Source of the DNA: Rhodohalobacter halophilus
GTDB taxonomy: Bacteria > Bacteroidota > Rhodothermia > Balneolales > Balneolaceae
NCBI RefSeq assembly: GCF_001715195.1
Contig: NZ_MDWE01000007.1
Coordinates: 1-64,000, forward strand
Length of the DNA: 64,000 nucleotides
Direction of reading: 5' to 3'
This document shows positions 1 to 64,000 of this stretch, piece after piece (the first letter of the stretch is position 1; every line of letters begins with the position of its first letter). The notes beneath the pieces were generated by a model. The model worked only from the letters and a program-made list of their open reading frames with translations, had not been told where the DNA came from and made no database searches. The position numbers were made by a program, and so were the translations under genes.

Positions 1-402
1 TCTTCCAATATTTTATTTGTGTTGCTCTCAATCATGTCTGTGTAGTTGATCGGTGTTGTCGTATCTGTTGATTGCTAATCATGCTATATAGTAGATATGC
101 GCTATATTGGAACTGAACGGTGTGTTTCAAACGTCTGATTTCTTTGCAAGGTTATTATTATGTTGTGCTGCAGCAAATATTCCGCTAAATCAATTTCAGT
201 TTGTTTGAATTCCCCTAACTTCAAATTCGAGCGTTCAGTCTGTGTACGTACGTGTTATCTGTCATTACCTATCTGATGCATCATGACTTACACCTACAAG
301 AGTATTTAGCCCCCTGTTTGTTACAAATTTGTTTATTAAAAGATTTTAATATACGTACTAACGTTTAGCTTCTAGTAACAGCATTAAAACACAACAAATT
401 TC
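1..402. other. Intergenic region at the left edge, no supported gene
   Basis: About 400 bases of AT-rich sequence before the first gene. I see no long open frame, tRNA-like cloverleaf or clear hairpin. A minus-strand ATG at 33-35 opens a frame that runs off the left edge after 11 codons and could be the N-terminus of a divergent gene, but that is too little to call. The stretch probably carries the promoter of the glycosidase at 403; no convincing TTTG/TAnnTTTG promoter was found. Confidence 0.5.
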
Positions 403-1527
403 ATGAAAAACTTCTCTCTATATTCAGTTTTAATCATAGTGTCCATTGGCTTTTTGTTGACTTGTAATTCAGCGGCCGGTCAACAGGAGATTTCAGTTGA
501 TGAAAAAATTGGACAGATGTTAATGGTTGGTTTTAAAGGATTTGCAATAACTGACACCAGCCATATTGTCCGGGACATTCAGGAATACCACACAGGAGGG
601 GTAATTCTTTTTGATTACGATGTCCCGACATCAACGGCAAACAGAAATATAGAGTCGCCTGAGCAGGTGAGGGTGTTAAATCAACGGCTGCAGGAGCTTG
701 CGGATTACCCACTCTTTTTGGCCGTTGATCAGGAAGGGGGAAGGGTGGCCAGATTAAAACCGGTACGAAATTTTCTTAACCATGTATCAGCTGAGTATTT
801 AGGGAATCTGGACAATCCCGACAGTACAAAATTTTATGCCAATTCCATGAGTGAGCAGCTCAAGGATCTTGGCTTTAATGTTAATTTTGCCCCGGTAGTG
901 GATCTTAATACAAACCCCGACAATCCGGTAATTGGGAAACTTGAGCGGAGTTTTGGTGAAGACCCGGAACTGGTAACCAGGCATGCCGCAATTTTTCTGG
1001 AGGAGTTTGAACAAAACGGGGTGGTAGGTGTACTCAAGCATTTTCCGGGGCACGGCAGTGCGTGGAACGACTCCCACGTTGGAATGGCCGATGTAACGGA
1101 TACCTGGGATGAATCGGAACTGGAGCCCTATCAAAATCTGATCGGCTCGGGCCGGCAGTTTGCCATTATGACAGCCCATGTGTTTAACGAAAATCTGGAT
1201 CCGGAATTTCCGGCCACGCTATCAAGTGCAGTTCAAACCAATTTGCTGCGTAATAGACTTGGGTTTGAAGGTGTTCTCTTTTCAGATGATATGCAGATGG
1301 ATGCCATTCGATCCTTTTACGGTTTGGAAACAGCCATTAAACAAGCGATTTATGCAGGAGTGGATGTACTGGTATTTGGTAATAATTCGGTTTATGATCC
1401 CGGAATCGTACCCAAAGCGGTAGAGATCATAAAGAGTTTGTTGGAGTCCGGTGAAATTACCGAGGAGAGAATTAACAGATCATACAATCGAATTATGCGA
1501 TTGAAAAATTCACTGACTGATGAATAA
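403..1527 (+). CDS. Exported glycoside hydrolase family 3 beta-N-acetylhexosaminidase (NagZ-like)
   Basis: A 374-residue GH3 enzyme expected to release beta-linked N-acetylglucosamine from muropeptides or chitin-like glycans. The N-terminus (1-26) is a signal peptide ending near AAG|QQ; a Cys at 21 gives a weak, non-canonical lipobox. The NagZ-type signature KHFPGHG lies at 212-218, followed by the Asp223-Ser-His225 catalytic dyad, and the nucleophile motif SDDMQMD is at 294-300. It is a single TIM-barrel without the second GH3 domain, the usual NagZ size. Cytoplasmic NagZ recycles cell wall; the signal peptide here suggests a periplasmic or extracellular role. The stop overlaps the start of the next gene by 8 nt, so the two are probably translationally coupled. 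Confidence 0.9.
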   Translation: MKNFSLYSVLIIVSIGFLLTCNSAAGQQEISVDEKIGQMLMVGFKGFAITDTSHIVRDIQEYHTGGVILFDYDVPTSTANRNIESPEQVRVLNQRLQELADYPLFLAVDQEGGRVARLKPVRNFLNHVSAEYLGNLDNPDSTKFYANSMSEQLKDLGFNVNFAPVVDLNTNPDNPVIGKLERSFGEDPELVTRHAAIFLEEFEQNGVVGVLKHFPGHGSAWNDSHVGMADVTDTWDESELEPYQNLIGSGRQFAIMTAHVFNENLDPEFPATLSSAVQTNLLRNRLGFEGVLFSDDMQMDAIRSFYGLETAIKQAIYAGVDVLVFGNNSVYDPGIVPKAVEIIKSLLESGEITEERINRSYNRIMRLKNSLTDE

Positions 1528-2092
1528 ACTGTACTCATATCAAGATATTATATCTGAATATGCTAATGCACTTCAAAGGATAGATGAGCTGGCGGAGGCT
1601 CCCGAAGATCTTTTTATGTTAAAACCGGATGCTGAAACCTGGAGTGCAAATGAAATATTTCGCCATGTAAGACGATTCAACAATCTCTATCTCCGAAAAA
1701 TTGATCACATCATCAGAAACCAAAACACGGCAAAGATTGCTCAGCAGGAATTTAAACCCAAGTGGATACCAAAGCTGATGATCAGAATCATGGAGCCGCC
1801 ATATAAATTAAAAATCCCAACGTTGGCTCCAATGTATCCTAAAATCTCTGCCGAAAAGGGAAAGTCAGCAACCACATCAGAGTTGAAAGAGACAAACCAA
1901 ATGGTCATCACTAATTTAAATAACCTGCAGAGCGATCGGGCAGATTTGGATAAATTGAAAGGGGCTCACCCGGTGTTTAAAGTTATAACGATGTCTCTGA
2001 CGGATCTTTTTCTGGTGATGGCGGCTCATCAGCGGAGGCATTTCTGGCAGGCCGAACAGACTCTCTACCGGCTGTCCGGAACACGATTTTGA
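1520..2092 (+). CDS. DinB/YfiT-like four-helix putative metal-dependent protein
   Basis: A 190-residue protein of the DinB/DUF664-like superfamily, four-helix bundles that bind a divalent metal through three histidines and often act as thiol-dependent transferases. Candidate ligands are His49 in IFRHV and His170 and His174 in the C-terminal AAHQRRH segment, matching the family spacing. No signal peptide, so cytoplasmic. It begins inside the last codons of the glycosidase gene (ATGAATAA overlap), which implies coexpression, but no functional link is known. It is not the DNA polymerase IV that shares the name dinB. The substrate cannot be read from the sequence. Confidence 0.75.
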   Translation: MNKLYSYQDIISEYANALQRIDELAEAPEDLFMLKPDAETWSANEIFRHVRRFNNLYLRKIDHIIRNQNTAKIAQQEFKPKWIPKLMIRIMEPPYKLKIPTLAPMYPKISAEKGKSATTSELKETNQMVITNLNNLQSDRADLDKLKGAHPVFKVITMSLTDLFLVMAAHQRRHFWQAEQTLYRLSGTRF

Positions 2093-2539
2093 TTACTCTT
2101 TTACGGTAACATATTTGAGTATTTCAATGACTTGATCAGCAGTTTGGCAGACAGCCAACGCGGCAGAATCTACCTCCTTAAGTGCATGGGTGTGTTCTTC
2201 AGGGTGAATCACGATCAGTTTTTTACCCAAAGCTGAAGCGTACCCCGCATCAAAAGCGGCATTCCATTGCCTGTACTTTTCACCAAACTTAACGACAACG
2301 ATATCGGCCTGTTCAATAAGCGCTCGGGTACGAATGGCGTTAATCTTACCTCCTTTATGATCTTTCCAGAAAGCTTTATCCTCATCACCCAAAATATTTA
2401 CGCCCACATCATCCGAAGCGGGATGATCCGTTACAGGTGCGGAGATTTCAATCGGCAAGTGATTCTTCTCGATTCCATTCCGTATTTCCAGGCGCCAGTC
2501 TGAGTGAATTTCTCCGGCTAAATAGACATTCCATTCCAT
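2093..2539 (-). CDS. ytoQ: YtoQ family protein
   Basis: A 148-residue cytoplasmic protein matching the YtoQ family by its opening VYLAGEIHSDWR and the later segments SAPVTDHPASDD and QWNAAFDAGYASALGKK. The family resembles nucleoside 2-deoxyribosyltransferases in fold, with an alternating beta-alpha pattern and a conserved region (AAFDAGYA) that could line a nucleotide pocket, but its reaction is not established. It lies convergent to the DinB-like gene, with one stop directly against the other, and upstream of tyrA's end, from which it is probably transcribed separately. Family assignment is firm; function is unknown. Confidence 0.8.
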   Translation of the reverse strand: MEWNVYLAGEIHSDWRLEIRNGIEKNHLPIEISAPVTDHPASDDVGVNILGDEDKAFWKDHKGGKINAIRTRALIEQADIVVVKFGEKYRQWNAAFDAGYASALGKKLIVIHPEEHTHALKEVDSAALAVCQTADQVIEILKYVTVKE

Positions 2540-2620
2540 AAGTACGATGAGCTTTAATATGATTAGAGCTGTTTGAATGTAAAAATATGCACGGGATTCA
2601 TATCATTCAAATGGTTGAAA

Positions 2621-3751
2621 TTACGAAAACCGGTCCGCAAGCCGGTTAATCAGATAACCGCTCTCCTTCAGTGCTTGAGATGCAAAACTGCCAAAGAAAT
2701 CCGTGACGGACTCAAACTCTTTGATGAATCCTGCTTTGTCGTCATTTTGCACCATTTTCATCAGTTTTTTCTGATGATTGAAAAACGTAAGAAGCAGTTC
2801 GCGACGCTCTTTGTTGGCAAAAACAATATCCGCGTAGAGCTCTGCGTCCTGTGCAAAAATACGTCCGGTCATCATCAGTTCTGCACGGTAAATTGGGCTG
2901 GAGTACTCCAGCATCTCCTCAGGATTCAGATCGTACTCTTTCATAAATGAACCGTGCAGCAGTGCTACAAAGTGTCTTAAACCCTGAACCAGATTCATTA
3001 CGTGATCGTGCTTTTCCGGTTCGGCATCGATCACCCGCATCCCCCATAACCGACACTGCTCTTTGAACCAGTCTGCCTGACCAGAATCGCGACCTGAGCA
3101 AAATACCATAAGCTGTTTTGATAGATTGGGAACGGACGGTCCGTGCATCGGATGGAGCCCCACAACCGGACCTGAATGCGCATCCAGCATCGCTTTCAGT
3201 GGTTCTGATTTGTTGGAGGTAAAATCAGCCAAGATCGTTTCCGGCTTCAGTTTTGGAGCCAGTCTGCGGATTACATCTTCGGTAACCCGAATCGGGACAG
3301 TCACTATCACCATGTCCAGTTTAGGAGCGATCTCTTCGAGCTGATACCAGTTGCCTTTATCGATGGTGTATGCAAAATGCCCGCTGTTTTCTGTAAATTT
3401 ACGATAGAGAGCTCCCATTCCACCTTCACCGCCTACATACAGAATGTGCTTTGGCTCTTTGGTTGACCTGGGGAATGTGTTTGCTGATTGGGCCGCACGG
3501 GAGGAAGCCATTACCATTCTCAGAAAATCCTCTGCCCAATCCGGATCGATGCCCCTTTCGGCGGCTTTTTCACGAAAAGATTCTGTTTTTTCATTCTCAC
3601 GTCCGGCTACAAATACCGGAAGCTGTTTTTCCACCTTGGTTTGAATCACATCCTGCACTACACGATTTCGCTGCTGTAACAGATCTAATATCTGGTTGTC
3701 AATATCATCAATCTGATCACGTTGTCGGCTTAAATGCTTCTGGTCGGACAT
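2621..3751 (-). CDS. tyrA: Bifunctional chorismate mutase / prephenate dehydrogenase
   Basis: A 376-residue T-protein-type enzyme. Residues 1-90 form the AroQ chorismate mutase helices (chorismate to prephenate), with the RDQIDDIDNQIL start typical of the family. Residues 100-370 are the NAD-dependent prephenate dehydrogenase giving 4-hydroxyphenylpyruvate for tyrosine. The dinucleotide-binding loop is GGEGGMG at 107-113 and the catalytic segment LHPMHGP begins at 199. The layout matches the enterobacterial TyrA fusion. It is divergent from uvrB across 135 bp. No leader peptide or attenuator is visible. Confidence 0.93.
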   Translation of the reverse strand: MSDQKHLSRQRDQIDDIDNQILDLLQQRNRVVQDVIQTKVEKQLPVFVAGRENEKTESFREKAAERGIDPDWAEDFLRMVMASSRAAQSANTFPRSTKEPKHILYVGGEGGMGALYRKFTENSGHFAYTIDKGNWYQLEEIAPKLDMVIVTVPIRVTEDVIRRLAPKLKPETILADFTSNKSEPLKAMLDAHSGPVVGLHPMHGPSVPNLSKQLMVFCSGRDSGQADWFKEQCRLWGMRVIDAEPEKHDHVMNLVQGLRHFVALLHGSFMKEYDLNPEEMLEYSSPIYRAELMMTGRIFAQDAELYADIVFANKERRELLLTFFNHQKKLMKMVQNDDKAGFIKEFESVTDFFGSFASQALKESGYLINRLADRFS

Positions 3752-3886
3752 TTTGTTGAGTTATTAAATATTCATTCGAACACCTGAGGAGCTAAAAGTA
3801 CCCTAATTCCTGTAAAATTGCGCAATAAAGAATGATTTTGCCATCAATTTGTTTTAAACGGCAAATCACATTGTTATCTTTGATTT

Positions 3887-5935
3887 ATGTCAGAATTTAA
3901 GCTTCATTCCCCCTGGGAACCGGCCGGTGATCAGCCGAATGCCATTAAAGAACTTACCGAGGGCGTTCAGAATAAGGACAAATTTCAAACACTGTTAGGA
4001 ATTACCGGATCGGGTAAAACACGAACCGTAGCCGGGGTGATTGAAAATGTTCAGAAGCCTACGCTGGTGATGAGTCACAACAAAACCCTCGCAGCACAGC
4101 TCTATCGAGAGCTCAGTGATTTTTTCCCGGAAAACAGGGTCGAATTTTTTATCTCCTATTACGATTACTACCAGCCAGAGGCGTATATCTCATCTCAAGA
4201 TAAGTACATCGAGAAGGACTTATCCATCAATGAAGAGATACAGAAACTGAGATTGCGTGCGACCAGCTCCCTACTGTCAGGCAGAAAAGATGTGATTATT
4301 GTTTCATCTGTGAGCTGTATATATGGAATAGGATCCCCTTCGGAATATGAGAAGCTGATCATCAACCTGGAAGTGGGTCAGGATATTCCAAGAAATACGC
4401 TGCTCTACGACCTGGTAGACCTGCACTACCGCCGAAGTGACCACGAGTTTACACGCGGCACATTTCGGGTTCGGGGGGATGTGGTGGATATCTATCCGGC
4501 ATACTCCGAAGAGGGTCTGCGAATCACCATGTGGGGTGATGAAATTGAGAAGATGCAGGTGTTTGATGTTGAAAAAGGAGACATCATAGATGATGTGGAT
4601 GAATTTCGGATTTACCCGGCCTCACACTATGTGACCACACAAAATCGGCTGGAGGAGTCGATCAAGCAGATCCGGGATGAAATGCACTGGCGGGTTGATG
4701 TGCTACAAAATGAGCACAAATTTCTGGAAGCAAAAAGGCTTGAGCAACGAACCCTTTTTGACATCGAGATGATGCAGGAGATAGGCTACTGCTCGGGAAT
4801 TGAAAACTACTCGCGCTACCTGAGTGCCCGAAAACCGGGTGAGCGTCCCTACACATTGATGGATTATTTCCCTGACGACTATCTGCTGGTTGTGGATGAA
4901 AGCCATCAAACCGTACCGCAGATCGGTGCCATGTACGGCGGTGACCGATCACGGAAAATTGAACTGGTAGAGCACGGTTTCCGACTTCCATCTGCCCTGG
5001 ACAACCGCCCGCTTACATTTGAGGAGTGGGAGACGATGGTTAACCAAGCGATTTTTGTGAGTGCAACGCCCAGCGATTATGAACTGGAAAAATCGGGAGG
5101 GGTTTATGTGGAGCAGATTATACGCCCAACCGGCTTAATGGAACCTGAAATTGAGGTTCGGTCTCTCGATACCCAGGTGGATGATCTTCTGGAAGAGATT
5201 CGAAAACGGGCTGAGAAGAATGAACGTGTGCTCTGTATAACGCTCACAAAGCGCCTCAGTGAGGAGCTGAGTGAGTACTTGAAAAATCTGGGAATTCCGG
5301 CTGCCTACATGCACAGTGAGCTGGATGCTATGCAGCGCGTGGAAGTTCTCTACAAATTCCGGCGCGGAGATTTTAAAGTGCTCGTCGGTATCAACCTGCT
5401 TCGGGAGGGGATTGATATTCCTGAACTGAGTTTAGTGGCCATTCTGGATGCTGATAAAGAAGGGTTTCTGCGATCTGAAACGTCGCTTTTCCAGATTGTA
5501 GGACGTGCTGCACGTAATGTTGGCGGTAAAGCAATTTTGTATGCTAACAAGATTACGAAAAGCATGCAGAAGGTGATTGATGAGACAAACAGACGCAGGG
5601 AGATTCAGCGAAAGTACAACGAAGAACATGGAATCACTCCGCAGACCATTCAGAAAGAATTGAAGCCACTGGTTGATCCGGCTCTTATCTCCACTCAGGA
5701 TTTCACACTGGATTCAACTGAGCAGGAGCAACAGAACTATCTTGAAACCGTCAGAGTAGCCGAAGATGGTATTCAGTACAAAGCCAACCCGGCTATGAAA
5801 GAAGTTACATTTGAAAGTAAGGAGAAGTTTCTCGAATATTTACGCGGGTCGATGCTACAGGCTGCCAAAAATATGGAGTTTGAAGAAGCCGCCCGTATTC
5901 GTGACCAAATCGCTACACTGGAAAAAGAAATCTAA
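3887..5935 (+). CDS. uvrB: UvrABC excision nuclease subunit B
   Basis: Damage-verifying helicase-like subunit of nucleotide excision repair; it is loaded by UvrA at lesions and recruits UvrC. The 682-residue protein has Walker A GITGSGKT at 38-45, the beta-hairpin region YYDYYQPEAYI that clamps the damaged strand, helicase motifs through the VGRAARN segment, and a C-terminal UVR motif that contacts UvrC. Length and order are normal for the family. The next gene starts 13 nt after the stop, so the pair is probably cotranscribed. No LexA-type operator could be recognised upstream. Confidence 0.98.
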   Translation: MSEFKLHSPWEPAGDQPNAIKELTEGVQNKDKFQTLLGITGSGKTRTVAGVIENVQKPTLVMSHNKTLAAQLYRELSDFFPENRVEFFISYYDYYQPEAYISSQDKYIEKDLSINEEIQKLRLRATSSLLSGRKDVIIVSSVSCIYGIGSPSEYEKLIINLEVGQDIPRNTLLYDLVDLHYRRSDHEFTRGTFRVRGDVVDIYPAYSEEGLRITMWGDEIEKMQVFDVEKGDIIDDVDEFRIYPASHYVTTQNRLEESIKQIRDEMHWRVDVLQNEHKFLEAKRLEQRTLFDIEMMQEIGYCSGIENYSRYLSARKPGERPYTLMDYFPDDYLLVVDESHQTVPQIGAMYGGDRSRKIELVEHGFRLPSALDNRPLTFEEWETMVNQAIFVSATPSDYELEKSGGVYVEQIIRPTGLMEPEIEVRSLDTQVDDLLEEIRKRAEKNERVLCITLTKRLSEELSEYLKNLGIPAAYMHSELDAMQRVEVLYKFRRGDFKVLVGINLLREGIDIPELSLVAILDADKEGFLRSETSLFQIVGRAARNVGGKAILYANKITKSMQKVIDETNRRREIQRKYNEEHGITPQTIQKELKPLVDPALISTQDFTLDSTEQEQQNYLETVRVAEDGIQYKANPAMKEVTFESKEKFLEYLRGSMLQAAKNMEFEEAARIRDQIATLEKEI

Positions 5936-5948
5936 ATCAATCATTTAC

Positions 5949-6512
5949 ATGGGCAAGAAAATTGAGTTCTTTAAAACGTTTGTTAAAGATCGTGACGTTG
6001 CATCTGTTATTCCCACTTCTCCCCGATGCGTCAAAAAAGTTTGTACGAATATCGATTTCAATAAAGATTTTACCCTTGTTGAGTACGGCCCGGGTAACGG
6101 TGCCTTTACCCATTACCTGATTGAAAATATGTCCCCCGGATCGCGATTGATTCTGATAGAGGCAAACCAGGATTTTGTGTCTTCGCTGAAAGATTCCATT
6201 GATGACCCAAGAGTGGAAATACATAATGTTTTGGCCGGAAATGTAGAATCGGTACTGCCCGATGATCTGATCGGAAATGTAGATTATGTGCTCTCTGGTA
6301 TCCCGTTCTCTTTTCTCGATTGGGATCGTAAAATTGAAGTTCTTCAGGCTACCAAGAAAATTTTAAAGGATGACGGCAAATTCCTCGCCTATCAAACCAG
6401 CGGCCATTTGAAAAAGCCGGTCATGGAGGTATTTGGAAACTTTGAAACGGATTTCGAGCCACTCAATATCCCTCCCTATTTTATTTATAAAATCCACAAG
6501 AACGGGCATTGA
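5949..6512 (+). CDS. PmtA-like phospholipid N-methyltransferase or rRNA-dimethyladenosine-type methyltransferase
   Basis: A 187-residue SAM-dependent methyltransferase. The SAM-binding motif I is VEYGPGNGAFT and an acidic strand LILIEAN follows; the post-motif segment LSGIPFSFLD replaces the NPPY of DNA/RNA N-methylases and resembles the SxxPF pattern of PmtA-type phosphatidylethanolamine N-methyltransferases. The frame is open further upstream inside uvrB, but ATG at 5949, 13 nt after the uvrB stop, gives a normal N-terminus, so I chose it. A soluble enzyme acting at the membrane surface is likely. Specificity for lipid rather than RNA is inferred from motif style only. Confidence 0.75.
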   Translation: MGKKIEFFKTFVKDRDVASVIPTSPRCVKKVCTNIDFNKDFTLVEYGPGNGAFTHYLIENMSPGSRLILIEANQDFVSSLKDSIDDPRVEIHNVLAGNVESVLPDDLIGNVDYVLSGIPFSFLDWDRKIEVLQATKKILKDDGKFLAYQTSGHLKKPVMEVFGNFETDFEPLNIPPYFIYKIHKNGH

Positions 6513-6522
6513 TTCACGCCCC

Positions 6523-6547
6523 GTCAGACCGCTAAATGCGGTCTGAC
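6523..6547. repeat. Palindromic repeat, GTCAGACCGC hairpin (copy 1)
   Basis: A perfect 10-bp inverted repeat, GTCAGACCGC at 6523-6532 and its complement at 6538-6547, with a 5-nt loop, 10 nt after the methyltransferase stop. There is no T-run on either side, so it does not read as a canonical terminator. Related copies lie at 6686-6714 and 7446-7474 around aat. Confidence 0.7.
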
Positions 6548-6631
6548 AGATAGATTGAGTTTACTGATCGGAAGTTTGATAAATTTAGTCAGTTGACAGC
6601 ATGAACATCCCTCCCTTCGCAAGCGGAGTAC

Positions 6632-6645
6632 TCCCCTCGAGGGGA
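6632..6645. repeat. CCCCTCGAGGGG palindrome (dispersed intergenic repeat)
   Basis: The perfect palindrome TCCCCTCGAGGGGA, followed by GAA. The identical 14-mer recurs at 19552-19565, and weaker relatives occur at 49581-49608 and 62226-62239. Both perfect copies are preceded by a short CGC-rich half-palindrome and the trinucleotide ACT. It is an intergenic repeat; function is unknown. Confidence 0.7.
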
Positions 6646-6685
6646 GAATTGTATTTTGAATTCAAACAAATTTTTAAACTATCAA

Positions 6686-6714
6686 CGGTCTGCCCGCTTG
6701 AAGCGGACTGACCG
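6686..6714. repeat. Palindromic repeat related to the GTCAGACCGC hairpin (copy 2)
   Basis: An imperfect hairpin, with GGTCTGCCCGCT against AGCGGACTGACC around a TGA loop, ending 10 nt before the aat start codon. It is a diverged version of the 6523-6547 palindrome. Its closeness to the start could affect translation of aat if the transcript begins upstream. Confidence 0.55.
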
Positions 6715-6723
6715 GTTCTGCGT

Positions 6724-7329
6724 ATGAATACCGACGGAAGAAAAATCATACCACCTGAAACCCTGCTGGAAGCGTACGGCCAGGGGATTTTCCCTATGAG
6801 TGAATCAAGGGATGACAGCACGGTTGGGTGGTACTCAGCCCGTCAGCGCGGCATCATCCCGATGGATCAGTTTAAAGTCTCTTCAAACGTGGAGCGAATT
6901 ATCAGGCAGGGTCGATTTCAGTGCAGAGTAAATACACGCTTTCGGGATGTGATGGTGGAGTGTGCAAATCGTAGATCCACCTGGATTTCGGAATTGATTA
7001 TCGATTCATTCGAAGTTCTTCATCATGCCGGTCATGCCCATTCTGTTGAGATGTACAATTCAACCGGCGATCTTGCCGGTGGCCTTTACGGAGTATCGTT
7101 AGGCTCTGCTTTTTTGGGGGAGTCGATGTTCAAAAATGATAAGGAAGCAGATAAAGTAGCACTTTGGCATTGCCATCAAATTCTGCAGAAAAATGGTTTT
7201 ACACTCTGGGACACGCAGTTCTATACCGATCATCTGGCTCAGTTTGGGTGTGTGGAAATTTCGGCTGAAGAGTATCAGAAACGTCTGGAGAGTGCGATGG
7301 AAAAAGAGCATAAAGAGTTTAGAATATAG
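6724..7329 (+). CDS. aat: Leucyl/phenylalanyl-tRNA-protein transferase
   Basis: Cytoplasmic N-end-rule enzyme that moves Leu or Phe from aminoacyl-tRNA to the N-terminus of proteins starting with Lys or Arg, marking them for ClpS/ClpAP. The 201-residue protein shows the family order: early GIFPMSE, then WYSARQRGIIPMD, the C-terminal core AGGLYGVSLG and FLGESMF with the conserved GES turn, and a closing TLWDTQF segment. Length is close to the usual 200-240. It stands alone between intergenic palindromes and is convergent with the metalloprotease at 7482. Confidence 0.95.
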   Translation: MNTDGRKIIPPETLLEAYGQGIFPMSESRDDSTVGWYSARQRGIIPMDQFKVSSNVERIIRQGRFQCRVNTRFRDVMVECANRRSTWISELIIDSFEVLHHAGHAHSVEMYNSTGDLAGGLYGVSLGSAFLGESMFKNDKEADKVALWHCHQILQKNGFTLWDTQFYTDHLAQFGCVEISAEEYQKRLESAMEKEHKEFRI

Positions 7330-7392
7330 TCATCCTTCCTTGAAGGGAGTACGGATAAGTAGTGAGGAGTGTGATAGTTTGAAACCTTAAAA

Positions 7393-7425
7393 ATACCTGT
7401 CAGGTTTTAGAAACCTGACAGGTAT
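7393..7425 (-). terminator. Hairpin terminator for the metalloprotease gene, also a repeat-type palindrome
   Basis: A perfect 15-bp stem (ATACCTGTCAGGTTT and its complement) with a 3-nt loop. Read on the minus strand it is followed by a short T-run, which fits intrinsic termination of the gene ending at 7482. The CCTGTCAGG core resembles the CTGTCAG motifs clustered at 61990-62170, so this may be a dispersed palindrome used as a terminator. Confidence 0.65.
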
Positions 7426-7445
7426 AATAAAAAGCTAATTACTAA

Positions 7446-7474
7446 CCGCCTGACCGCTTGGAGCGTTCTGACGG
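7446..7474. repeat. Palindromic repeat related to the GTCAGACCGC hairpin (copy 3)
   Basis: A degenerate hairpin reading CCGCCTGACCGCT then TGG then AGCGTTCTGACGGG, directly beside the metalloprotease stop. It shares the core of the two repeats upstream of aat, so aat is bracketed by members of one family. Confidence 0.5.
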
Positions 7475-7481
7475 GTGTAAA

Positions 7482-9917
7482 CTATTTAGGATCGAGAATA
7501 TTCTCAATTCGGTTCTGCACATCCTGAAGGTGTACGACCGTTCTGCGATCTACGGTTCGGTTCACAGCTCGATCCACTTCTGTTTTCAAAGTTCTGAGCT
7601 CTTCGCGCAGCAGAGGCTTGATGTCGCTTCCGTCTACATCACTATCCTCGCTTTCCATCAAAGATTTGACAGAATTTAAGTAGGTTCGCTGCAGATTTCT
7701 TCGATAGACATCAATCGATGAGTTTGAAGAGAGCTCGCTCCAAACACCTTTTCGCACATCTTCCAGCATCTCAGTGATACCGTAAGCATCATTTCCTCTG
7801 AATGTTTCATCCTCAATCAGGCGCATCATGCGGGAAGAATTCATCACGCTACGGAGATGTCGTGCCTGGAGGGATTGAATTCTCTCAACAGCACCGGCAT
7901 GTTCAATATTTCGAAGAATATTTTCATCCAGCAGCCAATCCGGCGTTGTAAATGCGTAATCAACCATAAACTGCATCGCTTTTTTCTGATAATCTTTGTC
8001 GACTGGCCGATAGACATTTCCATTCTGATCGGATGCAATACGCTCCATGTAAACACCGCCAATATTCGTAATTACGTGACCAACATATCGGTTCCACTGG
8101 CCAACCAGCTCACCGTAAATCTCCTGAAGGTCGTCATACCCCTGGCCGGGACGTGATGTCCATGCAACCAAATTTGGCGTTACTCGCTGCAGGTTCATCA
8201 TGCCATAAGTTGAAGCCTGAACCGGATCGTCTGAGAGGGTCTCGGTTTGAGCCGAAGGATCGTACCCGGTTGACTGGCCAAAACGGTACATTGGATCATC
8301 CGCTTTATCGAGAATCCATTGATTCAAAGTAGGAATTTCATCTTCAGGCGTTTCTGCATCCGGGATAACACGATAACCCCAGTTTACAGAGTATTTGTCG
8401 TACGGCCCGATCTTTCGGATAAATCGCTCCACGCCGTCACCCGGCTGTGCGATGTAGTTTTGGCGCGCATAGTCCATAATGGAAGCTGAGACTCCGTACT
8501 CCGAGGTGAACTCCGGATCTCGCAGCGACTCTACCGGGTAGGATGAGTTTGCCTTCATATTGTGAGGCAGCCCGAGGGCATGGCCGATTTCGTGAGCAAT
8601 CACCTGACGGATTGCCTCTTTCAGATAGTCATCATCCACCCGCAGATTTTGAGCTTTCGGATTAGAAGCACCGGTTTCCAGCATCAAACGATTTCGGTAG
8701 GAACGAATGTGATTGTGATACCAGATGATATCACTTCCGATGATCTCCCCGGTTCTCGGGTCACTCATGCTCGGACCGGTTGCATTTCGAGTGGTATTGG
8801 CAATCCAGCGAACCATATTGTAGCGAATATCTTCCGGCTCAAAATCGGGATCTTCCTCTTCGGTTGGAGGGAGTTTGGCTTGAATGGCGTTTTTGAATCC
8901 GGCTACTTCAAACGCTACATTCCAGTCTTCTACACCGTCAATCACGGCTTGGCGATACTCTTCCGGCGTGCCGGGATCCACGTAGTAAACGATCGGTTTG
9001 ATCGGTTCAACCAACTCACCGCGTGCATACGCATCAGGATCGGAAGGCTCCAGCCTCCAGCGACGAATCAGTGACCGGGTTGCCGCTTTTTGTTCATCTG
9101 AACCAAAATCGAGCTGATTAATGGTAAACCACCCCACACGGTAGTCGTGGTAGCGCGGACGCATTGGCTCTTTTGGTAAAAGAACCATCGACTGGTTCAT
9201 CAACAGGGAGATACTGTTTGTATTGGATGATGAGGGCGGGTTCATCGCTTCGTAAGTCATCACATGGCGAACCTCTACATTCTGCGGATAGGTACGAACA
9301 CGCTCGATGTAGCTGCGGCTGCCGTCTAAGCGACGAACCTGATACGAATTGCGTAACCACCCTTGCAGGCCGGAAATGGCGGGTACATCGGTTTCAAACA
9401 GGCTGTTAACTTCAACTTCAACGACCGTAGTGGTACTGTCGGGACCTACGGCCTTCACATCAAAAGATGCAATGATCGGCTCATAGTTGTTTGCACGTAC
9501 AGAACGGGAAATTGGGAGGGAGTCCGGCGCAACGCTGTTATACAGTCTCTGCCGGATATTAATCTTATCGCCTGCTTTTTCAAATGCAATGACCTGTTCT
9601 GCCGTTTTGGATCCGCTGCTTGTGAAACCGGAAAAATTGTTGGGGACAGCCGCAACGCGACTCACCATCAGGAAGTCACGACCAAGCAGTGAGTCGGGAA
9701 TTTCGTAGTAGATTTTATCTCCAACGGTGTGGACATCCACAACTCCTTGCTGGGTTTCAGCTTCGGATGTTATGACGCTGCTGTAGCCATTTGTTGCGGA
9801 GCTCCGCTCAGGCTGAGCCGGACTGTTTGATGACGTTGCAGGCTCCGTGGATGCACAGGAGATTGCAAATAGTATAGAAAAAAGGATGATAGCGAGATAT
9901 CGTATCGGGTAATTCAT
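7482..9917 (-). CDS. Lipoprotein zinc metalloprotease, DUF5117/DUF4953/DUF5118 type
   Basis: An 811-residue exported protease. The N-terminus is a lipoprotein signal with lipobox AISC and acylated Cys21, so it is probably membrane-anchored and faces the periplasm or outside. The zinc site HEIGHALGLPH is at 442-452 in the extended HExxHxxGxxH form of metzincin-like enzymes, followed by HNMK. The large N-terminal part (about 45-250) and the C-terminal helical part fit the accessory domains flanking this protease in Bacteroidota. The substrate is unknown. It is the last gene of a minus-strand run with the 5'-nucleotidase, sterol desaturase and GNAT genes, though a 103-bp gap separates it from the GNAT gene. 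Confidence 0.9.
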   Translation of the reverse strand: MNYPIRYLAIILFSILFAISCASTEPATSSNSPAQPERSSATNGYSSVITSEAETQQGVVDVHTVGDKIYYEIPDSLLGRDFLMVSRVAAVPNNFSGFTSSGSKTAEQVIAFEKAGDKINIRQRLYNSVAPDSLPISRSVRANNYEPIIASFDVKAVGPDSTTTVVEVEVNSLFETDVPAISGLQGWLRNSYQVRRLDGSRSYIERVRTYPQNVEVRHVMTYEAMNPPSSSNTNSISLLMNQSMVLLPKEPMRPRYHDYRVGWFTINQLDFGSDEQKAATRSLIRRWRLEPSDPDAYARGELVEPIKPIVYYVDPGTPEEYRQAVIDGVEDWNVAFEVAGFKNAIQAKLPPTEEEDPDFEPEDIRYNMVRWIANTTRNATGPSMSDPRTGEIIGSDIIWYHNHIRSYRNRLMLETGASNPKAQNLRVDDDYLKEAIRQVIAHEIGHALGLPHNMKANSSYPVESLRDPEFTSEYGVSASIMDYARQNYIAQPGDGVERFIRKIGPYDKYSVNWGYRVIPDAETPEDEIPTLNQWILDKADDPMYRFGQSTGYDPSAQTETLSDDPVQASTYGMMNLQRVTPNLVAWTSRPGQGYDDLQEIYGELVGQWNRYVGHVITNIGGVYMERIASDQNGNVYRPVDKDYQKKAMQFMVDYAFTTPDWLLDENILRNIEHAGAVERIQSLQARHLRSVMNSSRMMRLIEDETFRGNDAYGITEMLEDVRKGVWSELSSNSSIDVYRRNLQRTYLNSVKSLMESEDSDVDGSDIKPLLREELRTLKTEVDRAVNRTVDRRTVVHLQDVQNRIENILDPK

Positions 9918-10020
9918 GGATAGTTAATTTTGGTTGATCAAGCATTGTGAAAGATTGCAGTGCAATAAATAAACAAAATGTAGAAACCATACACTGCAAA
10001 AGATTGAAAAAGCGTTGAGG

Positions 10021-10311
10021 CTAAAATTTATGTTCATCTGAAAGAAGCCGTTTCCACTCAGGATGTCTCTGAATGTAGGATTTGACAAACGGGCAGATAG
10101 GAGCAATTTGCAGACCTCGATTCTCTGCATCTTCAAATGCAGATTTGATGAGTTTTGATGCCACGCCTTGTCCTTCCAGTTCCTGAGGAACCTCGGTGTG
10201 AGTAAAAAAGAGTACTCCTTTCTTGTTTAAGATATACTCGGCGATAGCCGTGTTGCCATCTAAACTGAGTTCATATCGATTCTTTTCCTTGTTGTTTATT
10301 ACGTTGGCCAT
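10021..10311 (-). CDS. Small GNAT-type N-acetyltransferase (YjdJ-like)
   Basis: A 96-residue minimal acetyltransferase. The acetyl-CoA pyrophosphate-binding loop is visible in PQELEGQGVASKLI (Q/RxxGxG/A pattern), followed by the strand ending in APICPFV and the YIQRHPEW motif typical of the short YjdJ-type GNAT family. Cytoplasmic; the acceptor is unknown. It ends 103 bp before the metalloprotease and starts 15 bp after the sterol desaturase stop, so it probably belongs to that transcript. Confidence 0.85.
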   Translation of the reverse strand: MANVINNKEKNRYELSLDGNTAIAEYILNKKGVLFFTHTEVPQELEGQGVASKLIKSAFEDAENRGLQIAPICPFVKSYIQRHPEWKRLLSDEHKF

Positions 10312-10326
10312 AGGTGTTTTCTTCTG

Positions 10327-11214
10327 CTATTGATCGGTTCGGTTTTTCCCCAGCTTCTCAATTTTCAGATCAGAATTGTCGCTTAATGCTGCCCCTGTTG
10401 GCGGGCGATACTCCTGGAAGGGAATCGATAGGAGATTTCTTACATCCTGATTTTCATCCGGGGCCATATGTGTGTCAATTCCGTATTTCAGGTGTCTGAC
10501 ATCATTCACTTCTGCAAATGTACCAAATAGCCGATCCCATACGGCAAAAATATTTCCGTAGTTGGTATCGGTGAGAGGTTGGGTGTAGTGGTGATGCACT
10601 TTGTGCATGTTCGGTGTTACAAACAGATAGGAGAGAGTTCGATCCACACGTTTGGGTATATTAATGTTCGCATGCGTAATGTGCGCAAACAGCACTGAAA
10701 AACTTTGATAGAGCATGACAATGCCGATGGGGACGCCAATTAGAAAAACCCCGAGAATGGTAAAGACTATTCTGAATACGGTTTCTCCCGGATGATGGCG
10801 AAGCCCGGTGGTTACGTCCACGGTGGTATCACTGTGGTGAACCAGGTGAAATTTCCACATCCATTTCACTTTGTGTTCTATCCAGTGAACCAGCCAGGCG
10901 CCCATAAAGTCGAGGAGCATCACCCCGAGGATGATTTTTGCCCAGAGTGGGAAATCGGCCAAGTGGAGCAGCCCGAATTGATTCTCGGTTACCCAGTAGG
11001 ATGTGAAGTAGAGAACCCCGGCAAGACCAAAACCGATAATGGCTGTAAAGAGTGTAAAGGTGAGGTTGACCCCGGCGTGCCGGATTTTGTTGTACTGAAA
11101 CTGAAAGAGCGGAATAACCCCCTCCATTACCCAGAAAATAAAAATGCCGCCAATCAGGATAAATGCCCGAAAGGTTGTGGGGACATCCTCAAAAAATGCG
11201 ATGATCGATTCCAT
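10327..11214 (-). CDS. Sterol desaturase / fatty acid hydroxylase family membrane enzyme
   Basis: A 295-residue integral membrane di-iron oxygenase. The histidine clusters are visible in order: HWIEH at 110-114, HLVHH at 123-127, HH at 140-141, H178 and H181, and MHKVHHH at 203-209. About four hydrophobic segments lie at 15-35, 50-72, 90-110 and 148-172. The closing NYGNIFAVWDRLFGTF is a family hallmark. Likely substrates are lipids such as carotenoids, hopanoids or fatty acids; the sequence does not decide. It starts 34 nt after the 5'-nucleotidase stop and is probably in one operon with it. Confidence 0.88.
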   Translation of the reverse strand: MESIIAFFEDVPTTFRAFILIGGIFIFWVMEGVIPLFQFQYNKIRHAGVNLTFTLFTAIIGFGLAGVLYFTSYWVTENQFGLLHLADFPLWAKIILGVMLLDFMGAWLVHWIEHKVKWMWKFHLVHHSDTTVDVTTGLRHHPGETVFRIVFTILGVFLIGVPIGIVMLYQSFSVLFAHITHANINIPKRVDRTLSYLFVTPNMHKVHHHYTQPLTDTNYGNIFAVWDRLFGTFAEVNDVRHLKYGIDTHMAPDENQDVRNLLSIPFQEYRPPTGAALSDNSDLKIEKLGKNRTDQ

Positions 11215-11248
11215 GGTTTAACCTGTTGAATTATGGTTCATATTCAAT

Positions 11249-13162
11249 CTATTTTCTTTTAACTATCAAAAAGATGACAAATCCAATGAGGATAACTGCA
11301 GCAACCGGCCAAACCCAAAGCGGAAGTGTATAGGTTACGGTTTGTCTTCCTTCAGGGGCTTTATACTGAGCGGGAATAACCGGCAAGCCATCTTCATTCT
11401 GCTCAAATGTCTGCACATAATCCAAGACACTGCTCCACACTTTAAGTTGCCGGTCTCCATCATATACAACGGCTTCATCGAGTGTGATGGCTCTTCCGTT
11501 TTCATCTCGTAGCGTAATGGTGAGATTTGGCAGTCGTTCGCCAACCATTGGTAAAAATCCTGCGATATAATAATCGGTAACCACGTGCAACAGATTGTCA
11601 GAATCTCTTCGGATGGATTCTGTTTGATCTCCATTAACCAAATCTGCCCTCAGTACAGCCCGGGAGGACGGGATCGGGGTGCCTATAAATGGGATGGTGA
11701 AAAGGACGGCTCGGTCGGGATTGTAGATGGTATGGAGACCTGAGAATTGGAGGAAGTAGTTGTCACCCATTAATTCAGACAGAAGAATGGATACTTCAAG
11801 CGCATTGCGCACCTCCTGTTCGGTTAGGTAGAAAGAAACCAGCGGATAACCGGGGGTGCCGTCGCTGCCGGATCCGAGTCCAAAAGCCATCATCATATCG
11901 TAAAAAGTAATTTCGCCCCGGCTCCATTCGGCTTCTCCGGGCATGATGTTACTTCGGATGGCACCGTTTGCCTGAACGGCGATATCTACGGGTTGATCGA
12001 GTACACGTTGCGCAGAATATTTCATCGCGTCTGTAACAAAGTTGCCGATGGCCGATTCTCGCTGAAATTCGTCCCGAAGTACTGGAAAATCAGAATAAGC
12101 AATGGTTTGCCGGATATCTGATATTGAGCTGGTAGTCAGTTCATCGAGCCATTCATTTAAAATATTTGTGTAGCGTTCCACTTCATCAGCAATTTCACGG
12201 TTTACCGGACTTGTTGAGTTGATTGGCATCAAAAAGGGCTGGCCGGTTTCCCGGTTAATGACAGAAAGCCGATCTTCAACCGGATTGTAGCTAAGCTCGA
12301 GCCGGCCAAGAAACTGCATATAGCTACCGGCCTGAACGATGACAGTTTCTCCGACAAAAACCGGTTCATGAAGCGGTGTGTGAGTGTGTCCGCCCACAAT
12401 GATGTCAATTTCCGGGAGGGTTTCCGCGAGCTGACGATCTTCTGCCACTCCGGAATGGTTTACTGAGATTATCAGGTCCACATCTTCCTGCAGGAGTTCA
12501 GTAATAGCTTTGCGTGCAGACTCAATCGGGTCGTCGAACTGAACCGGTCCGGGCTGAGCTGTTTTTGATATGGCATCGTATCCGATCAGCCCCAAAATTC
12601 CGATTCTCAAACCATTGTCAAGTTCTTTGATTACGTGATTTTTAATCCCAAGTTTGTTCATCGGATGATCCCGGGGAGGGCGTGTGTTGGTGCCAAGAAT
12701 CACGGTTTGATTAGCAGCTTCGGGATATCCGGCATCCGAAAGATATCGTGCATAAACGTCAGAACCGTAGTCAAATTCATGATTTCCAATAGTGATGGCA
12801 TCATACCCCATCATGTGGAAAAGGGACATCTCCGGGGCAAGTCCATTTCGAAGTGGAAGCCATCCGAATGCGGGCCCGCCGAGGTTATCTCCACCGGAAA
12901 ACAGTAGAACGGGCTCCCCTGTCTTCGCCTTCTCCTGGCGAACGAGGTCGATGACACCTGCAAGACGCGCAATTCCTCCGCCGGCGGTGTTATCCAGTTC
13001 AGAGTGGTCATCCACAGCAGGAATGGGAATCAGGTGGGAGTGTTCATCATTGGTGTGGAGAATGGTGAATCGAATGTCGGTGGAACTGGATTGCTGCCCA
13101 TAAAGTTGGCTGCACCACAAAAAAAGGATGGCATAGAATGTAATTTTTAATCTCAAACTCAT
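11249..13162 (-). CDS. Exported 5'-nucleotidase / UDP-sugar hydrolase family protein with C-terminal membrane anchor
   Basis: A 637-residue UshA/NAD-pyrophosphatase-like enzyme that removes phosphate from extracellular nucleotides. A signal peptide (1-22) is followed by a calcineurin-like metallophosphatase domain with HTNDEHSH at 36-43, SGGDN, GNHEFDYG, SVNHSG and GGHTHT. The C-terminal 5NT domain carries the nucleotide-binding part with ANGAIRSN. A single transmembrane helix near 614-634 followed by Lys/Arg anchors it, unlike soluble UshA. It diverges from the M14 peptidase gene across 81 bp and leads a minus-strand run with the desaturase gene. Confidence 0.92.
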   Translation of the reverse strand: MSLRLKITFYAILFLWCSQLYGQQSSSTDIRFTILHTNDEHSHLIPIPAVDDHSELDNTAGGGIARLAGVIDLVRQEKAKTGEPVLLFSGGDNLGGPAFGWLPLRNGLAPEMSLFHMMGYDAITIGNHEFDYGSDVYARYLSDAGYPEAANQTVILGTNTRPPRDHPMNKLGIKNHVIKELDNGLRIGILGLIGYDAISKTAQPGPVQFDDPIESARKAITELLQEDVDLIISVNHSGVAEDRQLAETLPEIDIIVGGHTHTPLHEPVFVGETVIVQAGSYMQFLGRLELSYNPVEDRLSVINRETGQPFLMPINSTSPVNREIADEVERYTNILNEWLDELTTSSISDIRQTIAYSDFPVLRDEFQRESAIGNFVTDAMKYSAQRVLDQPVDIAVQANGAIRSNIMPGEAEWSRGEITFYDMMMAFGLGSGSDGTPGYPLVSFYLTEQEVRNALEVSILLSELMGDNYFLQFSGLHTIYNPDRAVLFTIPFIGTPIPSSRAVLRADLVNGDQTESIRRDSDNLLHVVTDYYIAGFLPMVGERLPNLTITLRDENGRAITLDEAVVYDGDRQLKVWSSVLDYVQTFEQNEDGLPVIPAQYKAPEGRQTVTYTLPLWVWPVAAVILIGFVIFLIVKRK

Positions 13163-13243
13163 TCGGGGCTTTTAGCAGTTATCGGTTTTGATTATGTTGT
13201 AGCAATATTTTTGCGGCAACAAAACCAACAGGCTTATTAGATT

Positions 13244-15769
13244 ATGAAAAAACAGTTAAAAAGCATAAGTGCATTTCTGATACTCTTTCTCTTTTCAACC
13301 GGGGCGTTTGCTCAGCTTCAGTCACCTGAAGATTTCCTCGGTTATGAACTTGGAGACCGATATACACCTCACCATCGGGTTTTAAGTTACGTAACTCATG
13401 TCGCAGATAACTCTGATCTCGTGACTCTCCACCATTACGGAAAAACTTACGAACAACGGGAGTTGGTGTATCTGGTGGTTACATCCGAAGAAAATCACGC
13501 TAACATTGACGAGATCCGGCTTAACAATCTTCGGCTCACAGGATTGGAGCCGGGTGAACCGACTGCAAATCAAAAGGCGATTACCTGGCTGAGTTACAAC
13601 GTGCACGGGAATGAAACCAACAGCAGTGAAGCGGCAATGAAAACCCTCTATGAATTGGTGGACCCATCAAACCGGGAAAGCAAGGAGTGGCTCAATAGTT
13701 CAGTGGTCATTATCGACCCAATGATTAATCCCGATGGACGGGACCGGTATGTAAACTGGTTTAACGGGGTTATTGGTACGGAGTACAATCCGGATCCGGT
13801 TGCGAGAGAACATCGCGAGCCATGGCCAGGCGGACGTTCCAATCATTATCTGTTTGATATGAACCGCGATTGGGCGTGGCAAACTCAGGTTGAGTCGCAG
13901 CAACGAATCAAGGTATATCAGCAGTGGATGCCGCATGTGCATGTCGATTTTCATGAAATGGGATACAACTCTCCATACTATTTTGCCCCGGCAGCCAAAC
14001 CGTACCACAATGTGATTACCGACTGGCAGGTGGAGTTTCAAACCATTATTGGCAAGAATCACACCAAGTATTTCGATGAAAACAGCTGGCTTTACTACAC
14101 ACGGGAAGTGTTTGACCTATTTTATCCGAGCTATGGAGACACCTGGCCCACTTACAATGGTGCCATTGGGATGACCTATGAAAAGGCCGGAGGCGGAAGT
14201 GCAGGAGCTGCGGTTACCACCCAGGAGGGTGAAGTGTTAACGCTGAGGGAGCGACTGACACACCATCACGTTGCAGGGATTTCAACGGTTGAAGTTACGG
14301 CGATGAATGCCGAACGGGTGGTTTCAGAATTTACCAACTATTTTGAACGAGCGGCTAATGACCCCGCAGGCGCATACAAATCCTTTGTGGTAAAAGCGGA
14401 TAACGATTCCGATAAAATTTACGATCTGCTGACGTTTCTGGATTCTCAGAAAATTGAGTATGGAACGGCCGGTTCAAACCGAAATACCAACGCATACAAC
14501 TACAAAAGCGGTCAGAATGAGCGAGTTTCCATATCAGAAAATGATATTGTTGTGAGCGTATATCAACCCCAAGGACAGCTTGCGAGAGTCTTTTTTGAGC
14601 CAAACCCGATGTTATCCGACTCCCTCACCTACGACATCACCACCTGGGAGGCGCACTATCGCTTTGGAATTGAAGGTTACGCTTTAGAATCGAACATCAA
14701 CCCGGAAAGTAATATTTCGGCACAGGATTTTAGGAACAGCTCTGTATCCGGTGCCGATAAACCGTATGCTTATGTAACTGACTGGAACAGCATGGATGAT
14801 GCACGATTCCTGGCAGAGATTACAAAACATGGAGTGAAAAGCCGATTCTCCAGCGTAGATTTTGAGATCGAAGGACAATCCTTTAAACGGGGATCGCTGG
14901 TTATTATGCGAGGAAATAACAGAGATCTTGGCGATCAATTTGATGAGATAGTTCGAAACGCTGCAGAGAATCATAGCCGGAATCTGTTTGGGGCATCCAC
15001 CGGTTTTGTGACATCCGGTTCCGATTTCGGGTCAAACAATGTTCGATACATCGAAAAACCTGAGATTGCGGTTCTGATGGGTGATGGTACTTCATCTCTC
15101 AGTGCGGGGGAAGTGTGGCACTTTTTTGATCAGCAGCTTCACTACCCCACCACTCAGATCAATACGGATGATCTGATGCGTGCTGATCTTTCTAAATTCA
15201 CCACGTTGATTTTGCCATCAGGTTCATACAACGGAGTGCTGACAGACAGTGCAATTGAAAAAATTTCGGGTTGGGTTCGTGATGGTGGAAATCTGATTCT
15301 GATTGGAGGAGCTAATAGCAACTTTACAAGCCGAAATGGCTTTCAACTTAAACGAAAACAGGCTGAGGCTGTTGAACCCACGGACGAAGAGATGCTGGCT
15401 TCATACGGCGATCGTTCAAGACGGTATATCAGCAGAACTACATCAGGATCGGCTTTTGAGGTGAAAATGGATACAACACATCCACTTGCGTACGGTTACG
15501 ATTCTGAATACTACACGCTTAAACTCAGTGCAGACTCCTACAGCTATCTGGATTCCGGCTGGAATGTAGGAACCGTTCGGGATAATTCGTATCGAAGCGG
15601 ATTTGTAGGGAGCGAAGCTATACCAATGATCGAGAACTCTCTTTCATTTGGAGTTCAGGATTATGGTCGTGGTCAGGTGGTTTACATGATTGAGAATCCA
15701 CTTTTCCGCGGATTCTGGGAGAATGGAAAATTACTGGTTGCAAACAGTCTCTTCTTTGTAGGCAATTAA
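13244..15769 (+). CDS. Secreted M14 family zinc carboxypeptidase with C-terminal amidotransferase-like domain
   Basis: An 841-residue exported peptidase. Signal peptide 1-23 ends AFA|Q. The M14 zinc ligands are His121 and Glu124 (HGNE) and His237 (DFHEMG), with NPDGRDRY between them and a candidate catalytic Glu313 in MTYEKAGG. After about residue 600, the segments AVLMGDG, LILPSG and ISGWVRDGGNLILIGG look like a class I glutamine-amidotransferase-like fold, an arrangement common in Bacteroidota M14 proteins. It probably digests peptides outside the cytoplasm. It is monocistronic, with a divergent promoter shared with the 5'-nucleotidase and a hairpin after the stop. Confidence 0.92.
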   Translation: MKKQLKSISAFLILFLFSTGAFAQLQSPEDFLGYELGDRYTPHHRVLSYVTHVADNSDLVTLHHYGKTYEQRELVYLVVTSEENHANIDEIRLNNLRLTGLEPGEPTANQKAITWLSYNVHGNETNSSEAAMKTLYELVDPSNRESKEWLNSSVVIIDPMINPDGRDRYVNWFNGVIGTEYNPDPVAREHREPWPGGRSNHYLFDMNRDWAWQTQVESQQRIKVYQQWMPHVHVDFHEMGYNSPYYFAPAAKPYHNVITDWQVEFQTIIGKNHTKYFDENSWLYYTREVFDLFYPSYGDTWPTYNGAIGMTYEKAGGGSAGAAVTTQEGEVLTLRERLTHHHVAGISTVEVTAMNAERVVSEFTNYFERAANDPAGAYKSFVVKADNDSDKIYDLLTFLDSQKIEYGTAGSNRNTNAYNYKSGQNERVSISENDIVVSVYQPQGQLARVFFEPNPMLSDSLTYDITTWEAHYRFGIEGYALESNINPESNISAQDFRNSSVSGADKPYAYVTDWNSMDDARFLAEITKHGVKSRFSSVDFEIEGQSFKRGSLVIMRGNNRDLGDQFDEIVRNAAENHSRNLFGASTGFVTSGSDFGSNNVRYIEKPEIAVLMGDGTSSLSAGEVWHFFDQQLHYPTTQINTDDLMRADLSKFTTLILPSGSYNGVLTDSAIEKISGWVRDGGNLILIGGANSNFTSRNGFQLKRKQAEAVEPTDEEMLASYGDRSRRYISRTTSGSAFEVKMDTTHPLAYGYDSEYYTLKLSADSYSYLDSGWNVGTVRDNSYRSGFVGSEAIPMIENSLSFGVQDYGRGQVVYMIENPLFRGFWENGKLLVANSLFFVGN

Positions 15770-15787
15770 AATCATTGTTGGGTATTT

Positions 15788-15835
15788 GGTAGCGAGTATC
15801 AAGATGCTAAATAGTATTTCTTGATACCTGCTACC
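15788..15835. repeat. Imperfect inverted repeat between convergent genes
   Basis: A 16-bp arm at 15788-15803 (GGTAGCGAGTATCAAG) pairs with 15820-15835 with two mismatches around a 16-nt loop. It lies between the M14 stop and the helicase stop and may end both transcripts, but there is no clean T-run. A decayed relative (CTTGCTACTCACTAC) is near 17640-17655. Confidence 0.6.
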
Positions 15836-15853
15836 CGTTACCTTCTGCCCGAC

Positions 15854-17143
15854 TTACTTTTCAAACTTCATCTTCATCAGTGCGGCCGCAATTTCTATCG
15901 GTGTGAAATCTCCTTCAGCAAGCGGCTCCAGCTGATCGATATATTCACGCAAGCCACCTTTTTGAAGTGTATCCACAATCTCATCCAGATGCGACTCCAT
16001 CTTCGACATTTGTACCTCTTTGGATGATGGCATTGGCAACGGCATCAGCTTGGTGCCAATAATTTTTTCAATAAAACGGATGCTCTTGCGCTTACGTCCG
16101 GTAGAGAATGTGATTGCAAGTCCGGACTTTCCTGCTCGTCCGGTACGCCCGATCCGGTGTACATAGAACTCTGGGTCCTGAGGGATATCATAGTTAAAAA
16201 CTACATCGATATCGTCTACATCGAGACCGCGGGCGGCAACGTCGGTGGCTACCAGAATGTCAATCTTTCCATTTCTGAATTTGTTCATCACCTTATCACG
16301 AATGTTCTGGCGCATGTCTCCATGGAGAGCATCTGCTGAAAATCCGCGAGCCTGGAACTCCTCAACAAGGGAGTCGCAACGCCGTTTCGTATTTGAAAAG
16401 ACAAGGGTGAGTCGGGCATCGGTCATGTCAATGACGCGGGAAATTGCTTCAACCCGCATCGAGTCGCGGACTTCCATTACATACTGCTCAATTCCTTCAG
16501 CTGTTTGAGCGCGACCTTCAACTTTAATTGTCTTGGGGTTGTCCATCCAGCGGTCCATGATCTTTTTGATCGCCTTTGGCATGGTGGCCGAAAACATAAT
16601 AGTCTGTGATTTTCCTTTACTGTAGCTGAGAATTTCTTCGAGATCTTCACGAAAACCCATATTGAGCATTTCATCTGCTTCATCTAGAACTACCATTTCC
16701 AGGGCACCCAGTTTTAGCGTTCCACGCTTTAGGTGGTCAATCACACGGCCGGGAGTTCCAACTACAATTTGTGCGCCTTTTTTCAGCGCTTTGAGCTGCC
16801 GGCTGATCGGCTGTCCGCCATATACCGGTACAGTAAATACACCATTTACGTGTTTGGCAAGTTTAATAAGTTCGCCTGTTACCTGAATTGCCAGCTCGCG
16901 CGTGGGTGTTAAAATTAAAACACTGGGGGATTTGGATCCTTTATTGGCCATTTGAATAGCCGGAATTCCAAATGCGGCCGTTTTACCGGTTCCGGTTTGT
17001 GCCTGACCGACCAGATCGGTACCTGTAAAAATTTGAGGAATACATTTTTCCTGAATGGAAGTTGGGGCCTCAAAGCCCATGTCGTTGATAGCTTTAAGAA
17101 TTTCAGGCTGAATGTTCAGCGTTGAGAATGAAGATTGATTCAT
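15854..17143 (-). CDS. DEAD-box ATP-dependent RNA helicase
   Basis: A 429-residue active-looking DEAD-box helicase that remodels RNA or ribosome assembly intermediates. The Q-motif and Walker A (GQAQTGTGKT, 46-55), DEAD box (VLDEADEMLNMGF), SAT motif (FSATMP) and motif VI (HRIGRTGRAG) are all intact. The frame is open to 17233, but the extra N-terminal residues do not resemble the family; ATG at 17143 puts the phenylalanine of the Q-motif at its normal place. A roughly 500-bp gene-free region lies upstream, so a long 5' leader, as in cold-induced helicase genes, is possible. It provides an internal reference for the inactive relative at 40552. Confidence 0.95.
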   Translation of the reverse strand: MNQSSFSTLNIQPEILKAINDMGFEAPTSIQEKCIPQIFTGTDLVGQAQTGTGKTAAFGIPAIQMANKGSKSPSVLILTPTRELAIQVTGELIKLAKHVNGVFTVPVYGGQPISRQLKALKKGAQIVVGTPGRVIDHLKRGTLKLGALEMVVLDEADEMLNMGFREDLEEILSYSKGKSQTIMFSATMPKAIKKIMDRWMDNPKTIKVEGRAQTAEGIEQYVMEVRDSMRVEAISRVIDMTDARLTLVFSNTKRRCDSLVEEFQARGFSADALHGDMRQNIRDKVMNKFRNGKIDILVATDVAARGLDVDDIDVVFNYDIPQDPEFYVHRIGRTGRAGKSGLAITFSTGRKRKSIRFIEKIIGTKLMPLPMPSSKEVQMSKMESHLDEIVDTLQKGGLREYIDQLEPLAEGDFTPIEIAAALMKMKFEK

Positions 17144-17645
17144 TAAAAAAAGTAGTTTTAGTGTACTTCCGGCGGAGTCTTGGGTGGCTCGATGTACGCA
17201 TTCCATGACGGTAAAACCATCTGTTATGGACACAATAAATCCATCTATTGGTAAACCGTGACTCGGCCTGAAGTCTTTATTATAAATGTCTGCCGCTCTT
17301 CACGCGCATCGCTCCGCTCTTGAATACAAATTCGGAGATACTTCCCGGCCAAAAGCGCGTTTCACAAACATTCAGAAAAAAGAACTTACTGAAGAGAGAT
17401 AAAATAGAATCGGATGGACAGGTCAACGTCGAACGCCAGTTGAAGGTGCATAAGGTACGGAGAAGAATTGGATTTCCAACTATGGGAAATAAGCTTTAGC
17501 TAAATGCTCAAATCATAGTTATTAATTGTATATCAGTAATATCCTTTTTGCTCGCAGATATTCTGCGAAAATCTGCGGTTTGCTTAGCAATACTCTGCGA
17601 GAAAGAAAGTAGGTGATGAGTATAAAGCCAAATACCTGACACTTG
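17144..17645. other. Gene-poor 502-bp region upstream of the DEAD-box helicase gene
   Basis: No supported gene. A 38-codon plus-strand frame at 17286-17402 is not recognisable. Near the right end, CTCGCAGA at 17551-17558 pairs with TCTGCGAG at 17594-17601, and between them the unit TCTGCG recurs, a pattern seen in dispersed intergenic repeats. The part next to 17143 is probably promoter and 5' leader of the helicase gene. Confidence 0.5.
17551..17602. repeat. TCTGCG-rich inverted repeat
   Basis: Three copies of the hexamer TCTGCG or its complement lie within about 50 bp, with outer arms CTCGCAGA and TCTGCGAG forming an 8-bp inverted repeat. It sits downstream of the cstA-like stop and could contribute to transcription end. 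It resembles dispersed repeats rather than a regulatory site. Confidence 0.45.
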
Positions 17646-19370
17646 CTACTCACTACTCTTCCTGCGAAAAAGAGTAAACGCCTCCAGCATAATCCAGAGT
17701 GAAAAACCGAGAATGATGGCTCCGAATGAGAATAGCAGCAGGTTAAAGTCAGATTCTCCCACGCCGGACCAGTCAAAAACGACCTGCTCAACCATGGCCC
17801 AGATCGTCATAAACAGGACAAAGATCATGGGAACAAGCGTGTATATTATCGGACGCCCCAGTCGTTTGAGCCAGATGGTGATTAACAACAAGCTAATTCC
17901 GGCAAGTAGTTGATTGGATGTGCCAAAAAGTGGCCAGAGAAGATATCCACCGGACCCTAAACCGCGCGGGCCCTCCGGCAGCAGAACAAGAGCCGCGCTG
18001 GTTCCCACAGCAACCATTGTGGAGGTGTGAAGTTGAGTGAGTGGTTTCACGTTGTACTCTTTGCCCAGCTCGTTCAAAATATAACGCATTAGCCGAACGG
18101 AAGTGTCCAGTGTAGTTGCGGCAAAACTGATGACGATCACTGCGATAATAGTTTGTGCGGCTTCCGGCGGGATCATTAATCCGGTTGCGAGATGGGCCGC
18201 GCCTTCCACAAAAATATTCAATCCTGTGGCTCCGGCTGCCTCAAAAGAGTGGTAGTTCTCTAAAAACTCTCCGGTTGTGTTGAAGTAGGTAACTATGGCT
18301 ACGATGGTAATCAGCGCCAGTGAACCTTCCCCAATGGCTCCAAGATATCCGACGAAACGAGCATCGGTCTCCTTATCCAGCTGTTTGGCCGTAGTTCCCG
18401 AGGACACCAGTCCGTGAAAGCCGGAGATCGCTCCGCAGGCAATCGTAATAAAGAGCAGAGGGAACCAGCTTACATCTCCCGTATCGGTGTTAGTTGGCGG
18501 CGCCGTTATTTCCGGACTGATCACAAAAAGGCCGAGATAGAGAATGGCCAAACCCAGAATAAGCTGATACGCGTTGATCAGATCACGTGGCTGAAGCAGC
18601 ATCCAAACCGGAAGCGTGGATGCAAAATAAACGTAAACCATCAACACGATAATCCAGGAGAGAAAGGCCAGCTCCACACCGGTGAGCCCCAGAAGTGAGA
18701 CCGTCTCCTCTCCTCCAAAATATTGAACCAGGTCGATTTGCAGCACCGGAACGTAGCTGGCAATGATGGCCGTGAAGTACATGACAACCAGTACAATGAT
18801 GGAGGGGATTAACATGTTCCCGCTTTTGCGATATGCCCTGAACCCAATCCAGATGGCCAGCGGAATCTGAATAAAGATGGAGAGGACCGTGGCCGGAAAA
18901 CTGATAAAGAGGTTCGATATTACCCAGGCAAATACGGCATTCACCATCAATACAAGAATGAGAATGATAAATAGGAATAGAAGTCTAGCCCGTCGCCCGA
19001 CCAGTTTATCAGCAAGTGTACCCACCGACTGCCCTTTGTTGCGAACCGAGAGTACCATGGTTCCAAAGTCGTGAACACCGGCGGCGAAGATGGTACCGAG
19101 CACCACCCAAAGCATCGCCGGAACCCAGCCCCAGTAAACGGCGATGGCCGGACCGACAATCGGGGCGGCCCCGGCTATAGAAGTGAAATGGTGACCGAGA
19201 AGTACAAACTTATTAGCCGGTACATAATCCCGACCGTCGTTGAATTCGTGTGCCGGAGTCATAAAATCCGGGTTGAGCTGATAGATCTTTTCAGCCAGAT
19301 ACTTTGAGTAGTATCGGTACCCGATAAAGAAAAGAATGAGCGATAATGCAGCGACTAAGCTTGCCGGCAC
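17646..19370 (-). CDS. cstA: CstA family peptide/pyruvate transporter
   Basis: A 574-residue polytopic inner-membrane protein of the CstA/BtsT family, which imports pyruvate or peptides under carbon limitation. The N-terminal GYRYYSKYLAEKIY, then PTxxxEFNDGRDYVP-like and HHFTSIAGAAPIVGPAIAVYWGW, then VHDFG are family hallmarks; about 14-16 hydrophobic helices follow. Start is GTG at 19370, because no ATG fits and the first helix begins immediately after. It is slightly shorter than E. coli CstA (701 aa), as usual for the short form. It is flanked on its 5' side by a repeat-rich 223-bp spacer. Confidence 0.9.
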   Translation of the reverse strand: MPASLVAALSLILFFIGYRYYSKYLAEKIYQLNPDFMTPAHEFNDGRDYVPANKFVLLGHHFTSIAGAAPIVGPAIAVYWGWVPAMLWVVLGTIFAAGVHDFGTMVLSVRNKGQSVGTLADKLVGRRARLLFLFIILILVLMVNAVFAWVISNLFISFPATVLSIFIQIPLAIWIGFRAYRKSGNMLIPSIIVLVVMYFTAIIASYVPVLQIDLVQYFGGEETVSLLGLTGVELAFLSWIIVLMVYVYFASTLPVWMLLQPRDLINAYQLILGLAILYLGLFVISPEITAPPTNTDTGDVSWFPLLFITIACGAISGFHGLVSSGTTAKQLDKETDARFVGYLGAIGEGSLALITIVAIVTYFNTTGEFLENYHSFEAAGATGLNIFVEGAAHLATGLMIPPEAAQTIIAVIVISFAATTLDTSVRLMRYILNELGKEYNVKPLTQLHTSTMVAVGTSAALVLLPEGPRGLGSGGYLLWPLFGTSNQLLAGISLLLITIWLKRLGRPIIYTLVPMIFVLFMTIWAMVEQVVFDWSGVGESDFNLLLFSFGAIILGFSLWIMLEAFTLFRRKSSE

Positions 19371-19448
19371 AGTTCGATGGGTTTATAGAGCGTTGTCGGA
19401 TTCAACCTTCAAAATAAACTTTTAGTATAAATGTGCAATTTTGAATAA

Positions 19449-19503
19449 GCCACGGAAGCACGGAAAAACATAAAATTTTCAGTGAATTCCGTGCTTCCGT
19501 GGC
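19449..19503. repeat. Perfect 17-bp inverted repeat
   Basis: GCCACGGAAGCACGGAA at 19449-19465 and its exact complement at 19487-19503 flank a 21-nt AT-rich loop. A partial third copy (TTTCCGTGTTTCCATGGC) follows at 19571-19588. The whole spacer between the M16 peptidase and cstA is built of such repeats. No T-run follows, so a terminator role is doubtful. Confidence 0.75.
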
Positions 19504-19551
19504 AAATAATCTAGCTGCAAAATATAACACCCCACACTGCTTACGCAGCAC

Positions 19552-19565
19552 TCCCCTCGAGGGGA
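19552..19565. repeat. CCCCTCGAGGGG palindrome (second perfect copy)
   Basis: Identical in 14 bp to 6632-6645 and preceded by the similar context GCAGCACT. It lies 28 bp downstream of the M16 peptidase stop. Confidence 0.7.
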
Positions 19566-19593
19566 GATTTTTTCCGTGTTTCCATGGCTAAGC

Positions 19594-22416
19594 CTAGTTA
19601 TTCAACAATACCGGATCTCCATAACCCAGCCCACTCAGTCTGTCAAGCTGTGTTCGGGCGTCGCCTACAATCACGTAGTACATACGATCAGGGTTGGCGT
19701 ATTTTCTTGCCAGCTCGCTGATCTCCTCACGGCTCATCTTACGAACAATCTCCTGCTGAGCATTGATGTAATCGGCCGACCAACCGTTGGCGCTCATGGT
19801 TTGAAGTATTCCCAGCTTGGCTCCAAGCGTTTCAAATGCACGGGCATTACTCTTCAGCAGAAAACTTTGGGTGTTGTCAAGATCCTGCTCGGTAAATGAG
19901 CCCGGGTAATCTGCCATAATATCCCGGATCAACTCGACGGCCTCGAAGGTGATGTTGCTTCTCACGCCACTGCTCACGGTAAACGGGCCCGGCAAATTGC
20001 TGCCCGAAAATCCGGATCGGATGCCGTAGGTGTATCCCTTGCCTTCCCGAAGCTCTTGCGTGAGTCGCGATGCAAATCCGCCTCCTCCCAGAATGTAGTT
20101 CATCACCGTAGCGGGAAAGTAATCCTCATCGGTTTCGGGCATGGCCAGGTAGCCAATTCTCAAAACAGATTGTGAGGCATTGGGTACATCATAAAAATAG
20201 ACGGAAGATTCTTCTAACGGCTCAGGCATGGTTATAGACGGCAAATTCACGTCTACTGCCTCCCAGCGCGACTCCAGATCTGAAAGTGAGGCAACTGTAT
20301 TTTCCCGGTTGATAGCCCCCGCTACATGAAAAGTGGCGACGGATGGCGAAATATATGCGTCATAGTATGCTTTCAGGTCGTCGATGGTGATTGCCTCCAC
20401 GCTCTCTTCAGTTCCAAGAGGACTGAATGACAGAATATGATCCTCTCCATACAGCAGTTTGTTAAACTCATTTGTAGCAATGCTGTTAGGGTTTGATTGC
20501 TGCTGAGCAATTCGGCTCATTACACTCTGTTTGGCCAGGTTAAATTCGCGTTCATCCCAGCGGGGTTCGAGTAAAATCTCCTCAATAAGATCGAGGGTTG
20601 CTTCGTAGTTTCTGGCAAGTGTATTTCCGGTAATCGTAAAGTACTGACTGCCTGAGCTTACGTTTATATTTGCCCCCAGTAGTGCAATTGCTTGTTCCAA
20701 TTCAACAGGAGTTTTATTGACTGTTCCGCGCGTCATTAGATCAGCCAGCAGATTCGCGACACCAGTTTTCTCGGGATCTTCTACCAAAAGACCGCCGTCA
20801 ATCCGGATATTGAATTGAACCAGCGGCAGCTCCCGGTTTTCTATACCGTACACTTTCATCCCGTTACTATGCTCAGAAGTCCATACTTGCGGAACAGTAA
20901 TCTCTGGCTCAGGTCCGTAAGGCGGTTCCTCACTTCGATCAAATGATGAAGGAGTCCGTTCGTATGCAGTATCTTCCGGCAATACAAAATCCTCTCCCTC
21001 AGCTCCCTGAACAATCTCTTCGGTTACCACATCAGCCTCCTCCGATCCGGTCAAAATGAGATCGGTCTGACCGCGCGGCACAAAACTGGTAGCTACGTAA
21101 TGCTTGTCCTTGATGTACTGATGATATACCCGATCTACATCCTCGAGAGTCACATCCAGTGTTTTTTGGATATCCTGATTGATGTAACCCGGGTCATCCG
21201 CAAAGATGTTGTATTGAGCTAACTGAAATGCTTTGCCCAACACGCTGGACAGGCCGTTATAGAAACTTGTTTCAATTCCGGCTTTTGTCCGCTGTAGATC
21301 ATCTTCAGTAAACCCGTTCTCTTCATATCGCTCAAAAGCTTCCTCGATGCCCGTTAACACTTCGTTCAGGTTCACGCCGGAATATCCTCTGACCCGTAGG
21401 GTGATCTCACCGGCAAGCTCTGAATTACTGCTGTACATACTCGCACCGGAGGTGAGTTCCTTCTCATCCACGAGTACTTCATAAAGCGGAGCCGTTCTCC
21501 CGTCTGAAAGTAACTGGGCCAGAATTTGAAGTGCATATGCATCTTCGTGATAATTCTCCACTCCGGGCCAGGTCAGCCGAAGCTCCGGCAGGCGGGCGTA
21601 ATTATCCTCGTGGTATAACTTTTTGGTCTCATTCAATTCAGCAGGTTGTTTTTCCAACGGCTCAATTTCGTCTCCGCGTGGAATCTCATCAAAATATTTG
21701 TGAACCCATTCGCGGGCCTGATCCGAATCAAAATCACCGGCAATCACCAGCGTGGCGTTATTGGGTACATACCATGTGTTGTAGAAGTTTACCACGTCAT
21801 CCAGTGTAGCCGCCTGAAGGTCATCCAGAGAGCCGATTACCTGCCAGTTATACGGATGGCCTTCCGGGTATAGGTTCTTCCCGATTACATAGCCGGTATG
21901 GCCATAAGGTGCATTATCCACTCCCTGTCGCTTCTCGTTTTTTACAACCTGCTTCTCTTTCTCAAGCACCATCTCATTCACCGTGTTGATGAAAAAGCCC
22001 ATCTTGTCAGCTTCTGCCCAGATCATCTTTTCAAGGGCATCATTCGGTACGGTTTGAAAATAATTTGTCCGGTCACGACTGGTGGAGCCGTTCGCTCCCG
22101 ATCCTCCAATTCTTGCACTCATCTGATCCAATCCGCCACGGCCCAGGTTCTCCGACTCAAGAAACAGCAGGTGCTCAAAAAGGTGAGCAAACCCGGTTCG
22201 TCCCGGAAGCTCGCGGGCTGAACCAACGTGAAATGTGAGCGCCACCGCGGTTACGGGGTCAGAATCATCTTTATGAAAAATAACCTCCAGACCGTTGTCG
22301 AGGGTGAACTTCTCATATTCTACGGAAAAATCTGTTTCTGATGACGAACTGCAGGCGCCGGCCAGAAATAGCATCGCGCCAAAAATGGTTGCAAAAATCG
22401 GATAGGATAACTTCAT
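19594..22416 (-). CDS. Lipoprotein M16 family zinc peptidase (double-domain, insulinase-like)
   Basis: A 940-residue exported peptidase containing two M16 halves. The signal peptide ends at lipobox LAGAC with acylated Cys22, so it is anchored in the outer or inner membrane. The inverted zinc motif HLFEH is at 78-82 in the first half; the second half, from about 530, lacks HxxEH and is the structural partner that closes the clam-shell. The open frame extends to 22506, but the ATG at 22416 directly starts the lipoprotein signal, so it was chosen. It probably degrades peptides in the periplasm. Divergent from ispH. Confidence 0.93.
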   Translation of the reverse strand: MKLSYPIFATIFGAMLFLAGACSSSSETDFSVEYEKFTLDNGLEVIFHKDDSDPVTAVALTFHVGSARELPGRTGFAHLFEHLLFLESENLGRGGLDQMSARIGGSGANGSTSRDRTNYFQTVPNDALEKMIWAEADKMGFFINTVNEMVLEKEKQVVKNEKRQGVDNAPYGHTGYVIGKNLYPEGHPYNWQVIGSLDDLQAATLDDVVNFYNTWYVPNNATLVIAGDFDSDQAREWVHKYFDEIPRGDEIEPLEKQPAELNETKKLYHEDNYARLPELRLTWPGVENYHEDAYALQILAQLLSDGRTAPLYEVLVDEKELTSGASMYSSNSELAGEITLRVRGYSGVNLNEVLTGIEEAFERYEENGFTEDDLQRTKAGIETSFYNGLSSVLGKAFQLAQYNIFADDPGYINQDIQKTLDVTLEDVDRVYHQYIKDKHYVATSFVPRGQTDLILTGSEEADVVTEEIVQGAEGEDFVLPEDTAYERTPSSFDRSEEPPYGPEPEITVPQVWTSEHSNGMKVYGIENRELPLVQFNIRIDGGLLVEDPEKTGVANLLADLMTRGTVNKTPVELEQAIALLGANINVSSGSQYFTITGNTLARNYEATLDLIEEILLEPRWDEREFNLAKQSVMSRIAQQQSNPNSIATNEFNKLLYGEDHILSFSPLGTEESVEAITIDDLKAYYDAYISPSVATFHVAGAINRENTVASLSDLESRWEAVDVNLPSITMPEPLEESSVYFYDVPNASQSVLRIGYLAMPETDEDYFPATVMNYILGGGGFASRLTQELREGKGYTYGIRSGFSGSNLPGPFTVSSGVRSNITFEAVELIRDIMADYPGSFTEQDLDNTQSFLLKSNARAFETLGAKLGILQTMSANGWSADYINAQQEIVRKMSREEISELARKYANPDRMYYVIVGDARTQLDRLSGLGYGDPVLLNN

Positions 22417-22547
22417 GTGGTGTGTACTTTTGGTTGACGTGTTCAGATGGGAATGTACATGATTCAATCGGAAAATATAGCCCATGATTGTAAAAAATTG
22501 AATCATCTTCTCACATCAAGTGTTTCTCTGATGAACTTTGTATCTTT

Positions 22548-22577
22548 TTGATTCTTTAAAAATTGATTCTTTAAAAA
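22548..22577. repeat. 15-bp perfect tandem direct repeat upstream of ispH
   Basis: TTGATTCTTTAAAAA occurs twice back to back (22548-22562 and 22563-22577), ending 21 nt before the ispH start. It falls in the promoter/leader space shared with the divergent M16 peptidase gene. It could be a replication-slippage duplication or a repeated binding site. Confidence 0.7.
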
Positions 22578-22598
22578 ATTTGACCCCAAACCCAGCCC

Positions 22599-23849
22599 AT
22601 GGCCCGTAAAGAGTTTGAAATTCCGGCGATGTTTAAATCGCCCATCATCCGCAAAGTAAAAGAGGCAAACAAAATCACCGATCCGCGCAAGAAGGACCTT
22701 GCCCCAACCGAGCTGGACTTCGGACCGGTCACATTTTTAATTCCGCGCCACTTCGGGTTTTGCTACGGAGTAGAGAACGCCATCGACATCGCCTATCGAA
22801 CTGTGGAAGAGAATCCCGGAAAGAATATCTACCTGCTCAGCGAGATGATTCACAACCCCACGGTGAATGAGGACCTGCAAAAACGCGGAGTGAAATTCCT
22901 TTTTGATACCGACGGGTCGGTTCGAATTCCTATTGAGGATCTCTCTGAAGGTGATGTCGTGATTGTACCCGCGTTTGGAACTACACTCGAGATAGGTGAA
23001 AAGCTGAAAGCCAAGGGGATCGACCCATATCAATATAACACCACCTGTCCGTTTGTGGAGAAGGTTTGGAAACGAGGTAATCAGCTGGGGAAAAAAGGGT
23101 ACAGCCTGGTGGTTCATGGCAAGCATCAACATGAAGAGACCCGGGCAACCTTTTCGCACAGCGCCGATCACTCTCCAACCGTGGTTGTGCTGAACCCTGA
23201 AGAGGCGCAAGTCCTGGCCGATATTATGACCGAAAAGCGTCCAATCGAAGATTTTGAAAGGTATTTTGGCCACAAGAGCACCGACGGGTTCGATCCGCTA
23301 AAAGATCTGGAGTTCTTTGGCGTGATCAATCAGACCACTATGCTGGCAACGGAGACACAGCAGGTAATGGAGATCCTGAAAACCGCCGCAAGGGAGCGGT
23401 TTGGAGAAGAGAATGTGCTTGATCATTTTGCCGACACATCCGATACACTCTGCTACGCCACCAATGAAAATCAATCTGCCACATACGCCCTGGCCGATGC
23501 AAAACCGGATATCGCCGTTGTGGTGGGCGGTTACAACTCCTCAAACACCATGCACCTGGTGGAAATACTGGAGCATCACTGCCCGACCTTTCATATCCGT
23601 GATGCCGAAGAGTTTGATTCAACAAAAGAAATTCATCACTTCAATCAGTGGGAAAAAGAGATGAAGAAGACCGAAGACTGGCTGCCTACTGATCAGAGAA
23701 ACCTGAAAATTGCCCTTACCTCCGGCGCTTCCTGCCCGGATGTGCTGGTGGATGAGGTGATGCTTAAGATTTTGTCACTGTTTGATGAGACGAAGGCGTT
23801 GGACGACATACTGCGACCTTTTGAAGAGAAGCTGATTGCGGAGGGTTGA
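22599..23849 (+). CDS. ispH: 4-hydroxy-3-methylbut-2-enyl diphosphate reductase
   Basis: Last step of the MEP isoprenoid pathway: an iron-sulfur enzyme reducing HMBPP to IPP and DMAPP. The three cluster-binding cysteines are Cys55 (FGFCYGVENA), Cys151 (TTCPFVEKVW) and Cys379 (SGASCPDV). At 416 residues it is the long form known from cyanobacteria, plants and many Bacteroidota, with an extra N-terminus and internal insertions relative to the 316-residue E. coli protein. Cytoplasmic. Convergent with the YbbR gene, 7 bp away. No MEP neighbours are present. Confidence 0.95.
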   Translation: MARKEFEIPAMFKSPIIRKVKEANKITDPRKKDLAPTELDFGPVTFLIPRHFGFCYGVENAIDIAYRTVEENPGKNIYLLSEMIHNPTVNEDLQKRGVKFLFDTDGSVRIPIEDLSEGDVVIVPAFGTTLEIGEKLKAKGIDPYQYNTTCPFVEKVWKRGNQLGKKGYSLVVHGKHQHEETRATFSHSADHSPTVVVLNPEEAQVLADIMTEKRPIEDFERYFGHKSTDGFDPLKDLEFFGVINQTTMLATETQQVMEILKTAARERFGEENVLDHFADTSDTLCYATNENQSATYALADAKPDIAVVVGGYNSSNTMHLVEILEHHCPTFHIRDAEEFDSTKEIHHFNQWEKEMKKTEDWLPTDQRNLKIALTSGASCPDVLVDEVMLKILSLFDETKALDDILRPFEEKLIAEG

Positions 23850-23856
23850 CTGAAAG

Positions 23857-24861
23857 TCAGTCCGGGATAATATTGAAGTAGGAGACCCGTGGAGGTTGAA
23901 AACTTCTGAGGCGTATTTCATAATTATCGTTCACAATTTCAATATTGGGTACGATATAACCGGTGTCATCCAGTTCCAGATCTTCGAAATTTACATAGGC
24001 TGCAAAAGGGCGGGTCCCCTGAACTTCTGAGTATTGATGGATAGGTACATCAAACCGAACGATAATCGATGATGGATTAAAAGAGACGGCCTGGCCTGAG
24101 GGTAAATTTCTTGTGCGAATGGGTACCCGTACTTCTGCTTCGGTAAATTCAGCAACATCAACACGAAAGGTGATTTCTGAGGCATCAACTGAAAGTCCGC
24201 CGGAAGGAGAGCGTAGTTTAACAGTTCGTTCAAGGCTTTGATGTACATCGTCAAGCGATACCTGTACTGTTTCCCAGCCATTAAGTTCATCCAGTATCGA
24301 GTCGGCCCCTGTAAGGGTAACACTATCCGGCTCTATGGTTGGAGTTCCAATTAACCCAAACTGACTTCGCAGATTGAGATCTATTCTGGATATAACCGGT
24401 ACTCGCTTGGTCGCTTTCTCTTCCGTCTCGATGGTTAACATCAGCGGTTCCACCTGTACCACGTTTAGGTCAGAAAAAGGCCCCGACATATTGCGAATCT
24501 GCTCAAATAGATTAATCTGCTGATTTTCTGCATTCAGATTCACTCTCGGCGGATTGCTGTAGAGTGAGATGAGCTGCCACCCTTCCCCGGTTACACTTAC
24601 CGTAGCATGATCGGGTACTTCGCTGCGCAACGCAAGGTGATCCGGCAGATTGGTCAATACAATCGGCACTTCTACCGAGATATTGAAATCGCGATTCATG
24701 TTCACCACAAACCACAAGCTCAAAGCAAATACAAATGCGATTGAAAAAGCGACAACCTTTTCGCGGGCAAACAGATCTTGCTCGTCGGGATCTTCGGCCT
24801 CCGCCTCAGTCGAGGTAAAGAATGCTTTGAAACGTTCAGTTAGAAATTTCAGGAAATTCAT
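23857..24861 (-). CDS. YbbR domain protein (CdaR-like)
   Basis: A 334-residue membrane-anchored protein. A short cytoplasmic N-terminus, one transmembrane helix (about 37-57, VVAFSIAFVFALSLWFVV) and a periplasmic region of YbbR repeats (four would fit the length) match CdaR, the regulator of the diadenylate cyclase CdaA. The open frame runs to 24900, but ATG at 24861 avoids a non-family extension and sits 22 nt after the dciA stop. No cdaA gene is adjacent, so the usual cdaA-cdaR pairing is broken within this window. Third gene of the recF-dciA-ybbR run. Confidence 0.82.
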   Translation of the reverse strand: MNFLKFLTERFKAFFTSTEAEAEDPDEQDLFAREKVVAFSIAFVFALSLWFVVNMNRDFNISVEVPIVLTNLPDHLALRSEVPDHATVSVTGEGWQLISLYSNPPRVNLNAENQQINLFEQIRNMSGPFSDLNVVQVEPLMLTIETEEKATKRVPVISRIDLNLRSQFGLIGTPTIEPDSVTLTGADSILDELNGWETVQVSLDDVHQSLERTVKLRSPSGGLSVDASEITFRVDVAEFTEAEVRVPIRTRNLPSGQAVSFNPSSIIVRFDVPIHQYSEVQGTRPFAAYVNFEDLELDDTGYIVPNIEIVNDNYEIRLRSFQPPRVSYFNIIPD

Positions 24862-24883
24862 GCCTATAATATGCAGATTAAAT

Positions 24884-25180
24884 TTATGCTCGCACAACAA
24901 TTTCTTTCACAACTTTCGAGCCAACCTTCTCATTCAGGCGCTTGGCAATGGAGAATCGGTTGGCGTGAATTTCGTGTCGCCACACTTCGCTCTCCACATT
25001 TACGAAAAGTTTGTCCCCCTCAAACCGAAGATTTTTTGTAACGGCACTGATATTCTCCCCAACAACTTCCGGCCAAAAGTGCAGTACCATACCCCGCCTC
25101 AGTTCAGTTTTCTGAGGTATTTTCTGCATGAAGTTTTTCAGGAGCCGTTCGATCGACTCCGGTTTTTTCCCAAAAGCCAT
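24884..25180 (-). CDS. dciA: DUF721 / DciA-type protein
   Basis: A 98-residue protein of the DUF721 family, which includes DciA, the ancestral loader or operator of the DnaB replicative helicase. The family pattern is visible in the central WPEVVGENISAVTKN and the closing strand segment LFVNVESEVWRHEI. It starts 3 nt after the recF stop, so the two are translationally linked. Its place beside recF and within 7 kb of dnaA supports a replication role. The helicase-loading function is inferred from family, not seen. Confidence 0.82.
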   Translation of the reverse strand: MAFGKKPESIERLLKNFMQKIPQKTELRRGMVLHFWPEVVGENISAVTKNLRFEGDKLFVNVESEVWRHEIHANRFSIAKRLNEKVGSKVVKEIVVRA

Positions 25181-25183
25181 AGG

Positions 25184-26314
25184 TTAAAATCTGCGTGAAA
25201 CGGTTCCGTTCTCTACTGTGAACCATGCATTCGTCTCAACCCCGTCGAACTGACTGACGCTGAATGGCCGGTCGGTAGCTGAGGTTATAAACGTTTGACC
25301 GCTGTGTTTCGTGAGTGTTTCCGTTATTACATCAATTTTATGCTGGTCCAGATTGCCAAAAACATCATCCAGCAGCATGATCGGGAGATCGTCCAACTGA
25401 TCGGTATAGTAAAAAAGCTGAGCCATTTTCAGCGCCATTGAGAAAAGACGGTGTTGTCCCTGAGATCCATACTTTCGAAGTTCCATTTCATCAAGATAAA
25501 AAACAATCTCATCTCTATGGGGGCCGGTGAGTGTCTGCTCACGCTCGGCCTCTTTCTCAAAGTCATCCTCAAGCAGCTCCCTGTAACGTTTTTGGATCTC
25601 TTCAGGGCTACTTAAATTATCGGATATGGTTTGATACTCAAGCGTGGGTTCCAGTTTTAGCTCAGAGATAGTTCGGTACTGAAGCGCCAAATACCGCTTG
25701 AACTGGTTTAAAACTTCTGATCGTTTAAAAATAATGGACGCGCCGACTTCTGTGATCTGTTCATCCCACGGCTCCAGGTAGGTTTTCAGCATCGACAGGG
25801 ATCCTCGAAATTCCTGCAGCAGTTTATTTCGCTGTTTTCTGATCTTCCTGAATTTCATCAGGTCTCGCAAGTATTTGGGGGATATCTGGCTGATTAGAGA
25901 GTCGAGAAAAGATCGCCTCTCAGCCGGCCCGTCGCTGGTTAATTTTTTATCCTCAGGGCTTAAAACGACAACCGGAACCATCCCAATCAGATCTGAAAGT
26001 CTGTCGAGCGGACTGTCGTTCACAAAGATCTTTTTTCCTTCACCTTTGGAGTAACTGCAGCTTACTTTAAATGATGCGCGAATTTCTCCCTCAAAATCGC
26101 CATCAACCATAAAGTATTTTTCATCATGATTTGGCACATACATATCACTTGAAGCAACAAAACTGCGACTCATGCAGAGGTAATGAATGGCGTCAATTAA
26201 ATTCGTTTTTCCCGAACCGTTCTGTCCGGTAATCAGGTTGATATGCGGGGCAAATCGGACCTCGGTCTCCGTGTGGTTTCGAAAGTAGCGTAACTTGAGT
26301 CGATTTATGCGCAT
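25184..26314 (-). CDS. recF: DNA replication and repair protein RecF
   Basis: A 376-residue SMC-like ATPase that helps load RecA at gaps with RecO and RecR. Walker A GQNGSGKT is at 30-37, the ABC-type signature SQGQHRLFSMALK is in the C-terminal half, and Walker B reads IMLLDDVFGNLD. Length is typical. First gene of a minus-strand cluster with dciA and the YbbR gene. It lies about 5 kb from dnaA instead of directly behind it as in classic dnaA-dnaN-recF order. Confidence 0.95.
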   Translation of the reverse strand: MRINRLKLRYFRNHTETEVRFAPHINLITGQNGSGKTNLIDAIHYLCMSRSFVASSDMYVPNHDEKYFMVDGDFEGEIRASFKVSCSYSKGEGKKIFVNDSPLDRLSDLIGMVPVVVLSPEDKKLTSDGPAERRSFLDSLISQISPKYLRDLMKFRKIRKQRNKLLQEFRGSLSMLKTYLEPWDEQITEVGASIIFKRSEVLNQFKRYLALQYRTISELKLEPTLEYQTISDNLSSPEEIQKRYRELLEDDFEKEAEREQTLTGPHRDEIVFYLDEMELRKYGSQGQHRLFSMALKMAQLFYYTDQLDDLPIMLLDDVFGNLDQHKIDVITETLTKHSGQTFITSATDRPFSVSQFDGVETNAWFTVENGTVSRRF

Positions 26315-26403
26315 CTTCTACATTTCATGAGTTTCATCAGCAGCACAAAATACATGAATTATTGATGAGTCTCAGGTACAACTGCGGGCCTCATCATTTT
26401 GAG

Positions 26404-26439
26404 CTATAAAAAAAGGGACAGCGATAAAACTGTCCCTTT
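26404..26439 (-). terminator. Intrinsic terminator of eno
   Basis: AAAGGGACAG at 26412-26421 pairs with CTGTCCCTTT at 26430-26439 around an 8-nt loop. Read on the minus strand, the stem is followed by a T-run, the canonical form, 22 nt after the eno stop. Confidence 0.85.
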
Positions 26440-26461
26440 GAAAATGTTAGATCTTGAAGGA

Positions 26462-27763
<1,302 letters not shown>

Positions 27764-27819
27764 TTAGTTACTATATATATTAAAGGTACTGCTAAATTCA
27801 CTCAGGTAGAAACATAACG

Positions 27820-28512
27820 ATGAAACCCATTTTACTGTTCGATATAGACGGCACACTTCTTCATGTGAAAAGAGAATTTCTCCGGGAAGTTATCAATCAA
27901 ATATTAACGGAGTTTAAATTCACCTCAAATAACGTGAAAAACCGTTCATTTGCCGGGCGAACTGACCGCGACATATTCATGGAGCTGATTTATGATCACA
28001 CCGGATCGCACGATCTGTTTGATGAGGTGACCTCCAGGTATAAAAATTTAATGAATGAATCTCTGAGCCCCGATGCAGTTGATATTATTCCCGGCGCCGC
28101 AGAATTTGTTGAGTTTGCAAAATCCGAAGGGTATGAAATGGGCCTCTGCACAGGAAATTTCAGAGAAGTAGCCTATGCAAAAGTAGAGAGTGCGGGGATG
28201 GGAAACGACTTTAGTTTTGGCGGATTTGGCTGTGATCACCAGGAGAGAAAGCACCTTCCTGGTCTTGCAAGCAGGTCGTACCGTAACCTGTATGCAGAAG
28301 AGGCGCCATCAGAGGCATTTGTGGTCATCGGGGATACACCCAACGACATTCAGTCTGCAAAATATTTTAATGCAAAATCTGTCGGGGTGACAACCGGTCA
28401 CTTTGGTGCGGACGAGCTTCGTGCAAACAGCCCGGATTTACTGGTAGATTCACTGGATGAAATTCCCGAGAATTTATCGCAATTGGGGTTTACCAAAGCC
28501 AGCCGAATGTAA
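27820..28512 (+). CDS. HAD superfamily hydrolase, phosphoglycolate-phosphatase-like
   Basis: A 230-residue haloacid-dehalogenase-type phosphatase. Motif I is DIDGT with nucleophile Asp8 and Asp10; motif II is the Thr of LCTGNF; motif IV reads GDTPNDIQSAK. A helical cap lies between about 20 and 85. The layout is close to phosphoglycolate phosphatase or 5'-nucleotidase-like HADs; the substrate cannot be decided. Its last 23 nt overlap the 3' end of the convergent outer-membrane protein gene. Confidence 0.85.
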   Translation: MKPILLFDIDGTLLHVKREFLREVINQILTEFKFTSNNVKNRSFAGRTDRDIFMELIYDHTGSHDLFDEVTSRYKNLMNESLSPDAVDIIPGAAEFVEFAKSEGYEMGLCTGNFREVAYAKVESAGMGNDFSFGGFGCDHQERKHLPGLASRSYRNLYAEEAPSEAFVVIGDTPNDIQSAKYFNAKSVGVTTGHFGADELRANSPDLLVDSLDEIPENLSQLGFTKASRM

Positions 28513-29365
28513 AAGTGATCTGCGGGGTGCCAAAGAACTTTTGAGGTTCGAAAAACTCTTCAGTAACCAGCTGGCCGTTTTCCCAAACATACGGACTTTG
28601 ATTTGGCCCGGTTCGTTGCTGGATAACGGGCTGATTGGGCTGCATCATTTGGATCCCGTCTGTGAAATAGTAGAAATAGTAACCGAACTCAATGCTGTTC
28701 AGCCGGGAGAAGTTTCGGCCGATATCTACACCAACTTTAAACTCACCGGCAGCTCCCCAGTGCCAGTCACCGTCCCCCATGCCGGAGAAAATGTCATTCA
28801 CACGCTCCGGCTGTGCATATCGAATAAACAAATCACCGTCTTGTTCAAATATTTCATACTCATTGCCGGTTTCGCGGTATCCGTTTCCATTTACGTCGTC
28901 AAAGTATGGGTAGGTAAAAGCTACAACAGGTCCGGCTGAAGCACTGACAAAGAACCGGTAATTTTCCTGGATCACTTCCGGAAAAACCCGCTGTCTGAAC
29001 CCTGCCATTAGTGGAAATGCCATTCCCCGTTGAAATTTGTTGGGTACAATTTGTTGACCAAAAAAGTAGTCTGTAAACGTCTGCTCACTTTCATCTCGCA
29101 AGCCGGTAATACCCAGTTTGAACATTAATTCTGATTGAGGTCCGATAACCCTGCGATACTCACCTGCAATGCCAAAACCAAAATTGTTCATGTTTATACC
29201 AAACCCAAAGCCGGAGTTGTATTCATCAGAAAGTACAACAAGATCTCTCTGGGGCTGAATAACCTCAGGCTCCTGGATTTGAGCAGATAATTCGGTCTGT
29301 GCCGACATTAAAAGTATGATAGCCAGTAAGGGGGTAAGCAGTAGCGTGTTTTTGCGGATATTCAT
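28490..29365 (-). CDS. Probable outer-membrane beta-barrel protein of unknown function
   Basis: A 291-residue exported protein. ATG at 29365 starts a clear signal peptide ending LSAQ|IQ; the frame is open to 29404, but that extension lacks signal features. The mature part alternates aromatic and polar residues in strand-like blocks (GFGFGINMNNFGFGIAGEY, FGYYFYYFTDG) and ends in the aromatic TFTFGWLW, as expected for a barrel inserted by BamA. No domain was recognised. The 3' end overlaps the HAD gene by 23 nt in convergent orientation. Confidence 0.7.
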   Translation of the reverse strand: MNIRKNTLLLTPLLAIILLMSAQTELSAQIQEPEVIQPQRDLVVLSDEYNSGFGFGINMNNFGFGIAGEYRRVIGPQSELMFKLGITGLRDESEQTFTDYFFGQQIVPNKFQRGMAFPLMAGFRQRVFPEVIQENYRFFVSASAGPVVAFTYPYFDDVNGNGYRETGNEYEIFEQDGDLFIRYAQPERVNDIFSGMGDGDWHWGAAGEFKVGVDIGRNFSRLNSIEFGYYFYYFTDGIQMMQPNQPVIQQRTGPNQSPYVWENGQLVTEEFFEPQKFFGTPQITFTFGWLW

Positions 29366-29563
29366 AAGGGTTCGTTTTCTGAGTAACTGTACTTCGTAAC
29401 GCATGTAAACTCAAATCCATTGCATCTCTGAATCGTTCAAGGTCAATAATTTTATTGAAAGATGCTTCAAATATAAAACCGGATTTGATTATTGTTGTAT
29501 TTAGGCTTTTATTCAGGCAGAAAATTCCTCTTTTCATACGACAATTCAACCATTAAGGTGATT

Positions 29564-29956
29564 ATGAGCACAGTCACAAAATATTTGGTGTACGGACCAA
29601 ACAAGACACTTCGAAGAATTCCGGCTAAACTTTTTGATGAGCACGAGCCGAAGTATCTCTATAATTACAAATCTTCGGCCAATAACGATGAAATTTTTGT
29701 TGCTGTTTACGAGCAGTATGAGAAGCAGATCAATGCTACCATTACACTTACCTGTATTATTGAGTGCAATGATGATCATACACGTCTCGAGCTGAAGAAA
29801 TCCGGCGGCCGAATGGGCTTCCGGGGAAGTTCGCTATCCGAAGAGAAAAGTGTGGAGTCTGACGTGATCGATTTCATAATGGACTTTTCCAAGCGATTTG
29901 GTCTCTCTCTGCAGGAAGAAGTGGATGAACCTGCCTCTGAGGAAGAGGAAGATTAA
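29564..29956 (+). CDS. Conserved-looking small protein of unknown function
   Basis: A 130-residue cytoplasmic protein I do not recognise. It has strand-rich blocks (YLVYGPNKTLRRIPAKLF, FVAVYEQY, ITLTCIIECND), a Gly/Ser segment near 84-94 (GRMGFRGSS), a closing helix and a very acidic tail (DEPASEEEED). The frame is open from 29492, but ATG at 29564 removes an unlikely hydrophobic lead. The stop is 6 nt before prmC, so the two are likely cotranscribed and it might serve the translation-release step or the nearby origin; that is a guess from position only. Confidence 0.65.
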   Translation: MSTVTKYLVYGPNKTLRRIPAKLFDEHEPKYLYNYKSSANNDEIFVAVYEQYEKQINATITLTCIIECNDDHTRLELKKSGGRMGFRGSSLSEEKSVESDVIDFIMDFSKRFGLSLQEEVDEPASEEEED

Positions 29957-29962
29957 ATTTCT

Positions 29963-30820
29963 ATGAGCAGTAATCCGGATAAGGTGTGGACGGTACTGTC
30001 CATGCTGGAGTGGGCTACGGACTTTTTTGAGGAGAAGGGCGTGGATAATCCACGCCTGAGTATTGAGTGGCTGCTGGCCCATATTCTCGATATACGCAGA
30101 CTGGATCTCTACCTGAAATTTGATCGCCCCTTATCTCCCGATGAGCTCGATCGGCTGCGTCCACTTGTAAAACGTCGAGCAGCGCACGAGCCACTACAAT
30201 ATATTACCGGAACTACAGACTTTTTGAACTGCACCATTCAGGTTTCTAAAGAAGTGCTGATACCCCGCCCGGAGACTGAGCAACTGGTTGAAATGGTTTT
30301 AAACAGGTATGACTCTGCCGAGGAGCTTTCTGTTCTTGATATAGGAACCGGAAGTGGATGCATTCCCGTTGCTATCAAAAAAAACCGCCCGAACTGGATC
30401 TGTGCCGGGCTGGATATTTCGGATGACGCTCTGCACGTTGCCCAAAGCAATGCGGAGTTGAATGACGTGGATGTATCCTTTTTTAAGGGAGATCTCAACA
30501 GGCTGGAGTCCAAAGGAAAGACACAGGAACAGGAATGGGATATTATTATTTCCAACCCGCCTTACATCACAAATGAGGAGAAAGTCGAGCTCGATCCCCA
30601 GGTACTGAACTACGAACCTGAATTGGCTCTTTTCCACGACAAACCTCTCGAGGTTTACCAACACATCTGTAAATTTGCCGCCTCTCAACAAGCTGTTCTT
30701 TATCTGGAGTGCAACGATAAGATCGCCGAGCAGATTAAGGATGTAGCACTCCAATTTTTTGGCAAAGCGGAACTGAAAAAAGACTACGATCAAAACAATC
30801 GATTCGTTGTTGCGGAATAA
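29963..30820 (+). CDS. prmC: Peptide chain release factor N5-glutamine methyltransferase
   Basis: Methylates the Gln of the GGQ motif in release factors RF1 and RF2, needed for efficient peptide release. The 285-residue protein has the N-terminal helical RF-binding domain (to about 100) with the PLQYITG signature, then SAM motif I LDIGTGSGCIPVA and the catalytic NPPY in IISNPPYIT. Length is typical of PrmC/HemK. In E. coli it follows prfA; here it follows the unknown 130-aa gene and ends just before the putative origin. Confidence 0.95.
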   Translation: MSSNPDKVWTVLSMLEWATDFFEEKGVDNPRLSIEWLLAHILDIRRLDLYLKFDRPLSPDELDRLRPLVKRRAAHEPLQYITGTTDFLNCTIQVSKEVLIPRPETEQLVEMVLNRYDSAEELSVLDIGTGSGCIPVAIKKNRPNWICAGLDISDDALHVAQSNAELNDVDVSFFKGDLNRLESKGKTQEQEWDIIISNPPYITNEEKVELDPQVLNYEPELALFHDKPLEVYQHICKFAASQQAVLYLECNDKIAEQIKDVALQFFGKAELKKDYDQNNRFVVAE

Positions 30821-30901
30821 ACCCTAAAGGGTGCTCTCACAGTCTGTTTTGCGACTCATTTAAATGGATTTCACACAAAGCCTCTCATGTTTCGCACACT
30901 A

Positions 30902-30910
30902 TGTGGATAA
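30902..30910 (-). promoter_or_regulatory. DnaA box 1
   Basis: Perfect consensus TTATCCACA on the minus strand. A weaker box (TTTTCCACA) follows 2 nt further at 30913-30921, giving a close pair that could favour cooperative DnaA binding. Confidence 0.8.
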
Positions 30911-31063
30911 CTTGTGGAAAAGTTTTTTTCAAAGTGATCGCCGGGTTACATTTTTGTAAAATTTGCGTTATCGAATTGTCAGGCGGTGTCAAGCAAAATT
31001 TGGTAATTTGTTAAAAAAAACATCAAAACATTGTGCTGCAATAAGTTGTGGTATTTATAAGAA

Positions 31064-31072
31064 TGTGGATAA
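31064..31072 (-). promoter_or_regulatory. DnaA box 2
   Basis: Perfect consensus TTATCCACA on the minus strand, 162 bp from box 1 and bordered by AT-rich sequence on both sides. Confidence 0.8.
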
Positions 31073-31161
31073 CTTTGCGAAAATAGCGTAAGATTTTTTT
31101 GATTTGGGGGGAATAAATTCTCATTTTCACTTCAGAAATTATCCCGGTAGCTCTTCCCCCA

Positions 31162-31170
31162 TGTGGATAA
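31162..31170 (-). promoter_or_regulatory. DnaA box 3
   Basis: Perfect consensus TTATCCACA on the minus strand, 46 bp before the dnaA start. Its place in the likely leader or promoter suits autorepression of dnaA. Confidence 0.8.
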
Positions 31171-31200
31171 CTACAGTAGATTAGGTAAAGAATAAGGTGA

Positions 31201-31207
31201 AAGGAGG
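31201..31207 (+). promoter_or_regulatory. Strong Shine-Dalgarno sequence of dnaA
   Basis: AAGGAGG followed by a 9-nt spacer and a TTG start codon. It fixes the dnaA start at 31217. Most other genes inspected here (uvrB, eno, icd, gdh) show no such element. Confidence 0.8.
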
Positions 31208-31216
31208 TCGTTAGAA

Positions 31217-32662
31217 TTGGATACACTTACCGCAGCAAGTGCTTGGAGTGAATGTCTGGAAATCATACAGGACAATATCAGCTATCAGAAGTATAAATCA
31301 TGGTTTGAACCCATCAAGCCTGTTAAGCTCGAAAATGATACACTGACTATCCAGGTTCCCAGTCAATTTTGGTATGAGTGGCTCGAGGAGCACTACTACA
31401 ATATGCTGCGTTCAACAATTGCCAAGGTGTTGGGTAAAGGCGGCAAGCTGGAGTATTCGGTTTTAGTTGAAAAGTCTGACCGTATGGAAGACAACCGATC
31501 TATACGATTACCGCAGCGGCCAAGTCCGCCTAACAATCCTCAGCCGGTCAATACATTTTCAGACTACCATCCGGGTAAAATTGAAAATCCGTTTGTTATA
31601 CCCGGAATTAAGAAAGCCAATATAGAATCGAACCTGAACAACAACTACGTTTTTGAGCGCTATATTGAAGGTGACTGCAACAGGCTGGCGCGTTCGGCGG
31701 CGATGGCGATCTCAGAAAATCCCGGAAAAAATTCATTTAATCCGCTATTTGTATATGGCGGAACCGGCCTTGGAAAAACTCACCTGGTTCAAAGTATTGG
31801 CAATAAAATTAAGCAGGACTTCGGGGATGAGTTTGCAGTGCTTTACGTTTCGTCTGAGACTTTTACGAATGAATTTGTTCAGGCAATACGGAATAACCGC
31901 GCCAGTGAGTTCACAACTTTCTACAGAAACATAGATGTCCTGATAGTTGACGACATCCAGTTTTTTAGCGGGAAGGAGAAGACACAAGAGGAGTTTTTCC
32001 ACATTTTTAATGCACTCCATCAGGACGGTAAACAGATCATTCTGAGCAGTGACCGGGCTCCAAAAGATATTCCCGATATTGAGGATCGATTGATCTCAAG
32101 GTTTAGCTGGGGGCTGAGTGCTGACCTGCAGATTCCGGAGTACGAAACACGTTTTGCTATCTTGGAACGGAAAGCAAATGATAACGGAATAACACTGGAC
32201 CCGAATATTCTGGAGTTTATAGCGCACAATTTTAAATCGAATGTGCGGGACCTGGAGGGGGCAATCATTAAGCTGCTTGCTACAGCCTCTCTGAAGCATA
32301 TTGATGAGATTGACCTGCAACTGGCGAAGTCTGTATTAAAAGACATGGTGAAGAGCTCTCACACGCAAATTTCCATTGAGGCGATTCAAAACTATGTGTG
32401 TGATCATTTTGGAATTGATACCAATAAAGTTCGTGAAAAGACACGGAAACAGGAGATTGTGGAAGCCCGGCAGATTGCAATGTTTCTCTCCAAGAAATAC
32501 ACAAAGTCGAGTTTAAAAACGATCGGGCTGCAGTTTGGCGGACGTGATCACTCGACAGTTATCCATGCAATATCCACAGTGGAGGAGCGCCTTTCCACAA
32601 GCCCGAAACATAAACGAATTTTAAGCGAACTAGAACAGAAAATTGAAGTTGCCAGCCTGTAA
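31217..32662 (+). CDS. dnaA: Chromosomal replication initiator DnaA
   Basis: AAA+ ATPase that binds DnaA boxes and opens oriC. The 481-residue protein has domain I (1-85, SWFEPIKP), a linker, the AAA+ core with Walker A GGTGLGKT at 181-188 and Walker B VLIVDD at 241-246, and the C-terminal helix-turn-helix with the signature GGRDHSTVIHAI. The start is a TTG at 31217, chosen because AAGGAGG sits 9 nt upstream and domain I begins there. It is followed by folB, folK, a deoxynucleoside kinase, a DUF4834-like gene and a TPR gene on the same strand; dnaN is not adjacent. Confidence 0.97.
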   Translation: MDTLTAASAWSECLEIIQDNISYQKYKSWFEPIKPVKLENDTLTIQVPSQFWYEWLEEHYYNMLRSTIAKVLGKGGKLEYSVLVEKSDRMEDNRSIRLPQRPSPPNNPQPVNTFSDYHPGKIENPFVIPGIKKANIESNLNNNYVFERYIEGDCNRLARSAAMAISENPGKNSFNPLFVYGGTGLGKTHLVQSIGNKIKQDFGDEFAVLYVSSETFTNEFVQAIRNNRASEFTTFYRNIDVLIVDDIQFFSGKEKTQEEFFHIFNALHQDGKQIILSSDRAPKDIPDIEDRLISRFSWGLSADLQIPEYETRFAILERKANDNGITLDPNILEFIAHNFKSNVRDLEGAIIKLLATASLKHIDEIDLQLAKSVLKDMVKSSHTQISIEAIQNYVCDHFGIDTNKVREKTRKQEIVEARQIAMFLSKKYTKSSLKTIGLQFGGRDHSTVIHAISTVEERLSTSPKHKRILSELEQKIEVASL

Positions 32663-32694
32663 CGATTTCTTTCAGTTATAGCAGGACCTTTCCT

Positions 32695-33075
32695 ATGAAA
32701 AATCAGTCAGCAGCCGAAGATGTCATTACGCTGAAATCAATACGGTTTCACGGAAAACATGGTCATGCAAAAATAGAGAGAGTAAAAGGGAATGAGTTTG
32801 AGGTTGATATTACTGCAAAAGGAAACTTCAAGAGAGCGGTTCAAAATGAAGAGTTAGAAAAAACGTTCGACTACTCTCTTGCAGAAAAAACAGCTGCAAA
32901 AATTATGCACGGTGCTTCAAAAAAATTAATTGAGACACTCTGTTATAACATAGGCGAAGAGATTTTTAATAGTGCTGATTCGGTCAGTGAGCTGATTGTT
33001 ACCGTTCGAAAGCTCAACCCTCCAATCGATACGCCTGCGGCATTTGCAGAAATAACGATGACATGGAGCAGGTGA
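32695..33075 (+). CDS. folB: Dihydroneopterin aldolase
   Basis: Folate pathway enzyme cleaving 7,8-dihydroneopterin to 6-hydroxymethyl-7,8-dihydropterin and glycolaldehyde. The 126-residue protein shows the family pattern FHGKHGHAKIER early, the FDYSLAEK segment, SKKLIETLCYNIGEEIF and the catalytic-lysine region VRKLNPPI. Usual length is about 120. It starts 32 nt after dnaA and overlaps folK by 13 nt, so folB and folK, which act in consecutive steps, are translationally coupled. Confidence 0.92.
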   Translation: MKNQSAAEDVITLKSIRFHGKHGHAKIERVKGNEFEVDITAKGNFKRAVQNEELEKTFDYSLAEKTAAKIMHGASKKLIETLCYNIGEEIFNSADSVSELIVTVRKLNPPIDTPAAFAEITMTWSR

Positions 33076-33548
33076 TAGTAGCAATCGGGGCCAATCTGGG
33101 CGATCGGCTCAAATCATTTCAAAAAGCGGCACATTTTTTATCTGAACTCTCAGACTCACCAATTAAATTAGCCTCAATTTGGGAGTCGGAACCGGTCGGT
33201 CCGGCTAAATACACCTTTTTGAACAGTGCGATTCAGATAACAACGGATTTATCTCCCGGGCGTCTGTTGAAAAAATTAAAAGAGTTTGAAAAACTTGCCG
33301 GGCGAACGGAAAGCACACGATGGGGGCCTCGTATTCTGGATCTCGATATCATCTCTTATGGAAACTTGGTGATTGATAATGATACCCTTATTATTCCACA
33401 TCCCGAATACCAACGGCGCCTTTTTGTACTTTTGCCGATGCAAGAGCTTATTCCGGATTGGTGTGACCCGCAAACCGGGAAAACAATTCAGGATTTAATT
33501 GAATCGGCGCCAGGTATGGAGATCAAAAAAACCGATATCAGCTGGTAA
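33063..33548 (+). CDS. folK: 6-hydroxymethyl-7,8-dihydropterin pyrophosphokinase
   Basis: Transfers pyrophosphate from ATP to 6-hydroxymethyl-dihydropterin, the step after FolB. The 161-residue protein has the N-terminal IGANLGDR, the pterin-binding YES/WESEPVG region and the signature RWGPRILDLDI with the metal-binding DLD, followed by IPHPEYQRRLFVL. Its ATG lies inside the end of folB. Typical length and order; confident call. Confidence 0.95.
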   Translation: MEQVIVAIGANLGDRLKSFQKAAHFLSELSDSPIKLASIWESEPVGPAKYTFLNSAIQITTDLSPGRLLKKLKEFEKLAGRTESTRWGPRILDLDIISYGNLVIDNDTLIIPHPEYQRRLFVLLPMQELIPDWCDPQTGKTIQDLIESAPGMEIKKTDISW

Positions 33549-33574
33549 ACTGGACAAGGATTTAGCAAGAAAAC

Positions 33575-34219
33575 ATGCCCAATCAATTTGATTTTATCGC
33601 CGTTGAGGGCGTTATAGGAGCCGGAAAGACATCACTGGCAAAACTGATTGCTGAAAGAAATGAAGCCCGGCTTGTGCTGGAAGAGTTTGAGGAGAATCCT
33701 TTTCTGCCCAAATTTTACGAGAACCGGGATCGGTTTGCATTTCAAACACAACTCTCATTTTTAGCGAGCCGCTTTAAACAGCAGCAGCGAATGTTGAGCC
33801 GAGACCTTTTTGACGGGGGGATTGTTTCGGACTATATGTTCGAAAAAGACCGTATCTTTGCAAGACTGAATCTTGGTGAGGATGAGATGAACCTGTATGA
33901 TAATATCTACAATATTATGACAGGGATTTCTGCCAAGCCGGATCTTGTTATCTACTTGCAGAGCAATGTAGACAGACTGATGAAAAATATTGAACAGCGT
34001 GGCCGGGACTATGAACGACATATTACACCCGACTACCTGCAGGAGCTGAGTGATGCCTATAACCAGTTTTTTTATCACTACAATAAAGCTCCGCTTATGA
34101 TCATTAATGCTTCAGAGATTGATTTTGTTAATAATCCGAATCATTTGGCTTATATCGAAGAGCAGATCTTCAATCAGCCAATCCGAAGCAATACACATAT
34201 TCATATTATACCCGACTAA
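33575..34219 (+). CDS. Deoxynucleoside kinase (dNK/dGK-dAK type)
   Basis: A 214-residue salvage kinase phosphorylating deoxynucleosides to dNMPs. The P-loop is EGVIGAGKTSLA (8-20 region), the base-contact ERS-like region appears as DYMFEKDR, and the segment LVIYLQSNVDRLMKNIEQRGRDYE matches the arginine-rich lid of this family. Cytoplasmic. It follows folK by 26 nt. A kinase beside dnaA and the folate genes suggests supply of DNA precursors; whether dA, dG or dC is preferred cannot be read. Confidence 0.88.
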   Translation: MPNQFDFIAVEGVIGAGKTSLAKLIAERNEARLVLEEFEENPFLPKFYENRDRFAFQTQLSFLASRFKQQQRMLSRDLFDGGIVSDYMFEKDRIFARLNLGEDEMNLYDNIYNIMTGISAKPDLVIYLQSNVDRLMKNIEQRGRDYERHITPDYLQELSDAYNQFFYHYNKAPLMIINASEIDFVNNPNHLAYIEEQIFNQPIRSNTHIHIIPD

Positions 34220-34222
34220 TTA

Positions 34223-34438
34223 ATGTTAATACGCTGGTTACTGATCGGCCTGTTTATCTATCTGGTTTATAAACTGATTACAGGGCCAAAATCGAAAAAG
34301 AAAAAACAAACACCGTTTCCATTTGGTAGAGACCAACAGGGCTCAAACCGGCAGAACAAGAGGCCCGACTTTGAACATATTGAGGAAGCGGAATTTGAAG
34401 ACATAACCGATAAAGAGAAAACCGAAAAGAATTCATGA
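34223..34438 (+). CDS. Small DUF4834-like membrane protein
   Basis: A 71-residue protein with one N-terminal membrane helix (about 2-20, IRWLLIGLFIYLVYKLI), then a Lys-rich stop-transfer block (KSKKKK) and an acidic cytoplasmic tail (EHIEEAEFEDITDKEK). This layout matches the DUF4834 family common in Bacteroidota; function is unknown. It starts 3 nt after the kinase stop and overlaps the TPR gene by 4 nt (ATGA), so it belongs to the dnaA-led gene run. Confidence 0.7.
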   Translation: MLIRWLLIGLFIYLVYKLITGPKSKKKKQTPFPFGRDQQGSNRQNKRPDFEHIEEAEFEDITDKEKTEKNS

Positions 34439-34980
34439 ATTTCGAAGAAAAACATAAACAAGGATACGAACTGCTTCACGAAAGAGATCTTGATAAGAGC
34501 CTCGATACAGCCCGCGAGCTTCAGCGAATGAATCCTGAAGCACCGGAAGGTTTTACACTCGAGGGTGAGGTGATGCAGAAGCTCAATCAATGGGATTCAA
34601 GTATTAAATCCTTTTCAGACGCGATTGAAAAGGATGCAGAGAATGGACGTCTCTACAATTTACGCGGATATTCATACCTGAACGACGACAACCCGGAGAA
34701 GGCTCGGGAAGATTTGGAACGAGCAATTGAGCTGGATGACCTTGCGGGAGCGCACCGTAATCTGGTTCTATATAAAGTGATGGTCGGGAAAGGAAATGAA
34801 GCAATTACCTATCTGCTTGACCGCATTCGTACCGACCCGCGGGATGTAGAAAACTGGATTCTGATGGGCGACCTGATGAAGAAAGGCGGGCACGATGAGA
34901 AAGCAAAAACGTACTATCAGCAGGCATTAAAGATGGATCCCGAAAACGAGTATGTGAAAAACCTGCTTGAAGAGGAGTAA
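34435..34980 (+). CDS. Tetratricopeptide repeat protein
   Basis: A 181-residue soluble protein made of about four to five TPR units, for example WDSSIKSFSDAIEKDAENGRLY-type helices near 50-80, the next unit with LDDL at about 100, and the last unit HDEKAKTYYQQALKMDPEN near 155-173. TPRs bind other proteins; no partner domain is present. No signal peptide. Its start overlaps the DUF4834-like gene stop by 4 nt, so the two proteins may act together at the membrane, an inference from coupling only. Confidence 0.85.
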   Translation: MNFEEKHKQGYELLHERDLDKSLDTARELQRMNPEAPEGFTLEGEVMQKLNQWDSSIKSFSDAIEKDAENGRLYNLRGYSYLNDDNPEKAREDLERAIELDDLAGAHRNLVLYKVMVGKGNEAITYLLDRIRTDPRDVENWILMGDLMKKGGHDEKAKTYYQQALKMDPENEYVKNLLEEE

Positions 34981-35046
34981 GTCCTTCAGATGCTATTTAG
35001 ATAGCAGAGAATTGTAATTGAGATCATTTTTTGAATAGATAACTAA

Positions 35047-37296
<2,250 letters not shown>

Positions 37297-37327
37297 AATC
37301 AATTAACATATTTAACGTGCGTTGATG

Positions 37328-37359
37328 AAAACCCGGATCTGTTTACAGGTTCGGGTTTT
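37328..37359 (+). terminator. Intrinsic terminator of icd
   Basis: A 14-bp stem with one mismatch and one wobble (AAAACCCGGATCTG against CAGGTTCGGGTTTT) and a 4-nt loop, running into a T-run on the plus strand, 31 nt after the icd stop. Confidence 0.8.
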
Positions 37360-37423
37360 TTATTACAGAGAACAGTTGTAGGTAAGATTTAGAACCACAT
37401 AAATGAATAGGAAGTCGGGCTAT

Positions 37424-37463
37424 AAAAAAAGCCGCGACTTGAATTCAAATCGCGGCTTTTTTT
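37424..37463. terminator. Bidirectional terminator between icd and secG
   Basis: A GCCGCGA/TCGCGGC stem (arms 37424-37437 and 37450-37463) with a palindromic TTGAATTCAA inside and A- or T-runs at both outer ends. It lies 20 nt downstream of the secG stop on the minus strand and can also back up the icd terminator. Confidence 0.85.
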
Positions 37464-37483
37464 CTAATTATCTTTGAAGAGAT

Positions 37484-37843
37484 TTATTCTTCAATTTCAA
37501 AATCATCTTGTTGAGGAACAGCAGATTCTGTTTGAGATGGAGCCGAAAATTCAGACGGGTCAACATTTTCCATGGCGGATTGCTGAATTGTGCTCTGGTT
37601 TGCATCCCCTCTGTCAATCGCAAAATTAGCGAGTACACTCAGTGCTAAAAACAGAGCCGCTAAAATGGATGTGGTTTTAGAGAGGAGATCTGCAGTTCTC
37701 CGGGCTCCCATAGAAGCGCCACCGGCCATACCGGCTGCGAGTCCGCCCGATAATCCCTCTTTTTGGCCGGGCTGCAGTAAAATTACTACAATTAACAGAA
37801 AACAGATCAGTGTAATGATTGAAACAATAATTCCGTATAACAT
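37484..37843 (-). CDS. secG: Preprotein translocase subunit SecG
   Basis: Small inner-membrane partner of SecYE that assists protein export. The 119-residue protein has two helices (about 4-25 and 60-78) separated by the conserved cytoplasmic loop LLQPGQKEGLSGGLAAG with the GGASMGARRTADLLSKTT segment typical of SecG. A Ser/Gln/acidic C-terminal tail extends it beyond the E. coli length, as in many Bacteroidota. Monocistronic with a strong terminator. Confidence 0.92.
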   Translation of the reverse strand: MLYGIIVSIITLICFLLIVVILLQPGQKEGLSGGLAAGMAGGASMGARRTADLLSKTTSILAALFLALSVLANFAIDRGDANQSTIQQSAMENVDPSEFSAPSQTESAVPQQDDFEIEE

Positions 37844-37973
37844 GCTTTAAAAAATCTTTTTGCGTTGATTCAGAGACTTGAAAAGATACTACTAATTGCT
37901 CTTTTAAGAAAGCAATTTATTAAATAACGTACAGGCCGAACTTTATTGCAGAATTTAGTACTATCCAACAGTT

Positions 37974-38906
37974 ATGGAACCGGAAATAAAAGACAGCCTA
38001 ACCGATTTATTCAATCAAATTCCTGCAAACTTCACACATGTATTGGAGTCTGTTGCAGTAATTGTCATCCTGGTGTTAGTTCATATCATCATTAAAATGA
38101 TTGTAAGACGCCAAACGGAAGATGAAGAGATCCGTTACAAGTGGCGGAAAAATCTTGCGTATGTTTTAAGTTTTTTTGGGTTTATTATCATCGGTCGAAT
38201 CTGGTTTGAGGGGGTAGGTTCACTTGCAACTTTTTTGGGACTACTTTCTGCAGGCTTGGCTATTGCACTTCGTGATCCCGTTACAGACATGGCCGGCTGG
38301 GTATTTTTGATTTGGAGGAAGCCTTTTCAAGTTGGTGATCGTATTCAAATCGGGGATACAAAAGGGGATGTGATTGATATTCGATTTTTTAAGTTTTCAG
38401 TTCTCGAAATTGGGAATTGGGTCAGTGCAGACCAGAGTACGGGACGGGTTATTCACATGCCAAATCACCTGGTGCTCAGGGAGTCAATCGCTAATTATAC
38501 CAGTGATTTTGATTTTCTATGGAATGAAATCCCAATTGTTGTAACCTTCGAGAGTGATTGGAGAAAGGCGAAAGAGATTTTGGTGGAAATTGCCCAGAAC
38601 CATATGGAAGACTACGTTTTGGATGCAGAAGAGCAGGTGCGTCGTGCCACTAAGTCTTACCTTATACGCTACAAAAACCTAACCCCTATTGTATATACAG
38701 AGGTGGTTGAGGTTGGCGTGAAACTGACTATCCGGCATCTTTCGCACGCCAGAAAGCGAAGAGGAATCAATCAGATTATGTGGGAAGATATTCTGGACCG
38801 TTTTGAACGGGAGAATACCATCAATTTTGCCTACAATACGCTGCGAATTTACCAAAATCAGATTGAGGGGAAATCGGGCCTTAAACCTCCTTCTACTTCG
38901 GAATAG
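37974..38906 (+). CDS. MscS family mechanosensitive ion channel
   Basis: A 310-residue membrane channel protein that opens under membrane tension, protecting against osmotic downshock. Two N-terminal helices (about 20-42 and 56-76) precede the pore-lining TM3 rich in Gly and Ala (LATFLGLLSAGLAIALRD), followed by the beta domain (FLIWRKPFQVGDRIQIG) and the conserved VIHMPNHLVL segment. The C-terminal cytoplasmic domain ends in a charged tail. The gene is convergent with the SRAP-like gene, with 14 nt overlap of the two 3' ends. Confidence 0.92.
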   Translation: MEPEIKDSLTDLFNQIPANFTHVLESVAVIVILVLVHIIIKMIVRRQTEDEEIRYKWRKNLAYVLSFFGFIIIGRIWFEGVGSLATFLGLLSAGLAIALRDPVTDMAGWVFLIWRKPFQVGDRIQIGDTKGDVIDIRFFKFSVLEIGNWVSADQSTGRVIHMPNHLVLRESIANYTSDFDFLWNEIPIVVTFESDWRKAKEILVEIAQNHMEDYVLDAEEQVRRATKSYLIRYKNLTPIVYTEVVEVGVKLTIRHLSHARKRRGINQIMWEDILDRFERENTINFAYNTLRIYQNQIEGKSGLKPPSTSE

Positions 38907-39510
38907 GTTGAACCAGCTCTTCGCTGTTATTGGACGGATCATTGACCTCTTCACTCACCCGCGTCACCGATAGATCCGTTAAGAGAAACAGATTTTTCGC
39001 TCTGTTTAGAATATTATCCACCTCTTCGGACTGATTGAGCCAGAGGTGTGAAAGCTCCCGGTCGAAAAGAAGAGGCATTGTTTCCGACATTGGTTTAATC
39101 AGCACGTTGGCTTCGGTAGTGATGATTTGAAAATACTCCTCTTTTGAGTGAAGCAACCCTGCAGCAACCATTAGTGGACCACTCAGCATTCTGATGAAAA
39201 AGGGACTCCCTTCTTCTTTGTCATCTTTCCATATATAAAATCCGCTGAGCGGTATGGCACAGGGTATCCATTTTTTGTCGTCTGTTAAGGCTGCGGCTTC
39301 ATTTACAGGAACAGTGGTGTTTCTACTATTCTCATCACCCCAGCGTATTCGGTCCAGAGAAAGTGTGTCTCCGTTTTTAAAAACGACTGGAATGTGCTGC
39401 CCGGGTGTTAAGTTGTAGTGAGGTTCAAATATTTGTTCTCTTTTAGATTGAATGTTGAAGTAATTTTCAATGGGTTCTTTTCCCGGAAAAAAAGCAACGC
39501 GTTTAGGCAT
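38893..39510 (-). CDS. SRAP (HMCES/YedK-like) domain protein lacking the catalytic residues
   Basis: A 205-residue SRAP-fold protein. Family landmarks are present: YNLTPGQHIPVV at 32-43, RIRWG at 54-58, IPLSGFYIWK at 86-95, AAGLL near 116-120 and ITTEAN at 130-135. In active SRAP proteins the initiator Met is followed by Cys2 (MCGR), which crosslinks to abasic sites; here the start is MPKR. The catalytic Glu of GFYEW is Ile93, and the His of IHxRMP is Ser142 (MSETMP). Only an Asn candidate (Asn70) remains. It may bind single-stranded or damaged DNA without crosslinking, or have another role. The start is clear, with no in-frame MC upstream. Confidence 0.8.
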   Translation of the reverse strand: MPKRVAFFPGKEPIENYFNIQSKREQIFEPHYNLTPGQHIPVVFKNGDTLSLDRIRWGDENSRNTTVPVNEAAALTDDKKWIPCAIPLSGFYIWKDDKEEGSPFFIRMLSGPLMVAAGLLHSKEEYFQIITTEANVLIKPMSETMPLLFDRELSHLWLNQSEEVDNILNRAKNLFLLTDLSVTRVSEEVNDPSNNSEELVQPIPK

Positions 39511-39588
39511 AATTTGTAAATTTGTGTATTGTTCGCTTGTCAGATACTACTATTACGAAACAGACTATTTAATAATATCCGTTCAATT

Positions 39589-40449
39589 GTGAAAATTCTC
39601 TTTTACAACAGCTACGAAAACAGGCTTCGCTCGTTCTGGAGAATTTTAATTATAACATCCATTCTGCTTCTGTCTATAACTCTATTTGGGTTAAGTGGTT
39701 TCGGCGGTTACGGCTTTACAATAGTGATGGCTGTTGTTATGGCCGCATTGTTGTGGCTCGGAGCTCATAAAATCGATTACCGACCGGTATCTCAGTACGG
39801 GCTGAAGTTTTCCGGAAAATGGTTCTGTGATTTCCTGGCCGGGAACCTGCTGGCCGCTCTGGCTATGGGCGGAATTGTTCTGATTCATATTGGAATGGGC
39901 TGGATCGACATCAATCCGGAAAATTTTAGCCAGCTAGGGCATCAATTCTATTTGGGGCTAACCACCACACTCATAATTATGATGGCAGTGAGTTTCTGGG
40001 AAGAGACGTACTTTAGAAGCTATTTGATTAAAAATCTGGAAGAGGGGCTCCATTTTAAGAAGACGGGCAAATCGATGGCGGTAATAGGAGCTGTTATTCT
40101 TTCATCAGCAATTTTTGGGATGACTCATCTTGGAAACCCAAATGCAACGTGGATTTCTACATTAAATATTTCAATTGCTGGAATGGTTTTCGCATATCCT
40201 TATATTATAACAAAGAGTATTGCCATTCCACTTGGAATGCATCTGTCTTGGAATTATTTTCAAGGCGCGGTTTTTGGATTACCCGTCAGCGGCAACCAAT
40301 TTGAACATATGCTCATGGTTGCTGAAACTACAGGCCCGGAAACGTTCACAGGGGGTGATTTTGGCCCGGAAGCGGGTGCCGCCGGTTTACTGGGGCTTAT
40401 GATACTACTGACACTAAATGAGGTCTATATTACCGTGTTTCGCAAGTGA
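39589..40449 (+). CDS. CPBP family intramembrane metalloprotease
   Basis: A 286-residue polytopic protein of the CAAX-protease/bacteriocin-processing (CPBP, Abi) family. The motifs are EETYFR at 138-143, the FxxxH motif FGMTH ending at His180, and HLSWN at 218-222, all in membrane helices as expected for the glutamate/histidine metal site. A TTG at 39529 in the same frame could extend it by 20 residues, but the GTG at 39589 gives a more typical start. Targets are unknown; relatives process prenylated proteins or regulate membrane proteins. Divergent from the SRAP-like gene. Confidence 0.85.
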   Translation: MKILFYNSYENRLRSFWRILIITSILLLSITLFGLSGFGGYGFTIVMAVVMAALLWLGAHKIDYRPVSQYGLKFSGKWFCDFLAGNLLAALAMGGIVLIHIGMGWIDINPENFSQLGHQFYLGLTTTLIIMMAVSFWEETYFRSYLIKNLEEGLHFKKTGKSMAVIGAVILSSAIFGMTHLGNPNATWISTLNISIAGMVFAYPYIITKSIAIPLGMHLSWNYFQGAVFGLPVSGNQFEHMLMVAETTGPETFTGGDFGPEAGAAGLLGLMILLTLNEVYITVFRK

Positions 40450-40551
40450 CGAATAAAATGGCTGCCGACTGAGAAGGCTGAGCCATATGCCGGAAAACTG
40501 GTACCGGCAATTTTGAATTGAAATGTTGACTAAATTAATGAGGATAAGACG

Positions 40552-41934
40552 TTGTCGTTTAATCAATTTCGACTAAGTTCCGATATTTTAAAGGGGTTGA
40601 AGGATGTTAAAATTGAAAGCCCCTCACCGTTACAAAAGAAAATCTACAAAGCTGTTCAAGAAGGGTCCGATCTAGTAATAAATACGACCATAGAGGATAA
40701 ACCTGAGATTGGATATCTGCTCAATCTGCTGAATGAGATTTCTAAAACAGACCGAAGGCAGGGTACGAAAGGTATCATACTGGCACCGGATGAAGAACGT
40801 GCTAAGTTTCTGGATGAATGGATCTGGGCAATCGGATATCATGCATCGATCGAAAGTGCGTGCATAACCGGTAAAGGCGATCCAAAGGAGCAGCTTCAAT
40901 CTCTATCGGCAGGGCCAGTTGTGGTTGTGGCCACGCCTAAGGAGTTTTCAGAAGTTCTTGAAGAAGGGAAAATGATCTTTCGAGAGGTGCAGCAGTTAAT
41001 TGTGGATCAGGCCGAGAAGGTTGAAGACTGGGATGCTGTTGAGGCTATTTCAACCCGGGTGATCAGTAAATGCCAAAGAGTTTTTACCGCTGCAAAAGAC
41101 AGTAAGGAGCTGAGAGAAGCAGAAGGGAAGTTACTCACTGACCCTCAACTTGTAACTCTCGCAAAAAAAACATCCGCCAAAAAGAAGGAAGCGGAGCCGG
41201 AGATCACAAAGGATCTGACGCAGTACTATATAAACGTGCCGCCACGGTCCAAAATCTCTACACTTATGGCGCACCTGGATAAGAATAAAACCGACACGGT
41301 GGTCATCTTTACCGCGTCTCGCCGTACGGCCGATCGCCTCTATAAAATTCTGCGAAAGAGTAATCGACGGGCTGTAAGTGTACACGATCAATTAAACAAA
41401 GAGACATTTGAAGAGCGGTTTAACCGGTTTACTACGGGGGATGTTCAGCATCTGATCGTCGGGGATATGTCTGCAAATGACCTTCCACTTGAGCATGCCA
41501 CACAGGTTATCAATTACGATGTGCCGGAAGATGTGAATGAGTATAAACTGCGGGCCGAGCTGGTTGGAGACGGCAAAGCTACCCGAATTCTCTCACTTGT
41601 TTCAAAACAGGATCGTGAGGATATCAACGAGATTTGTAAATCTCTGGGGTACGCCCCTGAGGAAGTTCCGCTGCCAAAAAGTGTTAAAGAGAAAGTCTCT
41701 TCAAATAAAAAAGGCAAAGGTAAACGTAATCAGAGAGGACGAGGTAAGTCGAAATCCCGAAGCAGTAAAGGCAGCAAAGGGCGTGGCCGACCTAAAAGAA
41801 GTAAGAAGGATCAGGGCGGAAAACATCACGGTTTGCCAAGGCCTACGTTCGATCAGCTTGAGGGCGGGCGTACCGGCAAGAAAAAAGAGGAGAAGAAGGG
41901 CGTTGTTGGTTTTTTCAAGAAACTCTTTTCATAA
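40552..41934 (+). CDS. DEAD-box-derived protein without ATPase motifs (pseudo-helicase) with basic C-terminal tail
   Basis: A 460-residue protein whose two RecA-like domains follow DEAD-box order but with key motifs lost. The Q-motif is recognisable (PSPLQKKIYKAVQEGSDLV, 24-42). The Walker A site that should follow reads INTTIEDKPEIG with no GKT; motif Ia is APDEERA; motif II is VDQAEK (151-156) instead of DEAD; motif III is TAAKD; motif VI, HRIGRTGR in the active relative at 15854, is YKLRAELVGDG. Motif IV-like VVIFTASRRTADRL and the V region VGDMSANDL survive. Residues 380-450 are Lys/Arg/Gly/Ser-rich with RGRG, likely RNA-binding. The start is TTG at 40552 with AGGA upstream. Probably an RNA-binding scaffold, not a motor. 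Confidence 0.8.
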   Translation: MSFNQFRLSSDILKGLKDVKIESPSPLQKKIYKAVQEGSDLVINTTIEDKPEIGYLLNLLNEISKTDRRQGTKGIILAPDEERAKFLDEWIWAIGYHASIESACITGKGDPKEQLQSLSAGPVVVVATPKEFSEVLEEGKMIFREVQQLIVDQAEKVEDWDAVEAISTRVISKCQRVFTAAKDSKELREAEGKLLTDPQLVTLAKKTSAKKKEAEPEITKDLTQYYINVPPRSKISTLMAHLDKNKTDTVVIFTASRRTADRLYKILRKSNRRAVSVHDQLNKETFEERFNRFTTGDVQHLIVGDMSANDLPLEHATQVINYDVPEDVNEYKLRAELVGDGKATRILSLVSKQDREDINEICKSLGYAPEEVPLPKSVKEKVSSNKKGKGKRNQRGRGKSKSRSSKGSKGRGRPKRSKKDQGGKHHGLPRPTFDQLEGGRTGKKKEEKKGVVGFFKKLFS

Positions 41935-41956
41935 ATTAAAGAACATACCATCGGGT

Positions 41957-41996
41957 AAAAGACGATTTGGATTCGGTTCCGAATCGTCTTTTTTTA
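41957..41996 (+). terminator. Intrinsic terminator of the pseudo-helicase gene
   Basis: AAAAGACGATT pairs with AATCGTCTTTT, and the loop contains a second, alternative palindrome (ATTCGGTTCCGAAT). A T-run follows on the plus strand and overlaps the stop of the convergent symporter gene. Confidence 0.8.
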
Positions 41997-43487
41997 TTCG
42001 TCAAACATATCATCAAAGGCCTGTTTGGTATCGGGGGCGGGTTTTGTAAAGAGGCTAACGAGCCATGTGGCCAAACCCGCGGCTATAAATCCCGGAATGA
42101 GCTCATACATTGATTCTTTCAGTATGGGCGTTAAATACCAGGCAATGGTAACGAATGTGCCTGTAAAAAGCCCGGCAAAGATTCCGGCTCGAGTTGTTCC
42201 TTTCCAATATAGTGCCAATATGGATGTGGGGCCGATTGCAGCTCCTAAACCGGCCCATGCAAAAAGAACCAGCCAGAAAACGAGATCTTCTGCATAAAAA
42301 CCAAAAAGTAGTGCCAGGGTTACAATTGCAAACACAACAATTCGGCTGTATAGAACCAATTTCTTTTGTGATACCTCCTCACCCTTTTTCAGTACTTTTT
42401 CATAAAGATCCCGAACAACACTGGATGCAGCCACCAATAGCTGGGAATCTGCAGTAGACATGATAGCTGCAAAGATAGAAGCAAGTACAACACCAAAAAG
42501 AATAGGGTGCAGGTGCAGTTGGGCAAGCATTGGGAAGAGGTTTTCTGTATCAGAACCGGGCAGCATGCTTACATCAGGGAAGTAGACTCTTCCGGCTAAT
42601 CCAACAAAAACGGCACCCCATGCCATCAATACGTTCCAGGTGGTACCAACTACAGCCGCGTAAGTAAACTGTCTGGGATCGTCGATAGACATGTAGCGAG
42701 CCAAAATGTGAGGATTCCCGGGCGACCCAAGTCCAATTCCCAAAAAGCCAATGGCTGCACCGACAGAAATTGCGAATGGATCTATGTACATACTATCCAT
42801 GGTGCCAAGTGTCTGTAATATTTCCATCAACCCGCCAACGTTGAGAATTGCCACAATCGGCAGGATGACCAACGCGAGCAGCATAAAAATGGCCTGAAAC
42901 ATATCTGTGAGGCTAACAGCAAGATAACCGCCAACTATTGTATATACAAGAACGATAGCTGCCGTCATCAGAATTCCACTGCTTGTTTCCATTCTAAAGC
43001 CGGATGCAAAGGCTTTTCCACCGGCAACAAATTGCGAAGAGATGTATCCGATCATGAAGATCAAAATGATGAAAACAATCGTAATTCTCAGTTTTCCGTC
43101 ATCGTCACTGAAACGTTCGGCAAAAAAATCGGGGACAGTGATACAGTTTCTTTTTCCGGTAAAATTTCTGAGTCGTCGTCCGTAATAGAGGAATAAGAAA
43201 ATCTCAACAACAATGTATCCTAAAACGGCCCATATGGCTGAAGGCCCCTGAGAATAGGCCATGCCGGTTACTCCAAGGAGAAGCCAAGCACTGCGCCCTG
43301 AAACTACCGCTGAGAGAGCAACGACAAAGCGGTTCATTTTACGTCCACCGATAAAATATTCACTGATTCCCTTGGATGAGAACCTGGAGGCATAAATCCC
43401 AATCCCGATAATTAATAGAAGGTAGGCGACAAAAGCGATAGCAGCGTTTGAGTCAAATGAGACGGTAGTCAGTTGCGACTCATCCAT
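41994..43487 (-). CDS. Sodium:solute symporter (PutP-like)
   Basis: A 497-residue inner-membrane transporter of the SSS family, importing proline or a related solute with Na+. About 13 helices are visible; family segments include the early YFIGGRKMNRFVVALS-type region, GMAYSQGPSAIW, VYTIVGGYLAVSLTD and the helix-8 region LASIFAAIMSTADSQLL, with the Ser/Thr that bind Na+. The frame is open to 43529, but ATG at 43487 directly precedes a typical N-terminus. That start overlaps a 31-codon membrane-peptide frame (43480-43575), which may be a small partner. The closest functional class is proline symporter; substrate is uncertain. Confidence 0.9.
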   Translation of the reverse strand: MDESQLTTVSFDSNAAIAFVAYLLLIIGIGIYASRFSSKGISEYFIGGRKMNRFVVALSAVVSGRSAWLLLGVTGMAYSQGPSAIWAVLGYIVVEIFLFLYYGRRLRNFTGKRNCITVPDFFAERFSDDDGKLRITIVFIILIFMIGYISSQFVAGGKAFASGFRMETSSGILMTAAIVLVYTIVGGYLAVSLTDMFQAIFMLLALVILPIVAILNVGGLMEILQTLGTMDSMYIDPFAISVGAAIGFLGIGLGSPGNPHILARYMSIDDPRQFTYAAVVGTTWNVLMAWGAVFVGLAGRVYFPDVSMLPGSDTENLFPMLAQLHLHPILFGVVLASIFAAIMSTADSQLLVAASSVVRDLYEKVLKKGEEVSQKKLVLYSRIVVFAIVTLALLFGFYAEDLVFWLVLFAWAGLGAAIGPTSILALYWKGTTRAGIFAGLFTGTFVTIAWYLTPILKESMYELIPGFIAAGLATWLVSLFTKPAPDTKQAFDDMFDE

Positions 43488-43575
43488 GGTTCGAAGGTTT
43501 TTTGGATGCCAGCCAGATTGTGGCGGCAATGATCAACAGAGGTAAAACGAACATCACAATGTAGAATGAAAACAT
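43480..43575 (-). CDS. Possible 31-aa single-helix membrane peptide coupled to the symporter
   Basis: A 31-codon frame with one strongly hydrophobic helix (residues 4-23, ending ATIWLAS), then a basic patch (KKP) and a short tail. Its stop overlaps the symporter start by 8 nt, so the two could be translationally coupled. Several sodium symporters are known to be encoded beside a tiny membrane partner, which gives precedent. Against it: no Shine-Dalgarno is visible and the frame is short. The alternative is that this DNA is only the symporter leader. Confidence 0.45.
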   Translation of the reverse strand: MFSFYIVMFVLPLLIIAATIWLASKKPSNHG

Positions 43576-43711
43576 AAATCGGAGGTATTTATGAAGATTA
43601 CATTCAGTAAATAAAAATAATTACCGAAAGTGTAACTTTATTCAGAGAGGTGCGTAAGAAGGATAAGATGATGTTTTGGTTAATGACAGATAAGACTGTC
43701 TCTAAATAAAA

Positions 43712-43741
43712 AAACCCGACACTGTGAAAAGTGTCGGGTTT
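43712..43741. terminator. Bidirectional terminator downstream of gdhA
   Basis: A 12-bp perfect stem (AAACCCGACACT and its complement) around a 6-nt loop with T-runs on both strands, 12 nt after the gdhA stop. Confidence 0.85.
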
Positions 43742-43752
43742 ATTTTTTTGGA

Positions 43753-45159
43753 TCAAGGGAAAATTCCCATTCCGCGATACATTGAACCGACCTTGTTAAT
43801 TGCACTTATAAATGCTGCGGTTCTAAGGTCAACATTGTGATGCTTACGAAGCTCATTGATTTCGTTGTAAGCGTTCACCATGGTCTCTTCAAGACCGGAA
43901 TCTACCAGTTCGCGCTCGCCGCCACCTTGTGCCAAAACAGCGAGTTCATCATCTGTAAACTTGCGGTCTGAAATGGTTTCGATAACGGAGAGGATTTTCT
44001 TGTAACTATTCTCCTCAAATCTCTTACCCATTCGGCCAAAACGTACATGCTGTATATTTTTGAGCCACTCAAAGTAGGATACGGTAACACCGCCTGCGTT
44101 AAGGTAGTTATCCGGAATAATTAAAGCTCCCCGCTCTTTAATAATTTCATGCGCTTTATCAGTGGTTGGCCCGTTAGCAGCCTCACCAATAATTTTGGCT
44201 TTAATTTTCGAAGCATTTTTCTCTGTGAGCTGGTTTTCCATAGCAGCAGGAATCAGAATGTCGCACTCCATTTCCAGTACGGCAGTATTCGAATCCAGTT
44301 CTTTGGCTTTATCATAGCCGGAAACCCCGCCGTTGTTCTCCTTTTTGTAACTCATAAGGTCTTCCAGATTGATGCCGTCTTTATTGTAGATAGAGGCATC
44401 GTATTCAGCCACTCCGATCATCTTTGCACCGGCTTCAGTCATATACTTTGCGGCGTGATAACCAACATTACCAAGACCCTGAATGATAAAGGATTTCCCT
44501 TCAATGCCTTTTTCAAGACCGAGCTCTTTCATGTCTTCGGCATTGTCACACGCCTCTTTAATACCAAAATAGACGCCTCGTCCGGTAGCTTCAGTACGGC
44601 CTCGAATTCCGCCCTGACCGACAGGTTTACCGGTTACGCAACCTTCTGCGTTAATGTCATTACTGAGCTGGCGATAGGTGTCAAAAATCCAGCCCATCTC
44701 CCGTTCACTTGATCCCATATCGGGAGCGGGAACATCATTTCCGGGGCCGATAAAACTTTTGTTGTAGAGTTCAAAGGTATACCGTCGGGTAATGCGTTCA
44801 AGTTCTCCAACCGAAAATTTCTTAGGGTCGATTTTGATACCCCCCTTAGCTCCTCCAAAAGGGACATCCACTACGGCACATTTATAGGTCATGAGAGCAG
44901 CGAGCGCCATGGTCTCATCTTCATTAACCATGGTGCTGTATCGGATACCGCCTTTGGTTGGCATTTTGTGATGGCTGTGCTCAACTCTGTATCCATCGAT
45001 TACACGGATCGTGCCGTCATCCATTTCAACAGGAAACTGAATATGAAGAACGTTGTTGCAGGCTTTTATCTGGGAGAGAATTCCCTTATCAATTTTTGTG
45101 TATGATGCAGCCCTGTCGAACGCCTTATTGACTTGTTCGAAAAATTTATATTCACTCAT
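43753..45159 (-). CDS. gdhA: Glu/Leu/Phe/Val dehydrogenase family protein, probably glutamate dehydrogenase
   Basis: A 468-residue oxidative deaminase interconverting glutamate and 2-oxoglutarate plus ammonia. Substrate-binding segments are PTKGGIRYS and the signature VPFGGAKGGI with the catalytic lysine; GPGNDVPAPDMG follows, and the Rossmann motif GLGNVGYHAA marks the NAD(P) domain. Length is in the usual 410-470 range; the extra residues lie mostly at the termini. Cytoplasmic. Monocistronic with a strong terminator. Cofactor preference was not decided. Confidence 0.93.
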   Translation of the reverse strand: MSEYKFFEQVNKAFDRAASYTKIDKGILSQIKACNNVLHIQFPVEMDDGTIRVIDGYRVEHSHHKMPTKGGIRYSTMVNEDETMALAALMTYKCAVVDVPFGGAKGGIKIDPKKFSVGELERITRRYTFELYNKSFIGPGNDVPAPDMGSSEREMGWIFDTYRQLSNDINAEGCVTGKPVGQGGIRGRTEATGRGVYFGIKEACDNAEDMKELGLEKGIEGKSFIIQGLGNVGYHAAKYMTEAGAKMIGVAEYDASIYNKDGINLEDLMSYKKENNGGVSGYDKAKELDSNTAVLEMECDILIPAAMENQLTEKNASKIKAKIIGEAANGPTTDKAHEIIKERGALIIPDNYLNAGGVTVSYFEWLKNIQHVRFGRMGKRFEENSYKKILSVIETISDRKFTDDELAVLAQGGGERELVDSGLEETMVNAYNEINELRKHHNVDLRTAAFISAINKVGSMYRGMGIFP

Positions 45160-45248
45160 TATAGATAATCTATCTTGTTATGGTAGTTGCAATTGGCAAA
45201 TGTCAGGTTTCAAATGGATTTCTTCAAAATCGATTTTGATACTGCCAT

Positions 45249-45767
45249 TTACAGCTTCGTCTCAAATATAACCTTCCATTGAACAGGTGTAAAATTAATA
45301 TCTACCACTGCTAAAGATTGTATGTACAATGAAGTAATTTCTTTAGTTCTACTCCGGATTTCAGTGAGATTGATCTCACTGCAGGAAATGGAACCGTACA
45401 TGAGGGATGCGTGATATCCATCCTGTTTAGCATACTCCTCGCCAAAATGGTTGTCAGTTGCTGATTTGAAGCTTCTCCTCATTGTATTATCATCAAGTGG
45501 TAAACGAACCTTTTGATAAAAGGAGTCAGAACAGACAGGATTGTGACAGGTTATTATTTGAGGTTGAAGAGTTCTCGAGAGCTCTTTAATGGAGTCAATC
45601 AGCTTAGTTTGATTTAGTTTGGGGGCTCTGCCAAGTGTGATATGAGGGGAGAACAGCGGTGTGTTGTATCTTTCAGAGAGATCTGCTATCAGAGCGGAAA
45701 GGATGTTAAAATCATCGGGAGCCGGTATTAACCATAAAACCAACCCCGATGTTTTAGGAATCTTCAA
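45249..45767 (-). CDS. 2H phosphoesterase (2'-5' RNA ligase / cyclic phosphodiesterase-like)
   Basis: A 172-residue protein with the two HxT/S motifs of the 2H superfamily: HITL at 42-45 and HASL at 119-122, in a two-lobed fold. The N-terminal LVLWLIPAPDD and SPHITLGRAP resemble cyclic nucleotide phosphodiesterases (CPDase) that open ADP-ribose 1'',2''-cyclic phosphate or 2',3'-cyclic ends, more than the ThpR ligase. It may act in RNA-end or nucleotide metabolism. It lies 18 nt downstream of the small membrane protein gene and is likely cotranscribed with it. Confidence 0.78.
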   Translation of the reverse strand: MKIPKTSGLVLWLIPAPDDFNILSALIADLSERYNTPLFSPHITLGRAPKLNQTKLIDSIKELSRTLQPQIITCHNPVCSDSFYQKVRLPLDDNTMRRSFKSATDNHFGEEYAKQDGYHASLMYGSISCSEINLTEIRSRTKEITSLYIQSLAVVDINFTPVQWKVIFETKL

Positions 45768-45785
45768 AATTGTATATGCAAAAAA

Positions 45786-46058
45786 CTAAGCTTTTGCTTC
45801 GATTTTGTCTTCCGGGTGCAAGCTGAATACATTCACCAAAAAAAGAAATGCGATGGATCCTATTGCAGCATAAACCAGGGGGCCGACCAATCCGATCGAA
45901 ACCACGACTACTCCAATAAGTACTGACCCAAGGACTCCGCCAATAAGGTTTCCAATCATTCCGATTCCTCGTTTAATCATGATGAGGTCCATGACAAAGC
46001 CGATAAGAAGTCCAATAGAAATCAACCAATAAATCGTTACACTGTTTAACTCTTCCAT
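45786..46058 (-). CDS. Small membrane protein resembling the GlsB/YeaQ/YmgE family
   Basis: A 90-residue protein with three hydrophobic segments (about 8-26, 34-57 and 58-77) and a Gly-rich core reading GMIGNLIGGVLGSVLIG, like the transglycosylase-associated (GlsB/YeaQ) stress proteins. It ends in an acidic/basic tail. Function in the family is poorly defined and linked to stress. It is divergent from dinB across 76 bp, and a shared stress-inducible promoter region is possible but not visible. Confidence 0.65.
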   Translation of the reverse strand: MEELNSVTIYWLISIGLLIGFVMDLIMIKRGIGMIGNLIGGVLGSVLIGVVVVSIGLVGPLVYAAIGSIAFLFLVNVFSLHPEDKIEAKA

Positions 46059-46134
46059 TCAATCAATGCTTAAATTTGTATTACCTTTCAGTGGCGGTTA
46101 AGGTAACAAATTCTTCTTTTTTTACCCATACGAG

Positions 46135-47271
46135 ATGTATAAAAGTTCATCCACAGAAAAAGATCATGCGGTCAGGAAAATTATCCATGTGGATATGGAT
46201 GCATTTTATGCGTCTGTGGAGCAGAGAGATCATCCTGAATTTAAAAACAAGCCGCTGGTAGTGGGCGGATCTCCACAGGGAAGGGGAGTGGTTGCTGCTG
46301 CAAGCTACGAAGCCAGGAAATTTGGAATTCATTCTGCAATGCCGGCTTCCAGGGCCGTGAAACTGTGTCCAAATGCCATCTTCGTGAAGCCGAGATTTGA
46401 AGTTTATCGAGAGGTCTCTCATCAAATTCGGGAGATTTTTTTCGACTATACCGATTTGGTTGAGCCACTTTCTCTGGACGAAGCATATCTGGATGTGTCG
46501 ATGAACTTAAAGGGTAATCCCTCTGCAACACTGATTGCGAGAGAAATCAAAAGCAGAATTAAAGAGAATACAGGCCTGACGGCTTCAGCCGGAGTATCAT
46601 CTAATAAGTTTTTGGCCAAAATTGCCTCTGACCTCGATAAGCCGGACGGACTGAGCGTAATTACCCCGGAAGAGGCAGAAGAGTTTATCGAAAAACTACC
46701 GATCGGAGATTTTTATGGAGTGGGTAAAGCAACTCAAAAAAAGATGCTGTCACTCGGCATTAAAAACGGGGCAGACCTGAAGACGTGGGATGAAGTTGAT
46801 CTGGTGAAACAGTTTGGCAAATCGGGCCATCACTACTACCGAATTGCACGTGGGATAGACAACCGACAGGTAAAACCAAACCGAATTCGAAAGTCGATCG
46901 GGAAAGAACGAACGTTTTCAGAAGATATTTCCGATCTTGAATGGATCGAAAATTTTCTGGATGAACTCTCTGTGAAAATTGCAGAGTCTATGAAAAAGCT
47001 TGATGCAACCGGTAAAACAATTACTTTAAAGGCCAGATATAAAAATTTTGAAACGGTAACCCGAAGCAGCACACTTCACCATTTTACAAATGATCCAAAG
47101 GAGATTGCAAAGATTTCAAAAATACTGCTGCAAGAGACAGAAACCGGAGCACGGGAAGTAAGACTGTTGGGGATTTCCGTCTCTTCTCTGAACCTGACTG
47201 AAGGCGGCGTAATCGGCGAGCAGCTTGAAATTCCATTTAGTGAATCGCATCGTGCAACAACCCGTAATTAA
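46135..47271 (+). CDS. dinB: DNA polymerase IV
   Basis: Y-family translesion polymerase. The 378-residue protein has the palm metal ligands Asp20 (HVDMDAFYASVE) and Asp115-Glu116 (SLDEAYLDVS), the GVSSNKFLAKIASDLDKPDG signature, the helix-hairpin-helix thumb IGDFYGVGKAT and the little-finger domain. The N-terminus carries about 14 extra residues before the first strand; a later internal start is possible but the ATG at 46135 is kept. No beta-clamp motif was identified with confidence at the C-terminus. SOS control cannot be judged. Confidence 0.95.
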   Translation: MYKSSSTEKDHAVRKIIHVDMDAFYASVEQRDHPEFKNKPLVVGGSPQGRGVVAAASYEARKFGIHSAMPASRAVKLCPNAIFVKPRFEVYREVSHQIREIFFDYTDLVEPLSLDEAYLDVSMNLKGNPSATLIAREIKSRIKENTGLTASAGVSSNKFLAKIASDLDKPDGLSVITPEEAEEFIEKLPIGDFYGVGKATQKKMLSLGIKNGADLKTWDEVDLVKQFGKSGHHYYRIARGIDNRQVKPNRIRKSIGKERTFSEDISDLEWIENFLDELSVKIAESMKKLDATGKTITLKARYKNFETVTRSSTLHHFTNDPKEIAKISKILLQETETGAREVRLLGISVSSLNLTEGGVIGEQLEIPFSESHRATTRN

Positions 47272-47320
47272 CCTGAAAATTGATCTCTTTCTTACTTAAA
47301 CATGAATCATATTCCATACT

Positions 47321-48502
47321 ATGATGACTCACCTGCTTACTGCTGAAAAATTATATTTCGTTGTTCTTATCACTATGCTTTACTCATGCTCTTCTGCTAA
47401 TGAGGGCACTCTACCTGAGCATCTTCAGGGAATAGAAAACCTCACAGTTTACTCGGAAGATGAGGCACCAAGATTTCAAATTTCTCTTCAGGAAGTTGCA
47501 CGAATAGATGACTCTGATGATCTGATTTTAGGAAGAATTTCGGGAATACAAACGGATAAGAATGATCGGATATTTATTTCTGATGATAGTGAAAAAAGAA
47601 TCAATGTGTACACACCGGATGGAGAGTTCATTCAAAGCATTGGCCGAAGTGGCCAGGGACCCGGTGAATTTGAAACCGTTCATAATTTAATGATCGATGA
47701 AGCACATATTTACGCTCAGGACTTCAATAAACGCATGGTTCACTCCTATTTACTGAGTACGATGGAATTTGACAAATCGATACCGATGATGAGTGAAAAT
47801 CAGAGGTCTGTGTTGCCGGATGGATACTTTCCGGGCGGCTTTCAGGTGCTTCCCGAAGGTCAGTTTTTGTTCTACTACGGGCAGTCATTTGGGAGGAACG
47901 ACGACGAGTCTGAGCAGAGAATGGATCTCATATATAGGGCAGACCGGGAGGGGCAGCTGTCTGCAGATCCCATTCTAGAACTGGAAACGGTAGATCCTAT
48001 TGTTCTGCGTACGGATAATAGCATTAGCGTTTTTGGAGCACCGTTTTTAGCCAGAGTATTGAATTCATTTTCACCGGTACAAGGGATTGTGGTTAATCGG
48101 ACCGACTGGTTTTTGTTTAAAAAATACGATGAGAATGGAAATTACCGGCGGGCGTTTTATTACCCTTTTCCGCGAAAGGAGTTAACCCGTGAGGCTGCTT
48201 TAAACCAGTATAACAACGAGGGGTACAGGCGGGCCGTCAGGGGTTACGATTTGCCGGAAACCTGGCCTGCAGTCAGAGAGTTTTTGATTGATGATGAAGG
48301 CCGGTTTTGGGTATCAACCATAATTGATGAAGAGGGTATGTTTGAATGGTGGGTGCTTGATGAACAAGGTAACTTGCTGGCAAAGCAGATTTGGCCTTCA
48401 TCACGTACAGTTGAACATGTGCAAAACAACTACCTTTACATGACCGAAGAGGATGAGATGGGCCTTGTTGAGGTGGTGAAGTACCGGCTATCACTAAACT
48501 GA
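47321..48502 (+). CDS. 6-bladed beta-propeller lipoprotein
   Basis: A 393-residue exported protein. The signal ends with lipobox MLYSC and acylated Cys23; a nearby upstream or internal Met (residue 2) is equally possible as start. The body shows repeated propeller strands such as RIFISDDSEKRINVYTPDGEF followed by IGRSGQGPGEF, the hallmark of the 6-bladed beta-propeller family abundant in Bacteroidota and Balneolota. Function is unknown; such proteins bind ligands or sense surface conditions. It is between dinB and the YdjM-like gene, with a 9-nt gap to the latter. Confidence 0.8.
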   Translation: MMTHLLTAEKLYFVVLITMLYSCSSANEGTLPEHLQGIENLTVYSEDEAPRFQISLQEVARIDDSDDLILGRISGIQTDKNDRIFISDDSEKRINVYTPDGEFIQSIGRSGQGPGEFETVHNLMIDEAHIYAQDFNKRMVHSYLLSTMEFDKSIPMMSENQRSVLPDGYFPGGFQVLPEGQFLFYYGQSFGRNDDESEQRMDLIYRADREGQLSADPILELETVDPIVLRTDNSISVFGAPFLARVLNSFSPVQGIVVNRTDWFLFKKYDENGNYRRAFYYPFPRKELTREAALNQYNNEGYRRAVRGYDLPETWPAVREFLIDDEGRFWVSTIIDEEGMFEWWVLDEQGNLLAKQIWPSSRTVEHVQNNYLYMTEEDEMGLVEVVKYRLSLN

Positions 48503-48511
48503 TTTTTATAG

Positions 48512-49507
48512 ATGGATCCACTTACACACGGGCTGGTTGGAGCAGCAGCTGCTCAATCCGGAGCTGAAAAAGATAAACTGAGACCTGCGGCTTTTACCGG
48601 TGCTCTTTCTTCCATGATGGCTGACCTGGATTACTACATTCAGATCCCATCCGATCCGCTTTTTAACATTGAAATTCATAGACAGTTTAGTCACTCACTG
48701 ATTTTCATTCCTGTTGGGGCACTCTTCGCCTCGGTTCTGCTGTGGTGGTTTTTTAAGAAGTATCTCACTTTTAAGGAGCTCTACATCTACTCCATTTTAG
48801 GCTACGCCACGGCCGGACTCCTTGATGCCTTTACCAGTTATGGCACTCAGCTCCTCTGGCCATTTCTTGATACTCGTTTTGCCTGGAACCTGATCTCTGT
48901 TATTGATCCGGTTGTCACGATCGGCCTGATTTTATTTGTTGGATTTGCTCTTCTGAAAAAGCAAAAAAAGTGCGTCTGGTTTGCAGGAGGCTGGCTCACC
49001 TTTTTTCTGCTGTTTGGATGGGTTCAACATCAGCGAGCTACCTCAGCTGCAGAAAATCTGGCTGAAAACCGTGGGCATACCATTGAAGAGATGGTGGTGA
49101 AACCCACAATTGCCAATCAGCGTGTTTGGAGAGCCAATTACATTTCCAATGGCACGATTTACACAGACGCCATTCGCACCGGCCTGATTTCAGGAATTGA
49201 TGTTTATGAGGGAGAATCGGCTCCGCGAATTATTATTGAAGAGGAGTTTTCGGAGTTTACCGGCACAGTGATGTACGAGGATCTGCTGCGATTCAAGTAT
49301 TTATCCGAAAACTTTTTGATACGTCACCCTGAATACCCGGAGGTAATTGGAGATGCCCGATACGCGATGCTTCCTACCAAACTCTCTCCACTTTGGGGTG
49401 TCAAAACCGACACAACCCAAACCGATTTACATCTTCCGTTTCTCTACTTTCGGGATGCCGGCGAAGAGGTTCGTGAAAGCTTTATGGATATGCTGCTGGG
49501 TAAGTAG
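48512..49507 (+). CDS. YdjM-like membrane-bound metal-dependent hydrolase
   Basis: A 331-residue polytopic membrane protein of the LexA-regulated-hydrolase (YdjM/DUF457) family. The N-terminal signature MDPLTHGLVGA, the histidine segment EIHRQFSHS at about 53-61 and ATAGLLDAFTSYGTQLLWPF with conserved Asp and Thr are present; four to five helices follow, then a soluble C-terminal domain of about 140 residues. The hydrolase function is predicted for the family from conserved His/Asp residues. It is downstream of the propeller lipoprotein by 9 nt, probably one transcript. Confidence 0.8.
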   Translation: MDPLTHGLVGAAAAQSGAEKDKLRPAAFTGALSSMMADLDYYIQIPSDPLFNIEIHRQFSHSLIFIPVGALFASVLLWWFFKKYLTFKELYIYSILGYATAGLLDAFTSYGTQLLWPFLDTRFAWNLISVIDPVVTIGLILFVGFALLKKQKKCVWFAGGWLTFFLLFGWVQHQRATSAAENLAENRGHTIEEMVVKPTIANQRVWRANYISNGTIYTDAIRTGLISGIDVYEGESAPRIIIEEEFSEFTGTVMYEDLLRFKYLSENFLIRHPEYPEVIGDARYAMLPTKLSPLWGVKTDTTQTDLHLPFLYFRDAGEEVRESFMDMLLGK

Positions 49508-49580
49508 GTGAGATTTTTAGAAACTGTGGTTTAGTTCTTAAGAAAACGTGATTTCAGAATAAAAAAATATTAAAGCTGAC

Positions 49581-49608
49581 AAATTCTCCCCTAATAAGGG
49601 GAGAATTT
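49581..49608 (+). terminator. Hairpin terminator after the YdjM-like gene (CTCCCCT repeat type)
   Basis: A perfect 12-bp stem AAATTCTCCCCT with its complement around a 4-nt AATA loop, then T-rich sequence. Its core CTCCCC...GGGGAG matches the dispersed CCCCTCGAGGGG palindromes, so it may be a repeat copy that works as a terminator. Confidence 0.65.
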
Positions 49609-49638
49609 TGAAGTCGTTTAAAAAATCTCGCCAGTTCT

Positions 49639-49664
49639 AAAACTATTTTTGGGTTTGCCTCGTC
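49639..49664 (+). promoter_or_regulatory. Candidate ECF-type promoter before the sigma factor gene
   Basis: AAAAC at 49639-49643, a 17-nt spacer, then CGTC at 49661-49664, 35 nt before the TTG start at 49700. This fits the ECF sigma pattern of an AAC-type -35 and CGT-type -10 element, suggesting autoregulation. A similar element (GAAAC, 16 nt, CGTA) lies before the efflux operon. Two short boxes give limited evidence. Confidence 0.35.
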
Positions 49665-49699
49665 TTTACACTAAACGACAATAAAAACGATCTCGGGGT

Positions 49700-50278
49700 T
49701 TGAAAAATCAGGATGATTCATATTTAATGAAGTACCTGCAAAATGGACATGAAACCTCTTTTCGGGTAATTGCCGACCAGTGGTATCCGGCGATCTATCG
49801 TTTTGCTTACCATTATTTCGGTAATCGGGCGGATGCAGCAGAAATTGCCCAGAAAACGATGATTAAGGTTCACCAGAATTTACAAACCCTTGAAAATCAG
49901 GACTCCTTCAAATCGTGGATCTACAGGATTGCTAATAATCTCTGCCTGGATGAACTGAAACGAGCCGGCAGGCGAAAATCGACTCCACTTGAGTCCGTTT
50001 CATTGAAGAATTTACTTGATGAGCGAACTCCATCAACAGAATTGGAGACGAAGGAGTTAAACGGCGCGATAGAGAAGGCGCTGGCAGAACTACCGGATGA
50101 TCTCAGAGAAGTTGTTGTGCTTAAGCAGTTTGAAAATCTGACTTTTCGGGAGATAGCAGAAATTTTAAAAATCCCGGAAAGTACGGCCAAAACAAGGATG
50201 TACAACGGACTTAACGAGCTGGGTTCAATTTTAAAGAGATGGAATATTAATACAAACTACCTGAACAGAGATGGATAG
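49700..50278 (+). CDS. ECF RNA polymerase sigma factor
   Basis: A 192-residue sigma-70-family factor of the extracytoplasmic-function class. Region 2 includes FRFAYHYFGNRADAAEIAQKTMIKVHQNLQ-type helices with SWIYRIANNLCLDELKR, and region 4 carries LPDDLREVVVLKQFENLTFREIAEILKIPESTAKTR, a helix-turn-helix binding the -35 element. No extra C-terminal domain. The start is TTG at 49700; ATG at 49727 is an alternative. The stop overlaps the next gene by 8 nt, the usual coupling of sigma with its anti-sigma factor. Confidence 0.93.
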   Translation: MKNQDDSYLMKYLQNGHETSFRVIADQWYPAIYRFAYHYFGNRADAAEIAQKTMIKVHQNLQTLENQDSFKSWIYRIANNLCLDELKRAGRRKSTPLESVSLKNLLDERTPSTELETKELNGAIEKALAELPDDLREVVVLKQFENLTFREIAEILKIPESTAKTRMYNGLNELGSILKRWNINTNYLNRDG

Positions 50279-50918
50279 AAAGAGTAAACAGCAGTTGATG
50301 GATTATCTTTTTGATGAAATGAACTCCGATGAACGCGAAGCGTTTGAAAGCAAGCTTCGGAGCAACCGTGAGCTTCGGGAAAGGCTGGAAGAGCTGAAAG
50401 CAACTCATTCCGTGCTTTCAGCCTATGGCAAGGACTTGGAAGTGAATATGCCCGCTGCTGATTTGGCTAAACCGTTTGCCGGATACAATAGCGAGGAGAA
50501 AGTGCATAAACTCAAATATGTTTGGATGGCGGCTGCGGCTGTTCTGATCATCACCATTTTTACCGGGTTATTTCATTCGGTGCAATTTGGAAAGACAGAG
50601 CAAGGGTACTATCTCGCATTTGGTCAGCCGCCGGTAACGAAGGGTATTGCTGAAGAGGAGGTGAATGAGATGCTTACCCAGATCCAAGCGGAAAATGCAC
50701 TCATGTTGAATTCGATGATGGAGCAGATTCGGCAGGAACAAACAACTCAATTCAACGAATCGCTGACCGCCCTGGCCGACTACTACGAAGAGCGCCGGAA
50801 CAGAGATCTGATGCTATTTACAGAAGGACTTCTTCAGCTTGAAGAGAACACTGCCAATCAAATTGATCAAACCAACCGGGCATTGAACGGAATTATCTAC
50901 GCGCTGAGTAACGAATAA
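50271..50918 (+). CDS. Putative membrane anti-sigma factor
   Basis: A 215-residue protein with a cytoplasmic N-terminus (1-82), one transmembrane helix (about 83-103) and a periplasmic part (104-215) that is mostly helical and Gln/Glu-rich, probably a coiled coil. The N-terminal helix pattern (LMDYLFDEMNSDEREAFESKL) matches the short ASD-like anti-sigma domain of Bacteroidota, without a zinc CxxC/HxxxC set. It starts within the sigma gene and so is translationally coupled. It should hold the sigma factor at the membrane until an envelope signal releases it. Confidence 0.72.
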   Translation: MDRKSKQQLMDYLFDEMNSDEREAFESKLRSNRELRERLEELKATHSVLSAYGKDLEVNMPAADLAKPFAGYNSEEKVHKLKYVWMAAAAVLIITIFTGLFHSVQFGKTEQGYYLAFGQPPVTKGIAEEEVNEMLTQIQAENALMLNSMMEQIRQEQTTQFNESLTALADYYEERRNRDLMLFTEGLLQLEENTANQIDQTNRALNGIIYALSNE

Positions 50919-50938
50919 TCAAAATTAAGAATAAAGCT

Positions 50939-52213
50939 ATGAAACTGTTAAAAACGATTGTCTTTACCCTTACCTGCCTGTTCCTGTCCTACGTTTCTGT
51001 ACAGGCCCAGGATGAGGCTCTGCAACGCGAGATGAGGATTGCAGAAAGTATATTAGGTGAAATATTTACAGCCGTTCCGGAAAACCCGATTCCATTTCTA
51101 TTTGCGCGAAACGGACATGTCTCTTCGGAGTACATCTCCGGCTACGGAGTTCACTTAAGCGTGGGGGAAAGCATCTCCTCCCGTTCAATCAGCGTTTCCG
51201 GAACCGTACGTATTGAGCGCAATACCAGCGATGAGGATGAAGTTGTTGAGAGCCATTCAACAAGTGAGGCGGTTGAGGAGAAAGTGATGGAGTATATCAC
51301 TCAGTACGCCTCAACAATGCAGAGTTTACCGGAAGATGAGGTGCTGAGAATTTCATACGGGCTGAAAAGATCATTTGATGGTTCCATTGCTGTAATAACC
51401 GGGCTTCAGGAATACACTCATTCTGTTCCAAAACTGAGCTTTGTGGTGAAATCGGAGGATTTGAAGCTCCATCGTGAAGGCAGGATTTCAGACAGACAGC
51501 TTCGCGATCGGGTTGAAAAGCAAGATCTATCAGAATATGGAGATGTTCGGGACCTGAACATTTTTGCTTCTGTTCTGGAAACATCCATCAATAGTACCGA
51601 TACCGAACACCTTCGGGTTAGCCGAAAACCATCCTACGAATATCTGCCCGGACTTGGAGCACAATTTTATGTAACGGTTACAGGACGATCCCCCTTTAAT
51701 TTTCCCGGATTGTTTGAGATGGCTCGCGAAATTGATTCTCTGAACTTTGACGACATTGACATCAATATTGATCTGGGAAATATTACCACTGAAAACAGTG
51801 GAGCAGGATCATTCCGGTTTCGAATGCCGGACAGCACCCGGTTTGAATTTAACATGGATACTCTTGTGTTTGATTCTGAAGAGTTCAGAAATCGTATTGC
51901 TGAAGTTCGCGAACGCAGTGAAGAGCTGAGAAAACGGGGTGAGGAAGTAAGAAGTGAAATCGAAATTCAGATGCGTCAACAAAACAGAGCCGATCTTTCC
52001 GGGGATTCTGAAAAGATAAAAGCAGCCATTCTGGAAACAATCAAAGATTATGGCAGCACGCTGCGCACACTAAAAAATGATGAACTGCTCACGATTACCA
52101 TTGACTGGCGAGGCCGAAATGAAAGCCTGCCCGCTCAAACAAAAATCAGGATTTCGAAACAGGATTTACTAAATGGAAATGAACCGTTTATGGAAGATCT
52201 CAGCCGCAGATGA
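50939..52213 (+). CDS. Secreted protein of unknown function with tandem internal duplication
   Basis: A 424-residue exported protein; signal peptide 1-24 ends VQA|Q. I recognise no domain, but the protein is built of two related units. Unit 1 (about 64-175) has YISGYGVHLSV followed by EYITQYASTMQSLPEDEVLRI; unit 2 (about 233-411) has YLPGLGAQFYVTV followed by ETIKDYGSTLRTLKNDELLTI, with shared Y-x-S-T, L-x-x-D-E-x-L-x-I and a closing SxxDL. An acidic Asp-rich and a heptad-rich charged stretch (315-345) separate the two parts of unit 2. It follows the anti-sigma gene by 20 nt and is the last gene of that operon, so it may be a periplasmic sensor or effector. Confidence 0.75.
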   Translation: MKLLKTIVFTLTCLFLSYVSVQAQDEALQREMRIAESILGEIFTAVPENPIPFLFARNGHVSSEYISGYGVHLSVGESISSRSISVSGTVRIERNTSDEDEVVESHSTSEAVEEKVMEYITQYASTMQSLPEDEVLRISYGLKRSFDGSIAVITGLQEYTHSVPKLSFVVKSEDLKLHREGRISDRQLRDRVEKQDLSEYGDVRDLNIFASVLETSINSTDTEHLRVSRKPSYEYLPGLGAQFYVTVTGRSPFNFPGLFEMAREIDSLNFDDIDINIDLGNITTENSGAGSFRFRMPDSTRFEFNMDTLVFDSEEFRNRIAEVRERSEELRKRGEEVRSEIEIQMRQQNRADLSGDSEKIKAAILETIKDYGSTLRTLKNDELLTITIDWRGRNESLPAQTKIRISKQDLLNGNEPFMEDLSRR

Positions 52214-52239
52214 TCCGTGAGATGACCTCTCACAAAAAG

Positions 52240-52273
52240 AAAGCCTCAACCGAATAAACCCGGATGAGGCTTT
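52240..52273 (+). terminator. Terminator of the ECF operon
   Basis: AAAGCCTCA (52240-52248) pairs with TGAGGCTTT (52265-52273), with CCG/CGG inside, and a T-run follows on the plus strand. The minus-strand side also has T-rich sequence, so it can serve the convergent osmC-like gene. Confidence 0.85.
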
Positions 52274-52301
52274 TTTGAAATCTGAATGTACCGATCTCAA
52301 A

Positions 52302-52733
52302 TTAGTTCAATGTATAATCGAGTGTAATTTCGCAATTCAATACTTTTGAAACCGGACATCCTTCTTTTGCACCGTTTGCAAGTTTATCAAACTCACCTTC
52401 AGAAATTCCTGGGACGGATGCGTTTAGTTTTAGATCAACCTTTGTGATTGCCCAGCCGTCACCCTCTTTGTCGAGGGATAGTTTGGCATTCACATCGATG
52501 TTATCTGCTTTATACCCGGCTTTTTCCAGCTCTACGCTTAAAGCCATGGCGTAACATCCCGAGTGTGCTGCTGCAATGAGCTCTTCCGGATTGGTTCCTT
52601 TTTTGCCATCCTCATTTTCGAATCGAAGCTTTACTGAATATGGTTGATTGTCCAATGCTCCGCTTTGAGTTGTGAGGGTTCCTGACCCTTTTGTTCCATT
52701 CCCTTTCCAGGCTGCTTTTGCTGTGCGTTTCAT
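52302..52733 (-). CDS. OsmC/Ohr family peroxiredoxin
   Basis: A 143-residue thiol-dependent peroxidase that reduces organic hydroperoxides. The catalytic cysteines are Cys60 in AAAHSGCYAMAL and Cys126 in KEGCPVSKVLNC, the standard pair of OsmC proteins; Glu51 in the NPEEL segment probably supports the first. The OsmC subgroup is favoured over Ohr by GTNPEELIAAAHSGCYAMALS. Cytoplasmic. It is convergent to the ECF operon and divergent from the efflux operon. Confidence 0.93.
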   Translation of the reverse strand: MKRTAKAAWKGNGTKGSGTLTTQSGALDNQPYSVKLRFENEDGKKGTNPEELIAAAHSGCYAMALSVELEKAGYKADNIDVNAKLSLDKEGDGWAITKVDLKLNASVPGISEGEFDKLANGAKEGCPVSKVLNCEITLDYTLN

Positions 52734-52913
52734 ACGTTTCTCTTTATTTAATTCGTGTTCAATAGTTTAAAAAATGTTGCTGTAAGATCGTTCATTATAA
52801 ACAAAAGCAAGAGTAAAAAAATCAAGAGGATTTAATTTTTGAAGAAATTCTTGAAAGGAGTGTAATGCAATGGGGGAATAAACGGTTTTTAGTGCGGGAA
52901 AAATTTTAAAAGA

Positions 52914-52938
52914 GAAACTTTCAGTTGTGCGATTCGTA
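52914..52938 (+). promoter_or_regulatory. Candidate ECF-type promoter before the efflux operon
   Basis: GAAAC at 52914-52918, a 16-nt spacer, and CGTA at 52935-52938, 37 nt before the adaptor start. The boxes and spacing equal the classical ECF (SigW-like) consensus. If real, the efflux operon would be a target of the sigma factor encoded 3 kb upstream. Short motif, so chance occurrence is possible. Confidence 0.4.
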
Positions 52939-52975
52939 GAGCAAGACAAATCTCGAACAATATTCATGATCTATT

Positions 52976-54094
52976 ATGGCTAAGAAAAAAACTAAAAAAC
53001 GAATCTGGATCTCACTGGCAGCTATCATCATTTTTGGTGGCGGAGCTTTCTTTTACCTGAACGGGCAGTCATCCGGAAATGAAATTGAGGAGCAGCCTCA
53101 CGTAATTGCAGAAATCGGAACGGTGATAGAAAAAGCACTGGCTGTGGGCACCATCGAGCCGGATAATGAAATTGAGGTGAAATCAAAAATTTCCGGTGTG
53201 GTAAATCGAATTTATGCCGAACCGGGTGATTTTGTGCAAGAGGGGGAACCGCTGATTGAAGTCCGCCCTGATCCGACTCCGCTGGAACTGGCAGAAGCCA
53301 AACGAAATCTGGAGCGAACAGAAATTGAGAAAGAGAATCTTGCTAAAGAGCTGCAGAGAATGGAGACTCTCCTCGAAAGGAATTTAGTATCTGAGCAGGA
53401 GTATGATCGAATTGCACAACAGTTTGAGGATGTAAAAGTACGTGAGCAGATTAACAGAGAACGGCTGGAGCTTTTGGAAAGCGGACGAATCATGATGGGT
53501 GAAACACTTGTAGAATCCGTAATTCGTGCACCTATTGACGGATACATTCTGGAAAAAATGGTGGATGTGGGTGAACCGGTAGTACCGCTTACATCGTATC
53601 AGGCGGGTACAGCTCTTATGAGTATCGCCGGAATGGATCAGCTACTTTTTAAAGGAACAGTGGATGAAATTGACGTAGGGAAAATGGAAGAGGGGATGCC
53701 GGCTGAATTGAAAATCGGAGCTCTGCCGGGACAGATTGTGAAAGGGGAAGTTTCAAGGATTTCACTAAAGGCTAAACAGCAAGACAACGCAACGGTTTTT
53801 CCAATTGAGATCAGAATTACTGATGCTCAGGGGGCGATTCTTAGAGCAGGTTATTCTGCAAACGCCGACATCATAATTAAACGGGTTGAAAACATGGTTA
53901 CCATTCCGGAGCGTGTTGTAATTATGCGTGACGGTAAAACCTTTGTGGAAGTGCCGGGCAGTACACCGGGCACTCGGGTTGAGAAAGAGGTAGAACTTGG
54001 CCTGAGTGATGCCATCACCGTTGCGGTATTGGATGGTATGGAAGAAGGAGAAAAAGTTCTGGAAAAACCTGCAAAATCACTGACAGTTAGATAA
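52976..54094 (+). CDS. Periplasmic adaptor (HlyD/MacA-like membrane fusion protein)
   Basis: A 372-residue membrane-fusion protein linking an inner-membrane transporter to the outer membrane. A basic start (KKKTKKR), one transmembrane helix (about 9-28), a lipoyl half (IEVKSKISGVVNRIYAEPGDFVQEGEPLI), a coiled-coil hairpin (about 100-165), the second lipoyl half (IRAPIDGYILEKMVDVGEPV) and a beta-barrel plus membrane-proximal domain follow in the normal MacA order. It is followed by two MacB-like permease genes, so it probably serves them. No TolC-like gene is nearby. Confidence 0.9.
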   Translation: MAKKKTKKRIWISLAAIIIFGGGAFFYLNGQSSGNEIEEQPHVIAEIGTVIEKALAVGTIEPDNEIEVKSKISGVVNRIYAEPGDFVQEGEPLIEVRPDPTPLELAEAKRNLERTEIEKENLAKELQRMETLLERNLVSEQEYDRIAQQFEDVKVREQINRERLELLESGRIMMGETLVESVIRAPIDGYILEKMVDVGEPVVPLTSYQAGTALMSIAGMDQLLFKGTVDEIDVGKMEEGMPAELKIGALPGQIVKGEVSRISLKAKQQDNATVFPIEIRITDAQGAILRAGYSANADIIIKRVENMVTIPERVVIMRDGKTFVEVPGSTPGTRVEKEVELGLSDAITVAVLDGMEEGEKVLEKPAKSLTVR

Positions 54095-54153
54095 CCCGGC
54101 ACTGATTATTTCGCAGTTGCAGGGGAATATCAAAATTTTTCAAACCGATCTGT

Positions 54154-55383
54154 ATGACGCTTTTAAATCACATCACCGAACTTTTCCGAAATCTGAATCA
54201 GCAGAAGCTTAGAAGTTTCCTTACCATTTTCGGGATTATGTGGGGGACAGCTACTCTAATTTTACTGTTGGCGTTCGGGGTGGGTTTTAGGGATCAGACC
54301 GTGCTGAATATGCGTGGGATGGGAGATCAGCTTGCAATTATGTTTCCCGGGCAAACGACCAAGGCATATGAGGGGTACGGAGTGGGCCGGCCAATTCGAT
54401 ATCGGGAATCCGATGCGAAAATGCTCGAGGATCAAATTGAAAATATAGACGTGGCTACGCCCGAATATATTCAAAGTCTGCAGATTTCCAACGGAGACCG
54501 CCGGAGAAATTCAAATGTGGGTGGTGTCTATCCGATTTATCAGGATTTGCGAAATGTGTTTGAGCAGCCCGGAGGTCGCTGGTTGAACGGAAACGATATT
54601 GACGAAAGACGGCGGGTCATTTTTTTGGGTAACCGTTTGGCTGAAAACCTGTTTGGGGAGGCCGATCCGGTTGGGCAGCAAGTATTGGTACGGGATACGC
54701 CTTTTACTGTCATCGGGGTGCTTCAGGATAAAATTCAAAACTCATCCTACTCCCAGCGCGACATGGATCGGGCGTTTATTCCAGCCACAACATTTTCTGC
54801 CATGATGGGAACAGATTTGATCAACAATATTCTCTACACACCGATGGATCCCGCGCTGGCCAAACAGATTCAGGATGAAGTGTATGAAGTGATGGCAAGA
54901 AAACACCGGTTTGATCCGTCAGACAAAGATGCACTTGGCATCTGGGATACAAACGAATTCTGGGAGTTCATCAATATTCTGTTTCTCGGAATCAACGGAT
55001 TTTTGGGGCTGATCGGATTTTTTACACTGGCCGTTGGCGGTATCGGGGTTGCAAACATCATGTTTGTGGTGGTACAGGAACGAATGAAGGAGATTGGAAT
55101 TCGACGATCGGTAGGTGCAAAGCGGCATCACATTATGGGGCAGTTTTTTGTGGAAACGTTTATGGTGATTGGAATGGGTGCGGCTGCGGGTTACGGAATC
55201 GGGTGGCTATTGGTTGAGGCAACTCAGAATATTCCTATCAAAGAGTTTGTAGGTGCCCCCTACTTTTCACCGGAGGTAGGACTTATCGCTTTTGTGGTTT
55301 TGGGGGTTGTGGGATTTGCCGCAGGTATGCTGCCTGCTTGGCGGGCTGCCCGGCTGGACATTGTGGAGTGCCTCAGAAGGTAA
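54154..55383 (+). CDS. MacB/FtsX-type ABC transporter permease (first of two)
   Basis: A 409-residue inner-membrane protein. One helix near residues 20-42 (FLTIFGIMWGTATLILLLAFG) follows the conserved QKLRSFLT start, then a periplasmic MacB-PCD domain (about 45-270) and three closing helices with FtsX features (VGGIGVANIMFVVVQERMKEIGIRRSVGA). There is no fused nucleotide-binding domain as in E. coli MacB and no separate ATPase gene in the operon. It is a paralogue of the next gene and probably forms a heterodimer with it. Confidence 0.9.
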   Translation: MTLLNHITELFRNLNQQKLRSFLTIFGIMWGTATLILLLAFGVGFRDQTVLNMRGMGDQLAIMFPGQTTKAYEGYGVGRPIRYRESDAKMLEDQIENIDVATPEYIQSLQISNGDRRRNSNVGGVYPIYQDLRNVFEQPGGRWLNGNDIDERRRVIFLGNRLAENLFGEADPVGQQVLVRDTPFTVIGVLQDKIQNSSYSQRDMDRAFIPATTFSAMMGTDLINNILYTPMDPALAKQIQDEVYEVMARKHRFDPSDKDALGIWDTNEFWEFINILFLGINGFLGLIGFFTLAVGGIGVANIMFVVVQERMKEIGIRRSVGAKRHHIMGQFFVETFMVIGMGAAAGYGIGWLLVEATQNIPIKEFVGAPYFSPEVGLIAFVVLGVVGFAAGMLPAWRAARLDIVECLRR

Positions 55384-55412
55384 TTTAAATTGGTAACTAT
55401 AAGGTTTGAACT

Positions 55413-56657
55413 ATGTGGAGTAATCTTTTTCGTGAATTTTTTGCTGACCTGGGCAAGCAGAAGCTGCGGTCGTTTTTAACCATTCTGGCCATCGCCTGGG
55501 GAACTCTATCTGTTGTTCTGTTACTGGCTTTTGGAAGAGGTCTGGGGAACAGTATGATGGAGGGGATGCTTGGAGCAGGAAATCAGGTGATTATCATCTA
55601 CGGTGGGCAGACAAGTGTAAACTATGAGGGGTTGTCGATCGGCCGGTCCATTCGGTTTACGGAAGAAGATGTGGATCTGATTAACAAGGCTGTGCCCGGC
55701 ATTTCACATTCCAGTCCTCAGTATGGTAGATGGGGGGCTCAACTGCAGTATGGTGATGAAATTACAACGACTTACATGGAGGGTGTAAATCCGGATTTTG
55801 AAATCATGCGAACCATGTACCCGGCTGCCGGTGGACGATTTATTAACGAACACGATGTGGATGAGCAGCGCAGGGTTCTTTTTTTAGGAGATGAAATCGC
55901 TACGCAACTTTTTAAGGATGAGGACCCGATCGGTAAACAGGTGAAGCTCGACAATATGCCATTTACCGTTATCGGCGTGATGAAACCTAAAATGCAGACA
56001 TCCATGAACAACGGTCCGGATGCCAATCGCGCAATCATTCCATATACAACCCTTCGCAATATTTACGGTAACCGAAATGTCGGTTCAATATTAATTCGGC
56101 CCGAAAGCCCGGAGCTGCAGGAAGAGATTAAAGCGGGAGTCACATCACTTCTTGCATCAAAATATAAGTTTGATCCGGCCGATGAACAGGCACTGCCTAT
56201 GTGGGATTTTATTGAGCAGGAAGAGATGAATCAAAAGGTCTCAACAGGATTGGAAATATTCCTTTTTACGGTGGGGTTTTTTACACTGATGATTGCCGGC
56301 GTGGGTGTGGCAAATATCATGTTTGTGGTGGTTAAGGAGCGGACGCGAGAAATTGGTGTAAAACTCGCCGTTGGGGCACGTAAAATTCACATTATCACTC
56401 AATTTATGTTTGAATCGCTTTTTATTTCATTCTTGGGTGGCGGTATCGGGCTGGCTGTATCATCGGCGATCGTTTTTGGTGTTCTTTCTATGAACCTGAC
56501 AACCGGCGCGGGTGAATTTCTTGGGAAACCTCAAATTTCGGAGATGGCTGTTATCGTAACGGTGGGGGTCCTGGCCTTGATTGGTCTACTTGCGGGAGTG
56601 TTTCCGGCATTAAAAGCCGCAAAAGTTGATCCGGTTGAATCTCTTCGGTACGAATAG
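55413..56657 (+). CDS. MacB/FtsX-type ABC transporter permease (second of two)
   Basis: A 414-residue paralogue of the previous gene, with the same plan: QKLRSFLTILAIAWGT first helix, MacB-PCD periplasmic domain (with SSPQYGRWGAQ-type and RRVLFLGDEIA segments), and three C-terminal helices including AGVGVANIMFVVVKERTREIGVKLAVGAR. The KERTREIGV coupling loop, which contacts the ATPase, is conserved, so an ATP-binding partner must exist elsewhere. It starts 29 nt after the first permease. Ends 113 bp before the porin gene. Confidence 0.9.
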   Translation: MWSNLFREFFADLGKQKLRSFLTILAIAWGTLSVVLLLAFGRGLGNSMMEGMLGAGNQVIIIYGGQTSVNYEGLSIGRSIRFTEEDVDLINKAVPGISHSSPQYGRWGAQLQYGDEITTTYMEGVNPDFEIMRTMYPAAGGRFINEHDVDEQRRVLFLGDEIATQLFKDEDPIGKQVKLDNMPFTVIGVMKPKMQTSMNNGPDANRAIIPYTTLRNIYGNRNVGSILIRPESPELQEEIKAGVTSLLASKYKFDPADEQALPMWDFIEQEEMNQKVSTGLEIFLFTVGFFTLMIAGVGVANIMFVVVKERTREIGVKLAVGARKIHIITQFMFESLFISFLGGGIGLAVSSAIVFGVLSMNLTTGAGEFLGKPQISEMAVIVTVGVLALIGLLAGVFPALKAAKVDPVESLRYE

Positions 56658-56779
56658 TTTCGGGGGAACTCTGTTATTGATTTTAACATTGGCTTAACAT
56701 TAATACAACAATTTGGTTATATCTTCTTTCGCGAAATAGAAATATCCAAAGCCGTTAATTTTACCGTTATTTGAACCCC

Positions 56780-57862
56780 ATGGACTCTACTCTTAAAACT
56801 ATTGGAGTATTTACGTTATTACTGCTTTTACCTGTTACGCTTTCAGCGCAATCTGCTTTAAACGACCTTGGTTTTAGCGGGCAGTTCTTTTTTTCATACG
56901 AGCGTACATTTGAGAATGTAGATGTAAACAATGAATTCCTTTTAAAGCGTGGCTACATCACGTTCCGAAGAGATATTTCTGATCGGGTAAAAATCCGATT
57001 CACGCAGGATGTAACGGTCGATCAGGAAGGGGACGGAGAGGGTGATATCGAGCTTCGGCTCAAATATGCACTCGTTAATATTGCTATGAAGGATTCCCGG
57101 CTAATTAAAAACTCCAGTGTTGAATTTGGCGTTGTAAGCCGCCCATGGATTGATTTCGAGCAGGATATAAACGATTTCAGAAGTCAGCGCTCCATGTTTC
57201 TGGACTACAATAAAATTTTAAGTTCTGCCGATTATGGAATTACTTACGCGGGGCAGCTTGGGGAAGATCTTCCGGAATCTAAACAGACGGGAATTCGATC
57301 CGCTCCGGGACGATACGGCAGTTTCAGTATTGGAGTTTACAATGGAGGCGGATATGCAGCACTCGAGAAGAATAACAACAAACTGATTGAAGGGCGACTC
57401 TCAATTCGTCCCTTGGCAGATAATCTGCCCGGATTTCAAACCAGTTTCATCGGCTCCTTCGGAAAGGGAAACATCCCGGAAAGCCCGGATTTTAGCATGG
57501 GTGCTCTGGCTCTTTCGTACGAAACCCAAAAATGGATCGGAATTCTACAGGGCTTTACCGGTACGGGAGATGCAGCGGGAAATTTTGTAGATCAAAACGT
57601 TGACCCGATTGATCTGAACGGATGGAGTCTGTTTAATGAGTTCAAACCGTTTGATTTTCCGGTCAGTTTAACTTTCCGATTTGATGAGCTGAATAACCGT
57701 GATCAATCTGAATGGCATACAAGAAAGTTTGTGACAGGGCTGGCTTATGTGTTTTCGAACCGATCCAAAATTATCCTGGATTACGACCGAAGCTGGTATA
57801 ATGAGGTTGGCGGATCCAGAGCCGTGGACACTATAGAAATCATTACTGAGATTCGGTTTTAA
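56780..57862 (+). CDS. Outer-membrane porin-like beta-barrel protein
   Basis: A 360-residue exported protein. ATG at 56780 begins a signal peptide ending LSAQ|SA; an in-frame TTG at 56771 is less likely. The mature chain has the alternating strand pattern of a porin (FSGQFFFSYERTFENVDVNNEFLLKRGYI-type opening, as in phosphate-selective porin O/P relatives) and ends in IITEIRF with the C-terminal Phe needed for BamA insertion. It follows the permeases, but a 122-bp gap may hold its own promoter. The transported solute is unknown. Confidence 0.75.
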   Translation: MDSTLKTIGVFTLLLLLPVTLSAQSALNDLGFSGQFFFSYERTFENVDVNNEFLLKRGYITFRRDISDRVKIRFTQDVTVDQEGDGEGDIELRLKYALVNIAMKDSRLIKNSSVEFGVVSRPWIDFEQDINDFRSQRSMFLDYNKILSSADYGITYAGQLGEDLPESKQTGIRSAPGRYGSFSIGVYNGGGYAALEKNNNKLIEGRLSIRPLADNLPGFQTSFIGSFGKGNIPESPDFSMGALALSYETQKWIGILQGFTGTGDAAGNFVDQNVDPIDLNGWSLFNEFKPFDFPVSLTFRFDELNNRDQSEWHTRKFVTGLAYVFSNRSKIILDYDRSWYNEVGGSRAVDTIEIITEIRF

Positions 57863-57942
57863 TCACTGCAATTATAACTTTTTACAATGTAATTTGTTAA
57901 AAGGCAATATTTTAGATCGTTGATCTTAAATTTTGTCTTAGC

Positions 57943-60732
57943 ATGTCTCATTTACAAAAATACTTACTTTTCGCTCTTCTGTTATGGGTAGCACCCGCAG
58001 AGGTTCTGCAGGGTTTCCAGGCGGAGGTGTTCAATATAAGCGGGACAGTTATTGAAGGGGATGATGGAGAACAAACACCGCTTGAAGGCGTAAATATTCA
58101 GCTCTTCTCCATGCCGGATAGTGCAAGAGTTGGCGGTGCAGCTTCCGGCCGGGACGGTTCTTTCATTGTCCGGAATATTGCGGGTGGGGAGTATCTTCTT
58201 GTGGCTACATATCTCGGATTTCAGATGGAGAGAATAGAGCTTACCGTATCAGACACATCACCAGAAGATTTGACGATTGTAATGACTCCATCTCTTTTGG
58301 AGCTCGAAGAGTTTCAGGTGCAGGCGCGTCGCCCCCGCGTTGATGTTCGCGGTGATACAACCGCATTTTATGCGGATGGTTATCAAACCAACCGGGACGC
58401 CAACATTCAGGATCTGGTTACTCGAATGCCCGGATTCATTATTGTTGACGGAGTGATTCAGGCTCAGGGAGAGGATATTGTGAGTGTACTGGTTGATGGG
58501 GAGGAGTTTTTCGGGGATGATGCTGCCCTGGTGTTACAAAATCTACCGGCCGAAATAGTGAGCCAAATCGAAGTGTTTGATCGCCAGAGTGAACAGGCAC
58601 GGTTTACCGGCTTTCGGGATGGCAATACAGACAGAACCCTAAATGTTGTTACAAAAGATGGGATGAATCGCGGACAGTTTGGCCGGCTGAATTCCGGCTA
58701 CGGATCACAAGAGCGCTACATGGCCGGTGGAAACTACAACTATTTTCGAGGGTCTGAGCGTTTATCCGTTATCGGAATGACAAACAATGTCAATCAACAA
58801 AATTTCTCCAGCGAGGATCTGCTCGGAATTTCAGAGGCAGGTGGCAGCGGGCGAGGAAGAGGTGGTGCTACGCGTAATTTCAGAGTCGGTAGCCAAAGCG
58901 GTATAAGCTCAGTTCACTCTACCGGAATTAATTACAATAACAACTGGAACGACCAAACCAAGCTGAACGCGAGTTACTTTTTTAATCTGACAGATAATAC
59001 ACAAGAGATTCAGCGCGATCGTCTTTATCTGACCGGATTTTCGGCTGATCAGCAGTATGATGAGGATGTCAGAAATACCGGAGATGATTACAATCACCGG
59101 TTCGATATGCGCCTTGAGCATGAATTTGATGAGAACCGTTCGTTTATTTTTTCACCCCGTTTCAGCTTTCAAAAAAACAGTTCAGAACGATATAGTGATG
59201 CGTTCACGCTGGGGCCAAACAATCAGTTGATAAACGAAATCAACCAAATTAACAGCAACAGCCAGTCAGGTTACGATTTTTTCTCATTCATGCTCTATCG
59301 CCACCGATTTACAAAGGAGCGTCGTACCTTTTCAGCAAATGTAAGAACCCGTTTTAATGACCGATCCGGGGAGAGGCTTCAGCTTGATGATTCGCGATTT
59401 TATGATGGCGATGAAAACCGGGTAATTAACGATCAACAAACCCAGATATCCAATGGCGGCTATTCACTATCCGGTAATTTTTCATATACCGAACCGGTCA
59501 CGGAGAACACCCAGCTGATGCTGAGCTATCGGCCGGGCTTCGACAGCAATGACTCCGTTCAGGATGTATTTCAGTTTGATGAAGCTACGAACAGCTACAG
59601 TTCTATCGATCCGGCTCTGACCAACCGTTACGATAACCGGCTTTTAACCAATGAATTTCGTGGCAGTTACCGGTTTGGAAACGACGATATCAGTGCAAAT
59701 GTAAGTGCCTCTTGGGAGCACACATCACTGACCGGCAATCAGGAGTTTCCGGTTGAAACGGAGATCAATCAGACCTGGCAAAATTTTCTTCCGGGCGCCT
59801 TTTTTCGCTACAATTTTGGACGCAGATCAAATCTCCGGCTCTCTTACAACTCAAACACACGTACACCCTCAGTCCGTCAGTTGCAGGATGTAATCAATAA
59901 TAACGATCCGCTCCGGCTCACCACCGGAAACCCCAACCTTGAGCAGCAGATGGATCACCGGGTCACTCTTCGCCTTCGATTTACAAACCCTGAAGAGGGA
60001 ACCTCCTCTTCAGTTTATCTCTCCATGAACCTTACCGACAACTACATAGGAAACCGGACGATTGTTGCACAGGAGGATACACAACTGGATGATGGAGTTA
60101 TTTTAAGGCAGGGTGCCAGGCTCGTTTCTCCGGAAAATATCGGAAGTGCGTTGAGCCTCTCATCACGGTTTAACCGAAGTGTTCCTTTTGATCTGATCTC
60201 CAGCAATCTGAATCTAAACGTGGGTGTGAGCTACAACCAGCGGCCATCATTTATTGATGAAGCAAAAAACTTAACGGATACCTACCGGTTTAATTCGCGA
60301 GCGCTAATCAGCAGCAACATTAGCGACCGGGTTGATTTTCGTGCCTCATACAGTGCCACCTACAACATCGTGGAAAACTCTATCCGCCCGGAGCTGAACA
60401 ACAATTACTATACCGGTCAGGCCACCGGCTCTTTCAACATCATGCCTTTTGGCGGACTGGTTCTCGAGAGTGACTTTAATTTTCGCCACAATTCAGGTTT
60501 GGGAGATGACTTCAATCAAACTTCAGCATTCTGGAATGGGTCGATCGGGTATAAGTTTCTGTCTGATGAATCGGCTCAATTCCGGGTAACCATGTTTGAT
60601 ATACTGGCACAGAACAACAACATCAGTCGTAATATTTTTGAGGATTATATCGAGGATTACCGCTCAAATGTACTCTCTCGTTATGTGATCTTCTCTTTCA
60701 GCTACCGGTTTCGATCGTTTCCGAATCGGTGA
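57943..60732 (+). CDS. TonB-dependent receptor-like outer-membrane protein with regulatory-like N-terminal domain
   Basis: A 929-residue outer-membrane protein. A signal peptide (about 1-26) is followed by a carboxypeptidase-regulatory-like beta domain (about 30-120, with GVNIQLFSMPD and GSFIVRNIAGGEYLLVATYLGF), then a plug with DVRGDTTAFYADGYQTN and the segment LVDGEEFFGDDAALVLQNLPAEIVSQIEVFD, then a long barrel of alternating strands (about 250-929). This plan matches TonB-dependent receptors of the outer-membrane beta-barrel/SusC-like style. No partner SusD gene is adjacent. Substrate unknown. Confidence 0.88.
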   Translation: MSHLQKYLLFALLLWVAPAEVLQGFQAEVFNISGTVIEGDDGEQTPLEGVNIQLFSMPDSARVGGAASGRDGSFIVRNIAGGEYLLVATYLGFQMERIELTVSDTSPEDLTIVMTPSLLELEEFQVQARRPRVDVRGDTTAFYADGYQTNRDANIQDLVTRMPGFIIVDGVIQAQGEDIVSVLVDGEEFFGDDAALVLQNLPAEIVSQIEVFDRQSEQARFTGFRDGNTDRTLNVVTKDGMNRGQFGRLNSGYGSQERYMAGGNYNYFRGSERLSVIGMTNNVNQQNFSSEDLLGISEAGGSGRGRGGATRNFRVGSQSGISSVHSTGINYNNNWNDQTKLNASYFFNLTDNTQEIQRDRLYLTGFSADQQYDEDVRNTGDDYNHRFDMRLEHEFDENRSFIFSPRFSFQKNSSERYSDAFTLGPNNQLINEINQINSNSQSGYDFFSFMLYRHRFTKERRTFSANVRTRFNDRSGERLQLDDSRFYDGDENRVINDQQTQISNGGYSLSGNFSYTEPVTENTQLMLSYRPGFDSNDSVQDVFQFDEATNSYSSIDPALTNRYDNRLLTNEFRGSYRFGNDDISANVSASWEHTSLTGNQEFPVETEINQTWQNFLPGAFFRYNFGRRSNLRLSYNSNTRTPSVRQLQDVINNNDPLRLTTGNPNLEQQMDHRVTLRLRFTNPEEGTSSSVYLSMNLTDNYIGNRTIVAQEDTQLDDGVILRQGARLVSPENIGSALSLSSRFNRSVPFDLISSNLNLNVGVSYNQRPSFIDEAKNLTDTYRFNSRALISSNISDRVDFRASYSATYNIVENSIRPELNNNYYTGQATGSFNIMPFGGLVLESDFNFRHNSGLGDDFNQTSAFWNGSIGYKFLSDESAQFRVTMFDILAQNNNISRNIFEDYIEDYRSNVLSRYVIFSFSYRFRSFPNR

Positions 60733-60790
60733 TGAGTGAAGATATATTGCGTATCTAGAGCGCGCTGAAAATAATTGGGCAATCGAATAT

Positions 60791-61009
60791 CTACCCATAT
60801 AATGTTCCTATGGAACATTCCCGCCAGCAATACTCCGTAATCATCTTTATCTGATTTGATGGTTTTTTTGATCCCTTTAGAAATCCGGCGTGAATTTAAA
60901 ATTTGAAGGAAGTCCAGAGAAATTTTTAAATGCTGTTTTAAAAAAAATAACCATGAACAACATCGCTTAAAAAGATTCCTCTGTCCCGTTAGGGACAAAA
61001 CAAGGGTAG
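60791..61009. mobile_element. Candidate non-autonomous repeat element (MITE/REPIN-like)
   Basis: About 219 bp in the intergenic space after the TonB receptor gene, bounded by CTACCC at 60791-60796 and GGGTAG at 61004-61009 as short inverted ends. Just inside the left end is the hairpin AATGTTCCTATGGAACATT (60801-60819), and near the right end the hairpin TGTCCCGTTAGGGACA (60982-60997). Paired hairpins in inverted orientation with a CTACCC end resemble dispersed intergenic elements of Bacteroidota mobilised by REP-associated or IS200-type transposases. No transposase is present. A minus-strand frame across it is not a credible gene. Confidence 0.5.
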
Positions 61010-61097
61010 GATCAAAGGTCAATTTCAAGTATTCAGTGTGCTGTCAGACATGCAACACAACCTGCAAACAGGGCGAAAATATGCTCTGAATGTCAGA

Positions 61098-61976
61098 TCA
61101 CTCAAACAAATCAGAGCTCAGATACCGATCTCCACGATCGCAGGTAATGCAGACGATCACGGCCTCGTCTAAATTCTCGGCCACTTTCAGTGCAGCTGTC
61201 AATGCACCGCCACTGCTCATTCCGGCAAAAATCCCTTCCTCTTTCGCCATACGCCGAGCCATCTCTGTGGCTTCCTCCTGGCTTACATCCACGGTTTGAT
61301 CTACCCGTTCGGCTTCGAAAATTTTTGGCAAATACTCCGGTGACCACCTCCGAATTCCCGGAATGGATGATCCCTCCGTAGGCTGAGTTCCCACAATTTG
61401 CACATCAGGGTTCTGAGATTTCAGATATCGGGAAACACCCATAATGGTTCCGGTAGTTCCCATAGCCGAGACAAAGTGAGTAATCTTTCCATTTGTGTCG
61501 CGCCAGATTTCAGGTCCGGTTGTTTTTTCGTGCATCCGGTAATTGTCCGGGTTGGCAAATTGGTTCAGCTGAAAATATCCATGCCCTTCGGCCATTTCTT
61601 CAGCAAGCTGACGGGAGTACTCAATGGTCTTTTCAGCCGGCGTGAGAATCACCTCAGCACCATACGCCTTCATCGATTTCACCCGCTCTTCCGTGGCACT
61701 CTCCGGCATCAGCAGTTTGATTTCCAATCCCTTCATAGCGGCAATCATCGCGAGGGCAATTCCGGTATTACCACTTGTGGCCTCCACCAGTGTATCGCCA
61801 GGCTTAATATCGCCCCGTTTCAAAGCTCCATTAATCATCCCCAAAGCCGCGCGATCTTTTACGCTTCCTCCCGGGTTTTGTCCCTCCAGCTTACAGTAGA
61901 TCTTCACATTCTTGTTAATCGGAATCTGTTCCAGTTCAATCAGTGGTGTGTTGCCGATAAGTTTTTCAAGCTTCAT
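61098..61976 (-). CDS. cysM: Cysteine synthase (CysM/CysK-type)
   Basis: PLP enzyme that makes cysteine from O-acetylserine and sulfide (or thiosulfate). The PLP lysine is Lys40 in GSVKDRAA, the substrate loop is TSGNTG at 67-72, and the phosphate-binding GTTGT and IPGI segments follow. At 292 residues it is close to the CysM length (303) and is shorter than CysK; the call of CysM over CysK is by overall pattern and is moderate. It is on the same strand as cysE, separated by a 280-bp repeat-rich gap. Confidence 0.9.
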   Translation of the reverse strand: MKLEKLIGNTPLIELEQIPINKNVKIYCKLEGQNPGGSVKDRAALGMINGALKRGDIKPGDTLVEATSGNTGIALAMIAAMKGLEIKLLMPESATEERVKSMKAYGAEVILTPAEKTIEYSRQLAEEMAEGHGYFQLNQFANPDNYRMHEKTTGPEIWRDTNGKITHFVSAMGTTGTIMGVSRYLKSQNPDVQIVGTQPTEGSSIPGIRRWSPEYLPKIFEAERVDQTVDVSQEEATEMARRMAKEEGIFAGMSSGGALTAALKVAENLDEAVIVCITCDRGDRYLSSDLFE

Positions 61977-61989
61977 TGGGTATACAATT

Positions 61990-62170
61990 TGGTTAAAGTT
62001 TTGACCTGACAGTGTTCGTAAAACCTAGCAGCGTCTCGCCACATTTCATCATTTGTTAAACGCTGACAGATCCGGTTGGTGCTGTCAGGTTTATTAAAAT
62101 TCCGACCTGGCAGCGTAAAGCCGGCTGTCGGTTCCTGCAAACGTCCAATCTTTTTCTTCACAACGCTGTC
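61990..62170. repeat. Cluster of CTGACAG/CTGTCAG motifs between cysE and cysM
   Basis: The heptamer CTGACAG or its complement occurs at least four times in under 200 bp (near 62008, 62065, 62086 and 62167), with flanking ACG/CGT and AAAC/GTTT. The same core forms the 7393-7425 palindrome. The arrangement suggests a decayed array of one intergenic palindrome family. A short GGCCAT/ATGGCT hairpin follows at 62182. Confidence 0.5.
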
Positions 62171-62225
62171 AGATTGTATCCGGCCATGAATGGCTGGCGT
62201 GTATGTTTAAGCCCAGTCCCGGACA

Positions 62226-62239
62226 CCCCTCTCTAGGGG
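62226..62239. repeat. CCCCTCTCTAGGGG palindrome (degenerate relative)
   Basis: A relative of the CCCCTCGAGGGG palindrome, 18 bp after the cysE stop in its reading direction, flanked by ACA and AGA. It has no T-run. Confidence 0.5.
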
Positions 62240-62256
62240 AGAGTGCCATTAGTAAT

Positions 62257-63087
62257 TCATTTAAACGTAATCGTATCCGTTTCTCCTTCGGCGTTGGTCA
62301 TCTTCGCCTGGTAGTAAATTTTTGAATTGGCCGGTACACTCTTGGTCAGCCACACATTTCCGCCGATGATGCTATTCTCGCCTATCACCGTTTCACCGCC
62401 CAATATAGTGGCTCCGGCATAGATCACCACACCATCATTAATTGTTGGATGACGCTTTTTCTTGGCATCTTCTTTCTTTACACTCAATCCACCAAGCGTT
62501 ACACCCTGATAAATTTTAACGTTTGAACCGATGACGGTTGTCTCGCCAATGACAATGCCGGTCCCGTGGTCAATACAGAAATGATCACCGATTTGAGCCC
62601 CCGGGTGGATATCTACACCGGTCTGGCGGTGGGCGTGTTCTGAAATAATGCGAGGGATTAAATTTACACCGTGTGTTAATAATAGATGAGCAATTCTATA
62701 TGCTGCAATCGCATAAAATCCGGGATAGGTTCGAATCACTTCACCTTTACTTTGAGCGGCCGGATCCCCCATGTAGATCGCCTCTATATCACGTAAAAGT
62801 TTTTGTCGAATTTCTGGTAGTTCATTGAAAACTTTCTCCTCTAAACCATTCACGCCACTTTTTACACACTCCTTGTTGTGATCAAAAATGGTTCTCAGTC
62901 TCTTTTTCAGTTCATCAAGGCGCTGAACGATTTCATCGGCATCTTCAAACCGATCCATGGCAAATTCGGGAAACAGAACTCCGAGCAGATCATCAAAAAA
63001 CTGAATTACCATCTCCGGCGGCGGGCATTTTGACGCTTCCTTATGTGATTGTAGTAACTCCTGAATAAATGAGGCTTGATTCTTCAA
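62257..63087 (-). CDS. cysE: Serine O-acetyltransferase
   Basis: Acetylates serine with acetyl-CoA to form O-acetylserine for cysteine synthase. The 276-residue protein has an N-terminal helical region (about 1-130) and a left-handed beta-helix of hexapeptide repeats (IGDHFCIDHGTGIVIGETTVIGSNVKIYQGVTLG-type repeats) with the catalytic His in DIHPGAQIGDHF/IDHGTG, then a C-terminal tail. The N-terminal domain is longer than in plants and resembles the EpsC/SatA form of Bacteroidota. It starts divergently from the M24 peptidase gene. Cysteine feedback on the tail is possible. Confidence 0.93.
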   Translation of the reverse strand: MKNQASFIQELLQSHKEASKCPPPEMVIQFFDDLLGVLFPEFAMDRFEDADEIVQRLDELKKRLRTIFDHNKECVKSGVNGLEEKVFNELPEIRQKLLRDIEAIYMGDPAAQSKGEVIRTYPGFYAIAAYRIAHLLLTHGVNLIPRIISEHAHRQTGVDIHPGAQIGDHFCIDHGTGIVIGETTVIGSNVKIYQGVTLGGLSVKKEDAKKKRHPTINDGVVIYAGATILGGETVIGENSIIGGNVWLTKSVPANSKIYYQAKMTNAEGETDTITFK

Positions 63088-63250
63088 TGTAATTTTTTGC
63101 TGTTAGTCTTAATTGGATAACCTCTAATTTAACAAACTGCCGGGACTTCCCGTTTACACGTGTACAAACTGTTACAAAAATATGGTTCGTATTTCGGGTT
63201 TTTTGTGTAGAATCTGACTATAACTCAAATTTCAATCGTTTCTCAATCTT

Positions 63251-64000
63251 ATGAAAGCTCAAAGTATTACATCTTTTCTTATTACATCATTACTGATGTC
63301 GGCCCTCCTGCTTATTCCATTCTCTGATGGAATGTCTCAAAACAACTGGAATACCTCAACTGAGAAGGAGGAACGCCCGCTCTTTACCGAACATTTCACT
63401 CCACAAGAGTTTGCTGATCGGCGTAATCAGGTTTATAATGAAATAGGGGGGAGTGCTTTTGCCGTCATTCAGGGCGCACCGATGCCGATGGGTTTTCAAT
63501 TTTTTCGCCAGAACAACGAGTTTTACTATCTCACCGGCATCAAATCTCCTTATGCCTACCTGATATTGGATGGAGCCTCAGGGAGTGCTACCGTTTATCT
63601 ACAGGATCGAAACGAACGACGAGAGTATGGCGAAGGGAAAGTACTCTCTTATCAGGACGCGGATTTGGTGAAAGAGCTTTCCGGAATTGATGAGGTGAAA
63701 CATATCACAGATTTGAAGCGTGATTTAGAGGAGTTGAATCAGAATTCTGCATACAGCACGGTTTATACTCATATGAGTCCGTACGAAAACCTGGGAGTTA
63801 CAAGGTCTATTGCAAACCGAACCCTCGGTGATCGCGAGAACGATCCATTTGATGAGAGACCCGGACGACACCTGGAATTTATTCGTCACCTTGAAGAAAT
63901 GACCGCAAATCTGGCAATGGAGAACCTGGACCCGATTACAGATGAGATGAGAAAAATCAAAAGTTCTGCTGAAATAGCACTGATTACAAAATCGAGTGAT
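63251..64000 (+). CDS. Exported Xaa-Pro aminopeptidase (M24, aminopeptidase P), 3' end beyond the window
   Basis: Partial gene: 250 codons are open to the window end. ATG at 63251 begins a signal peptide (LLMSALLLIPFS) with cleavage near residue 29, so this is an exported form. The mature start has the aminopeptidase P N-terminal domain: FTPQEFADRRNQVYNEIG, then FQFFRQNNEFYYLTGI, the substrate-recognition segment, and the KSSAEIALITKSS linker that begins the catalytic pita-bread domain. The metal-binding Asp/His/Glu residues lie beyond the window. It removes N-terminal residues before proline. Divergent from cysE across 163 bp. Confidence 0.88.
   Translation, partial: MKAQSITSFLITSLLMSALLLIPFSDGMSQNNWNTSTEKEERPLFTEHFTPQEFADRRNQVYNEIGGSAFAVIQGAPMPMGFQFFRQNNEFYYLTGIKSPYAYLILDGASGSATVYLQDRNERREYGEGKVLSYQDADLVKELSGIDEVKHITDLKRDLEELNQNSAYSTVYTHMSPYENLGVTRSIANRTLGDRENDPFDERPGRHLEFIRHLEEMTANLAMENLDPITDEMRKIKSSAEIALITKSSD

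Follow-up and report, generated by a model that had tools for sequence, protein, structure and literature searches.

How does a helicase gene keep its reading frame open once the residues that drive the motor are gone, and what might its product still do? The question is raised by a gene of Rhodohalobacter halophilus that lies in the 64,000-nucleotide stretch of contig NZ_MDWE01000007.1 analysed here (the window; Table 1). A preliminary description, made from the letters alone, took the product for a DEAD-box-derived protein that had lost its ATPase motifs, was held in frame by selection and served as an RNA-binding scaffold or regulator, perhaps of an active paralogue in the same window.

Table 1. 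Positions in the window of the pseudohelicase gene, its parts and its neighbours
Feature	Coordinates	Strand	Remarks
Intact CshA-like DEAD-box helicase	15854..17131	-	Distant active paralogue; about 15854-17143 in the preliminary description
MscS-type channel	37974..38906	+	Conserved neighbour
SRAP protein	38893..39510	-	Conserved neighbour
CPBP (Rce1-like) membrane protease	39529..40449	+	Conserved upstream neighbour
Shine-Dalgarno GAGGA	40540..40544	+	Upstream of the pseudohelicase TTG start
Pseudohelicase gene	40552..41934	+	460 aa; TTG start; stop ends at 41934
RecA-like domain 1 (residues 1-203)	40552..41160	+	Q-motif F3/Q28 retained; weaker constraint, pN/pS 0.21
Former Walker A (motif I)	40684..40707	+	Reads TTIEDKPE
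Former motif Ia PTRELA	40786..40803	+	Reads PDEERA
Motif Ib	40933..40944	+	TPKE; [TN]P in nearly all orthologues, Arg in 51/70
Former motif II DEAD	41005..41016	+	Reads DQAE; DEAH in one orthologue group, without Walker A
Former motif III FSATMP	41086..41103	+	Reads TAAKDS (SAT to AAK)
RecA-like domain 2 (residues 222-376)	41215..41679	+	Most constrained part, pN/pS 0.054
Motif IV region VIFTAS	41302..41319	+	Retained
Former motif V ATDVLARGID	41458..41487	+	Reads VGDMSANDLP
Motif Va INYDVP	41509..41526	+	Retained
Former motif VI HRIGRTGR	41548..41571	+	Reads LRAELVGD; family mostly [YL]RA[ED]LVG
Basic low-complexity linker	41680..41829	+	K/R/G/S-rich, poorly conserved
Near-invariant tail motif LPRPTFDQLEGGRTG	41833..41877	+	Recognisable form in 70/72 orthologues
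C-terminal amphipathic helix GVVGFFKKLFS	41899..41931	+	Resembles the end helix of the active RhlE-like paralogue and that of MinD
Terminator-like hairpin with T run	41957..41992	+	3' of the pseudohelicase stop

A DEAD-box core and its vestigial motifs

Both Pfam domains of a DEAD-box protein score above their cut-offs in the product (Helicase_C, 48 bits; DEAD, 43 bits), far lower than in the intact CshA-like copy of the window (121.5 and 172.7 bits, respectively). With NCBIfam, the protein stays far under all helicase equivalog cut-offs, the top model being CshA (134 vs. 646), and CshA is also its nearest solved relative by sequence (5ivl, E 7.6e-25). No Rfam family was found in the 64-kb window. 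Two AF2 models each comprise two confidently predicted RecA domains followed by a disordered linker and tail. The model built on a deeper alignment has a pLDDT of 83.9, with both RecA domains mostly above 90, and adds a low-confidence C-terminal helix (residues 451-459). Across the models pTM is 0.46-0.48, so the models do not fix how the domains are arranged. VIA-align superimposes the first model on eIF4AIII (4c9b; Z 30.6, 360 residues, 3.6 A) and on the CshA N-domain (Z 29.0, 198 residues, 1.6 A). Pfam, the AF2 models and the VIA matches thus agree on the two-RecA-domain fold, whose landmarks the preliminary description had recognised, and the helicase structure that a pseudohelicase is held to retain (PMC9539457) is present in the predicted models.

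Which residues went, and which stayed? The attributes of an active DEAD-box enzyme, namely the Walker A GKT, a DEAD motif II and the arginine fingers of motif VI, are absent, and the QxxR motif reads KETF. What remains is the Q-motif (F3 and Q28), the Pro of motif Ib, the Phe of motif IV, the N-Y-D-x-P of motif Va and the first Arg of motif VI; the preliminary description was right about the Q-motif, motif IV and the Va part of the V region, but motif V proper is lost (Table 1). A census of 70 distinct dead orthologues, aligned with 39 active RhlE-like copies, extends this picture to the family. The active copies are invariant (39/39) at all counted positions bar a few non-catalytic ones. In the dead copies, Walker A has Thr in 0/70 and Lys in 9/70 by alignment only, with GKT in none and a two-residue gap in the P-loop of many; motif Ia keeps its Arg in 1/70, GG is found in 0/70, the SAT residues of motif III are scattered, the Arg of motif IVa persists in 9/70, and motif V has Thr and Arg in 0/70 and Gly in 1/70. 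Motif VI keeps its first Arg in 65/70 and its arginine fingers in 2/70 and 3/70. By contrast with these losses, the Pro residues of motifs Ib and Va are universal (70/70 each), the Ib Arg is found in 51/70, and the Q-motif Phe, the Q-motif Gln and the motif IV Phe are each present in 66/70. Motif II is intermediate: Asp1 in 64/70, Glu2 in 28/70 and Asp4 in 13/70, with an exact DEAD in 1/56 and DEAH in 22/56, so that some genera carry DEAH with no P-loop to accompany it.

The recurrence of the same losses in 70 orthologues places them far beyond chance, and their presence in 70/70 with differing remnants implies that the motifs were lost before the Balneolaceae radiated. Assembly or sequencing artefact, considered as a cause, was ruled out by about 70 distinct open frames with identical losses. 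On Pfam and residue-level evidence alike, the product is a DEAD-box pseudohelicase, as the preliminary description had proposed, with the vestigial, non-functional motifs by which such proteins are recognised (PMC9539457). A diverged yet active ATPase with unconventional motifs could be argued from the DEAH tetrads, but it is scarcely credible with no Walker A Thr, a Lys that is placed by alignment only in 9/70 and arginine fingers in at most 3/70. A milder variant, in which the Q-motif Phe and Gln hold an adenine nucleotide that is not hydrolysed and so switch a scaffold, would account for the retention of F3 and Q28 (66/70 each) and for DEAH in part of the family; it is nevertheless quite improbable, because the P-loop varies in length and has lost its Thr and the arginine fingers are missing, and the Q-motif residues are perhaps kept for fold stability. 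The losses at Ia, GG, IVa and V also remove RNA-contact residues; RNA binding across the RecA domains may therefore be gone, in which case it would fall to the basic linker alone.

Ancestry, locus and spread

From which helicase did this protein arise? It matches three other DEAD-box proteins of its own genome, of which the closest active one is an RhlE-like helicase on another contig (G000:C8:110675-112267, 28% identity; the C8 copy), itself with relatives in 85/85 genomes of the order searched with it. In a FastTree phylogeny of 108 proteins, the dead family is a single clade (1.0), sister to the active RhlE-like clade of Balneolaceae (0.969), and the two are nested within an order-wide active clade; the dead branch is long (1.09). 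An IQ-TREE analysis of 38 proteins and 309 columns, with the motif columns removed, yields UFBoot values of 98 for the dead clade and 100 for the dead and family-active clades together. Were length alone to decide its placement, such a branch should fall at the base of the tree, which it does not. Both trees, as well as the gene order around the active gene in a sister family, support descent from the RhlE-like subfamily of the order. The active paralogue in the window, to which the preliminary description had turned as the intact counterpart and possible target of regulation, is indeed an intact CshA-like helicase, but a distant one; the C8 copy is the closer relative and the tree sister, and the proposed regulation of the CshA-like protein is not supported in the form given.

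The position of the gene is informative too. Its usual surroundings in Balneolaceae, SecG-MscS-SRAP-CPBP-[pseudohelicase], are kept family-wide (37974-40449 in the window from MscS to CPBP), and the same order is found in the sister family beside an active helicase: in five genomes (L157, L158, L163, L164 and L165), an intact helicase occupies the slot. Hence, the ancestral position is held by the dead copy, and the working copy of the family lies elsewhere. In a genome of another family (G043), this slot does not hold the active gene. Sequence comparison thus shows that the RhlE-like gene was duplicated in the Balneolaceae stem; ATPase residues and most of those in the RNA clamp disappeared from the copy at the ancestral locus, with the copy elsewhere staying intact.

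The start codon, too, may predate this event. Translation of the pseudohelicase begins at a TTG preceded by GAGGATAAGACG; dead orthologues start with TTG in 63/64 cases (GTG in 1/64), and their active twins across the order (L099-L143) have TTG at the aligned position in 38/39. In several of these genes an in-frame stop just upstream leaves no alternative start. A GAGG/AGGT-like ribosome site precedes the TTG in the dead genes and is missing from the active twins. Retention of TTG suggests translational control older than the duplication.

How widely is the dead copy kept? An 18-row profile was run against 103 genomes of the order (E <= 1e-88) and 392 genomes across the phylum (E <= 1e-80). 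It matches 67/103 genomes of the order, all of them Balneolaceae; at these thresholds, the order's remaining families have no orthologue, and among the 392 phylum-wide genomes none outside Balneolaceae has one. A pattern-based scan of public genome contigs returned two close relatives only. Inspection of the locus in the ten profile-negative genomes of the family adds an intact, very divergent copy in five (G090, G102, G103, G104 and G105) and a copy truncated by a contig end in G002; in G099 the copy (L160 9529-10984) is eroded by many frame-breaking indels between intact flanking genes, and in G031 (partly masked), G100 and G101 the gene is gone, with the CPBP gene adjoining the next one. 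Together, profile matches and locus inspection place the pseudohelicase in about 73 of the 77 Balneolaceae genomes. The preliminary description had regarded a lack of orthologues or frame erosion in relatives as fatal to its case: orthologues abound, and erosion does occur, in G099, but the frames are open in most of the family. Six genomes of one small-genome genus account for three absences (G031, G100 and G101), the eroded copy (G099) and two retained ones (G102 and G103); hence, the protein is not indispensable.

Several sequences around this family deserve mention in their own right. Contig LKNA01000030.1 (L034) is probably mislabelled: its title says Chitinophagaceae, but its gene is 82% identical to that of the window and the gene order is shared. 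The G091 orthologue (L054 6200-6575) shifts frame ahead of the conserved tail and runs into unrelated residues; the tail may truly be lost, or the assembly may be at fault. The active RhlE-like helicase of G100, a genome without the dead copy as well, is divided between two overlapping frames (L178 1040-2828), by frameshift or assembly error.

Selection and the C-terminal tail

If the motor is gone, what is selection acting on? Between close pairs with unsaturated sites, dN/dS of the dead orthologues is 0.027-0.164, overlapping that of the active twins (0.043-0.098). A simple counting method that pools ten pairs gives a pN/pS of 0.208 in RecA1, 0.054 in RecA2 and 0.171 in the tail, each far from 1. 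Between genera, identity of the dead copies is lowest in the linker (26%), followed by RecA1 (39%), RecA2 and the C-terminal helix (58% each) and the LPRP motif (70%); the active twin is under like constraint in its two RecA domains (RecA1, 70%; RecA2, 65%). Relaxation of RecA1 relative to RecA2 in the dead copy fits a protein that has lost motor duty and retained a function of RecA2 and the tail. These substitution patterns indicate that purifying selection keeps the frame of the dead copy open and is strongest on RecA2, the LPRP motif and the C-terminal amphipathic helix; the claim of an intact frame under selection (dN/dS 0.03-0.16; pN/pS 0.054-0.21 by domain) is thereby upheld, and such selection implies that the pseudohelicase has a function. 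Could the duplicate instead be drifting toward a pseudogene? The eroded copy of G099, the three genomes without the gene (G031, G100 and G101) and the more relaxed RecA1 would fit ongoing decay, which is all the same very unlikely for a gene that is kept in about 73/77 genomes of its family, with frames open at ~40% identity across genera, pN/pS of 0.05-0.21 in all parts, and a conserved start codon, ribosome site and tail motifs.

The tail had been described as Lys/Arg/Gly-rich; this is true of the linker, but two strongly conserved motifs, LPRP and the C-terminal helix, follow it. The former has the consensus LPRP[TS][FY][DE]xLxGG[RK]xG (70/72 orthologues); the active twin has at best another form, LPPVIEKAVERNKR. 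A search with the tail peptide matched no chain among solved structures and, in the organism's own genome, found the pseudohelicase alone (E up to 10). The extreme C-terminus of the dead orthologues is near-universally of the type G-x-x-G-[FW]-x-K-K-L-F, which in the window protein is EEKKGVVGFFKKLFS, and even the most degenerate orthologues keep this helix. Dead orthologues from two small-genome genera (L161, L162 and L177) have lost most RecA2 signatures as well and kept LPRxxFDxLxGG and the C-terminal helix; in these, the tail has outlasted the core.

A comparable helix closes the active twins, with the sequence KG[VI]WG[IL]IKS[FL]IPK, or KKGIWGKLKNLF in another family. Its mean hydrophobic moment is 0.65, and that of the dead copies is 0.69; position permutations average 0.33 and 0.34, respectively, and reach the observed moment in 1.1% and 1.8% of cases. 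With a mean net charge of +1.6, the C-terminal helix is a basic amphipathic one of the MinD type; E. coli MinD itself ends in EEEKKGFLKRLFGG. The MinD helix is described as a transplantable lipid-binding element (Szeto, 2003, in the account given by PMC12594526), and the helices that target MinD and RNase E to the membrane (PMC12594526) resemble that of the pseudohelicase in being short and amphipathic and, in MinD, in lying at the extreme C-terminus. For the pseudohelicase family membrane targeting would follow by analogy only, and the MinD-like helix is best taken as a lead in that direction. Alternatively, the helix may dock on a protein, such as RNase E/G or the ribosome, which would leave a scaffold role otherwise unchanged: the genome encodes RNase E/G (488 bits) and has no RNase Y over the cut-off, and the glycines at fixed helix positions suggest a specific contact. 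We find this somewhat doubtful, since the high hydrophobic moment, the positive charge and the MinD-like sequence fit lipid binding. Active RhlE-like helicases from other families of the order (L131, L137 and L138) have a short, basic and amphipathic helix at the C-terminus, too; membrane-tethered DEAD-box helicases may thus be general in the order.

A possible scaffold beside an active twin

How could a helicase without a motor be of use? RecA2 is a frequent partner-docking domain in DEAD-box proteins. The best explanation of the whole, which we judge evenly balanced between right and wrong, is that a duplicated RhlE-like helicase lost its motor and became a constitutive scaffold beside its active twin. 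Having no ATP-driven cycle of opening and closing, the pseudohelicase would (i) dock a partner protein through RecA2; (ii) hold RNA, with no sequence specificity, through the basic linker; and (iii) use its C-terminal helix to reach the place where the active twin is located, probably at the membrane's inner face. Its task at that site would be to recruit the RhlE-like twin or tune its activity, or to do the same for clients, for instance RNase E/G or intermediates of ribosome assembly; one may conceive of a helicase and an RNase being assembled together at the membrane. The more specific proposal of a paired bacterial system, in which the DEAD-box pseudohelicase at the ancestral locus is a membrane-tethered, ATP-independent RNA scaffold or regulator beside a relocated active copy, is tentative and leans toward the doubtful side. 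The opposite relation between the twins is also imaginable: the dead copy would compete with the active one for a shared tail-binding site, on the membrane or a partner, as a dominant negative that limits the helicase. The similar C-terminal helices of the two and the strong constraint on RecA2 would suit such an antagonist, but the near-invariant LPRP motif is private to the dead family and implies that the tails are not fully interchangeable, which makes antagonism rather unlikely.

The scaffold reading can be set against known systems. The C8 helicase shares with the pseudohelicase its domain layout, a long tail with a similar amphipathic end helix and the aligned TTG, besides being its sister in the trees; it differs in having intact key motifs (39/39), in lacking the LPRPxYDxLxGGRxG form and, at 28% identity, in most of its residues. 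Utp25/Def, a eukaryotic SSU-processome factor, is likewise DEAD-box-derived, with two RecA-like domains and vestigial motifs, and for it, too, duplication and divergence and a helicase-cofactor or scaffold role have been proposed (PMC9539457). It differs as a ribosome-assembly factor of eukaryotes that has an N-terminal disordered region, is essential and has been tested by mutation (PMC9539457); the Balneolaceae protein, described here from its sequence, is bacterial and has a C-terminal basic tail and helix. Utp25 was the second proposed pseudohelicase, after Deinococcus radiodurans PriA (PMC9539457). PriA (PMC4504706) is a bacterial helicase that has lost its motor and, as summarised in PMC9539457, still binds ssDNA, forks and DnaB; as far as these accounts go, it acts in DNA replication restart, belongs to another helicase family and has no active twin beside it.

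Pseudoenzymes are well studied among kinases; the literature searched holds two pseudohelicases, a eukaryotic DEAD-box protein and a bacterial DNA helicase. In the open-access literature, we found neither a bacterial DEAD-box pseudohelicase nor a report that joins Balneolaceae with DEAD-box proteins. The family described here offers an evolutionary series within bacteria: a sister family whose gene at this locus is intact, a dead copy in ~73 genomes, partial retention as DEAH, and loss in small genomes. It lets one ask which DEAD-box surfaces still count once the motor has gone, with RecA2 and the tail as candidates, and whether helicases in these bacteria are tethered to the membrane.
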